DNA of 60,495 nucleotides. Origin: an uncultured Gemmiger sp. (GTDB lineage: Bacteria; Bacillota; Clostridia; Oscillospirales; Ruminococcaceae). A program made the translations under genes and the position numbers. Where the stretch lies: NCBI GenBank assembly GCA_944382835.1, contig CALWNP010000013.1, positions 1-60,495 of the forward strand, written 5' to 3'. Below are positions 1 to 60,495 of this stretch, in pieces. The notes under the pieces were generated by a model that worked only from the letters and a program-made list of their open reading frames with translations, did not search any database and was not told where the DNA came from. Within the stretch, counting starts at the first letter, position 1; every line of letters starts with the position of its first letter.

Positions 1-876
1 CAGCTCGCCCCAGTCGGTGAAGGGGAAGGCATACTCGATGTCGGTGGTGGCGCGGGAGTAGAAGGCCAGCTCGGCAGCCTCATGGTCCCGCAGGCGGAGG
101 TTCTCCTCCTTGATGCCCAGGCTCAGCAGCCAGTCACGGCAGAAGTTCTTCCAATAGGCGAACCACTCCAGGTCGGTGCCCGGCTTGCAGAAGAACTCGC
201 ACTCCATCTGCTCAAACTCCCGGGTACGGAAGGTGAAGTTGCCGGGGGTGATCTCGTTGCGGAAGGCCTTGCCCACCTGGCAGACGCCGAAGGGCAGCTT
301 GCGGCGGGTGGTGCGCTGGATGTTGGCAAAGTTGACAAAGATGCCCTGGGCGGTTTCGGGGCGCAGGTAGCAGATGCTGCTGGAATCCTCGGTGACGCCG
401 ATGGCAGTCTTGAACATCAGGTTGAACTTGCGGATGGGGGTAAAGTCATGCTTGCCGCAGACGGGGCAGACCACCTCGTCGTGGGAGGCGATGAAGGCGT
501 CCATCTCCTCAAAGGTCATGGCGTCCACATCCACACCCTTGCCCTGCTCGCAGTCGGCAATCAGCTTGTCGGCGCGGTGACGGCTCTTGCAGGAACGGCA
601 GTCCAGCAGCGGGTCGGAGAAGCTGGCCACATGTCCGGTGGTCACCCAGGTCTGCGGGTTCATCAGGATGGCGGCGTCCAGGCCGACGTTGTAGGGGCTT
701 TCCTGCACGAACTTCTTGAGCCAGGCCTTCTTGACGTTGTTCTTGAACTCCACGCCCAGGGGGCCGTAGTCCCAGCTGTTGGCAAGGCCTCCATAGATCT
801 CGCTGCCGGGATAGATGAAGCCGCGGTTTTTGCACAGGTTGACAATCATGTCCAGGGTCTTTTCGCTGTTTTTCAT
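1..876 (-). CDS. glyS: Glycine--tRNA ligase, class II single-chain type (3' part beyond the window)
   Basis: Attaches glycine to tRNA-Gly in the cytoplasm. The first 292 residues are present and the gene runs off the left edge. Translation of the minus strand shows WDYGPLG (residues 35-41), an insert with paired cysteines (CRSC near 93-96, CPVC near 137-140), [10 protein letters not shown] (171-180) and the class II motif 2 core FRNE (205-208). These are typical of the alpha-2 GlyRS of many Firmicutes, not the GlyQ/GlyS two-subunit type. The ATG at 876 is preceded by GGAAGGAG at good spacing. It has its own promoter; the leader is only about 65 bases, with a small GCGTGG/CCACGC hairpin, too short for the T-box often found on glycyl synthetase genes. 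Confidence 0.97.
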
Positions 877-947
877 TTTATACTCCTTCCGCGTGGCTGG
901 CTGCCACGCAAAGCACTTTTTTGCCCCGCTGTGGGCAGATATCAGCT

Positions 948-976
948 ATTATAGCACAGCCCCGCCGCCGTTACAA
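948..976 (-). promoter_or_regulatory. Promoter of glyS
   Basis: On the minus strand TTGTAA (976-971) is followed after 17 bases by TATAAT (953-948), which is also preceded by TGC (extended -10). It lies between the stop of the 74-residue ORF and the glyS start, so glyS has its own promoter. Confidence 0.8.
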
Positions 977-988
977 GCCGCCTTCCCG

Positions 989-1213
989 TTACAGAAACTG
1001 CCGGGCCAGCCGGCGGGCCAGTTTCAGCAGCAAGGCAGGGTCCCGCAGGGCGGGGTCCGCTGCAACCAGCCGGTCCAGCTCCTCCCGCACCCGGGGGATC
1101 TTGCGCAGCGGGATGCCGATGGCCGCCAGATCCCGCACCGTCACCGGGGCATGGGGCGGTTGGGGACCTGTTTTTTGTACAGCATGGGGGTCAAAGCCAT
1201 AGATCAGCTTCAT
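989..1213 (-). CDS. Small protein of 74 residues resembling the C-terminal tail of CCA-adding enzymes
   Basis: The ORF has a good ribosome site (GCAGGAGG, about 7 bases before the ATG at 1213) and points toward glyS. The stretch from about residue 24 (VTVRDLAAIGIPLRKIPRV) onward recalls the short C-terminal segment of Firmicute tRNA nucleotidyltransferases, in which a DL..lGi.PG.. motif is followed by a helix. There is no nucleotidyltransferase domain here. A complete cca gene lies 1.6 kb away on the same strand and has its own C-terminal tail. The likeness is judged by eye and is weak; function is unknown. A possible minus-strand TATAAT lies at 1273-1268. Confidence 0.6.
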   Translation of the reverse strand: MKLIYGFDPHAVQKTGPQPPHAPVTVRDLAAIGIPLRKIPRVREELDRLVAADPALRDPALLLKLARRLARQFL

Positions 1214-1292
1214 TGTTCCAATCCTCCTGCGGATAAAATGCCGGTTTCAAGGTTTCGTTTTCTGTAATTATACCAAAATTTCAAAAAAAGTG

Positions 1293-1321
1293 TTTATTTT
1301 ACCAATGAAAAATTATATAAT
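1293..1321 (+). promoter_or_regulatory. Probable promoter of murC
   Basis: A perfect TATAAT lies at 1316-1321 in an AT-rich stretch. The -35 at 17-base spacing is weak (TTTATT, 1293-1298). It is the only good -10 between the divergent small ORF and murC. Confidence 0.45.
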
Positions 1322-1389
1322 GATAAAGCATTACATTTCATTTTGTTGCGCCCCAACAGGAGGGCGGACGTTGGTATGAGGTGACCTTG

Positions 1390-2760
1390 ATGGCTAATTT
1401 CAGTAGTTACAGCTCCAAACTGTTGGACGGCGTGCAGCGGGTACATTTTATCGGCTGCGGCGGTTCCGGTATGTATCCCCTGATCCAGATTTTGCACTCC
1501 CGCGGGCTGACCCTCACCGGCAGCGATGTGGAGGAAACCAAAATCACCCAGAGCGAGCGCGCCATGGGGATGACCGTTATTCTGGGGCATGACGCCGCCA
1601 ACCTGGGCGACGCCCAGCTGGTGGTGTACAGTGCAGCCATCCACGACGACAACCCCGAGCTGCAGGCCGCCCGTGCCCACGGCATTCCCACGGTGGAGCG
1701 CAGCGTGCTGCTGGGCTATGTGAGCCGGCTGTACCCCCAGAGTGTCTGTGTGTCCGGCACCCACGGCAAAACCACCACCACCGGCATGATCACCACCATG
1801 CTGGAGCTGGCCGGCCGGGACCCGGCGGCGGTCATCGGCGGCCAGCTGCCGCTGATCGGCGGCTACGGCAAGGCCGGCAGCGGCCACAGCATCGTCATCG
1901 AGGCCTGCGAATACAGCGAGACCTTCCTGCAGCTCACCCCCGCCGTCGGGGTGATCCTGAACATTGACAACGACCATCTGGAGTATTACCATACCATGGG
2001 CAAGCTCAAACTGGCCTTCCAGAAGTTTGCGCTGCTCTCCCACACCGTGATCTTCAACATGGACGACCGCAACACCCTGGATGTGGTGAACACCATCGAC
2101 CGGCCGGTTCTCTCCTTCGGCATCCGGGAGGATGCCCGGTTCCGCGCCGTCAACATCCAGGAATACCGCCCCGGTTTCTACGCCTTTGACGTGGAGGAGC
2201 TGGGCGATCACTTTGCTCACATCGAGCTGGGGGTGCCCGGCTACCACAACATCTACAACGCCCTGGCCATGTGCTGCTGCGTCCGTCCGCTGGGTCTGAA
2301 CCCCGCCGACGCCGAGCGGGCCGCCAAGGATTTCAAAGGCACCGGGCGCCGGTTCCAGATCAAGGGCGAGTGCAACGGCGCCGTGGTGGTGGACGATTAC
2401 GCCCACCATCCCACCGAGCTGGCCGCCACCCTGGCCACCGCCAAGAAGATGGGCTATGACCGGGTGATCGCAGTGCATCAGCCCTTCACCTATTCCCGTA
2501 CCAAGGCGCTGATGAAGGACTTTGCCGAGGTGCTGCGTCAGGCCGACCAGTGCGTGCTGCTGCCCATCATGGGAAGCCGCGAGGTGGACGACGGCAGCGT
2601 CAAGAGCGAAGACCTGGCCGCCAAGATTCCCGGCTGCGTGGTGGTCGGCGGCCTGAAGGAAGCCGCCGACTGGGTCAAGCAGAACGCCCGCAAGGGGGAC
2701 CTGGTCCTCTGCATGAGCTGCGGGGACCTGTACAAGGCCGCCGACATGATGGTGGAATAA
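1390..2760 (+). CDS. murC: UDP-N-acetylmuramate--L-alanine ligase (MurC)
   Basis: Adds L-alanine to UDP-N-acetylmuramic acid using ATP, the first amino-acid step of peptidoglycan precursor synthesis, in the cytoplasm. The 456-residue product has the N-terminal nucleotide-sugar loop GCGGSGM (22-28), the ATP-binding GTHGKTTTT motif (about 123-131), the ligase central domain with LNIDNDHLEYY, and the C-terminal DDYAHHPTE. The usual length for MurC is 440-480. I chose the ATG at 1390 because GAGGTG lies six bases upstream; an in-frame GTG at 1381 is possible but poorly spaced. The gene stands alone between a promoter and a strong terminator, outside any division/cell-wall cluster. Confidence 0.96.
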   Translation: MANFSSYSSKLLDGVQRVHFIGCGGSGMYPLIQILHSRGLTLTGSDVEETKITQSERAMGMTVILGHDAANLGDAQLVVYSAAIHDDNPELQAARAHGIPTVERSVLLGYVSRLYPQSVCVSGTHGKTTTTGMITTMLELAGRDPAAVIGGQLPLIGGYGKAGSGHSIVIEACEYSETFLQLTPAVGVILNIDNDHLEYYHTMGKLKLAFQKFALLSHTVIFNMDDRNTLDVVNTIDRPVLSFGIREDARFRAVNIQEYRPGFYAFDVEELGDHFAHIELGVPGYHNIYNALAMCCCVRPLGLNPADAERAAKDFKGTGRRFQIKGECNGAVVVDDYAHHPTELAATLATAKKMGYDRVIAVHQPFTYSRTKALMKDFAEVLRQADQCVLLPIMGSREVDDGSVKSEDLAAKIPGCVVVGGLKEAADWVKQNARKGDLVLCMSCGDLYKAADMMVE

Positions 2761-2778
2761 CCTTTCCAAGACAAAATA

Positions 2779-2816
2779 ATGCCCGCCGCACTCCGAAGTG
2801 CAGCGGGCATTTTTTT
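2779..2816 (+). terminator. Intrinsic terminator after murC
   Basis: The stem ATGCCCGC...GCGGGCAT (2779-2810) with an inner GCACT/AGTGC pairing is followed by six T (2811-2816). It sits between convergent murC and cca. Confidence 0.93.
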
Positions 2817-2851
2817 GCAATTTTCTGTCCGGCCGGCTTTCTGCCGCCCTG

Positions 2852-4243
2852 TCATTTCCGCCGCTGGCGTTCATCCAGAGCCTCCAGCAGCGCCTCCCGG
2901 TCATTGGGCAGCCTGCCCTCCATCACCGCCTGCAGCAGCTGGTGGAGCACCTGACCCACCATGGGGCCGGGGCGCACCCCGTGCTCCATCACATCGCCGC
3001 CGTTGACCTGCAGCATCCCCACTGCATAGCAGCCATGGACCGCCAGATAGCTCATCCGCTCCTCGAAGGCCTCTACCTCCCGCCGGCGGGCCAGCACCGC
3101 CCCGTTCTGGGCGTGGGCGTCCAGATCGGCGTATTTCAGCCGGCACAGCCGCCGCAGAAAGGCGGCGCCGTACTGTCCCAGCGCCCGCAGGGTGGCCGGG
3201 TCCCCCTGCGGCAGCGGGGCGTCGTGGATGGCCACCAGGCCGGACGCCCCCTGTACCAGTGCGTTGGACGCCCGGAGCCGGCGCAGGATATCCCGGGCCA
3301 ACCGGGCGCCCCGCTGGTTGTGGCCGTAAAAGTGCACCGTCCCATCGGCCGCCACGGTGCGGCAGAGGGGCTTGGCCAGATCGTGGAGAAAGGCCGCCCA
3401 GCGCAGCATCTGGGCCCCCCGTTCTTCCAGCCCCTGCAGATTCAGCGCCCCCACCGCCACCGCGGTGTGCTGCCAGACATCATAGCAGTGCCACCGCCCC
3501 GGCTGGTCGCAGCCGATGCAGGGCAGGATCTCAGGGATCACCCCGGCCAGCACCTCGCCGTATTGGGAAAGCACCTGCCCTGCGTTGGGGCCGGACAGCA
3601 GCTTGTCCAGCTCGGTGAAGCAGCGCTCGGCCGAAATGCGGTTCAGCGTCCCGCACAGCTGGCGGGCCGCCCGGGCGGTGGCTTCCTCCAGGGAAAAGCC
3701 CAACTGGGCCGCAAACCGCACCGCCCGCAGAATCCGCAGGGCATCCTCACCGAACCGCGCAGCGGGGTCTCCCACACAGCGGATCAGACCGGCAGCCAGG
3801 TCTGCCCGGCCGCCGTACAGGTCCACCAGCCCCGCTGTGGGGGAATAGGCCATGGCGTTGATGGTAAAATCCCGCCGGGCCAGGTCCTCCCGCAGTTGGG
3901 GCACAAAGAGGACCCCATCGGGGTGGCGGCCATCGGAATAGCCCGCCTCCACCCGGTAGGTGGTGATCTCGTAGACCGCTCCCTCCAGCACCAGGGCCAC
4001 GGTGCCGTGCTTTTCCCCGGTCAGGATCTGGCGGCAGTCAGAGAAAATCGCCTTGGTCTGGTCGGGGGTGGCATCGGTGCAGATGTCCCAGTCGCCGGGC
4101 CGGCGGCCCAGCAGGCTGTCCCGGACACAGCCCCCCACCACATAGGCCGAATGTCCCGCCCGGTGCAGGGTGTCCAGCAGCATCGCCACCGGGGCGGGAA
4201 GCGGAATGGTGACCGCTCCCCCCTGCCCTGCCGGCCCTGTCAT
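2852..4243 (-). CDS. cca: CCA-adding tRNA nucleotidyltransferase / poly(A) polymerase family
   Basis: Builds or repairs the 3' CCA end of tRNAs. The 463-residue class II enzyme shows the polymerase head with VVGGCVRD (about 35-42) and the metal-binding DWD (51-53), the RRDFTINAMAY motif, an RNA-binding neck (GEDALRILRAVRFAAQLGF) and an HD-type segment (FLHDLAKP) in the C-terminal half, then a short tail. The ATG at 4243 overlaps the stop of the upstream gene (ATGA), so the pair is translationally coupled. A longer reading frame continues upstream, but it would run through the neighbouring gene in another frame. Whether it adds CCA, or only CC or A, cannot be told from sequence alone. Confidence 0.93.
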   Translation of the reverse strand: MTGPAGQGGAVTIPLPAPVAMLLDTLHRAGHSAYVVGGCVRDSLLGRRPGDWDICTDATPDQTKAIFSDCRQILTGEKHGTVALVLEGAVYEITTYRVEAGYSDGRHPDGVLFVPQLREDLARRDFTINAMAYSPTAGLVDLYGGRADLAAGLIRCVGDPAARFGEDALRILRAVRFAAQLGFSLEEATARAARQLCGTLNRISAERCFTELDKLLSGPNAGQVLSQYGEVLAGVIPEILPCIGCDQPGRWHCYDVWQHTAVAVGALNLQGLEERGAQMLRWAAFLHDLAKPLCRTVAADGTVHFYGHNQRGARLARDILRRLRASNALVQGASGLVAIHDAPLPQGDPATLRALGQYGAAFLRRLCRLKYADLDAHAQNGAVLARRREVEAFEERMSYLAVHGCYAVGMLQVNGGDVMEHGVRPGPMVGQVLHQLLQAVMEGRLPNDREALLEALDERQRRK

Positions 4244-4629
4244 TGCATCTGCCATTCCTGGCTCAGGTCCACGGTGCAGGTCACACAGTCCCCTTCCTGG
4301 CGCAGCGCCGCGATCTTGTCCGCCGCGGCCTGGGCATCCGGCATCCAGGTGACCAGGAAGAAGTTCTCGGCGGGCACCCCGTAATAGACCCACACCCCGT
4401 CGGTGCGGACCAGGTCGGTGAGGTGGTCCAGCTCCTCGCCATCCAGCAGGCCCTGGCCCTCCTCGGCGTAGATCATCTCGGGGGTGATCTGGATGGAATC
4501 GATGACGGTGATGCTGCTGTTGATGTAGGTATCCCGGTCGGTTTCCTGCCCGCCCTGGGCCCAGACCGAGGCAAACGCCTTGATCAGCAGTTCCCGTACC
4601 TCCAGCATCTTGTCTCCGGCTTTATACAT
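4240..4629 (-). CDS. Hypothetical protein, 129 residues, upstream partner of cca
   Basis: I do not recognise a family. The product is acidic, has no signal peptide or membrane segment, and looks like a small alpha/beta cytoplasmic protein (ITVIDSIQITPEMIYAEEG, then a WVYYG...FFLVTW pair of strands). The start is taken as the ATG at 4629, preceded by AAGGAAGTG; an upstream in-frame GTG sits inside that ribosome site. Its stop overlaps the cca start by four bases, so the two form an operon. An extended -10 is visible upstream at 4672-4680. Confidence 0.75.
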   Translation of the reverse strand: MYKAGDKMLEVRELLIKAFASVWAQGGQETDRDTYINSSITVIDSIQITPEMIYAEEGQGLLDGEELDHLTDLVRTDGVWVYYGVPAENFFLVTWMPDAQAAADKIAALRQEGDCVTCTVDLSQEWQMQ

Positions 4630-4671
4630 GATGGACACTTCCTTTTTTCAGTTTTGCATTTGGCTGCCAAC

Positions 4672-4680
4672 AGTATAGCA
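4672..4680 (-). promoter_or_regulatory. Extended -10 promoter of the hypothetical-cca operon
   Basis: TGCTATACT is read on the minus strand, about 45 bases before the start codon. There is no recognisable -35, as expected for an extended -10 promoter. Confidence 0.5.
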
Positions 4681-4740
4681 CAAACCGTTCCCCTGTGCCA
4701 GATTGGAACGGCATCTTGCTGACCGCCATGGTGTTTGGGC

Positions 4741-4772
4741 AAAAAGGAGAGCCGCCCCGGCGGAGCGGCTCT
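4741..4772 (-). terminator. Terminator after the glycosyltransferase gene
   Basis: On the minus strand AGAGCCGC (4772-4765) pairs with GCGGCTCT (4755-4748), followed by CC and five T (4745-4741). Confidence 0.85.
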
Positions 4773-4780
4773 GTGCTGCA

Positions 4781-5800
4781 TCAGTTGAATTTGAAGATTT
4801 TCTGGGCCACATGATACCCCCAGAGGGAAAGACGGCGTCCTGCCGCGGTGGGCAGGTTGGTCAGCCCCGCCACCGACAGGCAGCAGCGGCGCCAGACCCG
4901 CTTGTCGTGCCGTTTGAGGTAGTCCCACAAATCCTTTTTCTTGGCCAGAGCCTGAGGGGTGCCGTCCATGGTCAGAAAGACGCTGGAAATGGTCATCATC
5001 ATCGAGAGGTAGTTGAGCATATAGGCCCGCAGCTTTTTCTGCCGCTCGGGCAGGGCATAGAGGTCCACCGCGTCAATCATGATCCGGGTCACCCGCAGCT
5101 GCTGGTCCACCCGCTTGAGCATAACCTTTTCGTTGACGCTCTGGTCCTCCCGACCGATGAAATAGCGGTAGAGGTCCAGATCCAGATAGTACAGCCGCTC
5201 ACAGCAGGGCAGCGGCTGGTAGACAAAGACGTTGTCCACATAGAAGGTGTGCTTGGGCAGCTCCAGCTTGCACTGGCGCAGAATCTGGGTGCGGTAGATG
5301 ACGGTGTGCATCAGGATGTTCTGGCTCTGGGGGAAATGCCCAATCTCCTCCCAGGTAAACACCCGGTTCTGGGGCAGAATCCGGGTATAGCGGACGGTGT
5401 GATGGGTGTTGTCCACCGTATGCTCGTAGACATAATTGCACATCAGCAGGTCCACCGGCTGGTCCATGGCGGCAAACTCCCGCAGCTTGGCCATCACCTG
5501 CTGCAGGGCATCCCCGTCCAGCCAGTCGTCGGAGTCCACCACCTTGTAGTAGAGGCCGGTGGCGTTGCGGATGCCCTGGTTGACCCCCTCGCCGTGGCCG
5601 CCGTTTTTCTGGTGGATGACCCGGACGATGTCGGGATACTTTTCGGCGTAGGCGTCGGCAATCTTGCCGGTGTTGTCCTTGGAGCCGTCATCCACCAGGA
5701 TGATCTCGGCCTCGGGGCCGGCGGGAAGCAGGCTTTCGATGCAGCGGTCCATATAGTCGGCCGAGTTGTAACAGGGCACGGTAAAGGTGATCAGTTTCAT
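4781..5800 (-). CDS. Family 2 glycosyltransferase
   Basis: Transfers a sugar from an activated donor to a glycan or lipid acceptor at the inner face of the membrane; donor and acceptor are unknown. The 339-residue product has the GT-A fold signs FTVPCYNSADYMDRCIESLL at the N-terminus, IILVDDGSKDNTG (nucleotide binding) and the metal-binding DSDDW motif near residue 90. The C-terminal third is rich in helices and basic residues and has no clear membrane segment. The ATG at 5800 follows GAGGAG; a longer frame upstream has no ribosome site. It lies 29 bases after a HAD phosphatase gene and is probably co-transcribed with it. Confidence 0.9.
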   Translation of the reverse strand: MKLITFTVPCYNSADYMDRCIESLLPAGPEAEIILVDDGSKDNTGKIADAYAEKYPDIVRVIHQKNGGHGEGVNQGIRNATGLYYKVVDSDDWLDGDALQQVMAKLREFAAMDQPVDLLMCNYVYEHTVDNTHHTVRYTRILPQNRVFTWEEIGHFPQSQNILMHTVIYRTQILRQCKLELPKHTFYVDNVFVYQPLPCCERLYYLDLDLYRYFIGREDQSVNEKVMLKRVDQQLRVTRIMIDAVDLYALPERQKKLRAYMLNYLSMMMTISSVFLTMDGTPQALAKKKDLWDYLKRHDKRVWRRCCLSVAGLTNLPTAAGRRLSLWGYHVAQKIFKFN

Positions 5801-5829
5801 AGGTTGTTCTCCTCTTTCCAGTTTTGGGG

Positions 5830-6489
5830 TCAGGCATGGCGCATCTCGGCCACCCATTGGGGCCAGGACTCCACCGCCGCATCCGCCACAGCGCGGGTGG
5901 CGGGCCAGTCCTCCTCGGTGAAGGTATCCCGCACCGCAATGGTGAAGAAGCCCGCCTTTTTGGCGGTATGCACCGCGGTGGGGGAATCCTCAAAGACCAT
6001 GACCTGCTCCGGGCCCGGGGCCCCCAGCAATTCGGTGGCCCGCAGATAGACCTCGGGTTCCGCCTTGCCCTGGGGATTGGTGCAGGCGATGGTGAAGGCA
6101 AACCGGTCCAGGATGCCAAAGCGGGTCAGCGCTGCGTCCACCAGCGCCTTCTCGGTGCCGGAGGCCACGCACATCCTGACTCCCCACTGGCCCAGCAGGT
6201 CCAGGGCGTCCAGAGCGCCGGGCTTGAGCACCGCCACCTCGGCATAGGCGCGGCGGGCCTCCTCCCGGATGATTTTGGCCGCCTCCTCCGGGGTGATGGG
6301 CAGCTGGTATTTGTTGACATAGAACTCGGCACTGCCCTCGATGGTCAGGGTCATGTTGTCCCGGCGGTCCTCCCGCGGGAAGGTCTTTCCCCAGCGGGCC
6401 AGCACCCGGTCGGCCACCACATCCCACATGCCGGTGGAGTCCAGCAGGGTCCCATCCATATCCAGAATTGCATAAGGCAACAACTGCAT
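5830..6489 (-). CDS. HAD-family sugar-phosphate phosphatase or phosphoglucomutase-like
   Basis: A 219-residue haloacid dehalogenase-type hydrolase. The nucleophile motif DMDGTLLDS lies at about residues 10-18, motif II is VASGTEK (near 112-118), and the C-terminal VFEDSPTAV is motif III/IV. An alpha-helical cap is inserted after motif I (subclass IA, like beta-phosphoglucomutase and 2-deoxyglucose-6-phosphatase). The substrate cannot be assigned. The ATG at 6489 follows GGGGGAGGG. It is the first gene of a two-gene unit with the glycosyltransferase. Confidence 0.88.
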   Translation of the reverse strand: MQLLPYAILDMDGTLLDSTGMWDVVADRVLARWGKTFPREDRRDNMTLTIEGSAEFYVNKYQLPITPEEAAKIIREEARRAYAEVAVLKPGALDALDLLGQWGVRMCVASGTEKALVDAALTRFGILDRFAFTIACTNPQGKAEPEVYLRATELLGAPGPEQVMVFEDSPTAVHTAKKAGFFTIAVRDTFTEEDWPATRAVADAAVESWPQWVAEMRHA

Positions 6490-6516
6490 TGTGTTCCCTC
6501 CCCCAAGTCAATATAC

Positions 6517-6544
6517 GTTATAAGGATACATGTTTTTGCGGCAA
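6517..6544 (-). promoter_or_regulatory. Possible promoter of the HAD-glycosyltransferase unit
   Basis: On the minus strand TTGCCG (6544-6539), 16 bases, then TATAAC (6522-6517). It lies downstream of the pckA terminator on the same strand, so a promoter is needed here. Confidence 0.45.
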
Positions 6545-6593
6545 AAAACAAGTCTGAAACGGAAGCTGCGCCGTCGAAATTCTGCGCCGCAGC

Positions 6594-6637
6594 AAAAAAG
6601 CACCCCCGTGCTCCGGCAATGCAGAACACGGGGGTGC
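6594..6637 (-). terminator. Intrinsic terminator of pckA
   Basis: An 11-bp perfect stem GCACCCCCGTG / CACGGGGGTGC (6600-6610 with 6627-6637) is followed on the minus strand by six T (6599-6594). Confidence 0.95.
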
Positions 6638-6667
6638 AGGTTTCAGTTACAACTGCGCAGCAGAGGA

Positions 6668-8260
6668 TCAGACCTTCGGCTTGGGGCCGGCGTTGGCGAT
6701 CTCAGCGGGCATGTTGGGGTACTTCTTGGCGAAGTTGTCGGCGAACATCTGGGCCAGCTTGTTGGCCTGAGCATCGTAGGCAGCCTTGTCTTCCCACATG
6801 CCACGGGCATCCAGCTTCTCATCCGGCACGCCGGGGCAGCTGACGGGGTAGTCGACATTGAAGATGTCATGATGCTTGAACTCGATGTTGTCGAAGGTGC
6901 CGTTCAGGGCAGCGGTGACCATGGCACGGGTGTAGGGCAGGCTCATGCGCTTGGCGCCCATGGCAGCACTGCCGCCGGCCCAACCGGTGTTGACCAGGTA
7001 GACCTTGGTGCCGTACTCGTCCAGCTTCTTGCCCAGCATCTCGGCGTAGACCGAGGGATCCATCGGCATAAAGGGCTCGCCGAACAGGGTGGAGAAGGTG
7101 GGCTGCGGCTCGGTGACGCCACGCTCGGTGCCGGCCAGCTTGGAGGTGAAGCCGGTGACGAAGTGGTACATAGCAGCCTCACGGCTCAGACGGCTGACCG
7201 GGGGCAGAACGCCGAAGGCATCGGCGGTCAGGAAGATGACAACCTTGGGGATGCCGCCAACGCCCGGGATCTGGGCATTGTCAATGTAGTTGATGGGGTA
7301 GCCCACACGGGTGTTCTCGGTCAGGCTGCCGTCGTCGAAGTCCAGCTCACGGGTCTCGGGATCCATGACCACGTTCTCGACCAGGGAGCCGAACTTGATG
7401 GCGCCGTAGATCTCGGGCTCGTGCTCAGCGCTCAGGTTGATGCACTTGGCATAGCAGCCGCCCTCGAAGTTGAAGACGCCGTCGGGGCTCCAGCCGTGCT
7501 CGTCGTCGCCGATCAGCTTGCGGCCGGGGTCAGCAGACAGGGTGGTCTTGCCGGTGCCGGACAGGCCGAAGAAGACAGCGGTCTCATGGGTGACAGGATC
7601 CATGTTGGCGGAGCAGTGCATGGGCAGGACGTTCTCCTTGACCATGACATAGTTCATGGTGGAGAAGACGCTCTTCTTGATCTCGCCGCTGTACTGGCTG
7701 CCGCAGATGACGATCATGTGAGCTTCGTAGTCGATCATGATGGCGGCTTCGCTGTTGACGCCGTCCACCTCGGGATCGCACTTGAAGCCGGGGGCCACCA
7801 GCATGGTGTAGTCGGGCTCGCCATAGTCGGCCAGTTCCTCAGCGGTGGGGCGGATCAGCAGCTCATGGATGAACATGTTCTGGCTGGCCAGCTCGTTGAT
7901 GATGCGGAACTTCTTGGTGTACTTCTTGTCAGCGCCGGCGAAACCGTCGAAGATGAAGATTTCACGGCCCTGCAGGTAAGCAGCAACCTTGCTCTTGATG
8001 GCGTTGAACTTTTCACGGCTGATGGGACGGTTGACCTTGCCCCAGGCGATCTCGTTGTGGATGCCCTCGCTGTCAACGATGAACTTATCGTTGGGGGAGC
8101 GGCCGGTGTACTTGCCGGTGGTGACAACCAGAGCGCCGGTCTTGGACAGGGAGCCTTCGCCGCGGCGCAGAGCGGCTTCGGTCAACTGGGCGGGGGTCAG
8201 ATTGCGGTACACAGCCTTGGGGCCGATGATACCGAGTTTTTCAATTCCATAGGTCTCCAT
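6668..8260 (-). CDS. pckA: Phosphoenolpyruvate carboxykinase (ATP)
   Basis: Interconverts oxaloacetate + ATP and phosphoenolpyruvate + ADP + CO2. In fermentative gut bacteria it may run toward oxaloacetate to fix CO2 and gain ATP; that direction is inference. The 530-residue protein shows the substrate motif TGKYTGRSPNDKF (48-60), the kinase-1a P-loop GLSGTGKTT (232-240), DDEHGW (252-257), the GGCYAK segment (267-272) and the late GFTSKLAGTE motif, all typical of the ATP-dependent family. The ATG at 8260 follows AAGGAGG. It is a single-gene transcript with a good promoter and a strong terminator. Confidence 0.98.
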   Translation of the reverse strand: METYGIEKLGIIGPKAVYRNLTPAQLTEAALRRGEGSLSKTGALVVTTGKYTGRSPNDKFIVDSEGIHNEIAWGKVNRPISREKFNAIKSKVAAYLQGREIFIFDGFAGADKKYTKKFRIINELASQNMFIHELLIRPTAEELADYGEPDYTMLVAPGFKCDPEVDGVNSEAAIMIDYEAHMIVICGSQYSGEIKKSVFSTMNYVMVKENVLPMHCSANMDPVTHETAVFFGLSGTGKTTLSADPGRKLIGDDEHGWSPDGVFNFEGGCYAKCINLSAEHEPEIYGAIKFGSLVENVVMDPETRELDFDDGSLTENTRVGYPINYIDNAQIPGVGGIPKVVIFLTADAFGVLPPVSRLSREAAMYHFVTGFTSKLAGTERGVTEPQPTFSTLFGEPFMPMDPSVYAEMLGKKLDEYGTKVYLVNTGWAGGSAAMGAKRMSLPYTRAMVTAALNGTFDNIEFKHHDIFNVDYPVSCPGVPDEKLDARGMWEDKAAYDAQANKLAQMFADNFAKKYPNMPAEIANAGPKPKV

Positions 8261-8309
8261 TGGAAAAATACCTCCTTGTACGCCATTTTAAAATCATGGA
8301 TCTGTATTT

Positions 8310-8338
8310 AGTATATCGCATGAACCTTGAAAACGCAA
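8310..8338 (-). promoter_or_regulatory. Promoter of pckA
   Basis: On the minus strand TTGCGT (8338-8333), 17 bases, then TATACT (8315-8310), about 50 bases before the start codon. A sequence with a loose half-match to a CcpA cre box (plus-strand TTGAAAACG near 8328) overlaps the -35; this is only suggestive. Confidence 0.75.
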
Positions 8339-8422
8339 TGGACGAAATGTTGGATTTGTTAGAAATTACACGAACGGGTTTTATAGCATGCGCACAAAAA
8401 TTTTCCAATTGTTGCACAGATA

Positions 8423-8431
8423 TGCTATAAT
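8423..8431 (+). promoter_or_regulatory. Extended -10 promoter of the nitroreductase gene
   Basis: TGCTATAAT is followed about 57 bases later by the start codon. The -35 region (TTCCAA) is poor. Confidence 0.65.
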
Positions 8432-8487
8432 AAGCGAACAGGTACAAGCAACACAGTAATCATTTGTTCATGAAAGGAGACTGTTTT

Positions 8488-9024
8488 ATGTTGGAGAATG
8501 AAGTTCTGCGCAATCTGCACACCCGCCGCAGCTGCCGCGCCTACCAGGCCAAGCAGATCAAAGAGGAAGAGCTGGAAACCGTGCTGGAAGCCGGCACCTG
8601 GGCCCCCACCGGCCAGGGTCTGCAGAGCCCGGTGATCATCGCGGTGCAGGACCCCGATACCATCCGGGAGTTGTCCAAGATGAACGCCGCCGTCATGGGG
8701 GTGAATTCCGATCCCTTCTACGGCGCCCCCACCGTTTTGGTCGTTCTGGCCGACACCCGGGTGCGCACCTATGTGGAGGATGGCAGTCTGGTGCTGGGCG
8801 CCATGATGGAGGCAGCCGCCAGCATCGGGCTGGGCTCCTGCTGGATTCACCGCGCCCATGAGATGTTCGACAGCGAGGAGGGCAAGGCCCTGCTGAAGAA
8901 ATGGGGTGTACCCCACGCCGAGTATCTGCGCGGCGTGGGCAACTGCATCCTGGGCTACCCCGCCGAGGGCGGCACCCGGGAGCCCAAGCCCCGCAAGCAG
9001 GATTACATCATCCGGGTGAAGTGA
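8488..9024 (+). CDS. Nitroreductase-family FMN oxidoreductase
   Basis: A 178-residue flavoprotein of the nitroreductase fold, which uses NAD(P)H to reduce nitro compounds, quinones or flavins; the physiological substrate is unknown. The N-terminal LRNLHTRRSCRAYQ is the FMN phosphate-binding segment, EAGTWAPTGQGLQSP follows at about 40-55, and the AAASIGLGSCWIH segment lies near 115-127. The start is the ATG at 8488 behind AAAGGAG. Forty bases separate it from acpS; no terminator lies between, so co-transcription is likely. Confidence 0.92.
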   Translation: MLENEVLRNLHTRRSCRAYQAKQIKEEELETVLEAGTWAPTGQGLQSPVIIAVQDPDTIRELSKMNAAVMGVNSDPFYGAPTVLVVLADTRVRTYVEDGSLVLGAMMEAAASIGLGSCWIHRAHEMFDSEEGKALLKKWGVPHAEYLRGVGNCILGYPAEGGTREPKPRKQDYIIRVK

Positions 9025-9064
9025 GCTTCTGCCCGGACAACCGCCGCCCCGGAGGGAGCCCACC

Positions 9065-9445
9065 ATGATTTTAGGCATCGGAACCGATCTGTGCGCGGTG
9101 GAGCGCATGGGCAAAAGCATCCAGAGCCCCGCCTTTCTGCGCCGGGTCTTCTCGGCCGGGGAGCAGGCGCTGCTGGAAAGCCGCAGCGGTAAGGCCCGGG
9201 CCGAAACCGCCGCCGCCAACTGGGCGGCCAAGGAGGCCTTTCTCAAGGCCTGCGGCACCGGCATCGGCGGGTTTGCCCTGTCCGAGCTCTCGGTGCTGCG
9301 CCAGGACAGCGGCGCTCCCTGCTTTGTGCTGGAGGGCAAGGCAGCCCTCTGGGCCAAAGAGAACCGGGTGCTGCCCCATCTGAGCCTGACCCACGACAGC
9401 GGGCTGGCCATGGCCTTTGTGGTTTTGGAAGTGCGGGATGATTAA
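9065..9445 (+). CDS. acpS: Holo-[acyl-carrier-protein] synthase
   Basis: Transfers 4'-phosphopantetheine from CoA to the serine of acyl carrier protein, activating it for fatty-acid synthesis. The 126-residue length is normal. GIGTDLCAVERM at the N-terminus (Asp for Mg2+) and WAAKEAFLKA (about 59-68, catalytic Glu) are the two family signatures. GGAGGG lies before the ATG. In Bacillus and relatives acpS sits near alr and the mazEF genes; here mazF follows directly but alr and the antitoxin are missing. Confidence 0.96.
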   Translation: MILGIGTDLCAVERMGKSIQSPAFLRRVFSAGEQALLESRSGKARAETAAANWAAKEAFLKACGTGIGGFALSELSVLRQDSGAPCFVLEGKAALWAKENRVLPHLSLTHDSGLAMAFVVLEVRDD

Positions 9446-9503
9446 AACCCCGCTTCCCTGCTTATACTGTAGGTGTGACACAACAAGCAGGGAGGCATGA
9501 CGC

Positions 9504-9881
9504 ATGGAAGTACACAGAGGAGAGGTTTTCTACGCAGATCTGAGCCCGGTGGTGGGTTCGGAGCAGGGCGGGGTACGGCCGGTACTTATCATCCAGAATG
9601 AGATCGGCAACCGCCACAGCCCCACCGTCATCGCGGCGGCCATCACCTCGCGGCAGGACAAAAACCGGCTGCCAACCCACATCGGGGTGCGCGCCGACCG
9701 CTGCGGTCTGGCCAAGGACAGCATCGTGCTGACCGAACAGATCCGCACCCTGGACAAACGCCGGCTGCGGGAACGGGCCGGGCGGATTCCGCCCGAGGAC
9801 ATGCAGCGGGTGGACGAAGCGCTGGGGGTCTCGATGGGGCTGCTCTCCCAGGACACCCACACCGACAACGGATATTTCTGA
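9504..9881 (+). CDS. mazF: MazF/PemK-family endoribonuclease toxin, without an antitoxin gene
   Basis: A 125-residue protein of the MazF/NdoA family, which cuts mRNA at short single-stranded motifs. The N-terminal RGEVFYADLSPVVGSEQGG and RPVLIIQNE (about 5-35) are the conserved beta-barrel and substrate loop, followed by VIAAAITS and the late VLTEQIRTLDKRRL. The ATG at 9504 has GGGAGG upstream. No antitoxin ORF fits in the 58 bases between acpS and this gene, and none follows before the terminator. Solitary members exist; whether this one is active is not known. Confidence 0.92.
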   Translation: MEVHRGEVFYADLSPVVGSEQGGVRPVLIIQNEIGNRHSPTVIAAAITSRQDKNRLPTHIGVRADRCGLAKDSIVLTEQIRTLDKRRLRERAGRIPPEDMQRVDEALGVSMGLLSQDTHTDNGYF

Positions 9882-9885
9882 ACCG

Positions 9886-9920
9886 AAAAACGGGTACCGT
9901 GCACAGCGGTACCCGTTTTT
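9886..9920 (+). terminator. Bidirectional terminator after mazF
   Basis: AAAAACGGGTACCG (9886-9899) pairs with CGGTACCCGTTTTT (9907-9920). The A- and T-tracts let it work for mazF on the plus strand and for the small minus-strand gene upstream of 10040. Confidence 0.95.
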
Positions 9921-9930
9921 CGTTGGGCAA

Positions 9931-10042
9931 CGGCAAAGGCCGGCGCATCTGCGCCGGCCTTTGCCGGATGGTTCTATGATCGCGCGGGGGTCGGCCGCGA
10001 TCCATTTGTTGGAATGCGCGTCTTCAACCGATGAAAACCATC
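9931..10042 (-). other. Highly structured 3' region of the 44-residue ORF transcript
   Basis: Read on the minus strand, GATGGTT (10042-10036, overlapping the ORF stop) can pair with AACCATC (9973-9967). This encloses a GATCGCG/CGCGATC hairpin (10002-9996 with 9984-9978). Directly abutting it is a perfect 17-bp stem with a 2-base loop (9966-9950 with 9947-9931). A bidirectional terminator follows. The helices stack end to end with no gap at 9967/9966, which suggests a folded RNA rather than chance. I recognise no known RNA family. Confidence 0.6.
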
Positions 10043-10175
10043 AGAACTCCATGCGGTTGAATTCGTGGATGCCCGACGGGATCACGTCGTTGTATACATC
10101 CTCGGGCAAACCGTAGGTGCAGTCCGGCTCCAGAAAGCCATGCATCCACTTTGTAAGCGTGTGCAACTTCAACAT
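10041..10175 (-). CDS. Small protein of 44 residues
   Basis: Starts at the ATG at 10175, seven to eight bases after AAGGAGATG, and ends at 10041. The product is MLKLHTLTKW..., has no membrane segment and has an acidic C-terminal half. The promoter at 10209-10237 places transcription start just upstream of this ATG, which rules out the longer in-frame start at 10253. Function unknown. The 3' end overlaps a structured RNA region, so this may be a dual-function transcript. Confidence 0.65.
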   Translation of the reverse strand: MLKLHTLTKWMHGFLEPDCTYGLPEDVYNDVIPSGIHEFNRMEF

Positions 10176-10208
10176 TGCAACCCCATCTCCTTTCTGTTTT
10201 CTACCCTT

Positions 10209-10237
10209 AGTATATGGGAGAGAGGTCGTTTTGACAA
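10209..10237 (-). promoter_or_regulatory. Promoter of the 44-residue ORF
   Basis: On the minus strand TTGTCA (10237-10232), 17 bases, then TATACT (10214-10209). This is one of the better promoters in the window for so small a gene. Confidence 0.85.
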
Positions 10238-10325
10238 GTCGCTTTTTGTACAAACTTACAAAATATTTTTGTATATCATTTTTATTTTCGGCAATTTGTC
10301 TATTGCAAGGCCACGTTTGTATTTG

Positions 10326-10439
10326 TTACGCGGACAGTTCCTCCCAGGCCTCCTGCATGTTGTCGGCCGAGAACAAGAACTCCCCTTCCGCCGAATACAC
10401 CTCGATATGGCCTGCCACATTGATAAATTTCTGGGTCAT
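10326..10439 (-). CDS. Small protein of 37 residues
   Basis: Reads MTQKFINVAGHIEVYS..., with two likely beta strands and an acidic helix (about residues 27-36). AGGGAG lies five bases before the ATG at 10439; a second ATG directly upstream is too close to it. A perfect 10-bp inverted repeat, CTGCCTTTCC/GGAAAGGCAG (10449-10458 and 10481-10490), flanks a TAGAAT-like -10 just upstream. No family recognised. The gene is between the CmpB-like gene and the 44-residue ORF, on the same strand as both. Confidence 0.55.
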   Translation of the reverse strand: MTQKFINVAGHIEVYSAEGEFLFSADNMQEAWEELSA

Positions 10440-10496
10440 CATTACTCCCTGCCTTTCCTTTGTTGTACCTTCATTCTACCGGAAAGGCAGAGAGAT

Positions 10497-10527
10497 AAAC
10501 CGGACTTCTGAGCCGAAGTCCGGTTTT
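10497..10527 (-). terminator. Hairpin terminator after the CmpB-like gene
   Basis: AAACCGGACTTC (10497-10508) pairs with GAAGTCCGGTTT (10515-10526). On the minus strand the stem ends in TTT then ATC, so the T-tract is short; the plus-strand side has TTTT. Confidence 0.65.
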
Positions 10528-10529
10528 GA

Positions 10530-10922
10530 TCATCCGATTATTTGTACTTTCAGCCGATGACGCAGGGTGCGCATGGCCCACAGCACCCATCCGCAGAGGA
10601 AAAACCACAGCACCGAGTATTTGGGGCAGATGTATCCGGCCAGATTGCCCCATTCCCGGCTGTAATCCCAGACATGGATGCCCAGCAGTTGGGTGCAGAG
10701 GATGCCCAGCCCCAGTTCCAGCCCGCTGACCCCCGCTGCCCCCAGCAGGGCGCAGACCGGCAGCGGCAGCCGCAGGCCGGCATCCAGCCAGTGGAGGTAG
10801 CACAGGCAGATGCCCCCGGCCAGAAACATGGTCCAGTGGGTGGCACCCCGCCAGGCCAGTTCCACCCCCAGGTAGGCACCGCCCCCCAGAACAAACAGAC
10901 AGCTGCGTTCCCATCGCTCCAC
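10530..10922 (-). CDS. Putative CmpB-type (PF06541-like) membrane protein
   Basis: About 130 residues with three to four hydrophobic segments. The core LELGLGILCTQLLGIHVWDYS and the later NLAGYICPKYSVLWFFLC match the signature of the 'putative ABC-transporter type IV / CmpB' membrane family common in Firmicutes; its function is not established. No ATG suits the start. A GTG at 10922 has AAGGGGG about eight bases upstream, and that site is inside the 3' arm of the preceding terminator hairpin. A longer frame to 11102 would run through the hairpin and has no ribosome site. The start is therefore tentative, the family fairly sure. Confidence 0.65.
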   Translation of the reverse strand: MERWERSCLFVLGGGAYLGVELAWRGATHWTMFLAGGICLCYLHWLDAGLRLPLPVCALLGAAGVSGLELGLGILCTQLLGIHVWDYSREWGNLAGYICPKYSVLWFFLCGWVLWAMRTLRHRLKVQIIG

Positions 10923-10926
10923 AACA

Positions 10927-10960
10927 AAAGCCCCCTTGCCGCCGGCGGCAAGGGGGCTTT
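10927..10960 (-). terminator. Terminator of pncB, a perfect 34-base palindrome carrying the next gene's ribosome site
   Basis: The two halves are exact reverse complements (AAAGCCCCCTTGCCGCC and its complement), effectively a 15-bp stem with a tetraloop. On the minus strand it is followed by TTTTGTT. The AAGGGGG in the 3' arm is also the only ribosome-site-like sequence for the gene starting at 10922. Confidence 0.9.
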
Positions 10961-11059
10961 CGGCCTCTCCCCTGCCGCCGGACCTGTGATCCAAACGGGA
11001 GTAACCCGTTCCTAGATAGTCTGTCCAGGGAAAAGAGAAAGTAACCATTTTGTCATATT

Positions 11060-12505
11060 TTATTTTGCCAGAACCTTCAGCAGGGCGTTGCGGGTGTCCC
11101 ACAGCTTCTGGCTCAGGTCCACATAGTAGCGGTGGGGGTTCTCAAACCGCTTTACCTCATCCCACAGGGTGCCGATCTGGGCCTTGCAGAACTTGCGGAT
11201 GTCGTTGAGGGCGGGGTTCTGGTACACCCGCTTGCCCTCGGCATAGATCTGGGTGGACAGGCAGCGGGCGGTGCAGTTTACATAGGTCCGCTCCTTCCAA
11301 GTTTCCACCGGATCAAAGAGGGTGATGCCGTGCTTGGTCTCCACCTCTTCGTCGGCCAGGGTGATCAGGTCGGCCATGGCCTTGCCGTCCTCGTCGTAGA
11401 TCCGCCAGACCTTCTTCAGGCAGGGAATGGTGGTCTTTTCGGCGCTCTCGGAGAGCTTCATCTTGGGTGTGTAGCTGCCGTCCGCTTCCTTGACGGCGGC
11501 CAGCTTGTACACCCCGCCGAAGACCGGGTCCGACTTGGCGGTGATCATGTTCTCGCCGATGCCAAAGCTGTCCACCCGGGCGCCCTGGAGGATCAGATCC
11601 CGGACCAGGTACTCGTCCAGGCTGTTGGAGGCGCAGATGGGGCAGTCGGGATAGCCGGCGGCGTCCAGCATCTTGCGGGCCTTCTTGGAGAGGTAGGCGA
11701 TATCGCCCGAGTCGATGCGGATGCCCTTGGGCCGCCTGCCCATGGGCTTGAGGACCTCGTCAAAGACCCGGATGGCGTCGGGCACGCCGTGGCGCAGCAC
11801 GTTGTAGGTATCCACCAGCAGAACGCAGGCGTCGGGGTACATTTCGGCGTATTTCTTGAAGGCGTCGTACTCCGAGGGGAACATCTGCACCCAGCTGTGA
11901 GCCATGGTGCCGGAGGCGGGGATGCCGAAATCCCGGGCCGCCATGACGCAGGAGGTGGAACCGCAGCCGCCGATGTAGGCTGCCCGGGCACCGAAGTAGG
12001 CGGCGTCATAGCCCTGAGCCCGGCGGGCGCCGAACTCCATGACCGGGCGTCCTTCTGCTGCCCGGACAATCCGGCTGGCTTTGGTGGCGATCAGGCACTG
12101 GTGGTTGAAGGTGACCAGCAGCAGGGTTTCCAGCAGCTGGCACTCGATGGCCGGGCCTTCCACCGTGACGATGGGCTCCTGGGGGAAGATGGGCACCCCT
12201 TCCTCGATGGCCCAGATGTTGCAGTGGAGGGTGAAGTTGGCCAGGTAATTGAGGAACTTTTCATCAAAGACCTTGGTGGAGCGCAGATAGTCGATGTCCT
12301 CCTGGGTAAATTCCAGGTGATCCACCGCGTCCATGAACTGCTGCAGGCCGGCCATGATGGCGTAGCCGCCGCCATCGGGCACCCGGCGGAAGAACATATC
12401 AAAAACCGCGATCTTGTCTTGGTATCCCTCGTCCAGATACCCGGCGGACATGGTCAGCTCGTAAAAATCGGTCATAGTCGTCAGGTTGCGTTTGACATCC
12501 AGCAT
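11060..12505 (-). CDS. pncB: Nicotinate phosphoribosyltransferase
   Basis: Joins nicotinate to phosphoribosyl pyrophosphate to give nicotinate mononucleotide, the salvage entry to NAD. The 481-residue protein begins NLTTMTDFYELTMSAGYLDEG (typical N-terminal motif), has the catalytic-site EFGARRAQGYDAA stretch near residue 170, the SSTSC-like GGCGSTSCV segment and the phosphate-binding IRIDSGDIAYLS near 265. The ATG at 12505 follows AGGGGG. An imperfect hairpin (ATAGAAA/TTTCTAT, 12522-12528 with 12504-12510) spans the ribosome site and start. It follows the D,D-carboxypeptidase gene by 106 bases and ends in a strong terminator. Confidence 0.95.
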   Translation of the reverse strand: MLDVKRNLTTMTDFYELTMSAGYLDEGYQDKIAVFDMFFRRVPDGGGYAIMAGLQQFMDAVDHLEFTQEDIDYLRSTKVFDEKFLNYLANFTLHCNIWAIEEGVPIFPQEPIVTVEGPAIECQLLETLLLVTFNHQCLIATKASRIVRAAEGRPVMEFGARRAQGYDAAYFGARAAYIGGCGSTSCVMAARDFGIPASGTMAHSWVQMFPSEYDAFKKYAEMYPDACVLLVDTYNVLRHGVPDAIRVFDEVLKPMGRRPKGIRIDSGDIAYLSKKARKMLDAAGYPDCPICASNSLDEYLVRDLILQGARVDSFGIGENMITAKSDPVFGGVYKLAAVKEADGSYTPKMKLSESAEKTTIPCLKKVWRIYDEDGKAMADLITLADEEVETKHGITLFDPVETWKERTYVNCTARCLSTQIYAEGKRVYQNPALNDIRKFCKAQIGTLWDEVKRFENPHRYYVDLSQKLWDTRNALLKVLAK

Positions 12506-12611
12506 AGAAAAACCCCCTAGGTTTCTATTGTTTCGGGTGTGTATCCGTCCGGCGGGCACATCCGGTTTCCAAGGCCGTCCGGCTTTTGGGTTCAGGTCGG
12601 TGCGCAAGGGT

Positions 12612-13931
12612 TCAGCCCCGGCGCTTTTTGTTGTTGGTGCCGCTCACCGAGAAGAGCACCGCCACCACCCACAGGAAGGCGTAGACCGCCACCGCGATCA
12701 TGGCCAGCACCACCACCACCTTGAAGTAGGTGCTGCTGAAGAACTCGCCCACCTTGGTCAGGGTGTAGAGCACCTGGTTGCGGTCCACCGTACTGCCGGC
12801 GATCAGGTCCACCGTGCCCAGGGACTCTCCCTGGATGGAGAGGGTCACGGTGCCCACCACATCTCCCTGTTTGATGGGGGCGGTGAGCCGCTCGGGCAGG
12901 TCAAAGGTCTTTTGGGTCAGGTCGGCACCCCCGTCCCGGGGCAGCAGGGTCATCATGTCGTCCGCCGGGTAGAGCATCACGGTATCCGCCTGGGTGGAAT
13001 AGATGATGGGCAGCTCCGAGATGGGCTGGGTGGTGTCCAGCGCCGGGGCAATGGTGAAGGTGTCGAAGGCCCAGTCCATAAGCTGGGCGGTCTCCACCAG
13101 GGCGGGGCGATCATCCACATCCAGCGAACTGTGCAGCACCACACTGATGTAGCTCTCCCCGTCCTGGGTGTGCCAGCCGGCAAAGTTCTGCCAGTCATCC
13201 AGGCTGCCGGTCTTGCCGCCCTGGGTGTAGCTGCGGTAATAGCCGCTGTCCGAGTTGATGAGCATATCGGTGCTCAGGATGTTGTAGGGCGCCTCGTGCA
13301 TGGTGGAGGCCGGCATCTGGTAGCTGGTGGAACCCGCCGCCTGGACAAAGGCGTCATAGCTCATGGCGGTGCGCAGGATCAGGTAGGCGTCCTTGGCGGT
13401 GGTCACGTTGCCGTGGTCCAGACCGCAGGGGTCGGCAAAGGTGGTGCCGGTGCAGCCGATGCGGGCGGCCTCCTCATTCATCATCGCCACAAAGTTGTCG
13501 ATGCTGCCGCCTCCCATGTAATCCGCCACGATGTAGGCTGCCTCGTTGCCGCTGGGCAGCTCCATGGCGTAGAGCAGCGAACGCAGGGTGTGGGTCTCCC
13601 CCCGCCAGATGTCGGCGGTGGAGGCGTTCTTCCCGTAGAGAATGTCGTAGATATAACCGGGTGCCGTCACGGTGACGGTGTCCAGCTGATCCTGGTAGGT
13701 TTCCAGCATCAGGATCATCGTCATCAGCTTGGTCAGGCTGGCGGCCTCCATGGAGGTTTCGCTCTCCTTCTCGTAGACGACAATGTTGGTGTCCAGGTTG
13801 ACCACATAGGCGGCCGCCGCACTGATGGCGAAATCCGGTTCGTACCCTTCGGCGGCAAAGGCTGGCGTTGCCATCACGAACACCAGCACCAGCATGGCGA
13901 TCCAGCCTGCAAAGCGCTTTTTCATTGGCAT
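12612..13931 (-). CDS. D-alanyl-D-alanine carboxypeptidase (peptidase S11)
   Basis: Trims the terminal D-alanine from peptidoglycan stem peptides outside the cell. A signal peptide covers about residues 4-27 (KKRF...ATPAFAA). The three penicillin-binding motifs are SLTK (65-68), SGN (127-129) and KTG (240-242). A beta-rich C-terminal domain follows to about 380, then one membrane helix (about 395-425) and a basic tail, so the enzyme is membrane-anchored at its C-terminus. 439 residues is normal for DacA/DacF. The true start may be the second ATG (13925), which is better spaced from AAGGG. An extended -10 lies upstream at 13989-13997. Confidence 0.94.
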   Translation of the reverse strand: MPMKKRFAGWIAMLVLVFVMATPAFAAEGYEPDFAISAAAAYVVNLDTNIVVYEKESETSMEAASLTKLMTMILMLETYQDQLDTVTVTAPGYIYDILYGKNASTADIWRGETHTLRSLLYAMELPSGNEAAYIVADYMGGGSIDNFVAMMNEEAARIGCTGTTFADPCGLDHGNVTTAKDAYLILRTAMSYDAFVQAAGSTSYQMPASTMHEAPYNILSTDMLINSDSGYYRSYTQGGKTGSLDDWQNFAGWHTQDGESYISVVLHSSLDVDDRPALVETAQLMDWAFDTFTIAPALDTTQPISELPIIYSTQADTVMLYPADDMMTLLPRDGGADLTQKTFDLPERLTAPIKQGDVVGTVTLSIQGESLGTVDLIAGSTVDRNQVLYTLTKVGEFFSSTYFKVVVVLAMIAVAVYAFLWVVAVLFSVSGTNNKKRRG

Positions 13932-13988
13932 CGTCCCTTGTTCCTTTCCTTGTCTTGCTCCCCCGGAAAACCCGGGAAGATCCCTCTT

Positions 13989-13997
13989 AGTATACCA
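13989..13997 (-). promoter_or_regulatory. Extended -10 promoter before the D,D-carboxypeptidase gene
   Basis: TGGTATACT on the minus strand, about 60 bases before the start, in the gap after recG. Confidence 0.5.
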
Positions 13998-14046
13998 AAA
14001 ACCGCCGGGAGAGAAAAGGTTATTTTGCCGCCCTGCCCCATTTTGT

Positions 14047-16089
14047 TCAGTTCATGGCGCCAGCCGCCTCAAACAGCCGTTCCACCTCATCGGCCAGCGG
14101 CCGGTGGGCGGGGTCGGTGAGGTTGGGATCGGCGGCCAGCAGCGCCTTGGCCTCCTCCTGGGCCACCCGCAGGGTCCGGGTATCCTGGACCAGGTCCGCC
14201 ACCCGCAGGGTGGGCAGGCCGTGCTGGGCTTCCCCGAAGAAATCGCCGGGGCCGCGGGTTTCCAGATCATACCGGGCCACCGCAAAGCCGTCCGAGGTAT
14301 GGCAGAGGAAGCTCAGCCGCTGGCGCACCGCCTCGTTCTCGTTGTCCGAGATCAGGATGCAGCAGGAATCGGCGGCACCGCGGCCCACCCGGCCCCGCAG
14401 CTGGTGCAGGGCCGACAGGCCGAACCGCTCGGCGTTCTCGATGACCATGACGGTGGCGTTGGGCACATCCACCCCCACCTCGATGACGGTGGTGGAGACC
14501 AGCACATCCAGCTTGCCCTCCTTGAACTCCTCCATCACGGCGTCCTTCTCCTTGGGCTTGAGCTTGCCGTGGAGCAGCCCAATCCGCCGGTTGGGCAGCA
14601 TGGGGCAGGCGGTCTCGGTGTAATACTGCTTGACCGCCTTCATCCCGGCGTCCAGCTCGTTCTCCTCGATGGCGGGGCAGACGATGTAAACCTGGTGGCC
14701 GGCGGCGATCTGCTTGTCCAGGAAGCCGTACATATCCCGCCGCTTTTTGCCGGTGATGAACCAGGTGCGGATGGGTTTGCGCCCGGGGGGCAGCTCGTCC
14801 AGCACCGAGATGTCCAGGTCTCCGTACATCAGCAGACCCAGGGTGCGGGGGATGGGGGTGGCGCTCATGACCAGCAGATGGGGGCTCTGGGCCTTGCCGG
14901 CCAGGATGCCCCGCTGGCGCACCCCGAACCGGTGCTGTTCGTCCACAATGGCCAGCCCCAGGTTTTTGAACACCACCTTGTCGGTGAGCACCGCATGGGT
15001 GCCCACCACCAGACCAGCCCGGCCGTCGGCGATGGCGGCCAGAGCCACCCGCTTTTCCGCCGCCTTCATTCCCCCCACCAGCAAAGTCACATTGACCCCG
15101 AAGGGTTCCAGCCGATCGGCCAGATTGGCAGCGTGCTGCCGGGCCAGGATTTCGGTGGGGGCCAGCATGGCACTCTGCCAGCCGTTCTGGGCCGCATACC
15201 AGATGGCGGCAGCAGCCACCAGAGTTTTGCCGCTGCCCACGTCCCCCTGCAGCAGCCGGTTCATGGGGGTCTTGCCACAGAGGTCATGGCAGATCTCCTC
15301 GGTGGCCCGGCGCTGGGCCCCGGTGGGGGCGTAGGGCAGGCTGCGCCAGAAGGGCTCCAGATCCAGCGGCCGCATGGGGGCGCTGGTGGCCCGCCGGCCA
15401 TGTCCCCGCAGCAGAAAGATGCCAATCTGCAGCAGGTAGAGCTCCTCAAAAATCAGCCGCCGCCGGGCGGCTGCCGCATCCGCCGCATCCCGCGGGGCAT
15501 GGATGCCCCGCACCGCCGTGGCCTTGTCCGGCATCCGGTAGCGGGTCAGCAGCTCGGGGGGCAGCGGGTCCGCCAGCTCCCGGGCGGCATCCAGAACCTG
15601 GAGCACACAGCGGGCGATCCGGGTGCCGGGCAGCCCGTCGGTGCTGCCGTAGACCGGCAGCAGCGGATTGCGGGCCACCTGTTCCTCGGTGCGGACCAGC
15701 GGGTGCAAAATTTCCCGCCGGGTCATGATACCCCCCACCCGGCCTTCAAAGAAGTAGCTCTCCCCCACCACCAGGTTCTGGGCAGCATAGGGGGCGTTGA
15801 ACCAGGAGAGGGCCAGTACCCCGCTGTCGTCGGCAGCCAGCACCCGGGAGAGCATCCGCCCGCCCTTGATCCGGCGGTCGGGGTCCTTCTGCAGGACGGT
15901 GGCCCTGACGCAGCAGTCCACATCATAGGGGGCCGACGCCACGGTATAGGGTTGGGAATAATCGATGTATCGCCGGGGATAGTGGAGCAGCAGGTCCCGG
16001 ACGGTCTGGATGCCCAGTTTTTCAAACTTTTTGGCGTAGGCCGGGCCCACGCCCTTGATGTACTGAACCGAACTGTCTAGGTTGGGCAC
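14047..16089 (-). CDS. recG: ATP-dependent DNA helicase RecG
   Basis: Remodels stalled replication forks and branched recombination intermediates. The 680-residue protein has the N-terminal wedge/OB domain (SVQYIKGVGPAYAKKFEKLG at the start is the family signature), Walker A QGDVGSGKT, the DEQH box in IVDEQHRFGVRQR, helicase motif III VMSATPIPRT, and motif VI QLRGRVGRG. The start is a GTG at 16089 nine bases after AAAGGAGG. It follows fakA by 101 bases; asp23-fakA-recG is a conserved gene order in Firmicutes, but here a terminator-like hairpin lies between fakA and recG. Confidence 0.97.
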   Translation of the reverse strand: MPNLDSSVQYIKGVGPAYAKKFEKLGIQTVRDLLLHYPRRYIDYSQPYTVASAPYDVDCCVRATVLQKDPDRRIKGGRMLSRVLAADDSGVLALSWFNAPYAAQNLVVGESYFFEGRVGGIMTRREILHPLVRTEEQVARNPLLPVYGSTDGLPGTRIARCVLQVLDAARELADPLPPELLTRYRMPDKATAVRGIHAPRDAADAAAARRRLIFEELYLLQIGIFLLRGHGRRATSAPMRPLDLEPFWRSLPYAPTGAQRRATEEICHDLCGKTPMNRLLQGDVGSGKTLVAAAAIWYAAQNGWQSAMLAPTEILARQHAANLADRLEPFGVNVTLLVGGMKAAEKRVALAAIADGRAGLVVGTHAVLTDKVVFKNLGLAIVDEQHRFGVRQRGILAGKAQSPHLLVMSATPIPRTLGLLMYGDLDISVLDELPPGRKPIRTWFITGKKRRDMYGFLDKQIAAGHQVYIVCPAIEENELDAGMKAVKQYYTETACPMLPNRRIGLLHGKLKPKEKDAVMEEFKEGKLDVLVSTTVIEVGVDVPNATVMVIENAERFGLSALHQLRGRVGRGAADSCCILISDNENEAVRQRLSFLCHTSDGFAVARYDLETRGPGDFFGEAQHGLPTLRVADLVQDTRTLRVAQEEAKALLAADPNLTDPAHRPLADEVERLFEAAGAMN

Positions 16090-16128
16090 CGGCGCAGGCC
16101 TCCTTTCGGCAAAAAATTCAAGATTGAG

Positions 16129-16172
16129 AAAAAGGACGAACCCGGGCCACGGCGGCCAAAATTCGTCCTTTT
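16129..16172 (-). terminator. Terminator between fakA and recG
   Basis: TTCGTCCTTTT (16162-16172) pairs with AAAAGGACGAA (16130-16140); on the minus strand the 3' arm runs into five T. It could be partly read through into recG, for which I see no clear separate promoter. Confidence 0.8.
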
Positions 16173-16190
16173 CTGGTTATTTCCTTCGGC

Positions 16191-17885
16191 TCATTCCACG
16201 CTGATCATGTAGTAGTAGACCGGCTGGCCGCCGCTGATATGGCTGACCTCGATGTTGCCGCCGCACTTGGCGCGGACCAGATCGGTGGTGCGCTCGGCGT
16301 CCTCATCGCTGACATCGCAGCCGGAGATCACCGTGATGAACTGGGTGTCCTTCTTCTTCATGCTGCGGGCCAGGCGGTAGGTCATCTTGGCCAGATCATT
16401 GCCGGTGGCCACAATCTTGCCGTTCTCCAGCGCCATGATCTCCCCCTTGTGGATGGGGCGACCGTCGTACTCGCTGTCCCGGGCGGCGTAGGTCACCAGA
16501 CCGGTGGACACCTTATCCGCCGCTGCCATCATGTTGACGGCGTTCTCCTCGGGGGCGGCGTCGGGGTCAAAGTTCAGCATGGCGGTCATGCCCTGGGGCA
16601 CGGTGCGGGTGGGCAGCACCAGCACCTGGCGGTCCGCCAGCTTCTGGGCCTGTTCCGCCGCCATGATGATGTTCTTGTTGTTGGGCAGCACCAGAACCGT
16701 CTTGGCCGGCACACTCTGGATGGCGGCCAGGATGTCCTCGGTGGCGGGGTTCATGGTCTGTCCGCCCGAGACAACCGCATCCACACCCAGGTCTCCGAAG
16801 ACGGCCTTCAGGCCCTCGCCGGCGGCCACCGCCACAAAGCCGTAGGCCCGCTCGGGGTCCACCGCGGCGTAGACAAACTGCTCGCCCTGGGCAGCGGCGC
16901 GCTCCTCGGCGGCCGCCTGCTTTTCCAGCCCCTTGCCCTGCTTCTGGCGGGCCAGGAACTGCTCGTGCATGTTCTCGATCTTGAAGTCGGTGAGGTAGCC
17001 GTACTTGATGGCCTCGCTGAGCATCATGCCGGGGTCAGAGGTGTGGACATGGCAGTTGGCCACATCGTCGTCCTCGATGACCACCACAGAATCACCGTTG
17101 GACTCCAGGAAGGCCCGCAGACGGGTGACGCTGGCGCCCTCGTTCTTGTGCAGCAGGAACTGGGTGCAGTAGCCGTTCTTGATGTCCTCCACCTTCATCA
17201 GATCGTCGGTGAAGACCCCCTTGCCGGCGCTCTCGCTGGAGACCTTGGGCTTGGCGGCCACTTCCTGGCTGGGGATGATCTCGCCGCCGTCAAAGACCTG
17301 CTTCATTCCCTCAAAGACCAGCATAATGCCCTGGCCGCCCGCGTCCACCACGCCGGCCTTTTTCAACACCGGCAGCTGGTTGGGGGTGTCCTCCAGCGCA
17401 GCCTGGCCGGCGGCCAGCACCTCGTCCCACAGAGCGGGGACTTCGGTGGCGGTGCTTGCGACAGCCGCCTCGGAGGCCAGCCGGGTGACGGTGAGGATGG
17501 TGCCCTCGGTGGGCTTCATGACCGCCTTGTAGGCAGCCTCCACACCCATCTGCAGCGCCTTGGTCAGATCGGCCGCCTCGGCGTTGGTCTTGCCGGCCAG
17601 TGCCTTGGAGAAGCCGCGGAAGAGCAGACTGGTGATGACGCCCGAGTTGCCGCGGGCGCCCCGCAGCATGGCGGAGGCAGCGCACTTGCTGGCATCGGCC
17701 ACGGTGCAGTCGTCGGGCAGGTTTTCCAGTTCCTTGCAGGCCGCACCGATGGTCATGCTCATGTTGGTGCCGGTGTCACCGTCGGGGACCGGGAATACGT
17801 TGAGTTCGTCAACACGGGTACGCTGGTTTGCGATATTGTTGGCGCCGGAAAGGATGGCGTCGCGCAGCGTCTTGCCAGTAATCAT
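16191..17885 (-). CDS. fakA: DAK2-domain fatty acid kinase catalytic subunit (FakA/YloV)
   Basis: Phosphorylates fatty acids presented by a FakB (DegV-family) carrier, feeding exogenous fatty acids to phospholipid synthesis. The 564-residue protein starts with a DhaL-type ATP domain: RVDELNVFPVPDGDTGTNM (about 24-42) supplies the aspartates that hold Mg-ATP, and GARGNSGVITS follows near 95. The middle domain has VHTSDPG, and the C-terminal EDD domain is similar to DegV folds. There is no fakB gene in the window. It lies 32 bases after the asp23 gene in one operon. Confidence 0.93.
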   Translation of the reverse strand: MITGKTLRDAILSGANNIANQRTRVDELNVFPVPDGDTGTNMSMTIGAACKELENLPDDCTVADASKCAASAMLRGARGNSGVITSLLFRGFSKALAGKTNAEAADLTKALQMGVEAAYKAVMKPTEGTILTVTRLASEAAVASTATEVPALWDEVLAAGQAALEDTPNQLPVLKKAGVVDAGGQGIMLVFEGMKQVFDGGEIIPSQEVAAKPKVSSESAGKGVFTDDLMKVEDIKNGYCTQFLLHKNEGASVTRLRAFLESNGDSVVVIEDDDVANCHVHTSDPGMMLSEAIKYGYLTDFKIENMHEQFLARQKQGKGLEKQAAAEERAAAQGEQFVYAAVDPERAYGFVAVAAGEGLKAVFGDLGVDAVVSGGQTMNPATEDILAAIQSVPAKTVLVLPNNKNIIMAAEQAQKLADRQVLVLPTRTVPQGMTAMLNFDPDAAPEENAVNMMAAADKVSTGLVTYAARDSEYDGRPIHKGEIMALENGKIVATGNDLAKMTYRLARSMKKKDTQFITVISGCDVSDEDAERTTDLVRAKCGGNIEVSHISGGQPVYYYMISVE

Positions 17886-17917
17886 TGATTCAACACCTCA
17901 TTGCTAGTTTTGGGGGA

Positions 17918-18271
17918 TCAGGCCGAAATGATGTCGTCCACATACACATCGATGCGGGTGACCTTCAGGCCGGTGGCGCGCTCCACCTCATCCTTGACGC
18001 GATGGGTAATGCTTTGGGTGATGGACGCGATGTTGAGCCCATACCCCACCTTGATGTGCAGGGTGATGGCAAGGCGGCCGTCCTCCTGGGTAACGGTGAC
18101 GCCTTTGTGCGGTAAACTGCCGTTGCGCAATGCGCTGCGAACCGTGTTGGCCGCCGGGGTCTGCCCCATCGCGGCGATGCCGTAGCAATTTTTGGCAGCC
18201 TGCGCGACCAGGCCGGAGAAGTAATCATTGGTCAGTGAAATATGCCCATAGGGGTTCACTTTGGTGATCAT
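17918..18271 (-). CDS. Asp23/Gls24-family protein
   Basis: A 117-residue cytoplasmic protein of the family known for alkaline-shock proteins of Staphylococcus; its exact role is unknown, with membrane-linked stress functions proposed. The motifs NDYFSGLVAQAAKNCYGIAAM (N-terminal helix) and KVGYGLNIASITQSI match the family. The ATG at 18271 is behind AGGAGG. It is the first gene of the asp23-fakA operon, a pairing widespread in Firmicutes. Confidence 0.9.
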   Translation of the reverse strand: MITKVNPYGHISLTNDYFSGLVAQAAKNCYGIAAMGQTPAANTVRSALRNGSLPHKGVTVTQEDGRLAITLHIKVGYGLNIASITQSITHRVKDEVERATGLKVTRIDVYVDDIISA

Positions 18272-18347
18272 CGCCGTTCCTCCTTCGTTATGGCTTTTTG
18301 GGCGCAGCCCCGCCAAAAAGCCGGATTACACCCATGTAATTGGATTT

Positions 18348-18376
18348 ATTATACACCATTCCGGGGCGTTTGAACA
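18348..18376 (-). promoter_or_regulatory. Promoter of asp23-fakA
   Basis: TATAAT (18353-18348) with TGTTCA at 17-base spacing (18376-18371) on the minus strand, about 75 bases before the start. Confidence 0.6.
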
Positions 18377-18523
18377 GTAGGTTTTGCACAAAAGATTCCC
18401 TCTGGATTTCGTCGTTCTTTTTTTACAATCCATTCACAAAGTCGCCACCGGGAGCGCGTATACTGAGAATGAACCAATTCCGTGCTCTTGCCGCGGGCAC
18501 GAAAAACCGCAAAGGAGTTTATC

Positions 18524-19003
18524 ATGAACCTGCTCTATTTTCTGACCCCCAAGCAGGATGTGCTGTATATCTACGAGGATTTTTCCCTGCGCCAGACCCT
18601 GGAAAAGTGGTCCAACCAGCGGTTTGCCACCATCCCGGTTTTACGCCGCAACGGCGAATTTGTGGGTACCATCACCGAAGGGGACATTCTGTGGGGCATC
18701 AAAAACCTGCACGGGCTGGACCTGGAAGCCAGCGAGGATGTGCCCATTGCCACCTTCCCCCGCCGCCGGGATTACAAGGCGGTGACCGTGACCACTGACA
18801 TGCGCAGCCTGCTGGAAGCCGCCATCGAACAGAACTTTGTTCCGGTGGTGGATGACCGCAACGTCTTTATCGGGATTGTGCGGCGCACCGCCATCCTGAG
18901 CCAGATCTACAACAGCTACAAGACGCCTCCCGCCGAAAAGGGTCCCGAACATCTCCCCGATTCCTCCCACAAGCAACAGCGCCGGGCCCCTTCGATGGCG
19001 TAA
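18524..19003 (+). CDS. Protein with two CBS domains
   Basis: A 159-residue cytoplasmic protein made of two CBS modules (about residues 12-65 and 85-140) that bind adenine nucleotides. The end of the first is FATIPVLRRNGEFVGTITEGDIL and the second has FVPVVDDRNVFIGIVRRTAIL. No catalytic domain is attached, so it is probably a sensor acting on an unknown partner. The last 20 residues are polar and likely disordered. The ATG at 18524 follows AAAGGAG; a longer frame lacks a ribosome site. Single gene, with a good terminator, convergent with the ribosomal genes. Confidence 0.9.
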   Translation: MNLLYFLTPKQDVLYIYEDFSLRQTLEKWSNQRFATIPVLRRNGEFVGTITEGDILWGIKNLHGLDLEASEDVPIATFPRRRDYKAVTVTTDMRSLLEAAIEQNFVPVVDDRNVFIGIVRRTAILSQIYNSYKTPPAEKGPEHLPDSSHKQQRRAPSMA

Positions 19004-19019
19004 ACATCTTCTTTCTTCC

Positions 19020-19070
19020 GGCCGCCCTCTGTGTCCCCCAAGCAACAGGCACAGAGGGCGGCCAATTTTT
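19020..19070 (+). terminator. Terminator after the CBS-domain gene
   Basis: A 14-bp perfect stem, GGCCGCCCTCTGTG (19020-19033) with its complement at 19050-19063, followed by AA and five T. Confidence 0.93.
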
Positions 19071-19083
19071 CTGCCGTAAACAC

Positions 19084-19121
19084 AAAAAAGCCCATCGCAG
19101 GGCAATGCTCTGCGATGGGCT
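19084..19121 (-). terminator. Terminator after rplL
   Basis: AGCCCATCGCAG (19089-19100) pairs with CTGCGATGGGCT (19110-19121); on the minus strand six T follow (19089-19084). It closes the rplJL unit; rpoB does not follow. Confidence 0.95.
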
Positions 19122-19144
19122 TGAAAAGCGGAATTGAAGTAAAA

Positions 19145-19522
19145 TTACTTCAGCTCGACCTTGGCGCCGACTTCTTCCAGCTTCTTCTGGATCTCTTCGG
19201 CATCGGCCTTGGAAGCCTGCTCCTTCAGCTTGGCCTCGGGGGTCTCGACGAGCTTCTTGGCCTCCATCAGGGAAGCGCCGGTCAGCTCCTTGACAGCCTT
19301 GATGACCTGCATCTTGTTGGCGCCGACTTCCTTCAGGATGACGTCGAACTCGGTCTTCTCTTCCTCAGCGGGAGCGGCAGCAGCGCCGGCAGCGGCCGGA
19401 GCAGCAGCGGCAACGGCGGAAACGCCGAACTCTTCGCAAATGGTATCAACGAGCTCTTTGAGCTCCAGAACAGTCATAGTCTTGACAGACTCGACAATGG
19501 CAGTGATCTTCTCAGAAGCCAT
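19145..19522 (-). CDS. rplL: 50S ribosomal protein L7/L12
   Basis: Forms the ribosomal stalk that recruits translation factors. The 125-residue product has the N-terminal dimerisation helix ([20 protein letters not shown]), an Ala/Glu hinge ([13 protein letters not shown]) and the conserved C-terminal domain ([20 protein letters not shown]...[12 protein letters not shown]). The ATG at 19522 follows GGAGG; an earlier in-frame start is within the leader. Co-transcribed with rplJ. Confidence 0.98.
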
Positions 19523-19602
19523 GGTAGTTACCTCCATTATGTTTGTTTGTGTGCGGCCGTTGTTTCGAGCCCTAGGCCGCTTGGCTCATGCTGCCTGCAA
19601 AA

Positions 19603-20118
19603 TCAGGCAGCGGGGGTCTCTTCCTGCTTGTCGGCAACAGCCTGAAGGGCAACCGCCAGACCGCCGATGATCCCGTTGAGGGAGCCGGCCAGCATGGAGA
19701 GCAGACCTTCGCGGTTGGGCATGGTGGACAGGCTCTTGACACCGGCGGCGTCCAGGACCTGACCATCGCAGAAACCGCCTTTGACGGCAAAACGCTTGGT
19801 CTTGTCGGCATCGGCAAACTTGCACAGGATGCGGGCAGCAGCGGCCGGATCTTCGGCAGACAGAGCAATGGCGGTATCGCCCTTGAACCACTGAGCCAGA
19901 TCCTCGTACTGGGTGCCTTTGACAGCCAGACGCAGCATGGTGTTCTTGACGACCATGTACTCCACGCCAGCCTCACGCAGCTCCTTGCGAAGTTTGGTAT
20001 CGGCCTCCACCGAGATGCCGTTGTAGGAAACAACAACACCGGCCAGAGAGTTGGACAGCTTTTCGTTCAGCTCCTTGACAAAGGCCTTCTTGGATTCCAA
20101 AATCTTTGCGCTGGGCAT
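19603..20118 (-). CDS. rplJ: 50S ribosomal protein L10
   Basis: Anchors L7/L12 dimers to the 23S rRNA at the stalk base and, with them, represses its own mRNA through the leader. The 171-residue product has the rRNA-binding N-terminal domain (KKAFVKELNEKLSNSLAGVVVSY..., LRKELREAGVEYMVVKNTMLR) and a C-terminal L12-binding helix followed by an Ala/Glu tail. GAGGTG precedes the ATG at 20118. Confidence 0.98.
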   Translation of the reverse strand: MPSAKILESKKAFVKELNEKLSNSLAGVVVSYNGISVEADTKLRKELREAGVEYMVVKNTMLRLAVKGTQYEDLAQWFKGDTAIALSAEDPAAAARILCKFADADKTKRFAVKGGFCDGQVLDAAGVKSLSTMPNREGLLSMLAGSLNGIIGGLAVALQAVADKQEETPAA

Positions 20119-20173
20119 TTCTTGTATTCACCTCATTCCGCTTGTAAGTTGAACAGGCAAGCGGCTTTGTATT

Positions 20174-20297
20174 GAAAAAAGCCCCTTCCCCGTTGCCGGG
20201 AAAAGGGCTTTGAAAGCAGAGCAGTCAAACGCACGTTTCTCGGCAGGTGGGCATACGCCCGTTATGCCTTGCGGCACCTGCTGTCTTAAAAACAGCT
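20174..20297 (-). ncRNA. Ribosomal protein L10 leader with attenuator
   Basis: The untranslated leader of rplJL. Read on the minus strand it contains the L10-(L12)4 binding helix, GCAGGTG (20281-20275) paired with CACCTGC (20249-20243), with the GGGCGTATGCCC hairpin inside and CCGAG after it, as in Firmicute L10 leaders. An intrinsic terminator (20210-20197 with 20193-20180, then six T) follows, so control is probably by attenuation: protein binding favours the terminator. Confidence 0.9.
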
Positions 20298-20302
20298 TTT
20301 AG

Positions 20303-20331
20303 AGTATACCACAGAAGCGTGGGTTTGTCAA
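20303..20331 (-). promoter_or_regulatory. Promoter of rplJL
   Basis: A near-perfect core: TTGACA (20331-20326), 17 bases, TATACT (20308-20303) on the minus strand. Confidence 0.93.
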
Positions 20332-20350
20332 GCAATGTTTTGAAGCGCGA

Positions 20351-21043
20351 TCAGACGCCGTACTTCAGGGTGTTGACCCGGATGCCGGGGCCCATGGTGG
20401 TGGCGATGGTAGCGCTCTTGAAGTACTGGCCCTTGGCAGCGGCGGGCTTGGCCTTGGCGATGGCTTCCAGGACGGTGTCCAGGTTGACCATCAGCTTTTC
20501 GGCGCCGAAGGAAGCCTTGCCAACGGGAACATGGATGATGTTCTGCTTGTCCAGGCGATACTCGATCTTACCGGCCTTGGCTTCGGTGACAGCCTTGCCA
20601 ACGTCGGGGGTCACGGTGCCGGCCTTGGGGTTGGGCATCAGGCCACGGGGTCCGAGGATTTTGCCCAGACGGCCAACCTTGCCCATCATATCCGGGGTGG
20701 TAACCAGGACATCGAAGTCCAGGTAGCCGCCCTGGATCTTGGCGATCAGATCATCATCGCCGACCTCCTGGGCGCCGGCAGCCTCAGCGGCCTTGGCGGC
20801 ATCGCCCTTGGCGATGGCAATGACCCGGACATTCTTGCCGGTGCCGTTGGGCAGAACGACGGCGCCGCGGACCTGCTGGTCGGCATGGCGGCTGTCAACG
20901 CCCAGACGGACATGCAGCTCGACGGTCTCGTCGAACTTGGCCTTGGCAGTCTTGCAGCACAGCTCCAAGGCTTCCTGCGGCTCGTAGGTTTTGCTGCGCT
21001 CAATCAGTTTGGCGCTTTCGGTATAAAGCTTACCGTGTTTCAT
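20351..21043 (-). CDS. rplA: 50S ribosomal protein L1
   Basis: Forms the L1 stalk of the large subunit and moves the exiting tRNA; in many bacteria it represses its own operon. The 230-residue product shows the signature [15 protein letters not shown] and the N-terminal [16 protein letters not shown]. Standard length. Follows rplK by 65 bases in the rpmG-secE-nusG-rplK-rplA operon. Confidence 0.98.
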
Positions 21044-21108
21044 TACTCATTCCTCCATGTGTGGTCGTTATGGGATTTTGGATTCCCTCCCACAAAATCG
21101 CGGGTCGA

Positions 21109-21534
21109 TCAGCCTTCGACGGTGACGCCCATGCTGCGGCAGGTGCCCTTGATCATGCTGACAGCAGCCTCGAGAGAAGCGGCATTCAGGTCAGGCATCT
21201 TGGTCTTGGCGATCTCCTCGGCCTGAGCCAGGGTGATGGAGCCGACCTTGTTCTTGTTGGGCACGCCGGAAGCGGTATCAATGCCCGCAGCCTTCTTGAT
21301 GAGGACGGGCGCCGGAGGAGTTTTGGTGATGAAGCTGAAGGAGCGGTCGGCGTAGACAGTGATAACGACGGGGATGATCATGCCCATCTGGTTCTTGGTA
21401 CGCTCGTTGAACTCCTTGGTGAAGGCCATGATGTTCACGCCCTTCTGGCCCAGAGCGGGGCCAACAGGCGGGGCCGGAGTTGCCTTGCCGGCGGGAATTT
21501 GCAGCTTGATGTAGCCAGTGATTTTCTGTGCCAT
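21109..21534 (-). CDS. rplK: 50S ribosomal protein L11
   Basis: Part of the GTPase-associated centre; senses uncharged tRNA with RelA. The 141-residue product starts [18 protein letters not shown] and has the proline-rich [15 protein letters not shown] loop and the C-terminal SMGVTVEG. The ATG at 21534 is behind GGAGGT; an upstream in-frame start is not supported by a ribosome site. Confidence 0.98.
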
Positions 21535-21646
21535 GATATTTGCACCTCCAAAATTTGTGGTGAGTTGCGGCCCGCGGCGCGGGCCTCCCACGAGCAGGCG
21601 GCCATCGCCCGCTCTATAAAAACCTCGTACAGGTTTCTACCGGAAA

Positions 21647-22186
21647 TTACAGCAGTTTGACCTCGTGGAGTGCCAGCTCTGCCGGCAGCTCGCGGCCAAA
21701 CATGGTGATCTTGACGCGCACCTTGCGCGCCGCCTTGTCGATCTCCTCGACAGTGCCGACGGAACCTTCCATCGGCCCGGCCACGATCTCGACGGTATCC
21801 CCGACGGCGTATTCCACCTCGGGTTCGGCGATCATATCGACACCCAGCTTGGCGACCTCATCCTCGGTCAGCGGCTCCGGTTTGGAAGCCGGACCGACGA
21901 AGCCCGTGCAGCCGCGCGTATTGCGCACGATGTACCAAGTGTTGTCGTTCATGACCATCTTGACAAAGACATAGCCGGGGTAGATCTTGCGCTGGACTTC
22001 TTTTTCACCGATCTTGTTGCCGGTTTTGTCCAGCTGATCTTCCAGCACCGTCTCGGTGGGAACCTTCACATCGCAGATCAGGTCCTGCAGGCGACGGTTT
22101 TCCACCATCGTCATCAGGTCCTGGGCGACCTTGTTCTCGTAGCCGGAATAGGTATGCACAACATACCAATACGCCTGTTCAGCCAT
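21647..22186 (-). CDS. nusG: Transcription antitermination/pausing factor NusG
   Basis: Binds RNA polymerase and modulates pausing and termination; links it to the ribosome. The 179-residue product has the NGN domain (YWYVVHTYSGYENKVA at 6-21, KIYPGYVFVKM in the middle) and a C-terminal KOW domain (VGDTVEIVAGPMEGSVGTV). The ATG at 22186 follows GGAGG. It is 22 bases from secE. Confidence 0.98.
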   Translation of the reverse strand: MAEQAYWYVVHTYSGYENKVAQDLMTMVENRRLQDLICDVKVPTETVLEDQLDKTGNKIGEKEVQRKIYPGYVFVKMVMNDNTWYIVRNTRGCTGFVGPASKPEPLTEDEVAKLGVDMIAEPEVEYAVGDTVEIVAGPMEGSVGTVEEIDKAARKVRVKITMFGRELPAELALHEVKLL

Positions 22187-22208
22187 GGTTTCAGCCTCCG
22201 CTTTCAGC

Positions 22209-22490
22209 TCAGACACCAATCATCAGATGAATCGCACCGCCAAAAAGCATGTCCAGCACCACCATGAAGATGGCAGCAATCACAACGACCACCACCACGG
22301 TGATGGTGTTGAGCTTGACATCCTTCTTGCTGGGCCAGACCACCTTTTTCAGCTCGCTCTTGGTGTCTTTGAAATACTTGCCGATGCGGGCAAAGAAGCC
22401 CTTGACCTTGCTCAGGAACGAGGGCTTTTTGGCCGCTTTTTTGGGCTCGGCGGCTTTGGCATTGTCCTTGACCGCTTTCTTATCTGCCAT
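22209..22490 (-). CDS. secE: Preprotein translocase subunit SecE
   Basis: Clamp subunit of the SecYEG channel. The 93-residue product has a lysine-rich N-terminus, the amphipathic KYFKDTKSELKKVVWPSKKDV motif region that defines the family, and a single membrane helix (about 64-90). The N-terminal extension of about 30 Lys/Ala residues is longer than in Bacillus. ATG at 22490 behind AAGGAG. Confidence 0.96.
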   Translation of the reverse strand: MADKKAVKDNAKAAEPKKAAKKPSFLSKVKGFFARIGKYFKDTKSELKKVVWPSKKDVKLNTITVVVVVVIAAIFMVVLDMLFGGAIHLMIGV

Positions 22491-22506
22491 CGTCAAAGCT
22501 CCTTAC

Positions 22507-22656
22507 TCACTTGGTCTCGCGGTGAATGGTATGCTTCTTGCAGAAACGGCAATACTTTTTCATCTCAAGCCGGTCGGGGTTGTTCTTCTTGTTCTTTTCC
22601 TTGTTGTAGTTGCGCTGTTTGCACTCCGTGCAGGCAAGGGTGATTTTCACAGTCAT
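22507..22656 (-). CDS. rpmG: 50S ribosomal protein L33 (zinc-binding form)
   Basis: A 49-residue ribosomal protein encoded at 22656-22507. It starts [17 protein letters not shown] and has two CxxC pairs (ACTEC near 9-12 and YCRFC near 35-39), so it is the zinc-binding paralogue type. GGAGGTG lies upstream of the ATG. It is the first gene of the rpmG-secE-nusG-rplK-rplA transcript, the usual order in Firmicutes. Confidence 0.97.
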
Positions 22657-22748
22657 TGTTCGGCACCTCCATTTAACGGTTTATAAAGCCTCCCTCGCGC
22701 TTGCGGACCGTGCCCAAAAAAGGGCACAAAAAATAAGCCCGCAAAAGA

Positions 22749-22786
22749 GGTAGTATCATACTACCACAATCACGGGCTGCCGTCAA
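22749..22786 (-). promoter_or_regulatory. Promoter of the rpmG-secE-nusG operon with an overlapping palindrome
   Basis: On the minus strand TTGACG (22786-22781), 17 bases, TAGTAT (22763-22758). A 17-base perfect palindrome GGTAGTATCATACTACC (22749-22765) covers the -10 and could be an operator. Downstream in the leader, GTGCCC/GGGCAC (22710-22727) forms a hairpin with a U6 loop. Confidence 0.8.
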
Positions 22787-22814
22787 GGGTTCCGGCGGCA
22801 TTTTTTTGAGGGTT

Positions 22815-25800
22815 TCATTGCAGTGGAACGTCGATTTCCTGCTGCAGGGTAAAGCTGTACAGGGTCAGTCTGGTCACCGGCACCGGCAGCCGCAGGGCAA
22901 AGGCTCGGCGGTACAGCCGCAGCTGCCCGGCATAGGCCTGGATGTAAAAGTCGGGGTCCCGAGAGCGGTCGGTCTTGTAGTCCAGGATTTCGGCGTGGTC
23001 CGCAAAGACCAGCACCAGGTCGGCAATGCCCTGGACCAGCACCTCGGCCTCCCCTGCCCCCCCCCGGGCCAGTTCGGGGGCCACCTCCGCTGCCGGCAGG
23101 GCGGTGATGAAGGGTTCCTCCCGCAGCACCCGCTGGGCCTGGCGGACCCGCCGCCAGACCGCGCCCTCAAAGAAGGGGCGCAGGTCCTCCAGCCGCAGCT
23201 GAGCGGCCAGGTCCGGGTCCAGCAGCCGCAGGGTGATCTGCCGGTCCACCTCGGCTTTCAGGTCCAGGTCCCGGTCAAAGGGCACGCTCTGAAGGAAGGC
23301 GTGGATGGCGGTGCCTCGCTCGGCGCCGGTCATCCCGCTCTTTTGCAGGAAAGCAGGGCGTTCCAGGGCAACCTGCCGGGCCGCGTGGGTCACCGCGCTG
23401 ACACTGACCTTGGCGGGGATCTCCCGCAGCGGGGCGTCGGGGGCAGTCCAGCTGAAGCCCGCCATAATGGACTCATAGAGGATCGGATCGGGTTTGGCAT
23501 CGGCTTCCGGCTCGGGAAGCTCAGCGGCTGCCGGGGGCTGCACCACCCGGACGGTCAGCGGGGCGTTGGTGCTTAGGTGGCGGGGCAGAAACTCGGCGTA
23601 CTGCCACAGGGCGTCGCTGTCGGGATGGAGCAGGACGGCGGTGAGAATCCACCCGGCCCAGCTGGAAAACTGGCGCAGAGTTTCGGCCCCGGTGGTGCCC
23701 GCATAGGCGCACAGAGCCGGCCGCTTGAGTTCCTGGGCGGCATTTTTCAGCGGCACCGTCACGATCAGGGCGTCCTGGGCGCGGGTCAGCGCCACATAGA
23801 GAATCCGCATCTCCTCGCTGAGGGTTTCGGCCCGGATGGTCTGGGCCAGCGCGGCATAGGGCAGGGTCTTGTACCGTTGGGCCCGGCCGCCGGCCCGCAG
23901 GGTCAGCCCCACCCCCAGGGTGCGGTGGCAGAGCACCGGCCGGATGGCGTCGCTGGTGTTGAACTTGTGGGAAGTGTTGGCCACAAAGACGATGGGAAAT
24001 TCCAGCCCCTTGGATCGGTGCACCGTCATGATGGAGACACAGCCGGGGCGCACCTGGCCGGTGCTGCCCTGGGTCAGGCCGCCGCTGGCCCGGGCTGCGG
24101 TCATGGCCCGCACCAGGGCGGACAGCCCGGCCTTGCCGGCGCCGGCTGCCCAGGCCGCATAGGCGTGGAGGTCCTCCCGGCAGCGGGCGCCATCGGGCAT
24201 CGCCCCCACCGCGGCCAGGTAGCCGGTACGGGCAAAGAGCTCCTCGATGAGCTGGGGCACCGGCAGGGTGCGGGCCAGCTGGCGGAAGGTCCGCATGCTT
24301 TGCAGGAAGGGGGCGAACCGCTCCCCACCGCTGTGGAGCAACGCGCCGTAGAGGCTGCCCCGGGGGCAGGCCCGGCGCAGGGCCACCAGGTCGTCGGGGG
24401 TGTAGGGAAAGATGGGGCTGAGCAGCACGGCGGCCAGCTCCACATCCTGGGCGGGGTTGTCCAGGACGGTGAGCAGCGCCGCGAAGGGCCGCAGATGGGG
24501 GGCGTCCAGCAGGTCGGCGGTCACGTCGGCGTAGACCGGGATGCCCAACTGGCGCAGGGCGACCTCATAGAGGGGAAAATCTGACCGGCCCCGCAGCAGG
24601 ATACAGAAGTCGCCGTAGTCGCAGGGGCGCTGGCCCTCCTTGCCCCGGACCACAAAGCCCTCCTCCTTCATCTGCCGGATGCGCTCGGCCACAGCCCGGG
24701 CGTCGGCGGCGGCATCGGCGCCGTCCAGCACATCCACCTCGCAGAGGCCGGGATAGGCGGGGTCGGGCTTGCCCACCACCAGACGCTGGCCGTCACCGTA
24801 GGAAATGCCGCCCAGGTCGGCGGAAAAAATCTGTTCAAAGAGGTAGTTGATCCCCTGGATCACCGTCCCGGCGCTGCGGAAGTTGGCGTCCAGCGCGATG
24901 GTGGCGGGGCGCTCCACCGGCGCCGCGGGGGCGGGGTCGAGGTAGGGGTAGGGCTGCCAAGCCTCTTGCTTCTGGATGAACACCGAGGGGTCGGCCTGGC
25001 GGAACCGATAGATGCTCTGTTTGATGTCCCCCACAAAAAAGAGGTTGGAGGCATCGGGGCGGGCCAGGGAAAAGTAGATGGCATCCTGCAGGGCGTTGGT
25101 GTCCTGGTATTCGTCCACCAGCACCGCGCTGTACTGGCGGCTGACCGTCTCGCAGAGGGAGGTGCGGCTGCCGTCAGGGTTCTGGAGCAACTCCAGGGTC
25201 AGGTGTTCGTAGTCGGCATAGTCCAGCAGCTTTTCCTCCACCTTGGCCTGGAAATACAGCTGGCCGAACCGCCGCACCGCCCGCACCAGCGCCGCCACCA
25301 GGGGGGCGGCACGCTGCCGGTCCTGGGCGAACTCGGCGGCGGTGCAGAGCAGGAAGTCCGACCGCAGCCGGGCCGCCTGTTTTTTGGCCCGGTCCCGCAG
25401 TTCACTGGCGGCGTTGGCGGCGGTGTTGGAGGCCTTGCCGCCCCGGATGGTTCCCGCCTTGCGCCACTGGTTCAGCTGATCCAGGGCGGCCAGGGCATCG
25501 TCCCAGCGGCCGTCCTCCAGCCGGTCCAGCAGCAGCCGCAGCCGGTCCTGGTCGTCCAGCAGCACGGCGGTGTAGGCGCGGTCGGCCGCCTCGTCCCGGG
25601 ATGCCGCCAGCACCGCGCTGTCGATGAGTTCCAGAATGCCCCGGGTCTGGGCGCAGGCGCTCTGCAGCAGCGCCTTGCCCCAGAGGGTTTCCTGGGGCGG
25701 GAGGTCCTGCTGCCATAGGGCGGCGAAGTCCTCCAGCGCCCGGTCGGGATGGGGCAGGGTGCGGGTGAAGTCGTAGAGATCCAGGATGGCGCTGCCGGCG

Positions 25801-26312
25801 GTGTCGTCGGTGCGGCCCCGGTCATAGAGATCGGCAAAGGCGCAGAACTCCGGGTCGGCGTAGGCCTCCTCCAGCACGGCAGCCAGGGTTTCCTGCCGGA
25901 TGCGGAAGAGGCTGGCCTCGTCGGCAGTTTCAAAGTCGGGGGGGATTTCCAGCGCTGAGAAATGCTGCTGGACAAAATGCAGGCAGAAAGCGTCCACCGT
26001 CCCGATGGAGGCCCGCTGCAGCCGCATCTGCTGGCGGCGCAGCCGCACATCGCCGGGATGGGCCCGCACCTCGGCCACCAGCCGCTGGGTGATGTCGGCC
26101 CGCAGCTTGGCCGCAGCCGCGTTGGTGAAGGTCATGATCAGCAGGCTGTCCGCCTCGGCGGGGTGGTCGGGGTCGGTGATCAGTCCCACTGCCCGCTCCA
26201 CCAGCACCCGGGTTTTGCCGCTGCCCGCCGCCGCGCTGACCAGCAGGCTGCCCCCGCGGGCGGTGATCGCCGCGGCCTGGGCAGGGGTAAATTGAATCTT
26301 GGCTTCGGCCAT
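22815..26312 (-). CDS. addA: ATP-dependent helicase/nuclease subunit A (AddA)
   Basis: UvrD-type motor and nuclease of the AddAB enzyme that resects double-strand breaks up to Chi. The 1165-residue product has Walker A AAAGSGKT (27-34), YADYEHLTLELL and VDEYQDTN (motif II), the GDIKQSIYRFRQADP motif III, the SIMTVHRSKGLEFPIVFV segment of the 2B domain, and a C-terminal RecB-type nuclease with the metal/catalytic run ILDYKTDR (about 1121-1128). The ATG at 26312 follows AAAGGAG, 17 bases after addB, so the pair forms an operon. Confidence 0.97.
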   Translation of the reverse strand: MAEAKIQFTPAQAAAITARGGSLLVSAAAGSGKTRVLVERAVGLITDPDHPAEADSLLIMTFTNAAAAKLRADITQRLVAEVRAHPGDVRLRRQQMRLQRASIGTVDAFCLHFVQQHFSALEIPPDFETADEASLFRIRQETLAAVLEEAYADPEFCAFADLYDRGRTDDTAGSAILDLYDFTRTLPHPDRALEDFAALWQQDLPPQETLWGKALLQSACAQTRGILELIDSAVLAASRDEAADRAYTAVLLDDQDRLRLLLDRLEDGRWDDALAALDQLNQWRKAGTIRGGKASNTAANAASELRDRAKKQAARLRSDFLLCTAAEFAQDRQRAAPLVAALVRAVRRFGQLYFQAKVEEKLLDYADYEHLTLELLQNPDGSRTSLCETVSRQYSAVLVDEYQDTNALQDAIYFSLARPDASNLFFVGDIKQSIYRFRQADPSVFIQKQEAWQPYPYLDPAPAAPVERPATIALDANFRSAGTVIQGINYLFEQIFSADLGGISYGDGQRLVVGKPDPAYPGLCEVDVLDGADAAADARAVAERIRQMKEEGFVVRGKEGQRPCDYGDFCILLRGRSDFPLYEVALRQLGIPVYADVTADLLDAPHLRPFAALLTVLDNPAQDVELAAVLLSPIFPYTPDDLVALRRACPRGSLYGALLHSGGERFAPFLQSMRTFRQLARTLPVPQLIEELFARTGYLAAVGAMPDGARCREDLHAYAAWAAGAGKAGLSALVRAMTAARASGGLTQGSTGQVRPGCVSIMTVHRSKGLEFPIVFVANTSHKFNTSDAIRPVLCHRTLGVGLTLRAGGRAQRYKTLPYAALAQTIRAETLSEEMRILYVALTRAQDALIVTVPLKNAAQELKRPALCAYAGTTGAETLRQFSSWAGWILTAVLLHPDSDALWQYAEFLPRHLSTNAPLTVRVVQPPAAAELPEPEADAKPDPILYESIMAGFSWTAPDAPLREIPAKVSVSAVTHAARQVALERPAFLQKSGMTGAERGTAIHAFLQSVPFDRDLDLKAEVDRQITLRLLDPDLAAQLRLEDLRPFFEGAVWRRVRQAQRVLREEPFITALPAAEVAPELARGGAGEAEVLVQGIADLVLVFADHAEILDYKTDRSRDPDFYIQAYAGQLRLYRRAFALRLPVPVTRLTLYSFTLQQEIDVPLQ

Positions 26313-26329
26313 GGATGGGCTCCTTTCGG

Positions 26330-29300
26330 TCAGGTGGTTTCGGGGGAATCCTCAAAGGAATCCCGGGTCAGGTCGGGGGTGCGCTCCCCTTCCCCGTCAG
26401 CGTGACGGCAGACCGCCCGGTAATCGCAGTAGGAACAGGGGCTGAAAGCACCGGGCACCAGCGGCTGGGCCGCAATCTCGCCGCTGTACAGGTTGCGGGC
26501 CATCTGGGTGAGCAGTTCGTCCAGATGGTCCCGGATCCGGTCCAGCTTGTCCCGGTCGGCCAGGCGGTGCTCGGCCCGCAGCGGCTTGCCGGTCTTGGCG
26601 CTGAAGCGCAGCGGCACAAAGGCGCCGGTGCCCTTGGTGTCCATGTTGCGGTAGACCGTCTCGTCGTCCAGCAGAAGCCCTTCCAGGGGGTAGTCCTGGT
26701 GGGCATCCTCGGGGGTATCTTCGGTGGGGCGGGCCTCACTGGTGGGGCTGGGGTCGGCCAGCAGATACTCCACCCCGGCGGCGGTGGCTCCGGGGAAGAG
26801 GGCCCCGCCGTTGCGCTCCAGGGTGAAGAGGTAGAGCAGCATCTGGCAGTCGAGGCCGTAGTAAACCTCCCGCAGATCAAACTTCTTGTTACCGGTCTTG
26901 TAGTCCACCACCCGCAGATAGGTCTTGTCCCCGGCGGGCATGGCGTCCACCCGGTCCACCGTCCCCACCACCCGCACGGTATGGCCCTGGCCGTCCTCCA
27001 GCTCCACCGGGGGAACCTGGGGGGCATCGGGGTGATCGGGGTCGGTGCGGTCGTCAATCCTGAGCTCAAAGGCCACCGGGTGGAAGTTGGACTGCCGCAT
27101 ATCCCGCTGGATGAACTCCAGCAGCCCCACCAGGTTGCGGCGGATACGGTCAATCAGATAGTTCATCCGTACCCCGCAGCCCGGCAGGTTGGCTTCCACA
27201 TACTCCTCCACCAGGGCATTCACCAGGGCTTCCAGTTCCTCCCAGCTGAGCCCGGTGAAGGCGGCGCCCTGGCGGCGCAGGGCATTTTCCAGCACCCAAT
27301 GGGTCAGGGTGCCGCTGATGTTGGGGGCCAGCTCGGCCTTGCGCCGGGGGCGAGCCTTGATGATGAACTCCATAAAATAGCCGAAGGGGCAGACCACATA
27401 CCGCTCGAACCGGGTGGGGCTGATCCGGATGCTGCGGCCCAGAAGGGCTTCCAGGGCGGCGGTGTCGGTGACGGCGGCCGGGGTATGGGCGGCAGCCCGC
27501 TCCACCGCGGCAAAGCCGGGGACCGCGGCGGAAGTGCCCTCCAGCTGATGCAGCGCCGCGTAGACGGCGGCCCGGCCGGGGGTGTTTTCCTGCCACAGGC
27601 TGCCCAGCAGGTCCAGGGCGGCGGCGGGGGTAGCGGCCAGATCCGCCGGGTCAGGCCGGGTTTCCGGCACCGCCAGCAGTTCCAGCGCCGGGGCCAGGGC
27701 GGCGCTCACCGGCAGCCCGGCGGCACCTCCCGGCCAGCTGAGCCACAGCCGGCGGCGGGCGGCGGTGAGGGCCTTGTAAAAGCAGACCTGTTCCCGCAGC
27801 ACCCGGTTTTCAAAGCAGTCGGGCAGTTCCGCCCCCTGGGCGATCATGGCGTCCCGGTCGGCGTGGGTCAGCAGGCCGGTGTCCCCGGGGGTCTGGGGGA
27901 ACTCCCCTTCCGCCAGGCCCAGCACAAAGCAGGCGTCGGTCTCGGGCAGCCGCATCCGCCCCGCCGTGGTCACAATCACGCTGTCCAGGCTCTGGGGGAT
28001 GTGGCCCATGTCGGTGGTGCGCAGCAGCAGGGTGAAGAGATCGTCGTAGTCGGCGGGGGTCAGCAGATTGGGCTGGCCGTCGGCGGCGGTGCCCACCAGC
28101 CGGACCATCTGGTCCAGCAGGCCGGCAACCACGTTCCACTCCCGCAGGGCCTCGTCGGCGGCGGGCAGTTCTCCCTGCTCCCGCAGCTCCTCGGCCAGAG
28201 TTTGCAGCGCCTTTTCCGCCCCCAGGGACTGGAGGAAGAAATAGAGTTGTTTGGTCAGGGCGGTGACATCCGCCCCCCGGGCCTTGGACAGGAAAGTCTG
28301 GGTCCGCTCCACCAGAAAGGCCCGGGCGGATTCGGCGGCTTTCAGGTCCGCCTCGTCCTGCTCGGTGAACCGGTCGGTGTAGCCCGCCGGGTTGCGGGTG
28401 AAGGGATGGCGCCAGTCCTCGGCCAGCAGATTCCAGGTGTAGGCATAGTTTTCCAGGGCGCACTGGGCCTCGGCGGGCAGATCTACCAGGCCGGTTTTCA
28501 GCATCGCCAGCAGTCCGCGGCTGGACAGCCCCCCGCGCAGCAGGCCTAGCGCCGCATGGACCGCCCGGGCGGGGGCGGTGTTCTCGGGGGTGGTGGGCTC
28601 ATCGCAGAAGAGGGGGATGTCCTGCAGCCGGAATTCGTACCGCAGGGCGGGCAGATAGGGCCCGGCGTCCCGGCAGATCACCGCCATCCGGCGGTAGGGC
28701 ATACCGGCCCGGGCCAGCTTTTTGATCTGGGCCGCCACCGCCTTGGCCTCGTCCTGGCGGCTGTCCGCCGGGTAGACGGTGATGGCGGGGGCGGCCGGTT
28801 CCACCGTCAGCTGAGGGGTGTAGGTGGGGTCGGCCAGCAGCAGATTCAGCTCGGCCAGGACAGGGGTGTCCCGGTGGCGGGGGTCCTCCCGCAGCACCTC
28901 CTGGCGCACCGGAACCCCGGCCCGCTGGGCCAGCGCCTGGAGGGAGGCCGCCACCTGCTTGGCCCCGCTGAAGACCCCCATGCCGCCGGTCAGGTCCTGG
29001 GTGCCGTCGCAGCAAAGGCTGATGGTGACATCGGCCACCGGCAGCATGGCGGCCAGCAGCGCCCGCTTGGGGGCGTTGAAGGTATCGAACTCGTCAATGT
29101 ACACCCCCCGCCCGGCGAAAAAGGTGGGCTCCAGGCTGCGGGCGGCCAGCTCCTGGCGGTCGCCGGGATCGGTGGCGGTCTGGGCCAGCAGCGCCTCGTA
29201 GGTGCTGTAGATCAGGGCCAGCTCCGACAGCTTTTCGGTATCGGCACCGGGCGCGGTGGCATAGGCCGCCAGGGTATCGGGGCGGACGCCGGCGCTTTTG

Positions 29301-29677
29301 AGCTCCTCGATGGTCTGGGCCGCCTTTTCACAGAAGGCGGCGCTGCGGCGCTGGCGGTTGTAGTAGACCACCCGGTCCAGCAGACTGTCCAGGGCGCGGC
29401 GCACCAGCACCGCCCGGCCCGCCTCGGTGAGGGTGGGCACCGCCGCACCGCCGTAGCGGCGCAGCAGGGTTTCGGCCAGGCTGGTGAAGGAATAGCTCTC
29501 CACATAGCCCGAGAGGCTGTCCCCCAGGGTGCGGTAGAGGTTGCCCTCGGTGGAGGAGGTGAATTGTTCCGGCACGATGAGGATGCTGTGCCGGCCCGCC
29601 TCGGCGCGGCTGCGCAGCTCCCCGAAGAGCCGCCGGGATTTTCCGCTGCCCGAAGGCCCCAGAATCAGATTGAGCAT
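26330..29677 (-). CDS. addB: ATP-dependent nuclease subunit B (AddB)
   Basis: Second subunit of AddAB; recognises Chi and holds an iron-sulfur nuclease domain. The 1115-residue product starts with a P-loop (GPSGSGKS, 7-14), followed by helicase-like domains. The C-terminal nuclease has RVVDYKTGNKKFD, and four cysteines (one in YVVCPFGYF, three in CSYCDYRAVC) are spaced as in the [4Fe-4S] AddB family. The start at 29677 follows AAAGGAGAG; longer frames run through the promoter. Confidence 0.96.
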   Translation of the reverse strand: MLNLILGPSGSGKSRRLFGELRSRAEAGRHSILIVPEQFTSSTEGNLYRTLGDSLSGYVESYSFTSLAETLLRRYGGAAVPTLTEAGRAVLVRRALDSLLDRVVYYNRQRRSAAFCEKAAQTIEELKSAGVRPDTLAAYATAPGADTEKLSELALIYSTYEALLAQTATDPGDRQELAARSLEPTFFAGRGVYIDEFDTFNAPKRALLAAMLPVADVTISLCCDGTQDLTGGMGVFSGAKQVAASLQALAQRAGVPVRQEVLREDPRHRDTPVLAELNLLLADPTYTPQLTVEPAAPAITVYPADSRQDEAKAVAAQIKKLARAGMPYRRMAVICRDAGPYLPALRYEFRLQDIPLFCDEPTTPENTAPARAVHAALGLLRGGLSSRGLLAMLKTGLVDLPAEAQCALENYAYTWNLLAEDWRHPFTRNPAGYTDRFTEQDEADLKAAESARAFLVERTQTFLSKARGADVTALTKQLYFFLQSLGAEKALQTLAEELREQGELPAADEALREWNVVAGLLDQMVRLVGTAADGQPNLLTPADYDDLFTLLLRTTDMGHIPQSLDSVIVTTAGRMRLPETDACFVLGLAEGEFPQTPGDTGLLTHADRDAMIAQGAELPDCFENRVLREQVCFYKALTAARRRLWLSWPGGAAGLPVSAALAPALELLAVPETRPDPADLAATPAAALDLLGSLWQENTPGRAAVYAALHQLEGTSAAVPGFAAVERAAAHTPAAVTDTAALEALLGRSIRISPTRFERYVVCPFGYFMEFIIKARPRRKAELAPNISGTLTHWVLENALRRQGAAFTGLSWEELEALVNALVEEYVEANLPGCGVRMNYLIDRIRRNLVGLLEFIQRDMRQSNFHPVAFELRIDDRTDPDHPDAPQVPPVELEDGQGHTVRVVGTVDRVDAMPAGDKTYLRVVDYKTGNKKFDLREVYYGLDCQMLLYLFTLERNGGALFPGATAAGVEYLLADPSPTSEARPTEDTPEDAHQDYPLEGLLLDDETVYRNMDTKGTGAFVPLRFSAKTGKPLRAEHRLADRDKLDRIRDHLDELLTQMARNLYSGEIAAQPLVPGAFSPCSYCDYRAVCRHADGEGERTPDLTRDSFEDSPETT

Positions 29678-29719
29678 GGATCTCTCCTTTTGCAGAACAG
29701 GGATGGTGGTGTTGGGGGT

Positions 29720-29728
29720 ATTATACCA
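29720..29728 (-). promoter_or_regulatory. Extended -10 promoter of addBA
   Basis: TGGTATAAT on the minus strand between spoIIR and addB, about 43 bases before the addB start. No good -35. Confidence 0.65.
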
Positions 29729-29750
29729 CACTCCGGTCCCCGGCTGCCAG

Positions 29751-30386
29751 TCAGCGCCCGCTCATCTTCTGCCAGGCAGCCCGAGCCGAATCCCACAGGG
29801 CAAACCGCACCTCGTATCCCCCGAAGACCAGGGCGTTTTCGGCGGCACCGGGGTAGCGGCCCTCGCTGGTTCCCACGCAGAGTTCGGGGTAGAGCACGCA
29901 GAACCAGTTGTGTCCGGCGGCCGCCCCCAGCTCGATGCGCAGGGCGGTGTACTCCCCCGCCGGCAGCCGGAAGCTGCCGTAGTCCCGGGCGGGGAAATCG
30001 GCGGTTTCCAGCCGCACCGCCACCGCCTGGTCGCTGTGTTCCCGGCGCAGGGTGCGCTCGGCAATCTGCTGGAAGACCGGCAGCGCCTGCCGCACCGCCT
30101 CCACCGCCTGGATTTTGTCGGTACTGCCTTGGAGAATGGTCTCCATCTCCCCCAGAACGGCGTCCCGGACCTTGAGCTTGAGGAGCTGATCCTCGATGGT
30201 ATCGCTGTTGGCCAGGATGTGCAGCCGCAGGGTGTCCCGGCAGACCGCCCGGCAGGCGTCCTGGTACCGGAAGACCGCCACACTAAGTACCACGCTGAGC
30301 ACCAGCCCCAACAGGCAGCCCCATTCCAGCACGGTGCGCCGGCGGCTGCGGCGGGCGCCGGGTTTTGCAACCAAAAATTCAGACAT
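29751..30386 (-). CDS. spoIIR: Stage II sporulation protein R (SpoIIR) family
   Basis: In spore formers SpoIIR is secreted from the forespore and triggers SpoIIGA to activate sigma-E in the mother cell. The 211-residue product has a basic N-terminus, one membrane/signal segment (about 22-40), then the diagnostic LRLHILANSDTIEDQLLKLKVRD (from about 53) and the C-terminal FCVLYPELCV. The ATG at 30386 has AAGGGGAG upstream, but that site is inside the 3' arm of a terminator-like hairpin and a T6 run directly precedes the ATG. No other sporulation gene is in the window. Confidence 0.9.
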   Translation of the reverse strand: MSEFLVAKPGARRSRRRTVLEWGCLLGLVLSVVLSVAVFRYQDACRAVCRDTLRLHILANSDTIEDQLLKLKVRDAVLGEMETILQGSTDKIQAVEAVRQALPVFQQIAERTLRREHSDQAVAVRLETADFPARDYGSFRLPAGEYTALRIELGAAAGHNWFCVLYPELCVGTSEGRYPGAAENALVFGGYEVRFALWDSARAAWQKMSGR

Positions 30387-30428
30387 AAAAAACTCCCCTT
30401 TCGCCCGCAAGTATGGGCCAAAGGGGAG
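30387..30428 (-). terminator. Terminator of ispE that contains the spoIIR ribosome site
   Basis: CTCCCCTTT (minus strand, 30428-30420) pairs with AAAGGGGAG (30401-30393), followed by six T (30392-30387) that touch the spoIIR start codon. The hairpin should both end the ispE transcript and hide the spoIIR ribosome site in any read-through mRNA. Confidence 0.85.
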
Positions 30429-30446
30429 ACGGATAAACATTGAAAA

Positions 30447-31355
30447 TCAGCCGCGGTTCTGGGGGGCAGGCTTGCGCCGGCTGAAGAGCACCCGGGCGCC
30501 GCCCCGGTCGGGCTGGGCCAGATAAACCTTGTCGAAGGACTGGCGCAGGGCCTCGGCGGCCGCCTTGGCCTTGTCTTCCTCGGCAAAGACGCCGAAAACC
30601 GCCGCGCCGCTGCCGGTCATCTGGCTGGTCAGGGCGCCGTGGGCGTTGAGCTGGTCGCAGATGGCCGGGGTTTCCACCGCACCGCTGCAGTGTTCCAGGG
30701 CGTTGCCGGCGGCGGCGCAGACCCCCGCCAGGTTCCCGGCCCGGATGGCCTGCTCCTGCTCTTCACAATTGGGATGGACCGGGCTGCCCATGGTGTCGTA
30801 GCGCTGGAAGGCCTCGGGGGTGGACACCCCCACGCTGGGCATGACCACCACAAACCAGCAGGGCGGGCAGGGCGGCAGGGGTTTGAGCAGGTCCCCCACC
30901 CCCTTGACCCGGCAGGTGCCCCCCATGAGGGCGAAGGGCACATCGGCCCCGATGCCGGCCCCGATGGCGCAGAGCTCGCTCATCGAAAGGTGGGCGTCAT
31001 AGAGGGCATTCATCCCCACCAGCACCCCGGCGGCGTCGGCGCTGCCGCCCGCCATGCCGGCCCGCACCGGCACATGCTTGCGGATCACAATGTCCACCCC
31101 GGCCAGCAGGCCGGTGTAGTGGAAAAAGGCCAGTGCCGCCTTGACGGCGGTGTTCTTTTCGTTCACCGGCACAAAGCTGCCGGGCATCCGCACCGTGAGC
31201 TTGTCGCTGCGGTGGAGGTTGAGACGCTCGTAGAGGGTGATGGTCTGCATGACCATATCCAGGTCATGGTATCCGTTGGGCAGGGTGCCCACCACATCCA
31301 GCGAAAGGTTGAGCTTGGCCGGGGCAAGCACGGTCACCGAGGTTTTTGGCGTCAT
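30447..31355 (-). CDS. ispE: 4-diphosphocytidyl-2-C-methyl-D-erythritol kinase
   Basis: GHMP-family kinase of the MEP isoprenoid pathway; phosphorylates CDP-methylerythritol. The 302-residue product starts with APAKLNLSLDVVG (about 11-23), the ATP-binding GMAGGSADAAGVL near 98, and the C-terminal MTGSGAAVFGVF. The Ala in GMAGGSADA replaces the more usual Leu/Gly and Ser. The ATG at 31355 has AGGAG upstream. It is 27 bases after the aminotransferase and is likely the last gene of lrp-aminotransferase-ispE. Confidence 0.95.
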   Translation of the reverse strand: MTPKTSVTVLAPAKLNLSLDVVGTLPNGYHDLDMVMQTITLYERLNLHRSDKLTVRMPGSFVPVNEKNTAVKAALAFFHYTGLLAGVDIVIRKHVPVRAGMAGGSADAAGVLVGMNALYDAHLSMSELCAIGAGIGADVPFALMGGTCRVKGVGDLLKPLPPCPPCWFVVVMPSVGVSTPEAFQRYDTMGSPVHPNCEEQEQAIRAGNLAGVCAAAGNALEHCSGAVETPAICDQLNAHGALTSQMTGSGAAVFGVFAEEDKAKAAAEALRQSFDKVYLAQPDRGGARVLFSRRKPAPQNRG

Positions 31356-31382
31356 GGAAAAACACTCCTGTTCTGTGATGGA

Positions 31383-32561
31383 TCAGTCCTTTGCCCAGCC
31401 GTTTTCCCGCAGGAACTCCCGGATGCGGCGCAGGGCGGTTTCCAGATGATCCACGCTGTAGGCATAGCTGATGCGGGCGTAGCCTTCCCCGCAGGCGCCG
31501 AAGGCCTCGCCGGGGATGATGGCCACCGCTTTTTCGTTGAGCAGCCGCTCGCAGAATTCCTCGCTGGTCAGGCCGCTGCGCTGGATGCTGGGAAAGACGT
31601 AAAAGGCGCCCCGGGGCTCGAAGCAATCCAGCCCCATCTCGTTAAGGGCCTTGACCACCAGACGGCGGCGGCGGTTGTACTCGTCCCGCATCATCTCGAT
31701 GGCCTCGTCGCACTGGCGCAGCGCCACCACCGCGGCGTACTGGCTGGTGGTGGGGGCGGACATGATGCAGCTCTGGTGGATCTTGGTCATGATCTTGATG
31801 ACCGGTTCGGGTCCCACCGCGTAGCCCAGCCGCCAGCCGGTCATGGCATAGGTCTTGGAGAAGCCGTTGACCACGATGGTCCGCTCCTTCATGCCGGGCA
31901 GCGAGGCGATGCTCACATGGCGGTCCAGCCCATAAGTAAGCTCGGCGTAGATTTCGTCCGAGAGTACCATGATGTCGGTGCCCCGCAGCACCTCGGCGAT
32001 GGCCTCCAGATCCTTCTGGCTCATCACCCCACCGGTGGGGTTGTTGGGATAGGGCAAGATCAGCAGCTTGGTGCGGGGGGTGATGGCGGCGCGCAGCTGT
32101 TCGGGGGTCAGGCGGAAATCGTCCTCGGCCCGGGTGGCGATGTGCACCGGCACCCCGCCGGTGAGCTGGGTGATGGGCTCATAGCAGACAAAGCAGGGCT
32201 CGGGGATGATGACCTCATCCCCCGGGGCCACCAGCGCCCGGATGGCCATGTCGATGGCCTCGCTGCCTCCCACCGTGACCAGCACCTGTTTGGGCTCATA
32301 TTCCAGCTCAAAGCGGCGGGCCAGGTAACGGGTGATCTCCACCCGCAGCTCCATCAGGCCGGCGTTGGCGGTGTAGCGGGTGCGGCCCTGTTCCAGGCTG
32401 CGGATGCCGGCGTCCCGGATGCTCCAGGGGGTCTTGAAATCCGGCTCCCCGACGCCCAGGGAGATGCAGTGGGGCATATCAGCCGCCAGGTCAAAGAACT
32501 TGCGGATGCCGGAAGGGCGCATGGCCTTGGCGGCCGGCGCAAGCAGAGAATCATAGTTCAT
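31383..32561 (-). CDS. Class I/II PLP-dependent aminotransferase
   Basis: Fold-type I aminotransferase of the aspartate/aromatic subgroup, 392 residues. Signs: SLGVGEPDFKTP (about 33-44), PNNPTGG (substrate loop), SDEIYAELTY and the PLP lysine in NGFSKTYAMTGWRLGY, with the late R in FEPRGAFYVFP. Substrate not certain (aromatic amino acids or aspartate). The ATG at 32561 overlaps the stop of the Lrp-type regulator by one base (TGATG), so the two are translationally coupled and the regulator probably controls amino-acid use through this operon. Confidence 0.92.
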   Translation of the reverse strand: MNYDSLLAPAAKAMRPSGIRKFFDLAADMPHCISLGVGEPDFKTPWSIRDAGIRSLEQGRTRYTANAGLMELRVEITRYLARRFELEYEPKQVLVTVGGSEAIDMAIRALVAPGDEVIIPEPCFVCYEPITQLTGGVPVHIATRAEDDFRLTPEQLRAAITPRTKLLILPYPNNPTGGVMSQKDLEAIAEVLRGTDIMVLSDEIYAELTYGLDRHVSIASLPGMKERTIVVNGFSKTYAMTGWRLGYAVGPEPVIKIMTKIHQSCIMSAPTTSQYAAVVALRQCDEAIEMMRDEYNRRRRLVVKALNEMGLDCFEPRGAFYVFPSIQRSGLTSEEFCERLLNEKAVAIIPGEAFGACGEGYARISYAYSVDHLETALRRIREFLRENGWAKD

Positions 32562-33040
32562 CACAGCACGGTACACTCTCTTTCGTCAGCTTCCTCACTC
32601 TGGTAGAGCTTGCCGCCCCGCTTGTAGGCCCGCAGCACAAAGCTGGTGGCGGTGGACAGCACATCGTCCAGCGGGGACAGGCGCTTGGCCACAAAGAGGG
32701 CAATCTCCTGGAAGCTGCGCCCCTTGATGACCACCTGCAGGTCATAGCTGCCGCTCATAAGCAGCACGCTGTCCACCTCGTCAAAGCTGGCGATGGTGGA
32801 GGCAATCTCGTCAAAGCCGCGGCTCTTACGGGGAGAAACATGCAGCTCAATGACTGCTTCCACCAGGTTGACGCCGGCGGCCTCCCAGTCGATCAGGGCC
32901 TCGTATCCCCGGATGTACCCCTGGGTGGCGGCCTCATCCATCATGGCGGCCACCTCGGTGGGGGTCTTGTCCAGCATGGCGGCGATGTCCTCGATGGGCA
33001 GCCGCGCGTTTTTCTCAAGAATGCGAAGCAATTCTTCCAT
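32561..33040 (-). CDS. Lrp/AsnC-family transcriptional regulator
   Basis: A 159-residue leucine-responsive-type regulator. The N-terminal winged helix-turn-helix is about 1-60 (LLRILEKNARLPIEDIAAML...), followed by a RAM ligand-binding domain (VNLVEAVIELHVSPRKSRGFDEIASTI, then DSVLLMSGSYDLQVVIKG). It likely senses an amino acid and acts on its own operon; the partner gene is the coupled aminotransferase. The ATG at 33040 follows AAAGGGG. Confidence 0.93.
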   Translation of the reverse strand: MEELLRILEKNARLPIEDIAAMLDKTPTEVAAMMDEAATQGYIRGYEALIDWEAAGVNLVEAVIELHVSPRKSRGFDEIASTIASFDEVDSVLLMSGSYDLQVVIKGRSFQEIALFVAKRLSPLDDVLSTATSFVLRAYKRGGKLYQSEEADERECTVL

Positions 33041-33083
33041 AGGTGTTTCCCCTTTCTGGCTCTCATGGTAAAGGTATGCGGCT

Positions 33084-33092
33084 ATTATACCA
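33084..33092 (-). promoter_or_regulatory. Extended -10 promoter of lrp-aminotransferase-ispE
   Basis: TGGTATAAT on the minus strand, 44 bases before the regulator's start. No clear -35. Confidence 0.65.
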
Positions 33093-33164
33093 TATCAGGA
33101 CGCAGTTTGCACCTGTTGTCGAAAAACTTCCCCGCCCCGGGGCCGGCGGCAGGGCATTCCGCCC

Positions 33165-33193
33165 TTCCCAAACCCGGTACAATCTGATATAAT
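33165..33193 (+). promoter_or_regulatory. Promoter of the ACT-DUF711 operon
   Basis: TATAAT at 33188-33193 preceded by TGA (extended -10), with TTCCCA at 17-base spacing. Confidence 0.7.
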
Positions 33194-33268
33194 AAGGCCG
33201 GTTTCTACCCTTTGGTGGGCAGATGCCGTGAGATTGTGTAACTTGTAAAGGTAAAGGGGTGCTTATCC

Positions 33269-33538
33269 ATGAAAGCTGTCATCACCGTCATCGGTCATGA
33301 TACCGTGGGCGTCGTCGCCAAGGTCAGCGGTGTCTGTGCCGAGCTCAACATCAACATCGAAGATGTGACCCAGAGTATCCTGCAGGAGATGTTCTGCATG
33401 ATCATGCTGGTGGACCTGTCCGCCTGCTCCGCCGAACCCGCGGCTGTCCGGGAACGGTTTGCCGCCCTTGGCAAGGAGATGCAGATGCAGGTGACCGTCA
33501 CCCGGCAGGAAGTCTTTGACGCCATGCACAAGATTTGA
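33269..33538 (+). CDS. ACT domain protein (UPF0237 family)
   Basis: An 89-residue single ACT domain ([21 protein letters not shown]..., then [11 protein letters not shown]) of the type similar to the GcvR half-domain. ACT domains bind amino acids. It is followed 16 bases later by a DUF711 gene; this two-gene pairing is conserved in many Firmicutes, but its role is not established. Confidence 0.92.
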
Positions 33539-33554
33539 CGGAGGCGGCACAGGG

Positions 33555-34922
33555 ATGAAGATACTCAACAGCAACGATATTATGGAAACCATCGAGATGC
33601 TCACCGAGGAGAATCTCGATGTGCGCACCGTCACCATGGGCATCAGCCTGCTGGACTGCATTGATCCGGACGGCAAAAAGGCCTGTGAGAAGATCTACAA
33701 CAAGATCACCACCCGGGCCAAGGACCTGGTACCGGTGGTCAACAAGATTGCCGCCGACTACGGCATTCCCATCGTCAACAAGCGGATCAGCGTGACCCCC
33801 ATCGCCATGCTGCTGGGCGCCGCTCCCGACGCCGACCCGGTGTGGTATGCCAAGGCGCTGGACGAGGCCGCCAAGACCGTGGGGGTCAACTTCATCGGCG
33901 GCTACGGCGCCCTGGTCCACAAGGGCTTTTCCGCCGGTGACCGCCGCCTCATCGAGAGCATTCCCCGGGCGCTGGCCGAGACCGAGCTGGTCTGCTCCAG
34001 CGTCAACGTGGGCTCCACCAAATCCGGCATCAACATGGACGCCGTCCGGCTGATGGGCCAGGTGGTGCGGGCCACCGCCGAGCGCACCAAGGACAACATG
34101 TGCATGGGGGATGCCAAGCTGGTGGTCTTCTGCAACGCACCGGAGGACAACCCCTTCATGGCCGGCGCCTTCCATGGCCCCGGCGAGCCGGACTGTGAGA
34201 TCCATGTGGGCGTCTCCGGCCCTGGCGCCGTCCGTGCGGCCCTAGCCAAGCTGCCCAAGGACGCCCCCATGGACGAGGTGGCCGAGCTGGTCAAGCGCAC
34301 CGCCTTCAAGATCACCCGGCTGGGCCAGCTGGTGGCCAACCTGGCCAGCGAACAGCTGGGGGTGCCCGCCGGCATCATCGACCTTTCCCTGGCCCCCACC
34401 CCCGCCATCGGGGACAGCGTGGCCAACATCCTGGAGGAGATGGGGCTGGAGAGCTGCGGCTGCTGCGGCACCACCGCCTGCCTGGCCCTGCTCAACGACG
34501 CGGTCAAAAAAGGCGGCGTCATGGCCTCCAACCATGTGGGCGGCCTTTCCGGCGCCTTCATCCCGGTGTCGGAGGATGACGGGATGATCCGGGCCGCCAA
34601 CTGCGGCAGCCTGACCCTGGAAAAGCTGGAAGCCATGACGGCGGTCTGCTCGGTGGGCATCGACATGGTGGTCATCCCCGGCGACACCAGCGCCGAGGTC
34701 ATCAGCGCCCTGATTGCCGACGAGGCCGCCATCGGGATGGTCAACAGCAAGACCACCGCGGTCCGGGTGATCCCCGCCATCGGCCACCAGGCCGGCGACG
34801 TGCTGGACTTCGGCGGTCTGCTGGGCCATGCCCCCATCATGCCCATCAGCAAGTTCAAGCCCGATGTGATGATCCACCGCGGCGGCCGGATTCCCGCTCC
34901 CATGCAGGCGCTGAAGAACTGA
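33555..34922 (+). CDS. DUF711 family protein (UPF0210, 'PFL family')
   Basis: A 455-residue cytoplasmic protein. It begins [20 protein letters not shown], has [15 protein letters not shown], a glycine-rich [18 protein letters not shown] stretch near residue 115, and a late [16 protein letters not shown] cysteine motif. All are features of the UPF0210 family, which has a fold like ketosynthase or amidase assemblies but no proven activity. The ATG at 33555 is behind GGAGG. Coupled to the ACT gene upstream. Confidence 0.93.
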
Positions 34923-34961
34923 TCCCCCGTCCGCCCCAGGAATGCCAAAGGAGGTGCCGCC

Positions 34962-35714
34962 ATGCCGATGATTGTGGAGCAGCAGGTGTGGGACAACAGC
35001 TACAAGGACTTCCACTACTTTGTGGCCGAGGACCGGCTGACCCAGGCCATCGACGGCCTGTTGGACCAGCTGGGCTGCGCCCCGGCTGCGGGGCAGCGCT
35101 GCTTTGAGATCGGCTGTTTTCCCTGCCGGTACATGGCCCACTGGTGCAAGCGGTATGACCTGGAGGCCAACGGGGTGGATCTGACCCCCGAAATCGGCCC
35201 CGCCCTGTTTGCCTGGCTGGCACAGGAGGGGGTGCGCTGCGGCGAAATCCGCCAGGACGACGCCTTTGCCCTGGCCGCCCGGCTGGCCGGGGCCGGGCAG
35301 CAATACGACTTTGTCTACTCGGTGGGTTTTCTCGAACACTTCGTCAACTTTCTGGATGTGGTGGACCTGCACGACAAACTGCTGCGCCCCGGCGGACTGA
35401 TGCTGCTCACCTGCCCCAACTTCCGCGGCGGGGTGCAGAATCTGCTGCACCGCTGGACCGACAGCACCAACCTCTCCTACCATGTGGTGGAGTCGATGGA
35501 CCCGGCCAAGTGGGCTGCCCATCTGGGGGACCGGTATGAAGTGCTCTACCAGGGCTGTGTGGGCGGCTTTGACTACTGGTGCGGCCAGGGGCAGTCCCGC
35601 CGGGAGGACCTGCTCTCCCGGGTGGTGCTCCACCTGCAGCCCTTGTGGGGCAAGATCCGACGCAACAGTCCCCTCTATTCCCCTTACTGTCTGCTGATTG
35701 CCCGAAAGAAATAA
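34962..35714 (+). CDS. Class I SAM-dependent methyltransferase
   Basis: A 250-residue protein. CFEIGCFPCRYMAHWCKR (about 47-64) is a variant of the glycine-rich SAM loop, with NGVDLTPEIG giving the acidic residue at the end of strand 2 and YDFVYSVGFLEHF / LLRPGGLMLLTCPNF the later motifs. The substrate is unknown; the cysteine-rich SAM loop is unusual. AAAGGAGGTG precedes the ATG. It lies 39 bases after DUF711 and is probably in the same transcript. Confidence 0.87.
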   Translation: MPMIVEQQVWDNSYKDFHYFVAEDRLTQAIDGLLDQLGCAPAAGQRCFEIGCFPCRYMAHWCKRYDLEANGVDLTPEIGPALFAWLAQEGVRCGEIRQDDAFALAARLAGAGQQYDFVYSVGFLEHFVNFLDVVDLHDKLLRPGGLMLLTCPNFRGGVQNLLHRWTDSTNLSYHVVESMDPAKWAAHLGDRYEVLYQGCVGGFDYWCGQGQSRREDLLSRVVLHLQPLWGKIRRNSPLYSPYCLLIARKK

Positions 35715-35730
35715 TTTTGTTGGTATAAAC

Positions 35731-35769
35731 ATCCCCCTTTCTGCGAATACTGGGTGCAGAAAGGGGGAT
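35731..35769 (+). promoter_or_regulatory. Perfect hairpin containing the DUF378 ribosome site
   Basis: ATCCCCCTTTCTGC (35731-35744) and its exact complement (35756-35769) form a 14-bp stem with an 11-base loop. The 3' arm holds AAGGGGG, the ribosome site for the ATG at 35775. Only a weak T-run (ATTTGT) follows, so it may be a weak terminator, a translation switch, or both. Confidence 0.75.
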
Positions 35770-35774
35770 TTGTC

Positions 35775-36008
35775 ATGTGCACTTCCTGGTTTCAAAAAAT
35801 TCTGCTCCTGCTCGTCCTGGTGGGCGGGCTGAACTGGGGCGTCTACGGCATCTGGGGCTTTAACGCCGTCGGATGGCTGCTGGGCGGCAGCCTGAGCTGG
35901 CTGGCCCGGGCGGTCTTCATCGTGGTGGGCGTTGCCGCCATCTGCCTGGTGCCCGCTCTGTTTTCCTGCGGGTGCTCCTCCGACAAGCCGGAGCCCAACG
36001 CCCCGTAA
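35775..36008 (+). CDS. DUF378 family membrane protein
   Basis: A 77-residue protein with two membrane helices (about 10-30 and 38-62). The GGLNWGVYGIWGFNAVGWLLGG stretch and the VVGVAAICL segment are typical of the DUF378 family, small membrane proteins of unknown role. A short cysteine-containing C-terminus follows (SCGCSSDKPE). The ATG at 35775 is chosen because AAGGGGG is six bases upstream. A strong terminator follows. Confidence 0.86.
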   Translation: MCTSWFQKILLLLVLVGGLNWGVYGIWGFNAVGWLLGGSLSWLARAVFIVVGVAAICLVPALFSCGCSSDKPEPNAP

Positions 36009-36013
36009 CCGCA

Positions 36014-36053
36014 AAATCCCCGCCGGGTCTTTCCGGCGGGGATTTCCTTTTTT
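36014..36053 (+). terminator. Terminator after DUF378
   Basis: AAATCCCCGCCGG (36014-36026) pairs with CCGGCGGGGATTT (36033-36045); CC and six T follow. Confidence 0.95.
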
Positions 36054-36058
36054 CAGGA

Positions 36059-37513
36059 TCATTCTGAGGGCAGGGTGTCCCGCCACTGGCGCAGAACGGC
36101 CAGGCTGTCCTCCTTGGACAGGCAGAATGGGCTGTCGGGCAGGGCCCGGAAAAAGGCGCAGAAAGCCTCATTGGTTCCCTGCTCGGTAAAGCGGAGAATC
36201 TTGAAATGTTCCCCGCCGCACAAAAGGTAAAAATAGACCCCTACCCCTTCGGCCACCGTCAGGTAGGTTTCGGGGGGCGGAATCAGGTCCGGCGCGTTGA
36301 GCAGATAGACCGGATGCCGGCCGCTCTCGCTGAGCTGAATCAGCCGGTCCAGCATTTTGTACCGCACCGCCGGTTCCAGCGGCCGGTAGATGCTCTGGGG
36401 AATCTCCCGGATGCGGCCGGTCTGGGCAAATTCCCGGATTCCATCCTCCACACAGAAGCAGGTCATCTTGACCAGAGCCATCTCGGCCAGACGGCTCTGG
36501 ATCAGTGCCATCAGCTCCTCCCGCCCCTCTTGGGGCAGCACCACATGATCCCGGATGATCTCCTCGTCCAGGGTGATCAGGATGGAGGGCTCCCGCCGCA
36601 GCAGCCAGGTGGGACGCCGCTGACGGTCCATTTCGCTGTTGTATTCGATCATGGCGCGGGCACCGACCCCCTCCTGGGGTGCCACCGAGAGAAAAGAATG
36701 GGCCTGGCGGAAATCCTTGGCAAACTGTTTGCGGCAATTTTCCACCATTCTGGCATCCCGGATGATGGTGGCCAGCCGGTTGTTCTGCCCGATGACAAAC
36801 AGCGCATCGGGAAAGAGCAGATAGGCCGAAAACAGAACCCCCGGCACCCGCTCGTAGCCCTGGGTGTAGGAGAAGCAGATCTCATAATGGATGTTCTCCA
36901 GATGGGCAAAGGGTACCGCCGTTGAGAGATGCTTGAGGTTGTAGACCGTCTCCTCCCCGCCGGGGGTGCGCTTGGCAAAGGTGGAGAGCTGCCAGATGGT
37001 GCCGCTGCCCGGGATCCCCACCAGCAGGTCGGCCATCGTCCGCAGCCATTTTTCCCCCAGCCCCGGGGGAATCATCAGCGGTGCGCTGCCATTTTCGGCG
37101 CAGTACCGCCGCAGCAGATGCCCCAGCGCCCAGATGATCTGCCGCTCCCCCTCCAGATGACAGACGGCCTCGCCGTTGTCGCAGTTTTCGGAGAGGATTT
37201 CGGGATAGGGTTTGCCGTACCCCTCCCGGGTGTGGAAAATCTTTCGCAGCATTTCCAGGATACAGCTGCGCTGAAGCCGCTGGATGGGATCGGTTTTCTC
37301 GTATTCGTAGAGAATCCGGATCTGCCGCTGTTGGGCAGGGGTGGCCTGCAGCGCCAGCAGCAGCCGTTCCAGCGCCTGGGGGGTGGGCAGCCGGCGCCCG
37401 GCCAGAATGTGGACGAGGGTGGGCCGGTCGATTTGGGCATACCGGGCCAGCGCCGTGTTGGTGGCGCCGCTTTCCCGGCAAAGTGCCTGCAATGCCTCGT
37501 TCAATCGCTCCAT
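36059..37513 (-). CDS. HTH (XRE-like) regulator with a large uncharacterised C-terminal domain
   Basis: A 484-residue protein. Residues about 5-58 look like a Cro/C1-type helix-turn-helix (LNEALQALCRESGATNTALA..., then ILAGRRLPTPQALERLLLAL). The remaining 420 residues are not a domain I recognise: no membrane segment, no clear enzyme motif, and several paired hydrophobic strands near the C-terminus (VGVYFYLLCGGEHFKILRF). AAAGGATG precedes the ATG. It is divergent from the leucine-rich-repeat gene, so the two may be functionally linked, with the regulator acting in the shared 170-base gap. Confidence 0.75.
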   Translation of the reverse strand: MERLNEALQALCRESGATNTALARYAQIDRPTLVHILAGRRLPTPQALERLLLALQATPAQQRQIRILYEYEKTDPIQRLQRSCILEMLRKIFHTREGYGKPYPEILSENCDNGEAVCHLEGERQIIWALGHLLRRYCAENGSAPLMIPPGLGEKWLRTMADLLVGIPGSGTIWQLSTFAKRTPGGEETVYNLKHLSTAVPFAHLENIHYEICFSYTQGYERVPGVLFSAYLLFPDALFVIGQNNRLATIIRDARMVENCRKQFAKDFRQAHSFLSVAPQEGVGARAMIEYNSEMDRQRRPTWLLRREPSILITLDEEIIRDHVVLPQEGREELMALIQSRLAEMALVKMTCFCVEDGIREFAQTGRIREIPQSIYRPLEPAVRYKMLDRLIQLSESGRHPVYLLNAPDLIPPPETYLTVAEGVGVYFYLLCGGEHFKILRFTEQGTNEAFCAFFRALPDSPFCLSKEDSLAVLRQWRDTLPSE

Positions 37514-37594
37514 GGGACATCCTTTCTTATTAAAAAGACATTTCTATTTTTTGCAAAAAGATACAAACTGGGCTGCCACCCCCCTTGCCACAGG

Positions 37595-37623
37595 TTGAGT
37601 TTGATTTTTTCATCCAGTATAAT
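37595..37623 (+). promoter_or_regulatory. Promoter of the leucine-rich-repeat gene
   Basis: TTGAGT (37595-37600), 17 bases, TATAAT (37618-37623); 60 bases before the start. Confidence 0.88.
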
Positions 37624-37682
37624 AAGCCCACAGGCAATTGGTTATAATGCACTGTTTTTCAATAGTAACGGAGGTGCTTTTT

Positions 37683-38258
37683 ATGGACAACGTCAGAAAC
37701 ATTCTGCTTTCTTCTGCAGAGATCCGTCTGAACCGTGCCACCTTTCCCGACCGCGCCTTCCGTGCGTCTCTTTGCCGCCTGTTTCACAAATCTTCCGGCG
37801 GCGTGCTGACCGCGGAGGAAATCGCCCGGACCACCACCCTGGATCTGAGCGGCCAGGACATCCAGAGCCTGAAAGGGATCGAACACTTTACCGCCCTGAC
37901 CGAGCTGCTCTGCGGCAGCAACCGGCTGAACCGGCTGGATGTCTCGGGACTGCCGAAGCTCCGGGTGCTGGCCTGTGAGTACAACCGATTGGGCCGGCTG
38001 GATGTGCGCGGCTGCACCGCGCTGGAGGTGCTGGACTGCCGTGCCAACCTGCTCAGCACCCTGGACCTGAGCAGCAACCCTGCTTTGCAGGAACTGCTCT
38101 GCGATTCCAACCTGCTCACCCGGCTGGACCTGCAGGCCAACCCCGCCCTGGTCCAGGTCTGGTGCGATCACAACCGCATCCGCCGGCTGGCCCTGCCCGC
38201 CAATGCCAGGCTGCAGGATCTGCGCAACAGTCGGATGGCGGATTTGTGCATGGCCTGA
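37683..38258 (+). CDS. Leucine-rich repeat protein without a signal peptide
   Basis: A 191-residue protein. After an N-terminal stretch ending TFPDRAFRASL...GGVLTAEEIARTTTLDLSG it has five 21-residue repeats (72-92, 93-113, 114-134, 135-155, 156-176) with the pattern LxxLxCxxNxLxxLDLxxNPA. Such an N-terminus and repeats are usually found in secreted or surface proteins of gut Firmicutes, yet here there is no signal peptide or anchor, so it is predicted cytoplasmic, perhaps as a protein-binding factor. GGAGGTG precedes the ATG at 37683. Strong promoter and terminator: a single-gene transcript. Confidence 0.88.
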   Translation: MDNVRNILLSSAEIRLNRATFPDRAFRASLCRLFHKSSGGVLTAEEIARTTTLDLSGQDIQSLKGIEHFTALTELLCGSNRLNRLDVSGLPKLRVLACEYNRLGRLDVRGCTALEVLDCRANLLSTLDLSSNPALQELLCDSNLLTRLDLQANPALVQVWCDHNRIRRLALPANARLQDLRNSRMADLCMA

Positions 38259-38268
38259 TCCACAATTT

Positions 38269-38293
38269 AGCACCGCTTCGGCGGTGCTTTTTT
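38269..38293 (+). terminator. Terminator after the LRR gene
   Basis: AGCACCGC-TTCG-GCGGTGCT (38269-38288) followed by T6; a stable TTCG tetraloop. Confidence 0.95.
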
Positions 38294-38306
38294 GTTGCCC
38301 CGGGGA

Positions 38307-39473
38307 TCAGTCCAGCGGCTGGGCAAAGGCACGGGTCCGCCGGGCATGGAGTGCCACACTGAGGACCAGCCCCACGCTGAGATACATCATCACCACGCTG
38401 GACCCACCTGCCGAGAAGAAAGGCAGGGTGACCCCGATCACCGGCAGCACCTGGAGGTTCATCCCCAGGTTGATGACGGTCTGCAAAAACAGGGCGGCAA
38501 AGATGCCCACGCAGAGATACCGCCCCAGCAGGTCGGTGCTGTGCAGCGCCGTGGTCAGGGTGCGGGCCGCGATGCCGAAGAGAAGCAGCAGCGCCGCCAG
38601 CGCCCCCAGAAAGCCCAGGGCGTTGGCCAGATAGCTGAAGATAAAATCATTCCAGGCATTGGGCACAAAGATGTGCTCCCCGGTAAACAGCCCCTGCCCG
38701 GTCAGGCCCCCGGTGCCGATGGCCATGGCCCCCTTGTTCTGCTGGTAGGCAAAGTCCGAGAGGGCGGGATCGTCGGGATGGAGCAGGGCCAGAATCCGTT
38801 TGAACTGGTACCCCTTCAGCAGGTCGGGTTTGACGGTCAGCAGCACCGCACTGCCCACCGCCGCGGCGCCCAGCACCCCGGTCACCAGCCAGCGGGACAG
38901 CCCGCCGGCAAAGAGCATCACCAGCCCGATGCCCAGAAAGACCAGCGCGGTGCCGTCGTCCCCCTGGATATGGATGGCCGCCACCGGCACCCCGATGTGG
39001 AGCAGCAGCCCCAGCAGGTTCAACGGCCGGTTGACCCGCCCGTGCAGCCGTTCCAGATGCCAGGCCAGGGTCAGCACAAAGCTGATCTTGGCCAGCTCGG
39101 TGGGCTGAAAGGTCATGCCGCCGATGCGGTACCAGCTGTAATTGGAGGTGCCGCCGGCGTCATAGCCGATGGTCATGAACCCGGTGCTGAAGTTGTGCAG
39201 AAACAGGGTGGGCAGCACCAGCCCCCAGGTGACAATGGCGTGCAGTGGCCAGGCCCGCGCCAGGGCCCGGTAATCGATGGTGGAAAAGATCAGCGCCAGC
39301 ATCCCGCCCAGCAGGCTGGCAATGAGCTGGACCGAAGCCTTGTTGTTGGAACCGCCCAGCTGGCTCTGGCCGATGGAAACCAACACCAGAACGCTCAAAA
39401 CAGAACAGGCGCCGCACATCAGCAGGTAACACAAATCCATCTGCTTCAGGTAGCGCCGGATTAACTGGAACAA
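38307..39473 (-). CDS. rodA: SEDS-family peptidoglycan glycosyltransferase, RodA-like
   Basis: Polymerises glycan strands at the membrane during cell elongation. The 388-residue product has about ten membrane helices and the SEDS signatures TIGYDAGGTSNYSWYRIGG..., QPTELAKI and the late PVIGVTLPFFSAGGSS. FVPNAWNDFIFS is the variant of the FVPEAHTDFIF motif common in RodA; with no division-cluster neighbours, RodA is more likely than FtsW. The start is a TTG at 39473 after AGGGGG; no in-frame ATG fits before the first membrane helix. Confidence 0.9.
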   Translation of the reverse strand: MFQLIRRYLKQMDLCYLLMCGACSVLSVLVLVSIGQSQLGGSNNKASVQLIASLLGGMLALIFSTIDYRALARAWPLHAIVTWGLVLPTLFLHNFSTGFMTIGYDAGGTSNYSWYRIGGMTFQPTELAKISFVLTLAWHLERLHGRVNRPLNLLGLLLHIGVPVAAIHIQGDDGTALVFLGIGLVMLFAGGLSRWLVTGVLGAAAVGSAVLLTVKPDLLKGYQFKRILALLHPDDPALSDFAYQQNKGAMAIGTGGLTGQGLFTGEHIFVPNAWNDFIFSYLANALGFLGALAALLLLFGIAARTLTTALHSTDLLGRYLCVGIFAALFLQTVINLGMNLQVLPVIGVTLPFFSAGGSSVVMMYLSVGLVLSVALHARRTRAFAQPLD

Positions 39474-39556
39474 AAGGCAAGGCCCCCTCTCAAACGAAAA
39501 TCACATCCATATTATACAGCCCACACCCGGTTTGTACTACCCCTCGGGGAATAAAT

Positions 39557-39585
39557 TTTACAAAACCGCCCGGACGTTGTATAAT
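39557..39585 (+). promoter_or_regulatory. Promoter of tsaE-tsaB-rpiB-upp
   Basis: TTTACA (39557-39562), 17 bases, TATAAT (39580-39585), 26 bases before the tsaE start. Confidence 0.88.
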
Positions 39586-39610
39586 GGGACGAAAAGAAGG
39601 GAGGCCCTTT

Positions 39611-40036
39611 ATGGAAGAACATATCACCCATTCCCGGGCGGAAACGGTGGCCCTGGGCCGTACCCTGGCCGGGCGGCTGACCCCCGGCAGTCTCATCGCC
39701 TTTACCGGCGGCCTGGGCGCCGGCAAAACCGCCTTCTGCCAGGGCCTGGCCGAGGGGCTGGGCTGCACCGATCCGGTGAGCAGCCCCACCTTCGCCATCG
39801 TCAACTACTACCGCGGTCCCCGGCCGCTGGCCCATTTTGATCTCTACCGCATCCACACCGAGGCGGACCTGAGTTCGGCGGGCTTTTATGACTATCTGGA
39901 CAGCGGGGTGATTGTGGCCGCCGAGTGGAGCGAAAACTGCGCCGATCTGCTGGCGCTGGAACATCCAATCCGCATCGACATTGCCCGGCTGGACGAGACC
40001 ACCCGCAAAATCACCATTGACGGGCCGGGTTTTTGA
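39611..40036 (+). CDS. tsaE: tRNA threonylcarbamoyladenosine biosynthesis ATPase TsaE
   Basis: P-loop ATPase of the TsaBDE complex that makes t6A at position 37 of ANN-decoding tRNAs. The 141-residue product has Walker A GGLGAGKTAF (about 34-43), SSPTFAIVNYY and HFDLYRI, and the late AAEWSEN. The ATG at 39611 follows GGGAGG. First gene of a four-gene series; tsaD and tsaC are not in the window. Confidence 0.96.
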   Translation: MEEHITHSRAETVALGRTLAGRLTPGSLIAFTGGLGAGKTAFCQGLAEGLGCTDPVSSPTFAIVNYYRGPRPLAHFDLYRIHTEADLSSAGFYDYLDSGVIVAAEWSENCADLLALEHPIRIDIARLDETTRKITIDGPGF

Positions 40037-40063
40037 TGAACGTCCCGTATTTTATTCTGTAAA

Positions 40064-40080
40064 TAATACAATCTGTATTA
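40064..40080 (+). repeat. Perfect inverted repeat before tsaB
   Basis: TAATACA-ATC-TGTATTA, two exact 7-base arms, ending four bases before the tsaB ribosome site. It could be an operator or a small RNA hairpin; it also contains a TACAAT. Confidence 0.5.
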
Positions 40081-40096
40081 CGCAAGGAGCGATTGG

Positions 40097-40801
40097 ATGA
40101 ACATTTTGGCGCTGGATACCGCGGGCAAAACCGCGGCCGTGGCGGTGCTGCAGGACGGCGCGCTGCGCTATGCCAGTTTTTGCGACACCGGGCTGACCCA
40201 CAGCGAAACCCTTCTGCCGCTGATTGACACGGCGCTGCACAGCTGCGGGCTGACCCTGGATCAGATCGACCTGTACGGGGTGACCGCCGGGCCGGGCAGC
40301 TTTACCGGGCTGCGCATTGGGCTGGCCATGGTCAAGGGGCTGGCCCTGCCCCGCAACACCCCCTGTGCCGGCGTCTCCACCCTGGAAGCCCTGGCCTGGG
40401 GCCGGGTGATGGAGGGCACCGTGATCGGCGCCCTGGATGCCCGGCGCGGGCAGGTCTACTGGGCCGCCTTTGACGGCGCCACCCATGCCCGGCTGACCCC
40501 CGACACCGCCGCCCCGGTGGAGGCCATGGAAAATTTTTTGAAAAGCTGTAAAAAGCCGGTGCTTTTTGTTGGCGATGGCGCGGCATTGTGTTACAATAAA
40601 TTCGGTGAGATTCCCGGTGTTCTGCCCTGTCCGCAGCCGCTGCGGGGGCTGCGCGGGGCCGGGGTGGCGCTGGCCGCCCAGCTCTGCTGGGAAGAAGGGC
40701 GCTGCACCTCTGCCGCCGAACTGCTGCCGGACTACCACCGTCTGAGCCAGGCCGAGCGGGAACGCGCCGCACGGGAAGCACAACAGAGAGGAGATTCTTA
40801 A
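40097..40801 (+). CDS. tsaB: tRNA threonylcarbamoyladenosine biosynthesis protein TsaB
   Basis: Inactive ASKHA-fold partner that holds TsaD in the t6A complex. The 234-residue product begins MNILALDTAGKTAAVAV and has the GPGSFTGLRIGLAMVKGLA motif (about 61-79) and LDARRGQVYWA. AAGGAG precedes the ATG. It stands five bases before rpiB, so the two are co-transcribed. Confidence 0.96.
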   Translation: MNILALDTAGKTAAVAVLQDGALRYASFCDTGLTHSETLLPLIDTALHSCGLTLDQIDLYGVTAGPGSFTGLRIGLAMVKGLALPRNTPCAGVSTLEALAWGRVMEGTVIGALDARRGQVYWAAFDGATHARLTPDTAAPVEAMENFLKSCKKPVLFVGDGAALCYNKFGEIPGVLPCPQPLRGLRGAGVALAAQLCWEEGRCTSAAELLPDYHRLSQAERERAAREAQQRGDS

Positions 40802-40805
40802 CGCT

Positions 40806-41267
40806 ATGGCACAAACCACATCCCTTCCGCTGGCCCTGGGGGCCGATCACGGCGGATACGAGCTCAAGGAAGCGATCAAGGCACATCTGGACGAGCTGGG
40901 CATCCCCTATCAGGATTTCGGCACCCACACCCCGGAGCGGTGCGATTATCCCGACATCGCCCAGGTCACCTGTCAGGCGGTGCTGGACGGCCGCTGCCGT
41001 TATGCCATCCTGTGCTGCGGCACCGGCGTGGGCATGTCCATTGCCGCCAACAAACTGCACGGAATCCGGGCCTGCTGCTGCAGTGATGCCTTCAGTGCCG
41101 AGTATACCCGCCGCCACAACGATGCCAATGTCCTCTGCCTGGGCGGCCGGGTGGTGGGCCCCGGTCTGGGCTGCACCCTGGTGGACGCCTTCCTGAACGC
41201 CACCTTTGAGGGCGGCCGCCATCAGGAGCGGGTGGACAAGATCACCGCCCTGGAAAACCACGGTTAA
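40806..41267 (+). CDS. rpiB: Ribose-5-phosphate isomerase B
   Basis: Interconverts ribose-5-phosphate and ribulose-5-phosphate (a LacAB/RpiB-type sugar isomerase). The 153-residue product has ALGADHGGYELKEAIK at the N-terminus, CCGTGVGMSIAANK (about 75-88) with the catalytic cysteine and the ligand loop, and ARRHNDANVL-like YTRRHNDANVLCLGG. Together with upp it feeds ribose phosphate and uracil into UMP synthesis; that coupling is inferred from position. Confidence 0.96.
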   Translation: MAQTTSLPLALGADHGGYELKEAIKAHLDELGIPYQDFGTHTPERCDYPDIAQVTCQAVLDGRCRYAILCCGTGVGMSIAANKLHGIRACCCSDAFSAEYTRRHNDANVLCLGGRVVGPGLGCTLVDAFLNATFEGGRHQERVDKITALENHG

Positions 41268-41327
41268 TCCCGCCCTGCCCGCCGTGGGCAGGCCGCAACA
41301 TACACAACAGTCGAAGGAGAGTTTCTC

Positions 41328-41957
41328 ATGAGCGTAGTCGAAATTGTAGATCATCCCCTGATCCAGCACAAAATCAGCCTGATGCGGGACCGCAACACCG
41401 GCACCAAGGAGTTCCGCGATCTGGTCAGCGAGGTTGCCATGCTGCTGTGCTACGAGGCCACCCGTGACCTGCCTACCGAAGAGGTGGAGGTGGAAACCCC
41501 CATCGCCCTGGCCCGCACCAAGGTTCTGGCCGGCCGCAAACTGGCGCTGGTCCCCATCCTGCGCGCCGGTATGGGCATGCTGGACGGTATGCTGAGCCTG
41601 ATCCCCGCCGCCAAGGTGGGCCACATCGGCCTGTACCGCAACGAGGAAACCCTGATGCCGGTGGAGTACTACTGCAAACTGCCCAAGGACATCGCCGAGC
41701 GTGAGGTCATCGTGCTGGATCCCATGCTGGCCACCGGCGGCAGTGCTGCCGACGCCATCACCCTGATCAAAAAGCGGGGTGCCAAGCACATCAAGTTCAT
41801 CGGCCTGATCGCCGCTCCCGAAGGGATGAAGGCCCTCCACGCCGCCCATCCCGACGTGGACATCTATGTGGGCGCGCTGGACGAAAAGCTCAACGACAAG
41901 GGCTACATTGTTCCCGGTCTGGGCGATGCCGGCGACCGCATCTTCGGCACCAAGTAA
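41328..41957 (+). CDS. upp: Uracil phosphoribosyltransferase
   Basis: Makes UMP from uracil and PRPP, the pyrimidine salvage enzyme. The 209-residue product has the usual N-terminal [18 protein letters not shown], the PRPP loop [18 protein letters not shown] (about 126-143) and the C-terminal [22 protein letters not shown] precedes the ATG. A CCTGCCC/GGGCAGG hairpin without a T-run lies between rpiB and upp (about 41275-41294) and may tune the amount of upp mRNA. Confidence 0.98.
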
Positions 41958-41972
41958 GTTTTTGCCCCGTAC

Positions 41973-42003
41973 AAAAGGCTCCCTCGGATGAGGGAGCCTT
42001 TTT
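41973..42003 (+). terminator. Bidirectional terminator between upp and the glycan operon
   Basis: GGCTCCCTC (41977-41985) pairs with GAGGGAGCC (41990-41998), flanked by AAAA and five T; usable from both convergent transcripts. Confidence 0.95.
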
Positions 42004-42008
42004 CTGTC

Positions 42009-43847
42009 TTATTCTCCGGCCTTGAGGCGGCGCAGGTCGCCGCTCTCCCGGAAATCTTCATAGTCCAGCGAGAGGTTGGGGTTGTAGTAGGGGTCGTGAA
42101 GGATGGTCTCCCGGCCGTGGATCTGGTAGAGCCGGGCCTGTTCCCTGGCAAACCGCTCCTTTTTGGCGGGGTCCTCCTCGTCCGAGCCGCGGGACTTGCT
42201 CTCGTGGTGGTAGAGCTCGGCGTAGGGGGTCCAGGCAATCCGCCACCCCGCCCTGCGCACCCGCAGGCAGAAATCCACATCGTTGAAGGCCACGGTAAAG
42301 CCTTCGTCCAGGCCGTCCACCGCGTCATAGACCGCGGTGCGCACCAGCAGGCAGGCGGCGGTGACCGCCGAAAAATCCTGCACCGTGGCCAGCCGGAAGA
42401 GATACCCGCTGCCGCCCCGCTTGTGGTATTTGTGGCTGTGCCCCGCATAGCCCCCCAGCCCGGTGATGATGCCGGCATGCTGGATGGTGTCGTCGGGATA
42501 GTAGAGCATGGCCCCGCAGGCGGCCACCCCGGGCTGACTGGCCTCGGCCACCATCTGGGTCAGCCAGTCTCCCCGGATCACCTCCACATCGTTGTTGAGG
42601 AGGAGCAGGAACTTGCCGTGGGCAAACTTGCGGCCGAAGTTGTTGATCCGGCTGAAGTTGAACCCGCCGCTGTACCGCACCACCCGGCAGTTGTCGTACC
42701 GCTGGGGAATGGTGCGGTAGTATTCCTCGGTGGTGGGATCGGTGGAGTTGTTCTCAATGACGATGACCTCAAAGGGCTCGTAGAAGGTCCGGGCATAGAG
42801 GCTGTGGAGGCAGGTCTCCAGGTCATCGGTGTGGTCCTTGTTGGGGATCAGGATGCTGACCAGCGGGGCCGGGTCGGGCAGATCCCAGACCACATGGCAG
42901 GTGCCGGGGAAGATGCCCTCCTCCACCCGGCCATGGCGGCCGGTGGCGGCCAGATGGTCGGCCACCGCCTTCTGGGCCGCCTTGACCACATAGGGCTTGG
43001 CGCCGGTGCCGCCGCTGGTGGAGGCCGCATGGACCCGCCAGAAGTAGAGCACCTGGGGCAGGTGCACCGGGGCCACCTTGGGGTCCTGGGCCTGCATGGC
43101 GTCGATCATCCGCAGAAAGAGATCATGGTCCTGGGCGCCGTCGCATTCCGGCCGCTCTCCCCCCACCTGCTCGAACAAGGTCCGGCGGAAGACTGCCAGG
43201 TGGCAGATGTAGTTGCAGGCCATCAGGTATTCGGGGGCATAGTCCGGCTTGAAATGGGCCACATGGGCGCGGCGGATGTTCTTGCGGAAGAGGGCCTCAT
43301 CGCTGTACAAAAAGGCCGCGCCGGTGCGGGTGATGGCCCGGCCCATGCAGTAGATGGCATGGGGGGCCAGGATGTCGTCGTGGTCGGCCAGGGCGAGGTA
43401 GCTGCCGGTGGCCAGTCTGGCCGCGGCGTTGGTGTTGGCGGCGATGCCCTGGTTGGGGATTTTGCAGTAGCGGATCCGGCTGTCCCGGGCGGCCCGCTCC
43501 TGCACCAGCCGCCCCACCCCGGCATGGGCCTCGTCCGAGGCGTCGGCCAGGCAGAGCTCCCACCGGGGGCTGGTCTGGTTCTGGACGCTGTCCAGAAACT
43601 GCCGCAGGAAGGGTTCGGGGGTGTTGTACAGGGGGGTCAGGATGCTGATGACCGGGTCAGCCGAGCAGTCGGTGGCCCGCTGGGCCTCCAGCGCCTTCTT
43701 GGCGGGCAGATACCGCCCCCGCTTGCCGAAAAACCGGCGCCGGAAAAATCCCGCTGCCCGCAGGGTCATGGTCCCCAGCCCCTCCTCTTTCGTCAGGGTG
43801 CGGGCATAGCCGAAGAGTTCCTTGATGCGCTTGGCTTGCAGGTTCAT
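42009..43847 (-). CDS. Two-domain family 2 glycosyltransferase (copy A)
   Basis: A 612-residue enzyme with two GT-A modules. Domain 1 (about 65-290) has ISILTPLYNTPEPFLRQFLD and LADHDDIL; domain 2 (about 325-560) has VSILIPNKDHTDDLETCLHSL, ENNSTDPTT and LLLNNDVEV. Each supplies a DxD-like site, so it probably adds two sugars of a repeating unit. The last 50 residues carry SKSRG...YNPNLSLDYEDF, also present in the neighbouring paralogue. It is the last gene of the rmlC-ABC-GT operon, 21 bases after copy B. No membrane segment is seen. Confidence 0.88.
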   Translation of the reverse strand: MNLQAKRIKELFGYARTLTKEEGLGTMTLRAAGFFRRRFFGKRGRYLPAKKALEAQRATDCSADPVISILTPLYNTPEPFLRQFLDSVQNQTSPRWELCLADASDEAHAGVGRLVQERAARDSRIRYCKIPNQGIAANTNAAARLATGSYLALADHDDILAPHAIYCMGRAITRTGAAFLYSDEALFRKNIRRAHVAHFKPDYAPEYLMACNYICHLAVFRRTLFEQVGGERPECDGAQDHDLFLRMIDAMQAQDPKVAPVHLPQVLYFWRVHAASTSGGTGAKPYVVKAAQKAVADHLAATGRHGRVEEGIFPGTCHVVWDLPDPAPLVSILIPNKDHTDDLETCLHSLYARTFYEPFEVIVIENNSTDPTTEEYYRTIPQRYDNCRVVRYSGGFNFSRINNFGRKFAHGKFLLLLNNDVEVIRGDWLTQMVAEASQPGVAACGAMLYYPDDTIQHAGIITGLGGYAGHSHKYHKRGGSGYLFRLATVQDFSAVTAACLLVRTAVYDAVDGLDEGFTVAFNDVDFCLRVRRAGWRIAWTPYAELYHHESKSRGSDEEDPAKKERFAREQARLYQIHGRETILHDPYYNPNLSLDYEDFRESGDLRRLKAGE

Positions 43848-43868
43848 GGCAGAGGGTCCTTTCCGCCC

Positions 43869-45740
43869 TTATTTCAGGCCGAAATTTTCAAAGAGATTGT
43901 TGAAGTGGGGGTTGTAGTAGGGGTCGTAGTTGTCGATGTAGTCGTGGTACTTCTCGTAGAAGTTGGCCTTTTCCCGGGCATAGCGGGCGGCATTCTCCGA
44001 CAGGGTGTCCAGTCCCCGGCTCTTGCTCTCATAGTGGTAGGCCTCGGCCCGGGGGGTAAAGACGTTGAGCAGCCCCTGCTGCCAGAGTTTGAGGCAGTAA
44101 TCCACATCGTTGTAGGCCACGGCGAATTTTTCCTCGTCCAGGCCGCCGGCCGCCCGGTAGAGGGAGGCTTTGGTCATGAGGCAGGCTCCGGTGACCGCCA
44201 TGTAATCCTGGGTGGTGACCAGCCGGTAGAGGTCCCCCACCGCCTTGCGGGGATAACTCTTATGGCTGTGCCCGGCGCTGCCGTTGATGCCCATGAGCAC
44301 CCCGGCATGCTGGATGGTGTCGTCGGGATAGTAGAGCTTGGCCCCCACCGCCCCCACGTCGGGGCGCTGGCTGTAACTGAGCAACTCCCGCAGGAAATCC
44401 GTCGAGAGCACCTCGATATCGTTGTTCAGCAGCAGCAGGTGTTCCCCCTGGGCGAAGGTGGCCCCGAAGTTGTTCACCGCCGAGAAGTTGAAGGCCCCCT
44501 CATAGCGCACCACCCGGCAGCGGGGCCGGGCGGGGTCCTGCTCCAGACGGCGGTAGTAGTCGAAGGTAGCGGGGTCAGTGGAGTTGTTTTCAATGACAAT
44601 GACCTCAAAATTGTCATAGCCGGCGTTGGCATAGAGGCTGGCCAGACAGCGGTCCAGGTCCTGGACGTGGTCCTTGTTGGGGATCAGGACGCTGACCAGC
44701 GGGTGGCCGGTGAGCTCGTACCGCACCTGGAAGGCGCCGGGGGCCCCCTCCACCGCCATCGCCTTGCCCGGCATCTTGAGCCGGTCCAGCTGGGCGTCGA
44801 TGGCCCGGACGCCGGCGGCCACCGCATAGGGTTTGGCCTCCATGCCGGCGGCGGTGGACCCCGCATGACCCCGCCAGATGTAGAGCACCTTCTTGATGTG
44901 GATGATCTTGCGGGCCCGCTCGGTGAGCCGCAGGAAGAGTTCGTGGTCCTGGGCGCCGTCAAAATCGGGGTATTCGGCCGCCCCCACCTCCTCCAGCAGG
45001 CTGCGGCGGAAGACCGCCAGATGGGTGATGAAGTTGCACCCCCGCAGATAGTCCGGGGCAAAGTCCGGCTTGAAGTGGTAGCCGCCCAGCTGCCGCAGAT
45101 TGTCCGAGAGGACGATCTCGTCGCTGTAGACAAAATCCGCCCCGGCGTTCAGTGCCTGAGCACACTCGTAGAGGGCGTTGGGATAGAGCAGGTCGTCGTG
45201 GTCCAGCAGGGCCACGCAGTCCCCGGTGGCCAGACCAAAGCCGGCGGTGGTGTTGAGGGCGATGCCCCCGTTGCGCACCGGCTTGTACAGGATGCGGGGT
45301 TCTGCCGCCGCCAGCTTTTGGGCCAGCCGGCTGGCCGCCGGGTGAGCCCCGTCCGAGGCGTCCACCAGCACCAGCTGCCAGTGGCGGTAGGTCTGGCGGC
45401 GGACGCTGCGGACCATCTCCTTGAAATACCGCAGCGGGGTGTTGTACATCGGCACCACCACACTGATGGTGGGGCCGGCCAGATCGGCGGCCCGCTGGGC
45501 TTTCAGCTCCCGGCGCAGCGGGATGTCGGCCCGGTGGCGCCAGCCGTCATGGTGAAAGGCCAGCCCCACCCGGAAGGTCACATCCCGCCACAGCTGCTCC
45601 GCCCCCTGTTCCCGCAGGGTGGCGGCACTGCGCCGGGCCAGGTCCCGCAGATGGGCGGGGTTGGCCAGACGGCGGGCCATGCCGCCCACACTGTCCTGGG
45701 CCGCCACATCCGCCGGGCGGTTTTGGTCTTGTTCTGCCAT
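43869..45740 (-). CDS. Two-domain family 2 glycosyltransferase (copy B)
   Basis: A 623-residue paralogue of the next gene, with the same layout: domain 1 begins ISVVVPMYNTPLRYFKEMV (about 84-102) and has LLDHDDLLYP; domain 2 begins VSVLIPNKDHVQDLDRCLAS and has LLLNNDIEVLS. The C-terminus has SKSRGLDTLS and YYNPHFNNLFENFGLK. The tandem duplicates probably build a polysaccharide such as a rhamnose-containing cell-wall chain. AAAGGAGG precedes the ATG at 45740. Confidence 0.88.
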   Translation of the reverse strand: MAEQDQNRPADVAAQDSVGGMARRLANPAHLRDLARRSAATLREQGAEQLWRDVTFRVGLAFHHDGWRHRADIPLRRELKAQRAADLAGPTISVVVPMYNTPLRYFKEMVRSVRRQTYRHWQLVLVDASDGAHPAASRLAQKLAAAEPRILYKPVRNGGIALNTTAGFGLATGDCVALLDHDDLLYPNALYECAQALNAGADFVYSDEIVLSDNLRQLGGYHFKPDFAPDYLRGCNFITHLAVFRRSLLEEVGAAEYPDFDGAQDHELFLRLTERARKIIHIKKVLYIWRGHAGSTAAGMEAKPYAVAAGVRAIDAQLDRLKMPGKAMAVEGAPGAFQVRYELTGHPLVSVLIPNKDHVQDLDRCLASLYANAGYDNFEVIVIENNSTDPATFDYYRRLEQDPARPRCRVVRYEGAFNFSAVNNFGATFAQGEHLLLLNNDIEVLSTDFLRELLSYSQRPDVGAVGAKLYYPDDTIQHAGVLMGINGSAGHSHKSYPRKAVGDLYRLVTTQDYMAVTGACLMTKASLYRAAGGLDEEKFAVAYNDVDYCLKLWQQGLLNVFTPRAEAYHYESKSRGLDTLSENAARYAREKANFYEKYHDYIDNYDPYYNPHFNNLFENFGLK

Positions 45741-45769
45741 GGGTCCTCCTTTGCCCGGCCGGGGCCGGA

Positions 45770-46552
45770 TCAGTTGCTGGTTTCCCGGTCCGCCGGGATG
45801 CTGTCCTTCTTTTCAAAATGGCGGTACTCGGTGGTCACCTCGGCGGTGGGGCCGTTGCGGCGCAGATGGCCGTGGTCCAGCCAGGCCACCTTGTTGCACA
45901 TCCGCTCGATCTGCTCGATGGAATGGCTGACCAGGATCACGGTGGTGCCGCCGCTCATCAGCTCGGCCATCCGCTTTTCGCACTTCTGCTGGAAGAGGAA
46001 GTCCCCCACCGAGAGGATCTCATCGGCGATCAGGATGTCCGGTTTGGTCATGGTGGCCACCGCAAAGGCCAGCCGGGCCACCATGCCGGAGGAATAGTTC
46101 TTGAGGGGCACATCCAAAAAGTCCCGCAGCTCGCTGAACTCCACGATGTCCTCAAACTTGGAATCGATGTATTTGGGGGTGTAGCCCAGGACGGTACCGT
46201 TGAGGTAGATGTTTTCCCGGGCGGTCAGATCCATATCAAAACCGGCTCCCAGCTCGATGAGGGGGGCGATGGTGCCCCGCACCGTCACCTTGCCGGAGGA
46301 GGGCTTGTATACCCCCGAGATGATCTTGAGCAGAGTGGACTTGCCGCTGCCGTTGAGGCCGATCAGGCCGTAGAAATCCCCCGGCATGATGTCCAGGCTC
46401 ACATCGCTGAGGGCAAAGAACTCGTCAAACCGGACCCCGCCGTGGAGCAGGGCGATGAAGTATTCCTTGAGGCTTTCATGCTTTTCCTTGGCCAGGTTGA
46501 ACCGCATCGAGACATGGTCGATGGAGATGATGGGCTGCCCGTTGTCACGCAT
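45770..46552 (-). CDS. ABC transporter ATPase for polysaccharide export (TagH/Wzt type)
   Basis: A 260-residue ATPase. Walker A GLNGSGKST is at about 63-71, the signature is NYSSGMVARLAFA, and Walker B DILIADEIL is followed by the H-loop SHS. The N-terminus ISIDHVSMRFNLAKEKHESLKEYF is the motif of exporters of teichoic acids and O-antigen-like chains. It lacks the C-terminal carbohydrate-binding extension of long Wzt proteins. It overlaps in function with the permease next to it, 12 bases away. Confidence 0.94.
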   Translation of the reverse strand: MRDNGQPIISIDHVSMRFNLAKEKHESLKEYFIALLHGGVRFDEFFALSDVSLDIMPGDFYGLIGLNGSGKSTLLKIISGVYKPSSGKVTVRGTIAPLIELGAGFDMDLTARENIYLNGTVLGYTPKYIDSKFEDIVEFSELRDFLDVPLKNYSSGMVARLAFAVATMTKPDILIADEILSVGDFLFQQKCEKRMAELMSGGTTVILVSHSIEQIERMCNKVAWLDHGHLRRNGPTAEVTTEYRHFEKKDSIPADRETSN

Positions 46553-46564
46553 ACTGCCGCCTCC

Positions 46565-47365
46565 TCACATATACAGGACAAACTTGTCCTGGTTTTTCTT
46601 GAACACCACAATGCCCAGCACCATGCTGAGGGCGGCGCAGAAGAAGCAGACCACCAGCATGCTGACCGTCAGCCCCTCGCCCCAGATCACACAGCTGCGG
46701 AAGGCGGTGATGTACCAGTAGAGCGGGTTGATGTGGATGAGCCGCTGGACGCTTTCCACCATCATGTCGGGGTCGTAGAAGATGGCGCTGGCGTAGGACA
46801 GCAGGGTGCAGAAGACCTCCCAGATGTGCATGATATCCCGCACAAAGACATAGAGGGCCGAGAGGATCAGCCCGATGCCCAGCCCGAAGAAGAAGAGCAT
46901 GATCAGCGGGTAGAGCGCCATCCAGGCGGTGGCAAAGGTGACCGGGGTGCGGGTGATGACCAGCACGATGATGAGAGCGATGAAGCTGAACAGGCAGTTG
47001 ACCAGCGCAAAGCAGACCTTCTCCATGGGGAAGATGTACTTGGGGATATAGACCTTGCGCAGCAGCGGTGCGTTTTTCAGCACACTCTCCATGGCCATGG
47101 AGGTGGATTCCCGGAAGAAGTTGAAGAGCAGCTGACCGATCAGCAGAAAGGCCGCAAAGTTGGGGATGCCCTCCCCCCGCAGGCCGCGGACGATGGCATC
47201 GAACACCAGAAACATGACCAGGCAGGTCAGCAGCGGGTTGAGGATGCTCCAGGCCACCCCCAGCACGCTGCGGCGGTACTTGAGCTTGAAATCCCGGGTG
47301 ATCAGGTTTTGCAGCAGGTAACGATAACGCCAGAAACCGGCGAAGTAATTCTTGATGGTCTGCAC
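46565..47365 (-). CDS. ABC-2 type polysaccharide permease (TagG/Wzm type)
   Basis: A 266-residue membrane protein with six hydrophobic helices. LITRDFKLKYRRSVLGVAWSILNPL near the N-terminus and VFVRDIMHIWEVFCTLLSYASAIFYDP are typical of export permeases of wall and surface polysaccharides. The glycan synthesised by the two glycosyltransferases would be moved through it to the outer face of the membrane. Fourteen bases after rmlC. Confidence 0.93.
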   Translation of the reverse strand: MQTIKNYFAGFWRYRYLLQNLITRDFKLKYRRSVLGVAWSILNPLLTCLVMFLVFDAIVRGLRGEGIPNFAAFLLIGQLLFNFFRESTSMAMESVLKNAPLLRKVYIPKYIFPMEKVCFALVNCLFSFIALIIVLVITRTPVTFATAWMALYPLIMLFFFGLGIGLILSALYVFVRDIMHIWEVFCTLLSYASAIFYDPDMMVESVQRLIHINPLYWYITAFRSCVIWGEGLTVSMLVVCFFCAALSMVLGIVVFKKNQDKFVLYM

Positions 47366-47379
47366 AGGAAGCCCTCTAC

Positions 47380-47946
47380 TCAGTATTTTTCAAAATATTC
47401 GAACTTCTGTTCGGCGAACGGGGTGTGCTCCTTGTCCTTGGCACTGGTCTTGTGCTCGCAGCCGCAGTCGGGCCAGACCACGTTGACGGTGGGGTCGTCG
47501 TAGGGGATGCCGCCCTCCGAGGTGGGATCATAGACATCGGTGCACTTATAGCAGAACTCGGCCACATCCGAGAGCACCAGGAAGCCATGGGCAAAACCCT
47601 CGGGGATGTAGAACATCTTCTTGTTCTCGGCGGAGAGGGTCACCCCCACCCATTTGCCGAAGGTAGCGCTGTTGGGGCGGCAGTCCACCGCCACATCGTA
47701 CACCTCGCCCAGGGTCACCCGCACCAGCTTGCCCTGGGTGTGGTTCTTCTGGAAATGCAGTCCCCGCAGCACCCCTTTGGTGGAACGGCTCTGGTTGTCC
47801 TGGACAAAGGGCTTGTCGATGCCGGCGGCCACAAAGTCGTCCATCTGGTAGGTTTCCATGAAATAACCGCGGTCATCCCCGAAGACGGTGGGCTCGATGA
47901 CAACAACACCGGGGATTTCGGTCTGAACAAAATTGAATTTTCCCAT
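47380..47946 (-). CDS. rfbC: dTDP-4-dehydrorhamnose 3,5-epimerase
   Basis: Third step of dTDP-L-rhamnose synthesis. The 188-residue product has the cupin signature DDRGYFMETYQ, DNQSRSTKGVLRGLHFQ (the catalytic His and flanking residues), VYDVAVDCR and the later FYIPEGFAHGF. Finding only this gene of the four-enzyme route in a glycan export operon suggests rhamnose is part of the chain; rmlA, B and D must be elsewhere. ATG at 47946 follows AAAGGAG. A GTCCTGC/GCAGGAC hairpin (47984-48001) is in the leader. Confidence 0.95.
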   Translation of the reverse strand: MGKFNFVQTEIPGVVVIEPTVFGDDRGYFMETYQMDDFVAAGIDKPFVQDNQSRSTKGVLRGLHFQKNHTQGKLVRVTLGEVYDVAVDCRPNSATFGKWVGVTLSAENKKMFYIPEGFAHGFLVLSDVAEFCYKCTDVYDPTSEGGIPYDDPTVNVVWPDCGCEHKTSAKDKEHTPFAEQKFEYFEKY

Positions 47947-48133
47947 ACTGCATGCTCCTTTTTCTTTCACAGACAAATTGTCAGTCCTGCACCGGCAGGA
48001 CGGATATGCACAAAAATACAAGTATATTTTACTCTGTTTTGCCCCCGGGCGCAAGGGCAGAGTTTTTCCTTCTCCGCCCTCTATACAACCGCACCACACT
48101 ATGATACAATAGCGTCCATCGGAGGTGAAGACG

Positions 48134-48748
48134 ATGGACAAACCCCAGGCAAGAGCCGCAGCCAAGGAACGGACAGCCGCCCTCTCGGCGGCAGACTGGA
48201 AACATTTGGGCGCCGCCCTGGCGCAGCAGTTGTTTGCCCTGCCGGTGTGGCGGCAGGCCCCTGCCGTCTTCTGTTTTGCCTCGATGAAGACCGAGCCGGA
48301 CACCTCCGGCATCCTGCGCGCCGCGCTGGCCCAGGGCAAGGTCCTGGCCCTGCCCCGCACCCGGCCGGGCGGGCAGATGGAGTTTTTCCCGCTGGAGGCA
48401 CTGGACCAGCTGCAGCCCGGCCGCTACGGCATTGCCGAGCCGCCGGCGGGCACGCCCCTCTTCCCTGCGCCCGGGGATCTGATCCTGGTCCCCTGTCTGG
48501 CCGCCGGGCGGGACGGCAGCCGGCTGGGCCACGGCGGCGGGTACTACGACCGCTATCTGGCCCGGCATGCCTGCCACCGCCTGCTGCTCTGCCCCACCCC
48601 GCTGCTCTTCGACCGGCTGCCCTGCGAGAGCTGGGACATCCGCTTTGCCGCCGACCAACTGCTGACCGAATGCGGTCTTTTGTCCCGAACGGGGCATACT
48701 ATCCCCGGAAGAAAGGGATTTTTCCACAAGAAAGGAAACGAACCATGA
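48134..48748 (+). CDS. 5-formyltetrahydrofolate cyclo-ligase
   Basis: Converts 5-formyl-THF to 5,10-methenyl-THF with ATP, recycling a stored folate. The 204-residue product begins KPQARAAAKERTAALS and has VFCFASMKTEPDTS (substrate loop) and the late RLGHGGGYYDRYLA motif with the catalytic DRYL. GGAGGTG precedes the ATG at 48134. The downstream lipoprotein gene starts within its last four bases (ATGA). Confidence 0.94.
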   Translation: MDKPQARAAAKERTAALSAADWKHLGAALAQQLFALPVWRQAPAVFCFASMKTEPDTSGILRAALAQGKVLALPRTRPGGQMEFFPLEALDQLQPGRYGIAEPPAGTPLFPAPGDLILVPCLAAGRDGSRLGHGGGYYDRYLARHACHRLLLCPTPLLFDRLPCESWDIRFAADQLLTECGLLSRTGHTIPGRKGFFHKKGNEP

Positions 48749-49374
48749 AAAAACGTATCTTTGCCCTGTTGGGCGCGGTGGTGATGGCCGCGACCCTGGC
48801 CGGCTGCCAGATGTCCGCCGACAGCGCCGCCCCCACTGCCACCCCGCTGCCCGAGGAGATCCTGAACGCGCCGGTGGCCTCCCCCGAGGACACCGCCGGC
48901 AGCGCCGAAGACGGGACGGCAGCCGAACCCACCGCCACACCCGACGCCGACCTGAGCACCATGGTGGACAAGATCTACGCCGAGAAGGACCCCGGCATCA
49001 TGGTCTCCACCCGGGCCGTTGACCCGGCTGACACCTCCTGGCTGACCTACTACACCGGCCTGACCGACGGGTCGGACCTGGACGCTGCGGTGGCCTCCGA
49101 AGCACTGATCGGCAGCCAGGCATACAGCCTGGTCCTGGCTCGGGTCAAGGATGGGGTGGACGCCACCGCCCTGGCCCAGCAGATGCTGGACAATGTGGAC
49201 CCGGTGAAATGGATCTGTGTCCAGGCCAATGATCTGGCCGCCGCGGTCAGCGGCAACACCATCCTGGTGGTGATGGTGGACACCGAGCTGGGAATCACCG
49301 CCCAGGATCTGGTGGATGCCTTTGCCGCCGTCACCGGCAGCGATGTCACCACCCTGACCCGCACCGCCCAGTAA
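48745..49374 (+). CDS. Lipoprotein, DUF4358-like
   Basis: A 209-residue secreted lipoprotein. The signal peptide and lipobox (LLGAVVMAATLAGC, cysteine about residue 21) are clear. A Pro/Ala/Thr-rich linker to about 70 is followed by a compact domain (KIYAEKDPGIMVSTRAVD...SQAYSLVLARVKDG...) that resembles the DUF4358 lipoproteins of Clostridia by eye. Its role is unknown. AAAGGAAACG precedes the ATG, which overlaps the upstream stop. A strong terminator follows. Confidence 0.85.
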   Translation: MKKRIFALLGAVVMAATLAGCQMSADSAAPTATPLPEEILNAPVASPEDTAGSAEDGTAAEPTATPDADLSTMVDKIYAEKDPGIMVSTRAVDPADTSWLTYYTGLTDGSDLDAAVASEALIGSQAYSLVLARVKDGVDATALAQQMLDNVDPVKWICVQANDLAAAVSGNTILVVMVDTELGITAQDLVDAFAAVTGSDVTTLTRTAQ

Positions 49375-49382
49375 ATCAAACA

Positions 49383-49434
49383 GCAGGCACCCCTGCCCCG
49401 CCCAACGGCGCGGGAAGAGGTGCCTGCCTTTTTT
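49383..49434 (+). terminator. Terminator after the lipoprotein gene
   Basis: GCAGGCACC (49383-49391) pairs with GGTGCCTGC (49419-49427), followed by C and six T. Confidence 0.9.
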
Positions 49435-49450
49435 GTGCGGCTGGGGCAGA

Positions 49451-50822
49451 TCACAGGAAGATATACTTGAGGATGAAGAGCACCGTCAGCACATACATGA
49501 GGGGGGTGATCTTCTTTTCCTTGGCCTTGCCGGTGAGCAGGTTGACCAGGGTCCAGGAGATGACACCGATGGCGATGCCCTCCGAGATGCTGTAACACAG
49601 CGGCATAGCGATGATGCAGAGGAAGGCGGGGATGCCGTCCGCCATATCGGTGAAGTCAATCTTGCTGACCGAGCTCAGCATATAGAAGCCGACAACGATC
49701 AGGGCCGGCGCGGTGGCAAAGGAGGGGATGGTCAGGAAGAGGGGGCTGAAGAGCACCGCCAGCAGGAAGAGGACGGCGGTGGTCAGCGAAGTCAGACCGG
49801 TGCGGCCGCCCTCGGTGACGCCGGAGGCGCTTTCCACATAGGTGGTTGTGGTGGAGGTGCCGAAGACGGCGCCCAGGCAGGTGGCGATGGCATCGGCCAG
49901 CAGCGCCCCCTTGATGCGGGGCAGCTTGCCGTCCTTGTCCAGCATGTCGGCCTTGGAGGCCACCCCGATCAGGGTGCCCAGGGTGTCGAAGATGTCCACG
50001 AAGAGGAAGGCGAACATCACCACGATGAAGTCCAGCACCCCCACGCCGGAGAGATCCGCCCGGAACACCTGGCCAAAGGTCTGGCCCAGGGCGCTGAAGT
50101 CAAAGCTGACAAAGGCGGTGGGGATCACCGAGTACATCCCGGCCTCGGCGTCGGGGACATAAATGCCCGCCAGCTCGCAAAGGATGCCCAGTACCCAGGT
50201 GATGAGGATGCCCAGCAGGATGCTGCCCTTGACGCCGCGGATGAGGAGGATGTTGATGACCAGCACCCCCACCAGGGCCAGGATGGCGCCCACCCCCACC
50301 GAGTGGAAGGTTGCCCCCTTGAAGGTCTGGTAGGTCAGCAGGGTGGAGTCGCTGTTGACCACCAGCTTGGCGTTCTGCAGGCCAACAAAGGCGATGAAGA
50401 GGCCGATGCCCACGCTGACCGCGGCCTTCAGGGTCATGGGGATGGCGTTGAAGATGGCCTCCCGCACATTGGTCAGCGAGAGGACGATGAAGACGATGCC
50501 CTCGGCAAAGACCGCCATCAGGGCAATCTGCCAGGAATAGCCCATCTTGAGGACAACGGTGTAGGCGAAATAGGCGTTGAGGCCCATGCCCGGAGCAAGG
50601 GCAAAGGGATAGTTGGACAGCAGCGCCATGGCCAGGCTGCCCACAAAGGCCGAGAGAGAGGTGGCGATCAGGATGGCGTTGGGGTCCATCCCGGTGGCGG
50701 ACAGCACATTGGGGTTGACCGCCAGGATGTAGGCCATGGTCATAAAGGTGGTGATCCCGGCCATGACTTCGGTTTTGACATCGGTGTGGTTTTCTCTGAG
50801 TTTAAAACACTTTTCGCCACAT
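49451..50822 (-). CDS. NCS2-family purine permease (PbuG/AzgA type), start possibly frameshifted
   Basis: Takes up hypoxanthine, guanine or adenine by proton symport. About 455 residues with 12-14 membrane helices; VKTEVMAGITTFMTMAYILA opens the family and NPNVLSATGMDPNAI, GVASKADMLD and GTSTTTTYVESASGV follow. The best ribosome site (AGGAGG) and ATG (50822) are in a different frame: read from that ATG, translation stops after six codons, while the family N-terminus continues one base off (+1). The coordinates give the span from that ATG; the uninterrupted frame extends to 50932 with only a TTG start. See the findings. Confidence 0.85.
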
Positions 50823-50977
50823 GAATGACCTCCTGAAAGGATTTCCTTCGGGTTTGCGCCCAAGCAGCCGCCGCAAAAGCCGCCGGCAAACCAGCCATTA
50901 TTGTAACCAACAATCGGTGCATTTGTCCACAAATTGCCCCTATTTCCCAGATTTGCGCGAAATTTCCGCGCAGGCGC

Positions 50978-51026
50978 AAAAAAGGACCGCCCGGCCCCGT
51001 ATACACGGAACCGGACGGCGTCCTTT
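50978..51026 (-). terminator. Terminator of the butyrate operon
   Basis: A long imperfect hairpin on the minus strand, AAAGGAC (51026-51020) to GTCCTTT (50987-50981) with inner GC pairing, followed by a T-run to 50978. It lies downstream of etfA. Confidence 0.9.
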
Positions 51027-51083
51027 CAACAAGAGGCACGGCGGATCATCACTCCCACCGCACCTCCCCTGCCGGAGCAGGGA

Positions 51084-52190
51084 TCAGTTGGCGGCCTTGA
51101 TGGCGCGGATCTCTTTGATCAGTTCGGGAACGACCTTGAACAGATCGCCGACGATGCCGTAGCTGGCCACGTCGAAGATCGGGGCGCTCTCGTTCTTGTT
51201 CACAGCGATGATGGTCTCGGAATCCTGCATGCCAGCGACATGCTGGATGGCGCCCGAGATGCCCAGCGCAATGTAGATGCGGGGATGGACGGTCTTTCCG
51301 GTCTGACCGACCTGATGGTCGGAAGACAGCCAGCCGGCATCGGTGACGGCACGGGAAGCGCCCACGACGCCGCCCAGCACGCCGGCCAGTTCCTCGGCCA
51401 GGGCGATACCCTTGTCCACATCGGAGCTGATGCCGCGGCCCACAGAGACGACCACGTCGGCACCAATCAGGTCCACCATCTTCTTGGCGGACTTCTTGAT
51501 GTCCAGGATCTGGACATGGATGTCGTCGGCGGTCAGGGCCGGGGTGATCTTCTCCACCACGACCTTGGCAGCACCGGCCTCATCGAAGGGCTGGGTCTGC
51601 ATAACGCCGGGACGGACGGTGGACATCTGGGGACGGAAGCGGGGGCAGATGATGGTGGCCATCAGGTGACCGCCGAAAGCCGGACGGGTCATCTTCAGGT
51701 TGGTGTTCTGCTCGAACTTGGTGTTGTCCACATCGATGTTGGAGGTGGTGCGCAGGAATTCCTTGTACTTCTCCACATCCACATCCAGGTGGGTGCAGTC
51801 GGCGGTCAGGCCGGTGTGCAGACGGGCTGCGCAGCGGGGGCCCAGATCACGGCCCAGGTTGGTGGCGCCGATCAGAACGATCTCGGGCTTCTTCTCCATG
51901 ACCAGGTCGCACATGACCTTGGCATAGCCGTCGGTGGTGTAGTCCTTCAGCAGGGGGCTGTCGATGTAGTAAACGCGGTCGGCACCGTAGCCGCCCAGCG
52001 CCTTGATGTAATCCTCGTTGACGCCGCTGCCCATGACGACGCCGCACAGTTCGACGCCCAGGTCGTTGGCCAGCTTGCGGCCTTCGCTCAGCAGCTGGTA
52101 GCTGATGGTCTGGATCTGGCCTTCGCGCTGTTCGCAGAAGACCCAAACGCCCTTGAAGGCGGCAGTGTCCATAGCATTGAATTCAGCCAT
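51084..52190 (-). CDS. etfA: Electron transfer flavoprotein alpha subunit
   Basis: With EtfB and butyryl-CoA dehydrogenase forms the bifurcating complex that couples crotonyl-CoA reduction to ferredoxin reduction by NADH. The 368-residue product has an N-terminal nucleotide-binding fold ([20 protein letters not shown]) and the C-terminal FAD domain with [21 protein letters not shown] and [20 protein letters not shown] (the FAD loop). ATG at 52190 behind GGAGAG; 16 bases after etfB. Last gene of the operon. Confidence 0.97.
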
Positions 52191-52206
52191 TGTTCTCTCT
52201 CCTCTC

Positions 52207-52992
52207 TCAAATCAGGTGCTTGTCGTTCAACAGGCCGACGAGCTGGTCAACGCTTTCGACCATCATGCCAGCGCCCTTGACCGGGGGAGCAAAAGACTTG
52301 TAAACGTTGGTCGGGGAGCCCTTGAGGCCGATGGTGTCAGCCTCGATGAGGGGATCGTCCTTCAGGGTGTTGTAGTCAAAGACATCCAGCGGCTTGTCGT
52401 AGCACTCGAAGATGCCGGAAATGCTCATGTAACGGGGGGTGTTCAGTTCCTTGATGCAGGTCAGCAGGCAGGGAGTCTGAACCTTGATCTCCATGTAGCC
52501 GTCCTCCAGCTGACGCTTGACAACCAGGTCGTTGCCGTTCTTCTGGATATCGGTCACATAGGTCACCTGGGGCAGGTGCAGCTTTTCAGCGATCTGGGGG
52601 CCAACCTGGGCGGTATCGCCGTCGATGGCCTGACGGCCGCAGAAGACGATGTCGTCGGGGCCAACGCCGATCTTGTTGACGGCAGCGGCCAGGATCTGGG
52701 AGGTGGCGAAGGTATCGGAACCGCCGAACTCACGGGCGGAAACCAACACACCACGGTCGGCGCCGCGGGCCATCAGCTCACGGAGCATGCCCTCGGCCGG
52801 AGCCGGGCCCATGGTGACGACGATGACTTCGCAGCCGGTGGCGTCCTTCAGCTGCAGGGCAGCCTCCACGGCGTTCAGGTCGTCGGGGTTGGTGATGGTG
52901 GCCATGGCCGCACGGTCCATGGTGCCGTCCGCCTTGACGGCGACTTTGCCCTGGGTATCAGGGACCTGTTTGACACAAACGATTGCTTTCAT
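52207..52992 (-). CDS. etfB: Electron transfer flavoprotein beta subunit
   Basis: Beta half of the EtfAB flavoprotein. The 261-residue product begins MKAIVCVKQVPDTQGKVAVK and has VEAALQLKDATGCEVIVVTMGP and CGRQAIDGDTAQVGP (nucleotide/FAD binding). In bifurcating ETFs a second flavin sits here; the sequence is consistent with this, but proof would need comparison. Twelve bases after bcd. Confidence 0.97.
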   Translation of the reverse strand: MKAIVCVKQVPDTQGKVAVKADGTMDRAAMATITNPDDLNAVEAALQLKDATGCEVIVVTMGPAPAEGMLRELMARGADRGVLVSAREFGGSDTFATSQILAAAVNKIGVGPDDIVFCGRQAIDGDTAQVGPQIAEKLHLPQVTYVTDIQKNGNDLVVKRQLEDGYMEIKVQTPCLLTCIKELNTPRYMSISGIFECYDKPLDVFDYNTLKDDPLIEADTIGLKGSPTNVYKSFAPPVKGAGMMVESVDQLVGLLNDKHLI

Positions 52993-53004
52993 TGTTCTGC
53001 CTCC

Positions 53005-54174
53005 TTACTTCAGCAGCGCGCCGGAGATGACCATCATCATGACTTCGCTGGTGCCTTCGTAGATCTCGGTGATCTTGGCATCGCGCATCATGCGCTCGAT
53101 GGGGTAGTCACGGGTGTAGCCATAACCGCCAAACAGCTGCAGGCAACGGCGGGTCACATCGCTGGCGGTGCGGGCGGCGATCAGCTTGGCCTCGGCAGCC
53201 TCCACGCTGTAACGGCCCTTCTGGCCGTTCATGATGGCCTGCTTCTTCTGGGCAGCCGCGTACACCAGGTACTTGGCGGCGTCCACACGGGCCTTCATCT
53301 CGGCCAGCTCGAACTGGGTGTTCTGGAAGGCGGCGATGGAGCGGCCGAACTGCTTGCGCTCCTTGACGTAAGCGACGGTCTCATCCAGAGCGCCTTCGGC
53401 AATGCCCAGAGCCTGGGCGGCGATGCCGATACGGCCGCCATCCAGGGTGGCCATGGCCAGCTGGAAGCCCTTGCCCTTGACGCCCAGCAGACGATCCTTG
53501 GGGATGATGCAGTCTTCCATGATCAGTTCGCAGGTGGAAGAACCGCGGATGCCCATCTTGTCCTCGGGCTTGCCGACCTTGAAGCCAGGATCGGTGCGCT
53601 CCACGATGAAGGCGGAGATTTCCTTCTGCTTGCGGCCGCGCTTGTCCAGCACGGTGCCGGTGACAGCAATGATGATGAAGACATCGGCAAAGCCGGAGTT
53701 GGTGATGAAGATCTTGGAGCCGTTGAGCTTCCAGTGATCGCCCTCATCCACAGCCACGGTCTGCTGGCCCTGGGCGTCGGTGCCGGCACCGGGCTCGGTC
53801 AGGCCGAAGGCACCCAGCCACTCGCCGCTGCACAGCTTGGGCAGGTACTTGGCCTTCTGCTCGGGGGTGCCGTTCTCATAGATGGGAGCGGCGCACAGGC
53901 TGGTGTGGGCCGAGATGATGACGCCGGTGGTGGCGCAGACCTTGGACATTTCCTCCACGGCCATGACGTAGGACAGCACATCGCCGCCGGCGCCGCCGAC
54001 CTCTTTGGGGAAGTAAACGCCCATCATGCCCAGCTTGGCCATCTTTTCCACGGTCTCTTTGGGGAAGTACTCCTCAGCGTCGACCTTCTTGGCCAGGGGC
54101 TTGACTTCGTTCTCAGCAAACTCCTTGTACATCTTCTGTACCATCTGCTGCTGTTTGGACAGAGTGAAATCCAT
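53005..54174 (-). CDS. bcd: Butyryl-CoA dehydrogenase
   Basis: Reduces crotonyl-CoA to butyryl-CoA with electrons from EtfAB. The 389-residue acyl-CoA dehydrogenase has GAFGLTEPGAGTDAQ, KLNGSKIFITNSGFADVFI, QLFGGYGYTRDYPIERMMRDAK and the catalytic glutamate in IYEGTSEVMM. Its length and position between hbd and etfB point to the short-chain enzyme. ATG at 54174 follows AAGGAGG. Confidence 0.96.
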   Translation of the reverse strand: MDFTLSKQQQMVQKMYKEFAENEVKPLAKKVDAEEYFPKETVEKMAKLGMMGVYFPKEVGGAGGDVLSYVMAVEEMSKVCATTGVIISAHTSLCAAPIYENGTPEQKAKYLPKLCSGEWLGAFGLTEPGAGTDAQGQQTVAVDEGDHWKLNGSKIFITNSGFADVFIIIAVTGTVLDKRGRKQKEISAFIVERTDPGFKVGKPEDKMGIRGSSTCELIMEDCIIPKDRLLGVKGKGFQLAMATLDGGRIGIAAQALGIAEGALDETVAYVKERKQFGRSIAAFQNTQFELAEMKARVDAAKYLVYAAAQKKQAIMNGQKGRYSVEAAEAKLIAARTASDVTRRCLQLFGGYGYTRDYPIERMMRDAKITEIYEGTSEVMMMVISGALLK

Positions 54175-54207
54175 AGCATTATCCTCCTTATGCAAACGAA
54201 TTTCCCC

Positions 54208-54227
54208 CGCTGCCCTCCCGGGCAGCG
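54208..54227 (-). other. Small hairpin between hbd and bcd
   Basis: CGCTGCCC (54208-54215) pairs with GGGCAGCG (54220-54227) with a TCCC loop on the plus-strand reading. It has no T-run, so it is not a terminator; it could set mRNA stability or ratio. Confidence 0.5.
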
Positions 54228-54247
54228 AGAGAAACTGTTTCTGTTAA

Positions 54248-55120
54248 TTACAGCGCGTCAACCGGGGTCTTGGTGCGGTCGGCGTTGTAGACATAGAAGC
54301 CCTTGCCTGTCTTGCAGCCCAGGTTGCCGCCGCGGACCATCTTGCGGATCAGCGGGCAGGCACGGTACTTGCTGTCACCGGTCTCCTTGTACAGGACATC
54401 CATGATGGCCAGGCAGATGTCCAGGCCGACGAAGTCGCCCAGCTCCAGGGGTCCCATGGGATGGTTGGCGCCCAGCTTCATGGCGGTGTCGATGCCGGCA
54501 ATGTCGGACACGCCTTCCATCTTGATGAAGGCAGCTTCATTGATCATGGGGATCAGGATGCGGTTGACCACGAAGCCGGCAGCCTCGTTGACCTGCACCG
54601 GGGTCTTGCCGATCTCGGCGGAAATCTTCTTGATGGTGTCCACGGTCTCGGCCGGGGTGTTGACGCCAGCGATGACCTCGATGAGCTTCATCCGGTCAGC
54701 GGGGTTGAAGAAGTGCATGCCAACCAGCGGCCGGGACAGGCCCTTGCCGATCTCGGTGATGGAGAGGCTGGAGGTGTTGGAGGCGAAGACGCACTCCGGC
54801 TTGCAGATCTTGTCCAGCTCGCCGAAGGTGGTCTGCTTGACCTTCATATCCTCGAAAGCAGCCTCGACGATCAGGTCGCAGTCCGCGCACAGGTCTTCCT
54901 TCAGGCCCGGGGTGATGGCAGCCATACGGCGGTCAACCTCGGCCTGCTCCAGCTTGCCCTTGGCAACCAGCTTGGCGTAGCCCTTGGCGATCTTGTCCTT
55001 GCCACCCTCGGCCCATTCCTGCTTGATGTCGCACAGCGCGACGGTGAAGCCCTCGCACTGAGCGAAAGCCTTTGCGATGCCCTGGCCCATAGTGCCAGCG
55101 CCGATAACGCCTACCTTCAT
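54248..55120 (-). CDS. hbd: 3-hydroxybutyryl-CoA dehydrogenase
   Basis: Reduces acetoacetyl-CoA to 3-hydroxybutyryl-CoA with NAD(P)H. The 290-residue product has the Rossmann loop GAGTMG (7-12), KPECVFASNTSSLSI, GMHFFNPADRMKLIEVI and NRILIPMINEAAF. AGGAGG precedes the ATG; 36 bases after crt. Confidence 0.97.
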   Translation of the reverse strand: MKVGVIGAGTMGQGIAKAFAQCEGFTVALCDIKQEWAEGGKDKIAKGYAKLVAKGKLEQAEVDRRMAAITPGLKEDLCADCDLIVEAAFEDMKVKQTTFGELDKICKPECVFASNTSSLSITEIGKGLSRPLVGMHFFNPADRMKLIEVIAGVNTPAETVDTIKKISAEIGKTPVQVNEAAGFVVNRILIPMINEAAFIKMEGVSDIAGIDTAMKLGANHPMGPLELGDFVGLDICLAIMDVLYKETGDSKYRACPLIRKMVRGGNLGCKTGKGFYVYNADRTKTPVDAL

Positions 55121-55156
55121 AGTAGTAACCCTCCTGAAATTATTTTGATCAATCCA

Positions 55157-55942
55157 TCAATTGTTGGTGAAAACAGCTTTGGGTTTCGGCTTTTCCTTGG
55201 AGAGGAAGCAGCCCATGCCTTCGACCTGGTCATGGGTCTCGAAGCAGTCGCCGAAGAGCTTCTCTTCCACCTCAACGGCCTTCTCGATGGGCAGGCTGAT
55301 GCCCTCGTTGATGGCCTGCTTGCAGTGGCGCACCGCGATGGGAGCGTTCTTGGCAATCTTGGAAGCCAGCTTCATGGCATTGTCCATCAGCTCGGCCTGG
55401 GGATAAACCGCGTTGACCAGGCCGATGCGCAGGGCTTCGTCCGCCTTGATGTTCAGGGCAGAGTAGACCAGCTGTTTGGCCATACCCATGCCCACCAGAC
55501 GGGCCAGGCGCTGGGTGCCGCCGAAGCCGGGGGTGATGCCCAGGCCGACCTCGGGCTGACCGAAGACGGCGTTGTCGCTGCACAGACGGATGTCGCAGCT
55601 CATGGCCAGCTCGTTGCCGCCGCCCAGGGCGAAACCGTTGACCGCGGCGATCACCGGCAGCGGGAAGTGCTCGATCATCAGGAAGATGTCGTTGCCCAGC
55701 TTGCCGAAGGCTTCGCCCTCGGCCTTGGTCATGGTGGACATGGAGCCGATGTCGGCGCCGGCCACAAAGCTCTTCTCCCCTGCGCCGGTCAGGACGACGC
55801 AGCGCACGGTGTTCTGATCAATGCCCTCAAAAGCGGCCTTCAGGTCGGCGAGGACTTCGGGATTCAGTGCATTCAGGGCCTGGGGGCGGTCGATGGTGAC
55901 CACCGCAACGGCACCCTGCACTTCGGTTTTCACAAAAGCCAT
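55157..55942 (-). CDS. crt: 3-hydroxybutyryl-CoA dehydratase (crotonase)
   Basis: Converts 3-hydroxybutyryl-CoA to crotonyl-CoA. The 261-residue enoyl-CoA hydratase has FVAGADIGSM (CoA loop), NGFALGGGNELAMSCDIR (oxyanion hole and first catalytic Glu region) and PEVGLGITPGFGGTQRL (second catalytic Glu). Standard length. Fifteen bases after thl. Confidence 0.97.
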   Translation of the reverse strand: MAFVKTEVQGAVAVVTIDRPQALNALNPEVLADLKAAFEGIDQNTVRCVVLTGAGEKSFVAGADIGSMSTMTKAEGEAFGKLGNDIFLMIEHFPLPVIAAVNGFALGGGNELAMSCDIRLCSDNAVFGQPEVGLGITPGFGGTQRLARLVGMGMAKQLVYSALNIKADEALRIGLVNAVYPQAELMDNAMKLASKIAKNAPIAVRHCKQAINEGISLPIEKAVEVEEKLFGDCFETHDQVEGMGCFLSKEKPKPKAVFTNN

Positions 55943-55957
55943 TGTTGTCTCCTCCGG

Positions 55958-57142
55958 TTACATCTCAACGATGGTGGCGCAGCCCATGCCGCCGCCGATG
56001 CACAGGGTGGCCAGGCCCTTGTGAGCGCCGCGATGCTTCATGGCGTAGAGCAGGGTGACCAGGATACGGGCACCGGAAGCGCCGACGGGATGGCCCAGTG
56101 CGATGGCGCCGCCGTTGACGTTGACCTTGCTCATGTCGAACTCCAGGTCATGGGCAACAGCCAAGCTCTGGGCCGCGAAGGCTTCGTTGGCCTCGATGAG
56201 GTCCATATCGGCGACGGTCAGGCCGGTCTTAGCCATGACCTTGCGGGTGGCGGCGATGGGGCCGACGCCCATGATGGAGGGATCCACGCCGCCCAGCGCA
56301 CCGGCAACCCAGGTGGCCATGGGGGTGATGCCCAGTTCCTTGGCCTTGTCTTCGCTCATGATGACCAGGGCAGCAGCGCCGTCGTTGATGGCGGAGGAGT
56401 TGCCGGCGGTGACAATGCCGTCCTTCTTGAAGGAGGGCTTCAGCTTGCCCAGAACCTCCATCGGGCTCAGACGGGGACCTTCATCGGTGTCGAAGACGAT
56501 CTCGGTCTTCTTCTGCTTGACGGTGACGGGGACGATCTCGTCCTTGAAGGCGCCGGACTTGATGGCGGCGTCGGCCTTGACCTGGCTGTTGTAAGCGAAC
56601 TCATCCAGCTGCTCACGGGTCAGGTGCCACTGCTCGGCCACGTTCTCGGCGGTGATGCCCATGTGGTAGTTGTTGAAAGCGTCCCACAGAGCGTCGTTGA
56701 CCATGGTGTCAACCAGCTCGCTCTTGCCCATGGGATAGCCCATGCGGTAGCCATAGCGGCCCTTCATCATCGCAAAAGGCGCCATGTCCATGTTCTCGGT
56801 ACCACCGGCAACCACGATGTCGGCGTCGCCGGCCTCGATCATCTGGGCCGCCATGTTGACGCAGTTCAGGCCGGAGCCGCAGACCACGTTGACGGTGACA
56901 GCGGGGGTGGTGACCGGCAGGCCAGCCTTCAGGGAAGCCTGACGGGCGACGTTCTGGCCCAGACCGGCCTGGATGACGCAGCCCATGTAGACGTGGTCAA
57001 CCTGCTCGGGGGTGATGCCGGCGCGGTTGATGGCCTCCTTGATGACGATGGAGCCCAGCTCAGCAGCGGGGACATTGGAAAGGGTGCCGCCGAACTTGCC
57101 GATGGCAGTACGGCAGGCGGATGCGATGACGATCTTTTTCAT
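55958..57142 (-). CDS. thlA: Acetyl-CoA acetyltransferase (thiolase)
   Basis: Condenses two acetyl-CoA to acetoacetyl-CoA, the entry to butyrate synthesis. The 394-residue product has the catalytic Cys88 in [10 protein letters not shown], the late [17 protein letters not shown] (His active-site loop) and the C-terminal [15 protein letters not shown] precedes the ATG at 57142. It is 94 bases after coaD; a GC hairpin lies in the gap but no T-run, and I see no convincing promoter there, so coaD and thl may share a transcript. Confidence 0.97.
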
Positions 57143-57236
57143 AAAAGTAGCCTCCTAAATGATGATTGAAAGGACTTTTGAGCAACACTTTTATTTCCAG
57201 CCGCCCGGGGGCGGCGTAGAACAACACAACAGGCGG

Positions 57237-57725
57237 TCAGACCCGCCCTTCCTCCCGTTTGGCCTGGAGGGCAGCCTCCACATTGGGGGTGACGAACTTG
57301 GAAACATCCTGCCCGTAGTGGGCAGCTTCCCGCACGATGGTGGAGGAAAGGAAGCTCCACTCCAGGGAGGTGGCCAGGAACACCGTCTCGATGCCGGGCA
57401 GCAGCGCATGGTTGGTGTGGGCCAGCTGGATCTCGTCCTCGAAGTCGGTGACGGCCCGCAGTCCCCGCACCATGACCGATGCGTGGTTTGCCTGGGCAAA
57501 GTTGACGGTCAGGCCGTTGAAGGACCGCACCTCCACATTGGGGATCTCCTTGCAGCATTCCTTTAACAGGGCCACCCGTTCTTCTACTGAGAAAAGCGGG
57601 GTCTTGGCGCTGTTGATAAGCACCGCGACGATCAGCTTGTCGAACATCCGGGCCGAACGCTTGATGATGTCGAGATGGCCACGGGTGACCGGGTCAAAAC
57701 TGCCGGGGTACATAGCTATGCGCAT
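57237..57725 (-). CDS. coaD: Phosphopantetheine adenylyltransferase
   Basis: Joins 4'-phosphopantetheine and ATP to dephospho-CoA, the next-to-last step of CoA synthesis. The 162-residue product has [15 protein letters not shown] (with the GH nucleotide motif) at the N-terminus and SSTIVRE near 132-138, as expected. AGAGGCG precedes the ATG at 57725. The gene sits first in line before the butyrate operon and downstream of a promoter with a Rex-like site, so CoA supply may be co-regulated with CoA-thioester fermentation. Confidence 0.95.
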
Positions 57726-57767
57726 CTGGTTTCGCCTCTGTGACTGCGCGGCCGGCGGCCGCGGTTA

Positions 57768-57785
57768 TTGTTAAAAAATAGACAA
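57768..57785 (-). promoter_or_regulatory. Rex-like operator in the coaD leader
   Basis: On the plus strand TTGTTAA-AAAA-TAGACAA; the first half matches TTGTTAA exactly and the second matches five of seven (consensus TTGTTAA-N4-TTAACAA), 12 of 14 in all. It lies about 45 bases before the coaD start. Confidence 0.5.
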
Positions 57786-57801
57786 ATTTTGGGTCAAAGG
57801 A

Positions 57802-57895
57802 AAGCACCTTACGCCGTAGCGTCCGTCAGGGAACAGATTGTTATGCGGAAGATTGCGGAGTGTGGTGCTTGCCGGCCTGTGCTTTTACACACAGG
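57802..57895 (-). other. Structured RNA in the coaD leader
   Basis: Read on the minus strand, the leader folds into a CCTGTG/CACAGG hairpin (57895-57890 with 57881-57876), then a multi-element domain closed by AAGCACC (57808-57802 on the plus strand) with GGTGCTT (57864-57870). Inside is an ACGC-UACG-GCGU tetraloop hairpin (57822-57811). No terminator with a T-run follows the closing stem. I do not recognise a known riboswitch class. A CCUCCU sequence near 57899-57894 could pair with a ribosome site. Confidence 0.45.
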
Positions 57896-57908
57896 AGGAC
57901 TATATATA

Positions 57909-57937
57909 GTTTTACCTCATTGTTAAGGTTTTGTCAA
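57909..57937 (-). promoter_or_regulatory. Promoter of coaD-thl-crt-hbd-bcd-etfBA with a Rex-like site
   Basis: A perfect TTGACA (minus strand, 57937-57932) is followed after 17 bases by TAAAAC (57914-57909), with TATATA just beyond. A Rex-like operator, TTGTTAA-GGTT-TTGTCAA on the plus strand (57920-57937, 12 of 14), covers the -35 and part of the spacer. Together with the structured leader and the divergent ptb side this accounts for the 552-base gene-free stretch from 57726 to 58277; the middle part (about 57960-58140) is T/C-rich and shows no further element to me. Confidence 0.7.
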
Positions 57938-58140
57938 TAAATAAAATATGAATTTTTTCGACCGCGCTCCCCTTCCTTTTGTGCAGAAAATACAGCCAGT
58001 CGTCTTTTTTTCTTACTTTTTCCCCATTTGAAAAAATCTGCTTTCTGCCTTGGAAAAAGATTTTCCCCTCTTCGGCCGTCATTCTTCGACCCGGCCCCTC
58101 CTTTGTCGCCAAAGCCGGGCAAAAACACCGGCCTTTCCCC

Positions 58141-58177
58141 TTGACCGGGCAGACACAAAGTGTTATTCTTTTAACAG
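58141..58177 (+). promoter_or_regulatory. Promoter of ptb-buk with a Rex-like site
   Basis: TTGACC (58141-58146), 17 bases, TATTCT (58164-58169). GTGTTAT-TCTT-TTAACAG (58160-58177) matches the Rex consensus at 11 of 14 positions and covers the -10, so binding would block RNA polymerase. Confidence 0.65.
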
Positions 58178-58277
58178 ATAGCGGCCTTTTTTGCGCCGCT
58201 TCGCCCTTTGGCGGGTGTATCCGCGCCTGACATGGTCCTATTTATAAATAAGGAAAAGGCTATTGGGAGGATTGACT

Positions 58278-59192
58278 ATGCTTACAAACTTTGACGATTT
58301 GATTTCCCAGGTGAAACAGTGCGGCAAGAAGACCCTGGCTGTGGCTGCAGCCGAGGACGACGCCGTGCTGGAGGCGGTGGATGCCGCCAAGAAGCAGGGC
58401 ATTGCCGACGCCGTGCTGGTGGGCGACGAAGCCAAGATCCGTGAGATCGCAGCCGGGCTGAACATCGACCTGGCCGGCTACCGCATCATCAACGAGCCCG
58501 ATAAGGTCAAGGCCAGCCTGACCGCCGTCAAGCTTGCCCATGACGGCGAAGTGGACATGTACATGAAGGGTCTGCTGGACACCAAGACCTTCCTCAAGAG
58601 CATCCTGGACAAGGAAGTTGGCCTGCGCACCGGCAAGCCGCTGTCCCACGTGGCGGTCTTTGAGGTCAAGGGCATCAAGCAGCTGCTCTTCCTCACCGAC
58701 GTGGCCTTTATGACCTACCCCACCCTGGAGGACAAGGTCCACATCATCGAGAACACCGTGGCCGTGGCCCATGCCTGCGGCCTGCCCTGCCCCAAGGTGG
58801 CCCCGCTGGCCGCTGTTGAGGTGGTCAACCCCAAGATGCCGGTCACCGTGGAAGCGGCCGAGCTGACCAAGATGAACGAAGAGGGCAAGATCACCGGCTG
58901 CATCGTGGACGGTCCCCTGTCCATGGACATCGCCATCGATCCCGAGGCCGCTGCCCACAAGGGCGCCTCCAACCGCAAGATCGCCGGCGATGCCGACATT
59001 CTGCTCTTCCCCGACATCCATGCCGGCAACCTGGTCTACAAGACCCTGGTCCACACTGCCGAGTGCAAGAACGGCTGCATCCTGACCGGCACCAAGGTGC
59101 CCGCCATCCTGACCAGCCGCTCCGACACCTTCCAGACCAAGGTCAACTCCATCGCCCTGGCCGCCGTGGTGGCCCAGGCCATGAACAAGTGA
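58278..59192 (+). CDS. ptb: Phosphate butyryltransferase
   Basis: Turns butyryl-CoA + phosphate into butyryl-phosphate + CoA. The 304-residue product belongs to the phosphate acyltransferase family ([57 protein letters not shown]), and its close neighbour is butyrate kinase, which separates it from phosphate acetyltransferase. ATG at 58278 follows GGGAGG. Thirty-one bases before buk. Confidence 0.95.
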
Positions 59193-59223
59193 GCCCGTTT
59201 TCAATAAAGGAGAGAAAAACAAC

Positions 59224-60291
59224 ATGTCCATCAAGAGCTTAATCATCAATCCGGGTTCCACCTCTACCAAGATCGGCGCCTTCGAGGACGAGACCCTGCT
59301 GTTTGACAAGACCTTGCGCCATCCCACCGAGGAGATTGCCAAGTACGCCTCCATCATCGACCAGAAGGACTTCCGCAAGAAGATTATCCTGGACACCCTG
59401 AAGGAAGACAACTGCGACATCCATTCCTTTGACGTTATCGTGGGCCGCGGCGGCCTGCTCAAGCCCATCGAGGGCGGCACCTACGCCGTCAGCGACGAAC
59501 TGCTGGCCGACCTGAAGAAGGGCGTCCAGGGGCAGCATGCCTCCAACCTGGGCGGCATCCTGGCCCGGGAGATCGGCGATGAGATCGGGGTTCCCTCCTA
59601 CATCGTGGACCCGGTGGTCGTGGATGAGCTGACCGACCAGGCCCGGCTGTCCGGCATGCCCGAACTGCCCCGCCGCAGCATCTTCCACGCCCTGAACCAG
59701 AAGGCGGTTGCCCGCCGCTATGCCAAGGAACACGGCAAGCGGTATGAGGACCTGAACCTCATCGTCATCCATATGGGCGGCGGTGTCTCGGTGGGTGCCC
59801 ACAGCCACGGCAAGGTCATTGATGTCAACAACATCCTGGACGGCGAGGGCTGCTTCTCCCCCGAGCGCGCCGGCACCGTTCCGGCGGGCGACCTGGTCAA
59901 GATGTGCTTCAGCGGCAAGTACACCCAGAAGGAGATCTACAAGAAGATCTGCGGCAACGGCGGCTTCAACGGCTACCTGGGCACCAACGACGCCCGTGTG
60001 GTGGAGCAGATGGTCAAGGACGGCAACGCCAAGGCCAAGCTGGTGCAGGATGCCTTCTACTATCAGATTGCCAAGGACGCCGGCGCCATGGCCACCGTCC
60101 TGGAAGGCAAGGTGGATCAGATCATCCTGACCGGCGGCATCGCCTACAACCCCTACACCCGCGAGGTGCTGGAGAAGAAGATCGGCTTCATTGCCCCCAT
60201 CACCGTCTATCCCGGCGAGGATGAGCTGCTGGCCCTGGCCCAGGGCGCACTGCGCGTCATGAATGGCGAGGAAGAAGCCAAGGTGTACTGA
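59224..60291 (+). CDS. buk: Butyrate kinase
   Basis: Makes ATP and butyrate from butyryl-phosphate. The 355-residue ASKHA-family kinase begins with [16 protein letters not shown] (about 8-23) and has the late [21 protein letters not shown] and [14 protein letters not shown]. Typical length for Buk (about 355; acetate kinase is near 400). AAAGGAG precedes the ATG. A strong terminator follows. Confidence 0.96.
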
Positions 60292-60311
60292 TTTTTTCCA
60301 TCCCAACTGCG

Positions 60312-60363
60312 AAAACCCGTCCCGGGGTTCTGCGGCATCGACCGCAACCCCGGGGCGGGTTTT
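60312..60363 (+). terminator. Terminator of ptb-buk
   Basis: AAAACCCG(T)CCCGGGGTT (60312-60329) pairs with AACCCCGGGGCGGGTTTT (60346-60363). Confidence 0.92.
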
Positions 60364-60366
60364 GTC

Positions 60367-60395
60367 TTGACGGAAACCGGGCAAGACGGTATAAT
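60367..60395 (+). promoter_or_regulatory. Promoter of the tRNA-Pro gene
   Basis: TTGACG (60367-60372), 17 bases, TATAAT (60390-60395), about 30 bases before the tRNA. Confidence 0.9.
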
Positions 60396-60424
60396 AGGAA
60401 ACTGTCAGAGAAATGATGGACCGC

Positions 60425-60495
60425 CGGGGTGTTGCGCAGTTGGTAGCGCGCCTGCTTTGGGAGCAGGAGGCCGCGAGTTCGAGTCTCGCCACTCC
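60425..60495 (+). tRNA. tRNA-Pro (anticodon TGG), 3' end beyond the window
   Basis: The acceptor stem CGGGGTG, D arm, anticodon stem CCTGC-TTTGGGA-GCAGG (anticodon TGG, 60458-60460) and T arm with TTCGAGTC all fold. The 3' arm CACTCC needs one more G, just outside the window. Anticodon TGG reads CCA/CCG proline codons. Confidence 0.95.

Follow-up and report, generated by a model that had tools for sequence, protein, structure and literature searches.

The genes of the butyrate pathway form two divergent runs in the last 10 kb of the window (the whole stretch of DNA that was analysed, 60,495 bases). The genes are as follows, with the family models that support each assignment and, where given, the score over the family cut-off:

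51084–52190, minus strand: etfA (PF01012 and PF00766)
52207–52992, minus strand: etfB (PF01012; the subunit is assigned from its position beside etfA)
53005–54180, minus strand: bcd, acyl-CoA dehydrogenase, for butyryl-CoA by context (Pfam acyl-CoA dehydrogenase domains)
54248–55120, minus strand: hbd, 3-hydroxybutyryl-CoA dehydrogenase (best NCBIfam model NF004474, below its cut-off)
55157–55942, minus strand: crt, short-chain enoyl-CoA hydratase (best NCBIfam model NF004475, below its cut-off)
55958–57142, minus strand: thl, acetyl-CoA C-acetyltransferase (TIGR01930, 478 bits over 240.55)
57237–57725, minus strand: coaD, pantetheine-phosphate adenylyltransferase (TIGR01510, 204.7 bits over 103.3)
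58278–59192, plus strand: ptb, phosphate butyryltransferase (TIGR02706, 445 bits over 410.5)
59224–60291, plus strand: buk, butyrate kinase (TIGR02707, 541 bits over 289.1)

The genes of the leftward run, coaD-thl-crt-hbd-bcd-etfB-etfA, are separated by 94, 15, 36, 67, 12 and 16 bases in that order, and the coaD-thl/ptb-buk junction is also found in public records titled Gemmiger, Faecalibacterium and Subdoligranulum. A tRNA-Pro gene (TGG) at 60425–60495 is cut by the window end. Between coaD and ptb is an intergenic region of 552 bp (57726–58277), which contains three palindromic sites resembling operators of the repressor Rex together with the following elements:

57726–57902, minus strand: untranslated leader of coaD-thl, its start estimated from the -10 box
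57768–57785, strand not given: site 1, a Rex-like operator with the sequence TTGTTAAAAAATAGACAA that lies within the leader of coaD, 42 bases upstream of its start codon
57909–57937, minus strand: coaD-thl core promoter, TTGACA-17-TAAAAC, aligned in 25 loci (-35 at 57937–57932, -10 at 57914–57909)
57920–57937, strand not given: site 2, Rex-like operator TTGTTAAGGTTTTGTCAA, on the coaD-thl promoter
58141–58169, plus strand: ptb-buk core promoter, TTGACC-17-TATTCT with an extended -10 (TG), aligned in 30 loci (-35 at 58141–58146, -10 at 58164–58169)
58160–58177, strand not given: site 3, a Rex-like operator with the sequence GTGTTATTCTTTTAACAG that covers the extended -10 of the ptb-buk promoter

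Relative to the palindrome TTGTTAA-N4-TTAACAA, sites 1 and 2 each have two mismatches in 14 positions and site 3 has three; the preliminary description had placed the sites at these same positions with 12/14, 12/14 and 11/14 matches, and our recount agrees exactly. A scan of the window at three or fewer mismatches returned exactly three matches, and these are sites 1, 2 and 3, compared with a mean of 0.14 matches and a largest count of two in 100 shuffles. When the intergenic region was shuffled 20,000 times with dinucleotides preserved, no shuffle had three matches at this threshold (mean 0.06), and when 105 palindromes with permuted half-sites were scored on the region, the Rex palindrome alone had more than one match. 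A chance origin of the three sites was rejected on the window scan, the intergenic shuffles and the permuted palindromes over relatives that are given below. Scoring with Rex matrices had also been suggested in the preliminary description, and with matrices trained without this locus and scored on the window only, all three sites are among the four best-scoring of 60,478 positions. Using a matrix from eight published predicted Caproicibacterium sites, sites 1, 2 and 3 rank 1, 4 and 3, with rank 2 going to a sequence at 57931 that partly coincides with site 2; using one from nine sites before thl or coaD-thl in other genera, they rank 1, 2 and 4, and rank 3 is a stretch at 8356. The sequence at 57931–57948 is a weaker match with four mismatches that shares one half-site with site 2, and a 3- or 4-mismatch match is present at that offset in some relatives.

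Sites 2 and 3 lie on promoter-like boxes and site 1 lies in the leader, so that the placement of site 2 on the -35 of coaD-thl and of site 3 on the -10 of ptb-buk in the preliminary description was right. One half of site 2 is the TTGACA -35 box of the coaD-thl promoter and the other half, TTAACAA, is in the spacer; site 3 covers the -10 of the ptb-buk promoter, which is taken in by one of its halves, and extends to the likely start site. A pattern scan of the minus strand also gave an alternative register, TTAACA-16-TATAGT, which by eye is not kept in relatives, and inspection of the aligned leaders by eye gave no convincing -35/-10 pair for a second promoter under site 1.

The sites are retained together with the promoters among relatives, where the preliminary description had proposed to look for them. 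We found ptb in 30 of 35 genomes of the genus, and in 25 of these 30 coaD is divergent from ptb with thl in the same stretch. Counting matches with up to three mismatches, 23 of the 25 genus junctions between coaD and ptb have site 1 and 24 have site 2, and site 3 is present at 28 of the 30 ptb promoters; one junction (L055) is without site 1 and has four mismatches in site 2. At the junction of the Gemmiger formicilis type strain (L115) the sites have 1, 2 and 3 mismatches. Averaged over alignment columns, identity in the half-sites is 0.88 (site 1), 0.97 (site 2) and 0.96 (site 3), compared with 0.45 to 0.71 in the 30-base flanks. Over the 25 regions the Rex palindrome has 75 matches, whereas the next of the 105 permuted palindromes, one similar to the left half of site 3, has 24 and the median is 0. 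In four genomes (G006, G016, G022 and G032) coaD-thl lies apart from ptb, and there coaD-thl retains sites 1 and 2 and ptb retains site 3. No ptb was found in another genome (G013), where sites are present at coaD-thl, and in G029 and G030 coaD is not beside thl and no site is present within 600 bases before coaD (L209, L210).

The overlap of one half of site 2 with a -35 box and of one half of site 3 with a -10 box would also be explained if both sites were simply core promoter hexamers that resemble half-sites by accident, with site 1 a chance match. However, the halves that lie outside the boxes (TTAACAA in the spacer, and TTTTAACA after the -10) are as well conserved, site 1 is retained at nearly all of the junctions with no promoter pair seen beneath it, and no permuted palindrome approaches the count of the Rex motif over the 25 regions. 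We give this explanation almost no credence, and promoter boxes alone as the cause of the palindromes were rejected, being already contradicted by the halves outside the boxes.

One redox switch for both halves of the pathway, with possible looping between the sites, had been put forward in the preliminary description. The first part, a single regulator for both halves, is well supported, but the second is not borne out by the spacing or by the genomes in which the two gene sets are split. Looping would have Rex at sites 2 and 3 bring the two promoters together and repress them jointly, and the presence of three sites inside 410 bp is in keeping with such an arrangement. However, the distance between sites 2 and 3 can be as short as 108 bp or as long as 484 bp among 25 loci, that between sites 1 and 2 ranges from 125 to 178 bp over 24 loci (L055 excluded), and the helical phase of the spacing is not significant (Rayleigh p 0.11 to 0.61); moreover, the sites are retained in the four genomes in which the promoters lie apart. 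Joint repression through a loop is therefore very improbable, and looping between the sites was rejected on the spacing and the split genomes, and is not needed.

Related sites are also found before other genes in the genus. The promoter of the group B1 [FeFe] hydrogenase has a site in 26 of the 30 genus loci that were read (35 genomes have a match to the hydrogenase). In this genome, too, a Rex-like site lies upstream of the B1 hydrogenase gene (L032, site at 2001; G000:C83:7604). AdhE, the gene for which is a classic Rex target, was found at E ≤ 1e-100 in only two of the 35 genus genomes, G029 and G030 (NF010378, 1371 bits over 951), and both have a one-mismatch Rex-like site 99 to 137 bases before the adhE start. 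Searches among the 35 genus genomes found neither ptb nor thl in these two, the empty thl search being one with its own positive control absent, although the same query matched other genomes. Because G029 and G030 are close (AdhE is 96% identical over the 476 residues available for G030) and the genomes are 87–89% complete, the adhE cases count as one event at most. In these two genomes (L242, L243, L246) it is as if one NADH sink, AdhE, had replaced the other, the butyrate genes.

At three or fewer mismatches, no excess of the motif over a backwards control was seen across this genome, with 27 matches compared with 45 for the control; at one mismatch or fewer there are 0 matches compared with 1 here, and 18 compared with 11 over the 35 genomes. 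Since the control is the commoner at three or fewer mismatches, mismatch counting alone makes no regulon, and it is position and conservation that do so. Several of the genus matches with one mismatch or fewer precede other genes, for example those for trigger factor and an ABC permease, which to our knowledge are not Rex targets. A phosphofructokinase gene in two relatives (L239, L245) has a one-mismatch Rex-like site before it.

The proposal of Rex control in the preliminary description called for a rex gene, and the genome has one (L001:1486–2139), the product of which scores 237.9 bits with NF003990, just over the NCBIfam equivalog cut-off of 233. Its relatives include solved Rex proteins, 3wg9 first, and the alignment with 3wg9 spans the DNA-binding region. 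With rex present, the matrix scores of the sites at the top of the window and the sites conserved, none of the three outcomes named as refuting in the preliminary description was seen. Among the 35 genus genomes rex was found in 31 and not in G002 (93% complete), G018, G021 and G030, all four being drafts that are 71 to 93% complete, and the draft state of the assemblies may explain the missing gene. Autoregulation of rex is frequent, not universal; within 500 bases upstream of rex in this genome there is no site at three or fewer mismatches, and in 22 of the 30 rex loci that were read a 3-mismatch match lies over a TTGACA box.

The genomes in which rex went undetected bear on a further possibility, that the palindromes are real operators of another repressor that recognizes the same sequence, with Rex as a bystander. 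Among them, G002 and G021 have all three sites, G030 has the one-mismatch adhE site, and G018 has a ptb site at four mismatches, as could be expected if another protein were the ligand. However, these are the draft genomes noted above, the motif is the clostridial Rex motif as published in the text available of PMC9600882, the gene set (adhE, hydrogenase, thl and ptb) suits a Rex regulon, and rex is over its family cut-off in this genome. We regard such a second repressor as quite unlikely.

Judged from the sequence, we are confident in predicting that all three palindromes serve as operators for Rex, the NADH-sensing repressor, acting on both groups of butyrate genes. At a low NADH/NAD+ ratio Rex would occupy the -35 and spacer of the coaD-thl-crt-hbd-bcd-etfB-etfA promoter at site 2, and, at site 3, the extended -10 of the ptb-buk promoter together with its likely start, and would so keep RNA polymerase off both promoters; repression by steric hindrance is consistent with the location of these sites on the -35 and -10 boxes. 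Further downstream, within the leader of coaD-thl, site 1 would probably be a second block on the same transcript. We infer the identity of Rex as the binding protein, its release by NADH, the transcription of the seven leftward genes as one unit, and the role given here to site 1. Rex leaves DNA at high NADH in clostridia, as described in the parts available of PMC9600882 and PMC5050335. When NADH rises, Rex would be released here and both halves of the acetyl-CoA-to-butyrate route would be made, and Hbd and Bcd/Etf would then consume NADH and restore the balance; since these enzymes spend NADH, the circuit would be a homeostat. It would be closed by ptb-buk, which frees CoA and makes ATP. 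The direct prediction is that the NADH level switches both halves of the butyrate route through Rex, and natural comparisons are offered by the split gene sets and by the adhE branch, in which no butyrate genes were detected. The butyrate producers of the Gemmiger/Subdoligranulum group are common in the gut, and a limited literature search found no paper on Rex in this group.

If the coaD-thl promoter is right, site 1 is transcribed, and it could then be a leader RNA hairpin instead of, or besides, a Rex operator, with an effect on stability or translation. The leader contains a possible RNA stem, AAGCACC/GGTGCTT, the 3' side of which ends 16 nt before site 1, and many relatives have in their leaders a GCACC/GGTGC stem upstream of site 1, at a distance of 14 to 18 nt in those leaders in which this stem is the best helix, together with a hairpin that encloses site 1 and that C-rich and G-rich flanks lengthen. 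We probed the structure by folding, a consensus fold of 11 leaders, a helix search and a realignment of 23 leaders; alignment A1 contained 18 and A2 11 of 25 leaders, and A3 contained 23 of 29, without L038, L041, L054, L205, L206 and L207. Compensatory changes are seen in only 2 of the 28 pairs predicted in the consensus fold, and as the core pairs hardly vary, the leader RNA structure is a suggestive lead; among Rfam families, none was near threshold in the leader and there were two weak hits. Further points that argue against a hairpin are that in the window itself site 1 has no flanking stem and no more than four outer pairs that are clean, that drift in the left half of site 1, opposite an unchanging right half, breaks the inner pairs, and that the coaD leader of another genus (L213) has a one-mismatch site with, by eye, no flanking stem. 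A role of site 1 as an RNA hairpin thus appears unlikely, and we prefer to see it as a putative Rex operator. A recurring long-range stem in the leader (57726–57902) and a 5' hairpin in relatives were also noted, and the coaD-thl leader could be a structured RNA with a regulatory role.

For Clostridium acetobutylicum, the text available of PMC5050335 reports Rex sites at thlA, crt and ptb, so that thl, the crt operon and ptb are targets alike in the two systems, and the motif is alike too, going by the wording for Clostridiaceae in the part available of PMC9600882. Here, by contrast, all of the pathway genes are at one divergent junction with three sites, the operon begins with coaD, and AdhE went undetected in 33 of the 35 genus genomes. 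In Caproicibacterium lactatifermentans, Rex sites are predicted at thl-crt-hbd, cat and hydA (PMC9600882, Table 1, from the part available), and thl-crt-hbd, a terminal gene and a hydrogenase are similarly under the same motif; the terminal step is cat there and ptb-buk here, and Table 1 has one predicted site per operon and does not include coaD. According to the text available of PMC5367854, Clostridium pasteurianum shares with the present locus sites at thlA and crt-bcd-etfBA-hbd, whereas none was found there before ptb-buk or hydA, both ptb-buk and the B1 hydrogenase having a site here. Most likely, a known scheme of Rex control extends, as far as the sequences indicate, to another bacterial group. 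The arrangement is not new in kind, and its unusual point is that the single clear coaD is the first gene of the operon under this putative control.

Exactly one copy of coaD over the family cut-off is present in 32 of the 35 genomes, including this one, with weaker second matches below the cut-off, and in 30 of these 32 the single copy adjoins the thl group (the 25 junctions together with L204 to L208). With the only clear copy linked to thl so consistently, coaD is under these sites in nearly all of the genomes. Four further genera of the family (L213 to L216) also show the coaD-thl linkage, and in Moorella coaD shares a single cluster with thl, hbd, bcd and crt, as here, according to the text available of PMC11328732. 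The Moorella cluster has fixABC with coaD near the end, whereas here there is etfBA with coaD at the head, and the available text mentions no Rex site for Moorella. A limited literature search found no relevant paper on Rex together with phosphopantetheine adenylyltransferase. In other bacteria coaD is essential. The present arrangement raises the question of why the single clear coaD should be under a fermentation repressor. A possible, if doubtful, answer is that the NADH/NAD+ ratio sets the CoA supply, with the single coaD heading a Rex-repressed operon in which a roadblock at site 1 in a structured leader would keep a basal level of expression and allow strong induction. If this were true, redox state, CoA supply and butyrate output would be one circuit.

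Sites of this type are also found at further thl and ptb loci. In a family sample of 148 genomes a thl match was found in 16, at 19 places, and coaD is upstream in six of these 19 loci; a site lies within 600 bases in nine of the 13 best loci, which include this genome and one of the same genus, compared with one of the six weakest. For ptb, the best 80 of 152 loci were taken, and five of the 80 with fewer than 250 bases upstream were excluded. A site is present within 250 bases in 36 of the 52 ptb loci without coaD, compared with a mean of 1.2 in mononucleotide shuffles, and the other 16 are without one; by their titles the ptb loci without coaD are mostly from Lachnospiraceae, Eisenbergiella and Acetatifactor, and also from Clostridiales, Eubacteriales and three Gemmiger. 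The Ptb of some Lachnospiraceae MAGs (L065 to L144) is no further from that of the window (87%) than are the closest copies of the same genus. Some of the ptb loci in Lachnospiraceae MAGs also have a nearly identical operator, and ptb-buk may have been transferred between families together with it.
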